A stretch of DNA of 8,867 nt from Methanomassiliicoccales archaeon PtaB.Bin134 (GTDB lineage: Archaea; Thermoplasmatota; Thermoplasmata; Methanomassiliicoccales; UBA472): assembly GCA_002067045.1 (NCBI GenBank), contig MVPZ01000171.1, positions 1 to 8,867 of the forward strand. Direction: 5' to 3'. Of the stretch, positions 1 through 8,867 are shown in pieces. Position numbers and translations under genes: made by a program. Positions within the stretch are counted from its first letter, which is position 1; every line of letters begins with the position of its first letter. The notes below the pieces were generated by a model. It saw only the letters and a program-made list of their open reading frames with translations. It did no database searches and was not told where the DNA came from.

Positions 1-2
1 AT

Positions 3-722
3 TCCGACTATTACCTTCAGGAATCCAAGGCCGAGGCCGCCTTCTTCAAGAAGGTGGTGGAGCGCATGGCCGAGACGGGTTGGCTGCGCCCCGACGACGC
101 CGTACTGGACGTGGGATGCGGCCCGGGGACCCTGGCCCTGCCCATGGCCCGCAGGGTGCGCGAGGTCCATGCCCTGGACGAGGCGGAGGGCATGCTGGAG
201 ACCCTGCGGCAGGAGTGCGGACGCCAGGGCATTGCCAACATGATCACCCTGCTCAGCTCCTGGAAGGAGCATTCCGCCCCCGGGGCCTACGACCTCGTGT
301 TCGCTTCCCTGAGCCCGGCCATAAGGAGCGGGGAGGACCTGATGGCCATGGAGCGAGCCTCCCGGGACCGCTGCTGCCTGATCGTGCCCTGCCCCAGCGA
401 CACCATGGCCACCAGGAACGAGCTGTGGGAGTTGGTGGTGGGGGAGTTCCGTCCCAGCGATGCCTACAGTTCCAAGTATCCCTTGAACGTGCTCCGGGAA
501 AGGGGGCGCGATCCCGTTTCCCACCGGGTCACCGGAGAGGTGGAATACCGTCGTCCCACGGAGGACGTGATAGACCATTACCTTCGTTACTTCCGCATAT
601 TCACCGAGATGACCCCTGAGAAGGAGGAGAGGGTCAGGAGGCATTTCCTCCACCGTTCCGTGGACGGGTTCGATATCGGTCGTAGCGGTAAGTGTCTGGA
701 ACTGATCTGCTGGAAGGTTTGA
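3..722 (+). CDS. class I SAM-dependent methyltransferase (5' end missing)
   Basis: The reading frame is open from base 3 at the left edge to a TGA at 720-722, so the true start lies outside the window. An internal GTG at 54 and ATG at 66 are unlikely starts because protein-like sequence (SDYYLQESKAEAAFFKKV) precedes them. The product has a clear Rossmann methyltransferase motif I (VLDVGCGPGTLALPMA, encoded at about 102-149). It is followed by a post-I acidic segment (VHALDEAEGML) and a motif II-like strand (YDLVFASLSPAI). These bind S-adenosylmethionine. The C-terminal half carries no substrate motif I can name, so the methyl acceptor is unknown. No signal peptide or membrane segment is visible in the part present, which suggests a soluble cytoplasmic enzyme. 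The next gene follows on the same strand after 57-66 nt, so co-transcription is possible but not shown. The family call is firm; the specific function is not. Confidence 0.85.
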   Translation, partial: SDYYLQESKAEAAFFKKVVERMAETGWLRPDDAVLDVGCGPGTLALPMARRVREVHALDEAEGMLETLRQECGRQGIANMITLLSSWKEHSAPGAYDLVFASLSPAIRSGEDLMAMERASRDRCCLIVPCPSDTMATRNELWELVVGEFRPSDAYSSKYPLNVLRERGRDPVSHRVTGEVEYRRPTEDVIDHYLRYFRIFTEMTPEKEERVRRHFLHRSVDGFDIGRSGKCLELICWKV

Positions 723-779
723 TCGCCCGCCGCCTCATCGGAAAGGTTATTCGAGGCCCGGACCATTCCGTGGGACGTA

Positions 780-1982
780 GTGATCATTATGAGAGACCCC
801 ACCTCGTTCCTCAAGGAAGAGTATCAGGCCCTGGTCGACCAATCCCTGGACTGGAGGATAGCCAAGCTGCAGGGCGCCAGCACCCCCTGGTGCAATGTGG
901 ACGGGAAGAGGGTGCTGATGTTCTGCTCGAACAACTACCTCAGCCTTAGCAACCACCCTCACATGAAGGAGCTGGCCAAGAGGGCCGTCGACTCACACGG
1001 CGTGGGCTCCGGTTCCGTGAGGCCCATCGCCGGAACCATGGACCTGCACCTGGAGCTGGAGGAGCGGCTGGCCCGGTTCAAGCGCCGCCCCGCGTCGCTG
1101 GTCTACCAGACCGGCTTCGCGGCCAACTCCGGCCTCATACCCCAGCTGGTCGGCAGGGGCGACCTCATAATCTCCGACGAGCTGAACCACGGCAGCATCA
1201 TCGACGGGGTGAGGCTGACCTCTGCGGACAGGGCCATCTACAGGCACTGCGACGTGGACGATCTGGCTTTGAAGCTGGAGGAGGCGGAGCGGAAGCAGCC
1301 GCCGTACCGGCGCATCCTGATCATCACCGACGGGGTGTTCTCCATGGACGGGGACATGGCCCCCCTGGACCGGATCGCCAAGCTGGCCAAGGAGCATGGG
1401 GCCATGCTCTACGTGGACGACGCCCACGGCGAGGGCGTGCTGGGAGAGGGGGGAAGGGGCATCGTCTCCCACTTCGGCCTGGACCATAACAGCGTGCAGG
1501 TGGAGATGGGCACCTTCTCCAAGGCCTTCGGGGTGGTGGGCGGGCACGTGTCCGGTTCCCAGGACCTGCGCGACTTCGCCCTGAACCGCTCGCGCACCTG
1601 GCTGCTGAGCGGTTCGCACCCTCCGGCGGTGGCCGCGGCCTGCATAGGGGCCATCGATGTATTGGAGAAAGAACCGCAGCATGTCCGGAACCTGTGGAAG
1701 CGCACGGATTACTTCCGCAAGGCCATGAATGACCTGGGGTTCGACACCGGCGCCTCGGTCACCCCCATAATCCCGGTCATGGTGGGGGAAAGCGCCAAAG
1801 CCAAACGGCTAAGCGAACGGCTGTACCAGGAGGGGGTCTTCGCCCTGCCCATCGTGTTCCCCATGGTGTCCAAGGACAAGGCGCGGATACGCACGATAAT
1901 GAACGCCGCCCTGAGCGAGGAGGATCTGGACTTCGCCATTGGCAAGTTCGAGATCATCGGCAAGGAGCTGGGGATCATCTGA
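780..1982 (+). CDS. kbl: glycine C-acetyltransferase / 2-amino-3-ketobutyrate CoA ligase-like alpha-oxoamine synthase
   Basis: This is a complete PLP-dependent fold-type I enzyme of about 397-400 residues, the usual length for the family. Family members condense glycine with acetyl-CoA, or cleave 2-amino-3-ketobutyrate in threonine breakdown. Numbered from GTG 780, visible motifs are SNNYLSL (50-56), the cofactor-stacking His137 in DELNHGSIIDGVRL, DGVFSMDG (184-191), the PLP-binding DDAHG (213-217) and the Schiff-base Lys248 in GTFSKAFG. The DGVFSMDG segment and the C-terminal ELGII ending resemble KBL more than BioF. Biotin synthesis (AONS) or another acyl-CoA specificity cannot be excluded. 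The start is uncertain: GTG 780 gives MIIMRDP, ATG 789 gives MRDP. GTGATC at 780-785 matches the anti-Shine-Dalgarno and lies 3 nt before ATG 789, which slightly favours 789. No threonine dehydrogenase or biotin gene is adjacent. The weak TTATTC at 746-751 is the only promoter-like sequence in the upstream gap. Confidence 0.85.
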   Translation: MIIMRDPTSFLKEEYQALVDQSLDWRIAKLQGASTPWCNVDGKRVLMFCSNNYLSLSNHPHMKELAKRAVDSHGVGSGSVRPIAGTMDLHLELEERLARFKRRPASLVYQTGFAANSGLIPQLVGRGDLIISDELNHGSIIDGVRLTSADRAIYRHCDVDDLALKLEEAERKQPPYRRILIITDGVFSMDGDMAPLDRIAKLAKEHGAMLYVDDAHGEGVLGEGGRGIVSHFGLDHNSVQVEMGTFSKAFGVVGGHVSGSQDLRDFALNRSRTWLLSGSHPPAVAAACIGAIDVLEKEPQHVRNLWKRTDYFRKAMNDLGFDTGASVTPIIPVMVGESAKAKRLSERLYQEGVFALPIVFPMVSKDKARIRTIMNAALSEEDLDFAIGKFEIIGKELGII

Positions 1983-2145
1983 TCCCCTGCGCTCTCGGGA
2001 CCTTCCGGACCTCCGGGCTGCGCATGGCTTCTCCCTGCAGGGTCGTCCGGTCCAGAAGATGATGTCCCGCGAAGGCCCTGAACGTCCCGTCCTCCGACTC
2101 CATCATCCTAGGGATGGGGTCCGTGCGAAGGCAGGTGTTCGGCAT
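1975..2145 (-). CDS. possible small protein, 56 residues, unknown function
   Basis: A minus-strand frame begins at ATG 2145-2143 and stops at TGA 1977-1975. It is convergent with the kbl-like gene and overlaps its last 8 bases. The product begins MPNTCLRTDPIPRMMESED and contains TFRAFAGHHLLDRTTL. I recognise no family; it is polar and basic at the C-terminus, with no signal peptide or membrane helix. Base composition by codon position is gene-like: my hand counts are about 61% GC at position 1, 53% at position 2 and 82% at position 3. The longest plus-strand frame here lacks this bias. An in-frame stop lies two codons before the ATG, so this is the full extent. No good ribosome-binding site is seen, but a TATA-like ATTATTTT (complement of 2167-2174) is centred about 25 nt upstream, which would suit a leaderless archaeal transcript. 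A chance frame or a gene remnant is possible. Confidence 0.35.
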   Translation of the reverse strand: MPNTCLRTDPIPRMMESEDGTFRAFAGHHLLDRTTLQGEAMRSPEVRKVPRAQGIR

Positions 2146-2225
2146 ATGCGTTCATTGTTCCTGTGGAAAATAATGCCTCCGCTCACCGTCCGATGACCTT
2201 GATCGAGAACCGCCCCGGGACGGGA

Positions 2226-2283
2226 CCGGCTGTAACGCCTGGCAGGGTGCCAGCAGGCCTCGGCAGCCGGGGTTATTTTATAC
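2226..2283 (+). terminator. strong GC hairpin followed by T-rich tract (terminator or structured RNA)
   Basis: CCGGCTG at 2226-2232 pairs perfectly with CAGCCGG at 2264-2270, extended by one G-T pair (2233/2263). Inside it, GCCT 2237-2240 pairs with AGGC 2255-2258 and GGCA 2241-2244 pairs with TGCC 2248-2251 around a GGG loop. The alternative inner stem CTGGCA/TGCCAG (2239-2244/2248-2253) is also perfect. The structure is followed directly by the T-rich GGTTATTTTATAC (2271-2283). It could end transcription from the kbl-like gene 240 nt upstream, or end an RNA made within 1983-2225. Because it sits before the box A of the next operon, it is probably not part of that operon's leader. A role as a structured RNA element or dispersed repeat is also possible. 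Confidence 0.45.
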
Positions 2284-2291
2284 AAATATAT

Positions 2292-2299
2292 CTTATATA
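2292..2299 (+). promoter_or_regulatory. archaeal box A (TATA) candidate for the glutamate synthase operon
   Basis: CTTATATA is an exact match to the archaeal box A consensus YTTAWATA. It lies in the only strongly AT-rich stretch of the window and is preceded by an A-rich segment that could serve as a TFB-recognition element. Initiation about 25 nt downstream would fall near 2320-2326, giving a leader of about 140-145 nt before ATG 2467. A second, weaker TATA-like sequence is listed separately; either or both could be used. Confidence 0.5.
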
Positions 2300-2335
2300 A
2301 TAGTCATTTTTACGCCATATGACATAGGTTATTAA

Positions 2336-2364
2336 AAATTCTTAGAAATTCATCTAATAAATTC
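2336..2364 (+). repeat. three direct AAATTC repeats in promoter region
   Basis: AAATTC occurs at 2336-2341, 2346-2351 and 2359-2364. The first two are exactly 10 bp apart (one helical turn) and the third is 13 bp further on. They interleave with the TTAGA-N6-TCTAA inverted repeat. They could be regulator contact sites upstream of the glutamate synthase operon, or simply low-complexity AT-rich DNA. Confidence 0.3.
2342..2357. promoter_or_regulatory. inverted repeat TTAGA-N6-TCTAA, possible operator
   Basis: TTAGA (2342-2346) and TCTAA (2353-2357) form a perfect 5-bp inverted repeat with a 6-nt spacer, a size suited to a dimeric repressor. It lies just downstream of the start predicted from the box A at 2292 and just upstream of the second TATA-like site. 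The half-site/6-nt spacer layout resembles the NrpR nitrogen operator of methanogens (GGAA-N6-TTCC), but the half-site sequence differs. I therefore call it only a candidate operator. AT-rich DNA produces such repeats by chance fairly often. Confidence 0.25.
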
Positions 2365-2365
2365 C

Positions 2366-2373
2366 TTTAAAAA
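2366..2373 (+). promoter_or_regulatory. secondary TATA-like site
   Basis: TTTAAAAA lies at the downstream edge of the AT-rich island. Initiation about 25 nt further on would be near 2395, giving a leader of about 70 nt before ATG 2467. It matches box A less well than the site at 2292-2299, so it ranks second. Confidence 0.3.
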
Positions 2374-2466
2374 CAACAATCGTCTATCAGAGCCGCTTTA
2401 AAGGGCAGGATGGCCGCGAAGCCCGTTGGTTGTGCGAGAGGCCTTCCCTGCCGGGGAGAGATCGCA

Positions 2467-4425
2467 ATGGAATCTAATGTCGATGGTACAGCCGGGAGGC
2501 TGGACCATTTCAACGCCAAGATGGAGATGGCCAGCGGACTTGCTGGCGAACTTGAGGCCCAGCGCATACCTGATCTGAGGGTAATCTGCGGGGAGGGAGA
2601 GCTGGAGCTGTATCGCAGGGACCAGGCCGATGTCCCCCAGCTTCTGAAGGATGTGCTTATCGATCACCGTCCGGACGCGGTCGTCCAGCCCATGACCGGC
2701 GAGGCCGCGGTGGCGGTACTGGAGTTCGCCAAGGCCCGCGGGCTGGCTGTGGTTCCCCGCGGCTCGGGCTCCTCCCCCTTCGGGGGTTCCGTACCGGTGA
2801 ACGGAGGGATAGTGATGGACGCCGGGAACCTGGACCAAGTACTGAAGGTGGATTCCGCCAGAAAGACCGTGCAGGTGCAAGGCGGATGCCGCTGGGCGGA
2901 TGTGGACCACGCCCTGTCACTGCATGGCCTTCGTATCATCTCCTGCCCTTCCAGCCGGTTCTCCACCGTCGCCGGATGGATAAGCGGCGGCGGGTACGGG
3001 GTGGGCTCTCTGGGAGGTGGGCACCTGAGCGATATCGTCACCTCCATCGTCATGGCCACCCCTGGTGGCCTGATCACCCTCCGTCCGCCTCAGGAGGAGT
3101 TTATGGCGGTGTTCGGCAGCGAGGGGCAGCTCGGCATCATCGTAGAGGCGACCCTCAGGGTGAAGGACATAGACCGATCGTCCAGACCGCACCTGCTTCT
3201 ATTTCGGGAAATGGACGAGGCCGTGGAGATGGCGGAGCGGCTGCGCCGCCTCTCGCCCCTGCCGGAGGACCTCATCTACTTCTCCCCGGCCAAGCTCCGC
3301 TACGCCAACCGGCTGCTGCACGGCGATCACTTCGGGGAGGGGCACGCCCTCCTGGTCACCTCGGCCGATTCCGCCTCGGAGAAGGCGGTGGACGAGCTGC
3401 TGTCCTCGAGCGGATGCACGGAGCAACCGGAATACCAGGCCCGGCTGCTCTGGCATGAGCGCTACTTCCCCATGAAGCTGCGCCGGCTGGGACCGGGCAT
3501 GATGGGCGCGGAGGTGCTGGCGCCCGTTTCCAACCTCAAGGCCATACTGCATCGGGCCGAGGACCTCTTCCAGGAGTTCGACCTGGACCCCCTCTCCGAG
3601 GTGCATTTCCTGCAGGGAAGGGAGGCCTTGCTCCTTTGCTACTACGTCACCGACCAGGTGAACCAATCGGTCTACACCCTGGACGCGGCCAAGTCCATGA
3701 TAGCCACCTCCTCGCTGATCGGCCTGGGGGCCAGGCCCTACTCCCTGGGGGTGTGGAACAACTCCTTCGCCGACCATTGGCCGGAGGAGGAGCGGGAACG
3801 GCTAAGAAGGGCCAAGGAACGGCTGGACCCCAGCGGGGTCATGAACCCGGGGAAGTATTTCGGTCTCAGGGGGCGCATGTTCGGATTGGCCGGCATGGCC
3901 TTCAGTCCCATGGGATCCGGGAACGCCTTCAAGATCATGTCCCAGCTGCATGCACCTCTGGGAGTGGCGCTGCGTTCCCTCTCCTCCGTGTCCCGCAAGG
4001 TCATGGGACCGAAGGTGCGGGACCAGCTGGTGGTCATGGCCAACCAGTGCGCCATGTGCGGGGCCTGCGTCAGCGTCTGCCCCGCCTATGCGTTGACGAA
4101 CGATGAAAGGGTCACCGCCCGCGGCAAACTGCTGGCGGCCAAGGCCCTTAGCGAGGGGAAGGAGATCACCCGGGAGCATGCCCACCGGGCCTTCCTCTGC
4201 ATGCGGTGCAGGGCCTGCGAGCAGGTATGCCAGTCCAAACTGGACCTCATACCGGCATACGAGGAGCTGGAGGCTCGGCTGGAGAGGATACACGGCAGGG
4301 ACGAGTGGGAGATAGAGCACTTCGTACGCATGGCGGAGGTCAGCCCGCGCTACGAGGAGATGGTCTCCCGCGGCCTGGTGCTGGGCGCCCCGAGGAACTC
4401 CATGGGGGTCGAGCGCCGTGTATGA
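2467..4425 (+). CDS. FAD-binding GlcD-like oxidoreductase with C-terminal double 4Fe-4S domain
   Basis: First gene of the operon, 652 residues from ATG 2467. That start is preferred because GGGGAG (2453-2458) lies 8 nt upstream; ATG 2410 would add 19 residues resembling untranslated leader. Residues about 70-235 form a VAO-type FAD domain with the PP loop PRGSGSSPFGG (97-107) and a Gly-rich segment ISGGGYGVGSLGGG. LDPSGVMNPGKYFG (453-466) is the usual C-terminal signature of GlcD/lactate dehydrogenase relatives. Two clusters follow: C528, C531, C534, C538 and C578, C581, C584, C588 (both CX2CX2CX3C). Unlike larger fused dehydrogenases, it ends without a cysteine-rich CCG domain. The usual GHxGDGNxH and EHG active-site motifs are absent (SEVHFLQGREALL and RPYSLGVW occupy those regions), so a 2-hydroxyacid substrate is doubtful. 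By position it may feed electrons to the glutamate synthase subunits. Soluble; no membrane segment. Confidence 0.85.
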   Translation: MESNVDGTAGRLDHFNAKMEMASGLAGELEAQRIPDLRVICGEGELELYRRDQADVPQLLKDVLIDHRPDAVVQPMTGEAAVAVLEFAKARGLAVVPRGSGSSPFGGSVPVNGGIVMDAGNLDQVLKVDSARKTVQVQGGCRWADVDHALSLHGLRIISCPSSRFSTVAGWISGGGYGVGSLGGGHLSDIVTSIVMATPGGLITLRPPQEEFMAVFGSEGQLGIIVEATLRVKDIDRSSRPHLLLFREMDEAVEMAERLRRLSPLPEDLIYFSPAKLRYANRLLHGDHFGEGHALLVTSADSASEKAVDELLSSSGCTEQPEYQARLLWHERYFPMKLRRLGPGMMGAEVLAPVSNLKAILHRAEDLFQEFDLDPLSEVHFLQGREALLLCYYVTDQVNQSVYTLDAAKSMIATSSLIGLGARPYSLGVWNNSFADHWPEEERERLRRAKERLDPSGVMNPGKYFGLRGRMFGLAGMAFSPMGSGNAFKIMSQLHAPLGVALRSLSSVSRKVMGPKVRDQLVVMANQCAMCGACVSVCPAYALTNDERVTARGKLLAAKALSEGKEITREHAHRAFLCMRCRACEQVCQSKLDLIPAYEELEARLERIHGRDEWEIEHFVRMAEVSPRYEEMVSRGLVLGAPRNSMGVERRV

Positions 4426-5782
4426 ACGATACCATATCCGCACCGAGCCGACGCCGGGGAGGCATCGCCCGGTCCCCAAGTTCCTGGTGGACCGTGCGGA
4501 CAACTGCATGAACTGCGGCAGGTGCGAGAGGGCCTGCGTCTATGGTGCGCACAAGCGTGATCCGCAGGACCCCCGGAAGATGGCCGAGCCGGACAGCACC
4601 CTGTGCAAGAACTGCTTCCGCTGCGTGGTGGAGTGCCCGCAGCGGGCGCTCTCCATCAAGGTGAACGAGGAGTACAGGGCGCTGGGTCACGGCGTATGGA
4701 CACCGGTGAGGGTGACCACCATCTGGAACGAGGCGGAGAACGCCAAGATACCGGTGCTGGGCGCGGGATACCGTGGCAATTTCTCCGGACCGGGCTTCGA
4801 CGCCATGTGGACGGACATGTCCGAGATCGTGCGGCCGACCAGGGACGGCATCCATGGTCGTGAGTTCATCTCCACCTCGGTGGACCTTGGGCGCAAGCCG
4901 TCCCATCTCTCCTTCGATGCACGCGGGGGAATGACAACGATCATGCCGCCCATCATCGACCTGCCGGTACCCTTCATCCTGGACCTCTCCCGTTTAGAGG
5001 TCGACGATGAGCGGGCGAGGGGGGTGGCCATGGCGGCCTCTGATCTGCGCACGCTGCTGGTGATCCCCAAGGACCTCCTCCCCAAGGTGACGGATCGCAT
5101 CGCCCCGGAGCTGCTCGTTCCGGTCATCCGCGGACCGCAGGACGTGGAGGGGCTGCCATCCGGAGTGAGGATGGTGGAGATGGACGTCCATGAGGGATGG
5201 GAACGCGAACTTCGGGAGATCAGATCTGTTCGGCCAGGAACCCTGGTGGCGCTGAGGGTCCCCTCGTCGGCCGAACTTGCATCGACCGTGGACGACATGG
5301 CCAGGGAGGCGGACGTCCTGCATGTGCTATTCGACGAGGAGGGGAGGGACCGCTCCGGGGTCCACGCCCGGGACGCGCTGCGCCAGCTGCACCGGTACCT
5401 GGTGGCCGCGGGGCTCCGGGATGGGGTCACGGTGATCTCCTCGGGAGGGCTGGCCGCGGCGGAGATGGTGCCCAAGAGCGTCATCTGCGGGGCGGACGCG
5501 GTGACCCTGGAGAGGGTCTTGCTGGTGGCCGTGGGATGCCGGGCCTGCTCGGTTTGCGGGGAAGAATGCCCTTCCGGCCTGGCGAACGTGTCCGAGGAGT
5601 TCGTGCGGGGAAGGATCACCAACATGGGCAGCGCCTGGAGGGACCAGATGCTGGAGATGCTGGGGGCCATGGGGATCAAGGAGGTCCGGCGGCTCAGGGG
5701 CGAGACCGGCCGGGCCATATTCGAGGAGGATGCGCATCGGGACGCCTTCTCCAACATCGATGGAGGTGTCAGGATTGACTGA
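4418..5782 (+). CDS. ferredoxin-domain GltB2-like protein with degenerate FMN barrel
   Basis: A 454-residue protein starting at GTG 4418, 8 nt inside the previous gene, with GGGGGT (4404-4409) 8 nt upstream. Two N-terminal 4Fe-4S sites are seen: C30/33/36/40 and C63/66/69/73. The rest matches the next gene's product at both ends. Shared are YGAHKR after the first cluster, GxGYRGNFSGPGFD before the barrel, ISSGGLAAAEMV, and the ending SAWRDQMLEMLGAMGIKEVRRLRG. The middle of the barrel is about 50 residues shorter and lacks the glutamate synthase motifs TGEGG, AQGAKPGxGG and the SPFPxHxxYSxED loop, so FMN binding and catalysis are unlikely. The barrel-end cysteines form a regular C374-X2-C377-X2-C380-X3-C384-P, suggesting a 4Fe-4S rather than 3Fe-4S cluster. 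The frame is intact with normal codon use, so it is not a decaying pseudogene. Most likely a structural or electron-transfer partner of the next subunit. Confidence 0.8.
   Translation: MYERYHIRTEPTPGRHRPVPKFLVDRADNCMNCGRCERACVYGAHKRDPQDPRKMAEPDSTLCKNCFRCVVECPQRALSIKVNEEYRALGHGVWTPVRVTTIWNEAENAKIPVLGAGYRGNFSGPGFDAMWTDMSEIVRPTRDGIHGREFISTSVDLGRKPSHLSFDARGGMTTIMPPIIDLPVPFILDLSRLEVDDERARGVAMAASDLRTLLVIPKDLLPKVTDRIAPELLVPVIRGPQDVEGLPSGVRMVEMDVHEGWERELREIRSVRPGTLVALRVPSSAELASTVDDMAREADVLHVLFDEEGRDRSGVHARDALRQLHRYLVAAGLRDGVTVISSGGLAAAEMVPKSVICGADAVTLERVLLVAVGCRACSVCGEECPSGLANVSEEFVRGRITNMGSAWRDQMLEMLGAMGIKEVRRLRGETGRAIFEEDAHRDAFSNIDGGVRID
5762..5768 (+). promoter_or_regulatory. ribosome-binding site that fixes a TTG start
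   Basis: GGAGGTG is a full match to the anti-Shine-Dalgarno complement. With a 6-nt spacer it points to TTG 5775 as the start of the FMN subunit gene, inside the end of the preceding gene. A start at ATG 5760 would overlap this site, and ATG 5730 would lie 30 bases before it. A comparable GGAGGTG at 7250-7256, 5 nt before ATG 7262, serves the next gene. Confidence 0.7.
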
Positions 5783-7265
5783 GGGATGCGATAATGTTCC
5801 GGAGGCCTCGTGGGTGCCCTCGGAGAGGCTCAAGTTCGCCAACCGGTACGTGGTGGAGCGCAGTGACTCCTGCATCTCCTGCGGCCTGTGCGGGACGCTC
5901 TGCCCGTACGGGGTGCACAAGCGGATGGAGGGTCACGCGAAGGTGCTCCCCCCCTACAGCCAGAGGTGCATTGGGCCGGTATGCCGGAATAACGACTTCC
6001 ATTGCGTGACCCGCTGTCCCACGGGATCCCTGACCGTACGGCCGAGCGAGACCTTCGATGCCCTGGGGGATGTGCGCTGGACCACTGACATGATATTGGC
6101 CACCTGGCAGATGGCGGAGACCGGCGACCCGATCCCGCTGGACCATGTGGGCAACACCGGCCGCTCCGGAGGAGGCTTCGACCGCCTCAGCTTCAAGCTG
6201 GGAGAGGTGCCGGAGAATATCGATTACCGGGAATTCAACACCTCCATCGACCTCAACCGCCGGGGCGGCGAGCGGAGAAGGATCGCCATACCCCTTTACG
6301 GAGGGGGCATGTCCTACGGATCGGTGTCCCTGCACACCATGGTGGCCAGGGCCAAGGCCATGCGGGCCTGGGGGACCTACACCTGCACCGGAGAGGGTGG
6401 ATACCCTGCCGAGCTGGTGCCTTACAGTGAAAATGTCATCACCCAGATAGCCACGGGGCTGTTCGGGGTGCGGGAGGAGACCGTCAAGCGGGCCCCGATC
6501 ATCGAGTTCAAGTACGCCCAGGGCGCCAAACCCGGGCTGGGGGGACACCTGCTGGGGGACAAGAACACCCCCCTGGTGGCCAGGATGAGGGAGGCGGTGC
6601 CGGGCACCTCGCTGTTCTCACCGTTCCCGTTCCACAGCGTATACTCGGTGGAGGACCACAAGAAGCACCTGGATTGGATATCGTCCATCAATCCCCGGGC
6701 CCTGCTGTCTGTGAAGGTGTCCACTCCCAACGACGTGGAGATGGTGGCCATCGGCTCGTACTACGCCGGCGCGCACATCGTGCATCTGGACGGCGGGTAT
6801 GGCGGCACGGGCGCGGCCCCAGAGATCGCCAAGAAGAACATAGCCATGCCCATCGAGTTCGCCATACCAAAGGTGCATCGCTTCCTGACCAACGAGGGGG
6901 TGCGGGAGAGCGTCACCCTCATCGCCAGCGGGGGCATACGCACGGCCATGGACGTGGCCAAGGCCATAGCCCTGGGCGCGGACGGCGTGGTGGTGGGCAC
7001 CGCGGAGATGGTGGCCCTGGGATGCGTGCGCTGCGGCAACTGCGAGTCGGGGAAGGGTTGCCCCAGGGGCATAGCCACCACTGACCCGGTGCTGTACCTG
7101 CAGATGGACACGGACTGGGGAGCCCAGCGGCTGATCAACCTCTTCTCGGCCTGGCGCAAGCAGTGGTGCCAGCTGCTGGCCGCCTTGGGCATGAAGGACA
7201 TCACCGAGCTGAGAGGGCGGACGGACCTGCTGCGCTACGAACCGGACAGGGAGGTGGACGAATGA
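5775..7265 (+). CDS. gltB: glutamate synthase FMN/Fe-S catalytic subunit (archaeal GltB2 type) with ferredoxin domain
   Basis: Makes glutamate by reductive transfer of ammonia to 2-oxoglutarate at FMN. TTG 5775 is the chosen start: a perfect GGAGGTG (5762-5768) lies 6 nt upstream, and the 8-nt overlap copies the previous junction. ATG 5730 or 5760 would place the start before this site. Of 496 residues, 33-81 carry ferredoxin cysteines C33/36/39/43 and an irregular set C65-X4-C70-X6-C77-X3-C81. The barrel keeps GGGMSYGS (176-183), CTGEGG (204-209), AQGAKPGLGG (248-257), SPFPFHSVYSVED (282-294), SVKVST with Lys314, GGYGGTGAAP and IASGGIRT. Cysteines C417/420/423/429 lie where GltS binds its 3Fe-4S cluster. 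Bacterial GltS fuses this domain to an amidotransferase; here that is the next gene. An N-methylglutamate synthase-type role (MgsC-like) is a less likely alternative. Confidence 0.9.
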   Translation: MTEGCDNVPEASWVPSERLKFANRYVVERSDSCISCGLCGTLCPYGVHKRMEGHAKVLPPYSQRCIGPVCRNNDFHCVTRCPTGSLTVRPSETFDALGDVRWTTDMILATWQMAETGDPIPLDHVGNTGRSGGGFDRLSFKLGEVPENIDYREFNTSIDLNRRGGERRRIAIPLYGGGMSYGSVSLHTMVARAKAMRAWGTYTCTGEGGYPAELVPYSENVITQIATGLFGVREETVKRAPIIEFKYAQGAKPGLGGHLLGDKNTPLVARMREAVPGTSLFSPFPFHSVYSVEDHKKHLDWISSINPRALLSVKVSTPNDVEMVAIGSYYAGAHIVHLDGGYGGTGAAPEIAKKNIAMPIEFAIPKVHRFLTNEGVRESVTLIASGGIRTAMDVAKAIALGADGVVVGTAEMVALGCVRCGNCESGKGCPRGIATTDPVLYLQMDTDWGAQRLINLFSAWRKQWCQLLAALGMKDITELRGRTDLLRYEPDREVDE

Positions 7266-8867
7266 GCTTAGACCCGGAGATATTGACCAGGGCCAGGGAC
7301 TGGATGCCGGCATGCCGCCCCAAGGTGAGCAGGCTGGAGATGGAGGCCGAGGGCGGGTGCGGGGTGGTCGGATTGGCCGCCTCCGTGGGCCTGCCGGGTA
7401 GGCATTTCTTCGACCCCCTGATGCAGATGCACAACCGGGGCAACGGCAAGGGCGGCGGCATCGCCGCCGTGGGCCTGGACCCGGCCCAGATGCGCGTGCC
7501 CAGGGAGGTCCTGGAGGACCACTACCTGGTCCAGGTGGCCTACCTGGACCCATCCTGCCGCGAGGAGCTGGAGTCCGCGTTCATCGATAAGCGTTACGAC
7601 GTGCACACCAGATACCAGGTGGAGGAGAGCGACGACCCCCGGGTCCTGTCGGACCTGCCGGTGAGGCCCCCCCAGATATGGAGGTACTTCTGCCGGGCCA
7701 AGCCCGCTGTGCTGGCCGGTTTCGTGGAGGAGAGGGGGCTGCAGGGGCTGGAAGCCCGCAGGGCCGAGGACGAGTTCGTCAATCAGACCAGCTTCGCGGT
7801 CAACCACCTCTTTTACGTGGAGAGGGGGATGAAGGCCTTCGTGATGTCCCAGGGACGGGACATGATCATTATGAAGGTGGTGGGGTACGCGGAGGACGTC
7901 ATCCGATTCTACCGCCTGGAGGAAATGACCGCCCACGTCTGGATCGGGCATCAGAGGTACCCCACCAAGGGAAAGGTGTGGCACCCCGGCGGGGCCCATC
8001 CGTTCATGGGGCTGGACGAGGGGCTGGTCCACAACGGGGATTTCGCCAACTACCACTCGGTCAGCGAGTATCTGGCCCAGAAGAACGTGACCCCGCTGTT
8101 CTTAACGGACACCGAGGTTTCCGTCCTGCTGTTCGACCTGCTGAACAGGACCTACCGTTACCCGCTGGAGTACGTCATCGAGGCTTTGGCACCCACCACC
8201 GAGAGGGATTTCCACAGCCTGCCAGAGGACAAGAAGGAGATATATCAGGCCATACAGCGCACGCATATCCACGCCTCCCCGGACGGCCCCTGGTTCTTCA
8301 TCATCGCCCGCAACTGCTTCTACGACGATGGCAAATACCAGCTGATAGGAATCACCGACACGGCCATGCTCAGGCCGCAGGTCTTCGCCCTGGTGGAGGG
8401 GGAGGTGCAGATCGGCCTCATAGGTTCGGAGAAGCAGGCCATCGATTCCGCGCTGCGCTCCATCGCCGAGGACCACCCCTCAGTGCCCAGGCAGGCGGAC
8501 GTATACTGGAACGCCCGGGGCGGAAGCCACACCGACGGCGGGGCCTTCGTGTTCACCCTGGAGAAGGGGGACGGAAGGAGATGGTTGAGCTGCAGCAACA
8601 AGTTCGGGGCGCCGGTGAGCCTGGACCTGACCTATGATCGGCAGGGCGACCTTTCGCTAGCGGAACCGCTGAGCGCCGGCGGCGACGATGCCATGATGCA
8701 AGGCAGCGGCGACGAGGCCTTCCAACGGTTCTTATCAGCCCTGGATTCCATGGACGCGGGGTCCTTCCAGGAGATGATGCGTTCCGCGGTGGCCCGGGCC
8801 TCGAAGGGGGAGGCGGACCTCCGGGAGATGCTCCGGCTCATGACCCTGATCATCGACCGCAGGTACG
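7262..8867 (+). CDS. glutamate synthase class II glutamine amidotransferase subunit (3' end missing)
   Basis: Starts at ATG 7262, overlapping the previous stop by 4 nt (ATGA), with GGAGGTG (7250-7256) 5 nt upstream. It runs 535 codons to the right edge without a stop. It hydrolyses glutamine to supply ammonia to the FMN subunit. The catalytic Cys is residue 33 (GGCGVVG), preceded by a 32-residue segment that is probably cleaved, as in bacterial GltS, to expose an N-terminal Cys. Other Ntn-amidotransferase motifs are HNRGNGKGGG (57-66), WIGHQRYPT (227-234), AHPF (245-248), the oxyanion-hole HNGD (257-260) and TDTE (282-285). About 160 residues separate the HNRG and GHQRYPT motifs, a large insertion relative to PurF-type enzymes. 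Residues after about 450 form a low-similarity tail with a helical, Met-rich end. Whether this tail leads into a GXGXG domain lies outside the window. MgsA/GlxB-like function is an alternative. Confidence 0.88.
   Translation, partial: MSLDPEILTRARDWMPACRPKVSRLEMEAEGGCGVVGLAASVGLPGRHFFDPLMQMHNRGNGKGGGIAAVGLDPAQMRVPREVLEDHYLVQVAYLDPSCREELESAFIDKRYDVHTRYQVEESDDPRVLSDLPVRPPQIWRYFCRAKPAVLAGFVEERGLQGLEARRAEDEFVNQTSFAVNHLFYVERGMKAFVMSQGRDMIIMKVVGYAEDVIRFYRLEEMTAHVWIGHQRYPTKGKVWHPGGAHPFMGLDEGLVHNGDFANYHSVSEYLAQKNVTPLFLTDTEVSVLLFDLLNRTYRYPLEYVIEALAPTTERDFHSLPEDKKEIYQAIQRTHIHASPDGPWFFIIARNCFYDDGKYQLIGITDTAMLRPQVFALVEGEVQIGLIGSEKQAIDSALRSIAEDHPSVPRQADVYWNARGGSHTDGGAFVFTLEKGDGRRWLSCSNKFGAPVSLDLTYDRQGDLSLAEPLSAGGDDAMMQGSGDEAFQRFLSALDSMDAGSFQEMMRSAVARASKGEADLREMLRLMTLIIDRRY

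Follow-up and report, generated by a model that had tools for sequence, protein, structure and literature searches.

Four overlapping genes of the window (the whole 8,867-nucleotide stretch analysed, contig MVPZ01000171.1 of Methanomassiliicoccales archaeon PtaB.Bin134) probably encode, at a likelihood of about 65%, a split glutamate synthase (GltS) for ammonia assimilation that does not use NADPH and in which electrons would travel from a FAD/Fe-S protein (FAD) through a degenerate GltB2 (PSG) to the FMN of the synthase subunit (GLT), with a glutamine amidotransferase (GAT) as the fourth component. In the mechanism we propose, GAT, after removal of a 32-residue propeptide ahead of its predicted catalytic Cys33, would hydrolyse glutamine and pass the ammonia to GLT, in whose FMN barrel ammonia and 2-oxoglutarate would condense to an imine that is reduced to glutamate. 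The GlcD-like FAD subunit would accept two electrons from a donor and send them singly to its own two [4Fe-4S] clusters and then to PSG; PSG, a duplicated GltB2 from which the 2-oxoglutarate loop is gone while two ferredoxin clusters and a C-terminal cluster site remain, would act as electron relay and as docking subunit towards GLT, at the FMN and the ferredoxin part of the latter. That the four proteins form one complex, the direction of electron flow from FAD to PSG to GLT and the identity of the donor are points that we infer. FAD, an unusual flavin protein, probably supplies electrons where a NADPH-using part would usually stand.

Table 1 Features of the window
Feature	Coordinates	Strand	Content and basis
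FAD	2467..4425	+	VAO/GlcD-like FAD-binding domain, FAD-oxidase C domain, C-terminal 2x[4Fe-4S]
PSG	4418..5782	+	N-terminal 2x[4Fe-4S] ferredoxin, degenerate GltB2 (FMN-type TIM barrel), CxxCxxCxxxC site
GLT	5730..7265	+	N-terminal 2x[4Fe-4S] ferredoxin, GltB2 FMN/2-oxoglutarate synthase domain, 4-Cys cluster site
GAT	7262..8867	+	Class II glutamine amidotransferase (GltB1), cut short at the window end; Pfam GATase_6
AT-rich intergenic stretch 5' of FAD	2275..2466	+	Presumably holds the promoter of the four genes; read directly

The original prediction of four overlapping genes with these domains is borne out by the ORF coordinates, the domain matches and the third-position G+C, which at 0.83-0.86 for FAD, PSG and GLT and 0.89 for GAT is as in coding sequence. 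The FAD start is backed by the closest homologs, which are 652 residues long from the same position, so that a longer ORF from 2410 is unsupported. PSG begins with GTG and overlaps FAD by 8 nt, GLT overlaps PSG by 53 or 23 nt depending on whether it starts at 5730 or 5760, and GAT starts within an ATGA that overlaps GLT by 4 nt, its reading frame leaving the window at the last base. Because greedy ORF calling had left some antisense ORFs in place, tallies were taken from stop-to-stop searches. A promoter and terminator scan of the window returned one match each, barely over shuffle means (a terminator-like hairpin at 2256-2274, n=1 against a shuffle mean of 0.4), and a search of the window for RNA families gave no match.

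The catalytic residues of a glutamate synthase are conserved in GLT and GAT. GLT matches Pfam Glu_synthase at E 5.4e-94 and aligns to Azospirillum GltS (1ea0) at E 2.5e-54. Its active-site motifs are invariant or nearly so in 52 aligned rows, the KYAQGAKPG loop with its Arg and the GGTGAAP motif being fully invariant; these include the residues that contact 2-oxoglutarate in GltB2. In GAT, C33, R59, H257-D260 and T282-D283, the catalytic Cys and glutamine-site residues, are at least 93% conserved across 61 sequences. The amidotransferase gene was correctly called but incompletely described, as full-length GAT at two other loci (L001 and L060) also carries a GXGXG (GltB3) domain, which here would lie beyond the window end. 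Motifs place two Fe-S sites in FAD and three each in PSG and GLT, and this count of eight holds up in Cys conservation: the eight ferredoxin Cys are invariant in PSG (63 aligned rows) and in GLT (52), as are the eight Cys of FAD (13), and the additional 4-Cys site, formed in PSG by C374, C377, C380 and C384, is 97-98% conserved in PSG and 96-98% in GLT. At the latter site all three Cys of the GOGAT [3Fe-4S] cluster align with GLT together with a fourth at 96%, so that the cluster could be [4Fe-4S]. FAD- and FMN-type folds are likewise both predicted, as had been expected.

No GltD (Fer4_20) is found among the matches of the window genes. Behind GAT, the five nearest loci with sequence (L001-L003, L122, L123) carry proA and proB, preceded by one or two short genes with no Pfam match in the L001 copies tested. 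The absence of GltD that had been noted stands for the operon of the window. Among relatives, an Nfn-like pair (a GltD-like subunit with a PyrK-like partner) lies ~190 nt downstream of GAT at L007 (genome G006), and another lies ~2.5 kb behind GAT at L005. A gltD just downstream had been named in advance as evidence against the FAD/Fe-S protein standing in for GltD; the L007 pair comes near to it, though a PyrK-like partner is present. A hidden nearby GltD was also considered and rejected, as the single Fer4_20 protein of each of genomes G001-G003 lies away from the operon; at the two of these loci that were read (L086, L087) it adjoins a PyrK-like gene. Nor does the operon hold an FrhB-type subunit: among the matches listed for the window genes this family is touched once, by FpoF with 18.6 bits (cut-off 444) in the Fe-S part of FAD, whose flavin domain is of VAO type.

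PSG is paralogous to GLT over its full length and lacks the 2-oxoglutarate loop, and we propose that it acts as an electron relay and docking subunit. Residues 112-149 hold 24 of its 50 invariant columns, and in a single-chain model residues 113-146 are unfolded (pLDDT < 50), as expected of a partner-binding surface, though the low confidence could also come from a shallow alignment of 72 rows or from the lack of a cofactor. GLT lies behind PSG or is fused to it at 62 of 66 loci, the four exceptions falling at contig ends; L009 and L131 have no GLT, the GLT query matching PSG there. GAT is missing beside GLT at L129 (2.1 kb to the contig end, with opposite-strand ORFs) and within ~7 kb after GLT at L034. 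The locus scan used patterns from the window's PSG, so that PSG is constant among scanned loci by construction and distant PSG or PSG-less relatives are missed. Judged by record titles, PSG-GLT-GAT occurs in ten or more phyla, and a survey of 148 Armatimonadota genomes at E 1e-40 found PSG in one, G009 itself; the genomes are MAGs, in which absences weigh little. In a quick GLT tree of 67 rows, built without L010, L024, L050 and L126-L131, the 11 FAD-type rows form a single clade (SH-aLRT 99); the branches of L115 and the outgroup were flagged as long. Stand-alone relatives keep PSG-GLT-GAT without FAD and without most Fe-S sites, which indicates that the role of PSG is not that of an Fe-S relay alone.

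The first ~465 residues of FAD have a predicted fold like that of LctD (7qh2), LDHD and D2HGDH, including the VAO/FAD-oxidase_C fold that is a feature of GlcD, LDHD and D2HGDH. The HxGDGNxH and GEHG motifs are absent from all 48 FAD homologs and from all six of L126-L131; by alignment, the second His of the former pairs with A387 and the Glu-His of the latter with P424-Y425. Lactate and 2-hydroxyglutarate, which had been put forward as donors to be tested, are therefore unlikely electron inputs, the metal and base motifs of D-2-hydroxyacid dehydrogenases having been lost, and FAD may carry out other chemistry within its LDHD-like fold. The gene order, a check named in advance, is conserved: in a reverse adjacency test over 292 Thermoplasmatota genomes, all five FAD orthologs (>600 bits) lie directly upstream of PSG. 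FAD sits beside PSG on the same strand at 23 loci, with gaps of -17 to +28 nt and of exactly -8 nt in 13 of the 14 loci of the window's group; these loci were defined by that adjacency and mostly fetched via PSG, so the count itself is no test. At L131 FAD and PSG are paired and the strong GltB2 of that genome is on another contig.

These data bear on a rival reading, in which PSG-GLT-GAT is an ordinary ferredoxin-dependent GltS and FAD an independent flavin dehydrogenase, either a mere neighbour in the operon or a reductant of free ferredoxin. The ferredoxin-like domains of PSG and GLT and the D-lactate-dehydrogenase-like fold of FAD fit this reading, as does the finding that nine of the ten fetched FAD-less Thermoplasmatota contexts have PSG-GLT-GAT without any seed input gene. 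Proteins 28-30% identical to FAD, Fe-S part included, also occur away from PSG in G010, G044, G050 and G051 (168-179 bits), indicating that the wider FAD family is not confined to the operon; for this reason we lowered our confidence in the preferred explanation from 0.68 to 0.65. Set against the rival are the placement of all five FAD orthologs beside PSG, the near-constant 8-nt overlap in the window's group, the L131 pairing without GLT, the loss of the 2-hydroxyacid dehydrogenase motifs, and the stand-alone operons, which have lost their ferredoxin domains too (five rows, among those listed). On balance we regard a separate dehydrogenase as rather unlikely, and favour FAD as the electron-input subunit of the synthase.

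FAD is one of several input modules beside the core, which qualifies the original suggestion of a multi-subunit, non-NADPH GltS. That suggestion is supported in part, by gene order, the full catalytic set, the eight Fe-S sites, the predicted flavin folds, the lack of GltD in the operon and the glnA linkage in a second archaeal phylum. Beside the core, relatives have MvhD-MetV-MetF (some with Hdr genes), EtfBA, or nothing recognised in the input position. This suggests, as an idea that we hold tentatively and at somewhat below even odds, that PSG-GLT-GAT is a modular GltS platform in which the duplicated GltB2 without a substrate loop is a common electron socket for lineage-specific donors (GlcD-type FAD/Fe-S, MvhD-MetV-MetF, EtfBA). 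If true, ammonia assimilation would have a direct coupling to redox steps of C1 compounds or carbon, perhaps through flavin-based bifurcation. An electron-bifurcating or confurcating GltS, with one branch leading to the imine of 2-oxoglutarate and ammonia, the other to ferredoxin, and the branch point at FAD or a PSG flavin, would have eight Fe-S sites at its disposal, along with two or three candidate flavin sites, and would fit both these partner genes and the predicted resemblance of FAD to LctD of the Ldh-EtfAB complex, a bifurcating enzyme. We nevertheless consider it improbable: Hdr and Etf genes were not found in the window, the HdrA-seed matches downstream at L005 and L007 (226-230 bits) are the Nfn-like GltD homolog, and that at L004 is weak (47 bits).

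The genomic context links the operon to nitrogen. In a second archaeal phylum glnA lies directly upstream of FAD at six of seven loci, and five of the six genomes concerned have no strong glutamate dehydrogenase match; the arrangement reads as a GS-GOGAT operon. Among non-FAD loci, 18 of 53 have glnA, glnK or amtB near the core. The core GLT is the only strong GltB2 (> 190 bits) in 12 of the 18 FAD-type genomes checked and in all 18 Thermoplasmatota genomes that have PSG but no FAD. The other six FAD-type genomes (the archaeal G001-G004 and G071, and G517) have a second, which in G001-G003 sits in a separate conventional split GltB1/B2/B3 set (L066-L068; Pfam on L067), so the window-type operon is not the only GltS there. 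That the core forms something other than glutamate, by an N-methylglutamate-synthase-like or other amidotransfer reaction, leaving ammonia assimilation to a conventional GltS, is a very unlikely reading that can point to this second set, to a 2-oxoglutarate loop reading GGHLL instead of GGQLP and to PSG going unnamed in the GltS descriptions consulted, and that runs counter to the nitrogen genes at both kinds of locus, the downstream proA-proB in 5/5 nearest loci, the many genomes with no other strong GltB2 and the invariant Lys and Arg of the loop.

GltS is a nitrogen entry point in many anaerobes, and how it is powered matters in archaea and syntrophic bacteria that lack GltD. The system described here points to one conserved protein as the proposed electron input and to a degenerate subunit that had been overlooked, and the one-carbon or ETF modules at the input position of relatives make the donor question directly testable. 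Proteins annotated only as 'glutamate synthase-related protein' or 'FAD-binding protein' would be recognised as parts of a single enzyme of nitrogen assimilation. No description of PSG, or of GltS with a GlcD-like protein or a MetVF module, was found in the passages covered of freely available full-text papers (including PMC9012536, PMC2702500, PMC7325909, PMC4374699 and PMC7117923).

Among known systems, the Moorella MetVF-MvhD-HdrABC complex is described in the excerpts available as a methylene-H4F reductase (PMC6085437, PMC5736913); in bacterial relatives of the core, MvhD, MetV and MetF stand where FAD stands here, but the module is missing from the window and those excerpts mention no GltS genes. 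The putative F420-dependent glutamate synthases FGltS(I)/(II) of methanogens, as presented in the sections available (PMC3448663, PMC3087415), are similar as archaeal GltS in which another flavin/Fe-S subunit replaces GltD. Their input, however, is an FrhB/Fsr-N-type F420H2 dehydrogenase subunit rather than a VAO/GlcD-type FAD protein, and those sections mention no degenerate GltB2 subunit such as PSG. The Etf-linked lactate dehydrogenase LctD, LDHD and D2HGDH share the predicted fold of the flavin part of FAD, which differs from them in lacking the HxGDGNxH/GEHG residues and in its added C-terminal two-cluster Fe-S domain. Finally, bacterial NADPH-GltS (GltBD; Azospirillum 1ea0, 6s6s) has the same FMN synthase, class II GATase and GXGXG domains and, in the portion consulted (PMC8097209), the same FAD to Fe-S to FMN logic, whereas the window system has no GltD, divides the catalytic chain over two genes, adds PSG, and carries ferredoxin domains on PSG and GLT and an extra Cys at the 3Fe-4S site.

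Within the window the genes for the GlcD-like FAD protein (FAD), a ferredoxin-fused degenerate GltB2 (PSG), the ferredoxin-GltB2 with the FMN synthase domain (GLT) and a class II glutamine amidotransferase (GAT) read rightward with overlaps of 8, 53 (or 23) and 4 nt, as the original prediction of four overlapping genes had it. The FAD start was placed as listed because the nearest homologs are 652 aa long. The nearest relatives of the window are Methanomassiliicoccales MAGs (PSG identity 66-71%). A BioF/Kbl-type gene, ~485 nt from FAD, is common to the window, L001, L122 and L123; none was found upstream of FAD in L002 or L003, the upstream sequence of L002 being short.

Genes and other features of the window
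Feature	Position	Strand	Assignment
Methyltransferase	ends at 722		
BioF/Kbl-family gene	780-1982		PLP enzyme (acyltransferase type), upstream of FAD
AT-rich gap	between BioF/Kbl-type gene and FAD		
FAD	2467-4425	+	FAD_binding_4/FAD-oxidase_C, C-terminal two-cluster Fe-S domain
PSG	4418-5782	+	two-cluster ferredoxin part, weak Glu_synthase match
GLT	5730-7265	+	two-cluster ferredoxin part, strong Glu_synthase match
GAT	7262-window end	+	amidotransferase

Because our locus scan had started from PSG, FAD was also searched independently. Used alone as query against 292 Thermoplasmatota genomes, it matched at E 1e-20 in 77, yet exceeded 600 bits in only five (next best 179 bits), and all five of these orthologs lie directly upstream of PSG, a conserved FAD-PSG order. 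The wider FAD family is not exclusive to this neighbourhood: in G010, G044, G050 and G051, matches of 168-179 bits that extend over the Fe-S region too are located away from PSG. At E 1e-25, PSG was found in 23 of the 292 genomes, the five with FAD and 18 more distant ones.

The PSG-pattern scan, with one genome per species, returned 65 loci, 66 with the window. GLT follows PSG or is fused to it in 62, and the four loci without it have at most 15 nt of contig remaining. GAT is present in 51; most loci without it are near contig ends, and L034 has none despite 8.7 kb after PSG (~7 kb downstream of GLT). The spacing between FAD and PSG, read in the 23 loci where they adjoin, ranges from -17 to +28 nt; among the 14 loci of the window's own group (the window itself, L001-L009 and L120-L123), 13 have a value of precisely -8. 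PSG and GLT form a single chain in three MAGs, from Acidobacteria, Armatimonadetes and Deltaproteobacteria (L024:9968-12838, L050:8610-11477, L018:9965-12907), which would fit a 1:1 PSG:GLT association.

The eight ferredoxin cysteines are invariant in PSG (63 aligned sequences) and GLT (52), as are eight cysteines of FAD (13), and both PSG (97-98%) and GLT (96-98%) keep an additional four-cysteine site; this conservation supports the eight Fe-S sites that had been counted from motifs. GLT retains the motifs around FMN and 2-oxoglutarate of Azospirillum GltS, with GGQLP replaced by GGHLL, and because it has one additional cysteine at the [3Fe-4S] site, its cluster there may be a [4Fe-4S]. Cys33 and the glutamine-site residues of GAT are retained in 61 sequences, and GXGXG forms the C-terminal end of full-length GAT in L001 and L060.

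What varies is the gene beside the core. Of the 66 loci, 13 have FAD at the input position, 48 have MetF, four have MvhD without a MetF match and one (L065, at a contig start) has nothing there. The 48 MetF loci, mostly with MvhD and MetV too, are the bacterial loci with a methylene-H4F reductase module (L060:3251-21921 and 47 others); the domain content was confirmed in L060, and in L017 and L064 MetV and MetF lie behind GAT. Some have amtB, glnK or glnA upstream, and ten of the 66 loci carry HdrC and HdrB downstream. These MetF-type loci possibly link one-carbon redox chemistry to glutamate synthesis. In the sequence retrieved around each locus, AmtB, GlnK or GlnA occurs in 18 of 53 non-FAD loci vs 1 of 13 FAD loci. 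Contexts were read for 10 of the 18 distant Thermoplasmatota genomes, and nine had no seed input gene beside the core (L112-L114, L116-L119, L124, L125). In the five of these nine that were aligned, the C-terminal cluster site and most of the ferredoxin cysteines have gone from PSG, as has the ferredoxin part from GLT (Pfam on L113). The tenth, L115:1128-10097, is a variant with ETF-type input: behind a PSG-GLT fusion and GAT come EtfB, EtfA fused to a ferredoxin, and a CCG/Fe-S protein. One core thus occurs with different inputs. In a GLT tree built by a quick method from 67 rows (L010, L024, L050 and L126-L131 left out), the 11 FAD-type rows form one clade (SH-aLRT 99), which suggests that FAD was recruited once among them; the stand-alone clade (SH-aLRT 94) is next to it and MetF-type rows are spread.

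FAD also occurs in what we take to be a distinct archaeal phylum, that of L010, because none of the genomes listed for it recurs from the first set. PSG is present in 9 of its 148 genomes, and seven contexts were read (L010, L126-L131; G482 and G491 left out). In six (L010, L126-L130; Pfam on L126) glnA is directly upstream of FAD, joined in L129 by glnK and amtB. GAT follows GLT in L126, L128 and L130. In L010 it is fragmented, in L127 it falls off the contig, and in L129 none was found after GLT; L131 has FAD-PSG without GLT or GAT, the strong GltB2 of that genome being on another contig. Five of the six glnA-FAD-PSG genomes (G007, G483, G524, G535, G545) have no strong glutamate dehydrogenase (GDH) match, and the sixth, G517, has one; by contrast, GDH is strong in 29 of 31 genomes of the GDH survey. 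G545 has no GltD-like match at all.

A second strong GltB2 (PF01645, >190 bits) is absent from 12 of 18 FAD-type genomes (G001-G009, G071, G092, G257, G271, G483, G517, G524, G535, G545; G511 excluded, its GltB2 being on another contig), and the strong GltB2 beside PSG is the sole one in 18/18 FAD-less genomes with PSG, absence counts that MAG incompleteness weakens. The six with a second copy are G001-G004, G071 and G517; the Methanomassiliicoccales G001-G003 pair the FAD-type operon with a conventional split GltB1/GltB2/GltB3 set (L067:560-4073; also L066, L068). That no gltD lies just downstream holds for the five nearest loci with downstream sequence, where the core is followed by genes that we take, from their Pfam families, to be proA and proB, but not cleanly for L007, with an Nfn-like pair ~190 nt behind GAT. 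ProA and ProB consume glutamate. Behind GAT, L003:15494-19782 encodes two uncharacterised proteins, of 242 and 182 aa, together with proA-proB; the smaller protein and proA-proB are present in 5/5 nearest loci and the 242-aa protein in 4/5, the L001 counterparts of the two proteins having no Pfam match.

The genes, motifs and gene order are observed; we propose a complex in which electrons would pass from a donor to FAD and the two [4Fe-4S] clusters of the FAD protein, then through the PSG and GLT clusters to FMN, with ammonia supplied by GAT. Redox potentials are near -0.12 V for 2-oxoglutarate/glutamate, near -0.2 V for methyl-H4F and -0.32 V for NADH; these values allow many donors and would be compatible with a hypothetical bifurcation.

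By its domains and residues, the window system is predicted to be a glutamate synthase. Our searches of the open full-text literature brought no description of such a system to light. It differs from NADPH-GltS in having no GltD, in line with the predicted non-NADPH type, and from F420-dependent GltS in having no FrhB. The known system that comes closest in having its input exchanged is the putative F420-dependent GltS of methanogens (PMC3448663, PMC3087415, PMC9012536); what is new here is the PSG subunit together with the FAD input.
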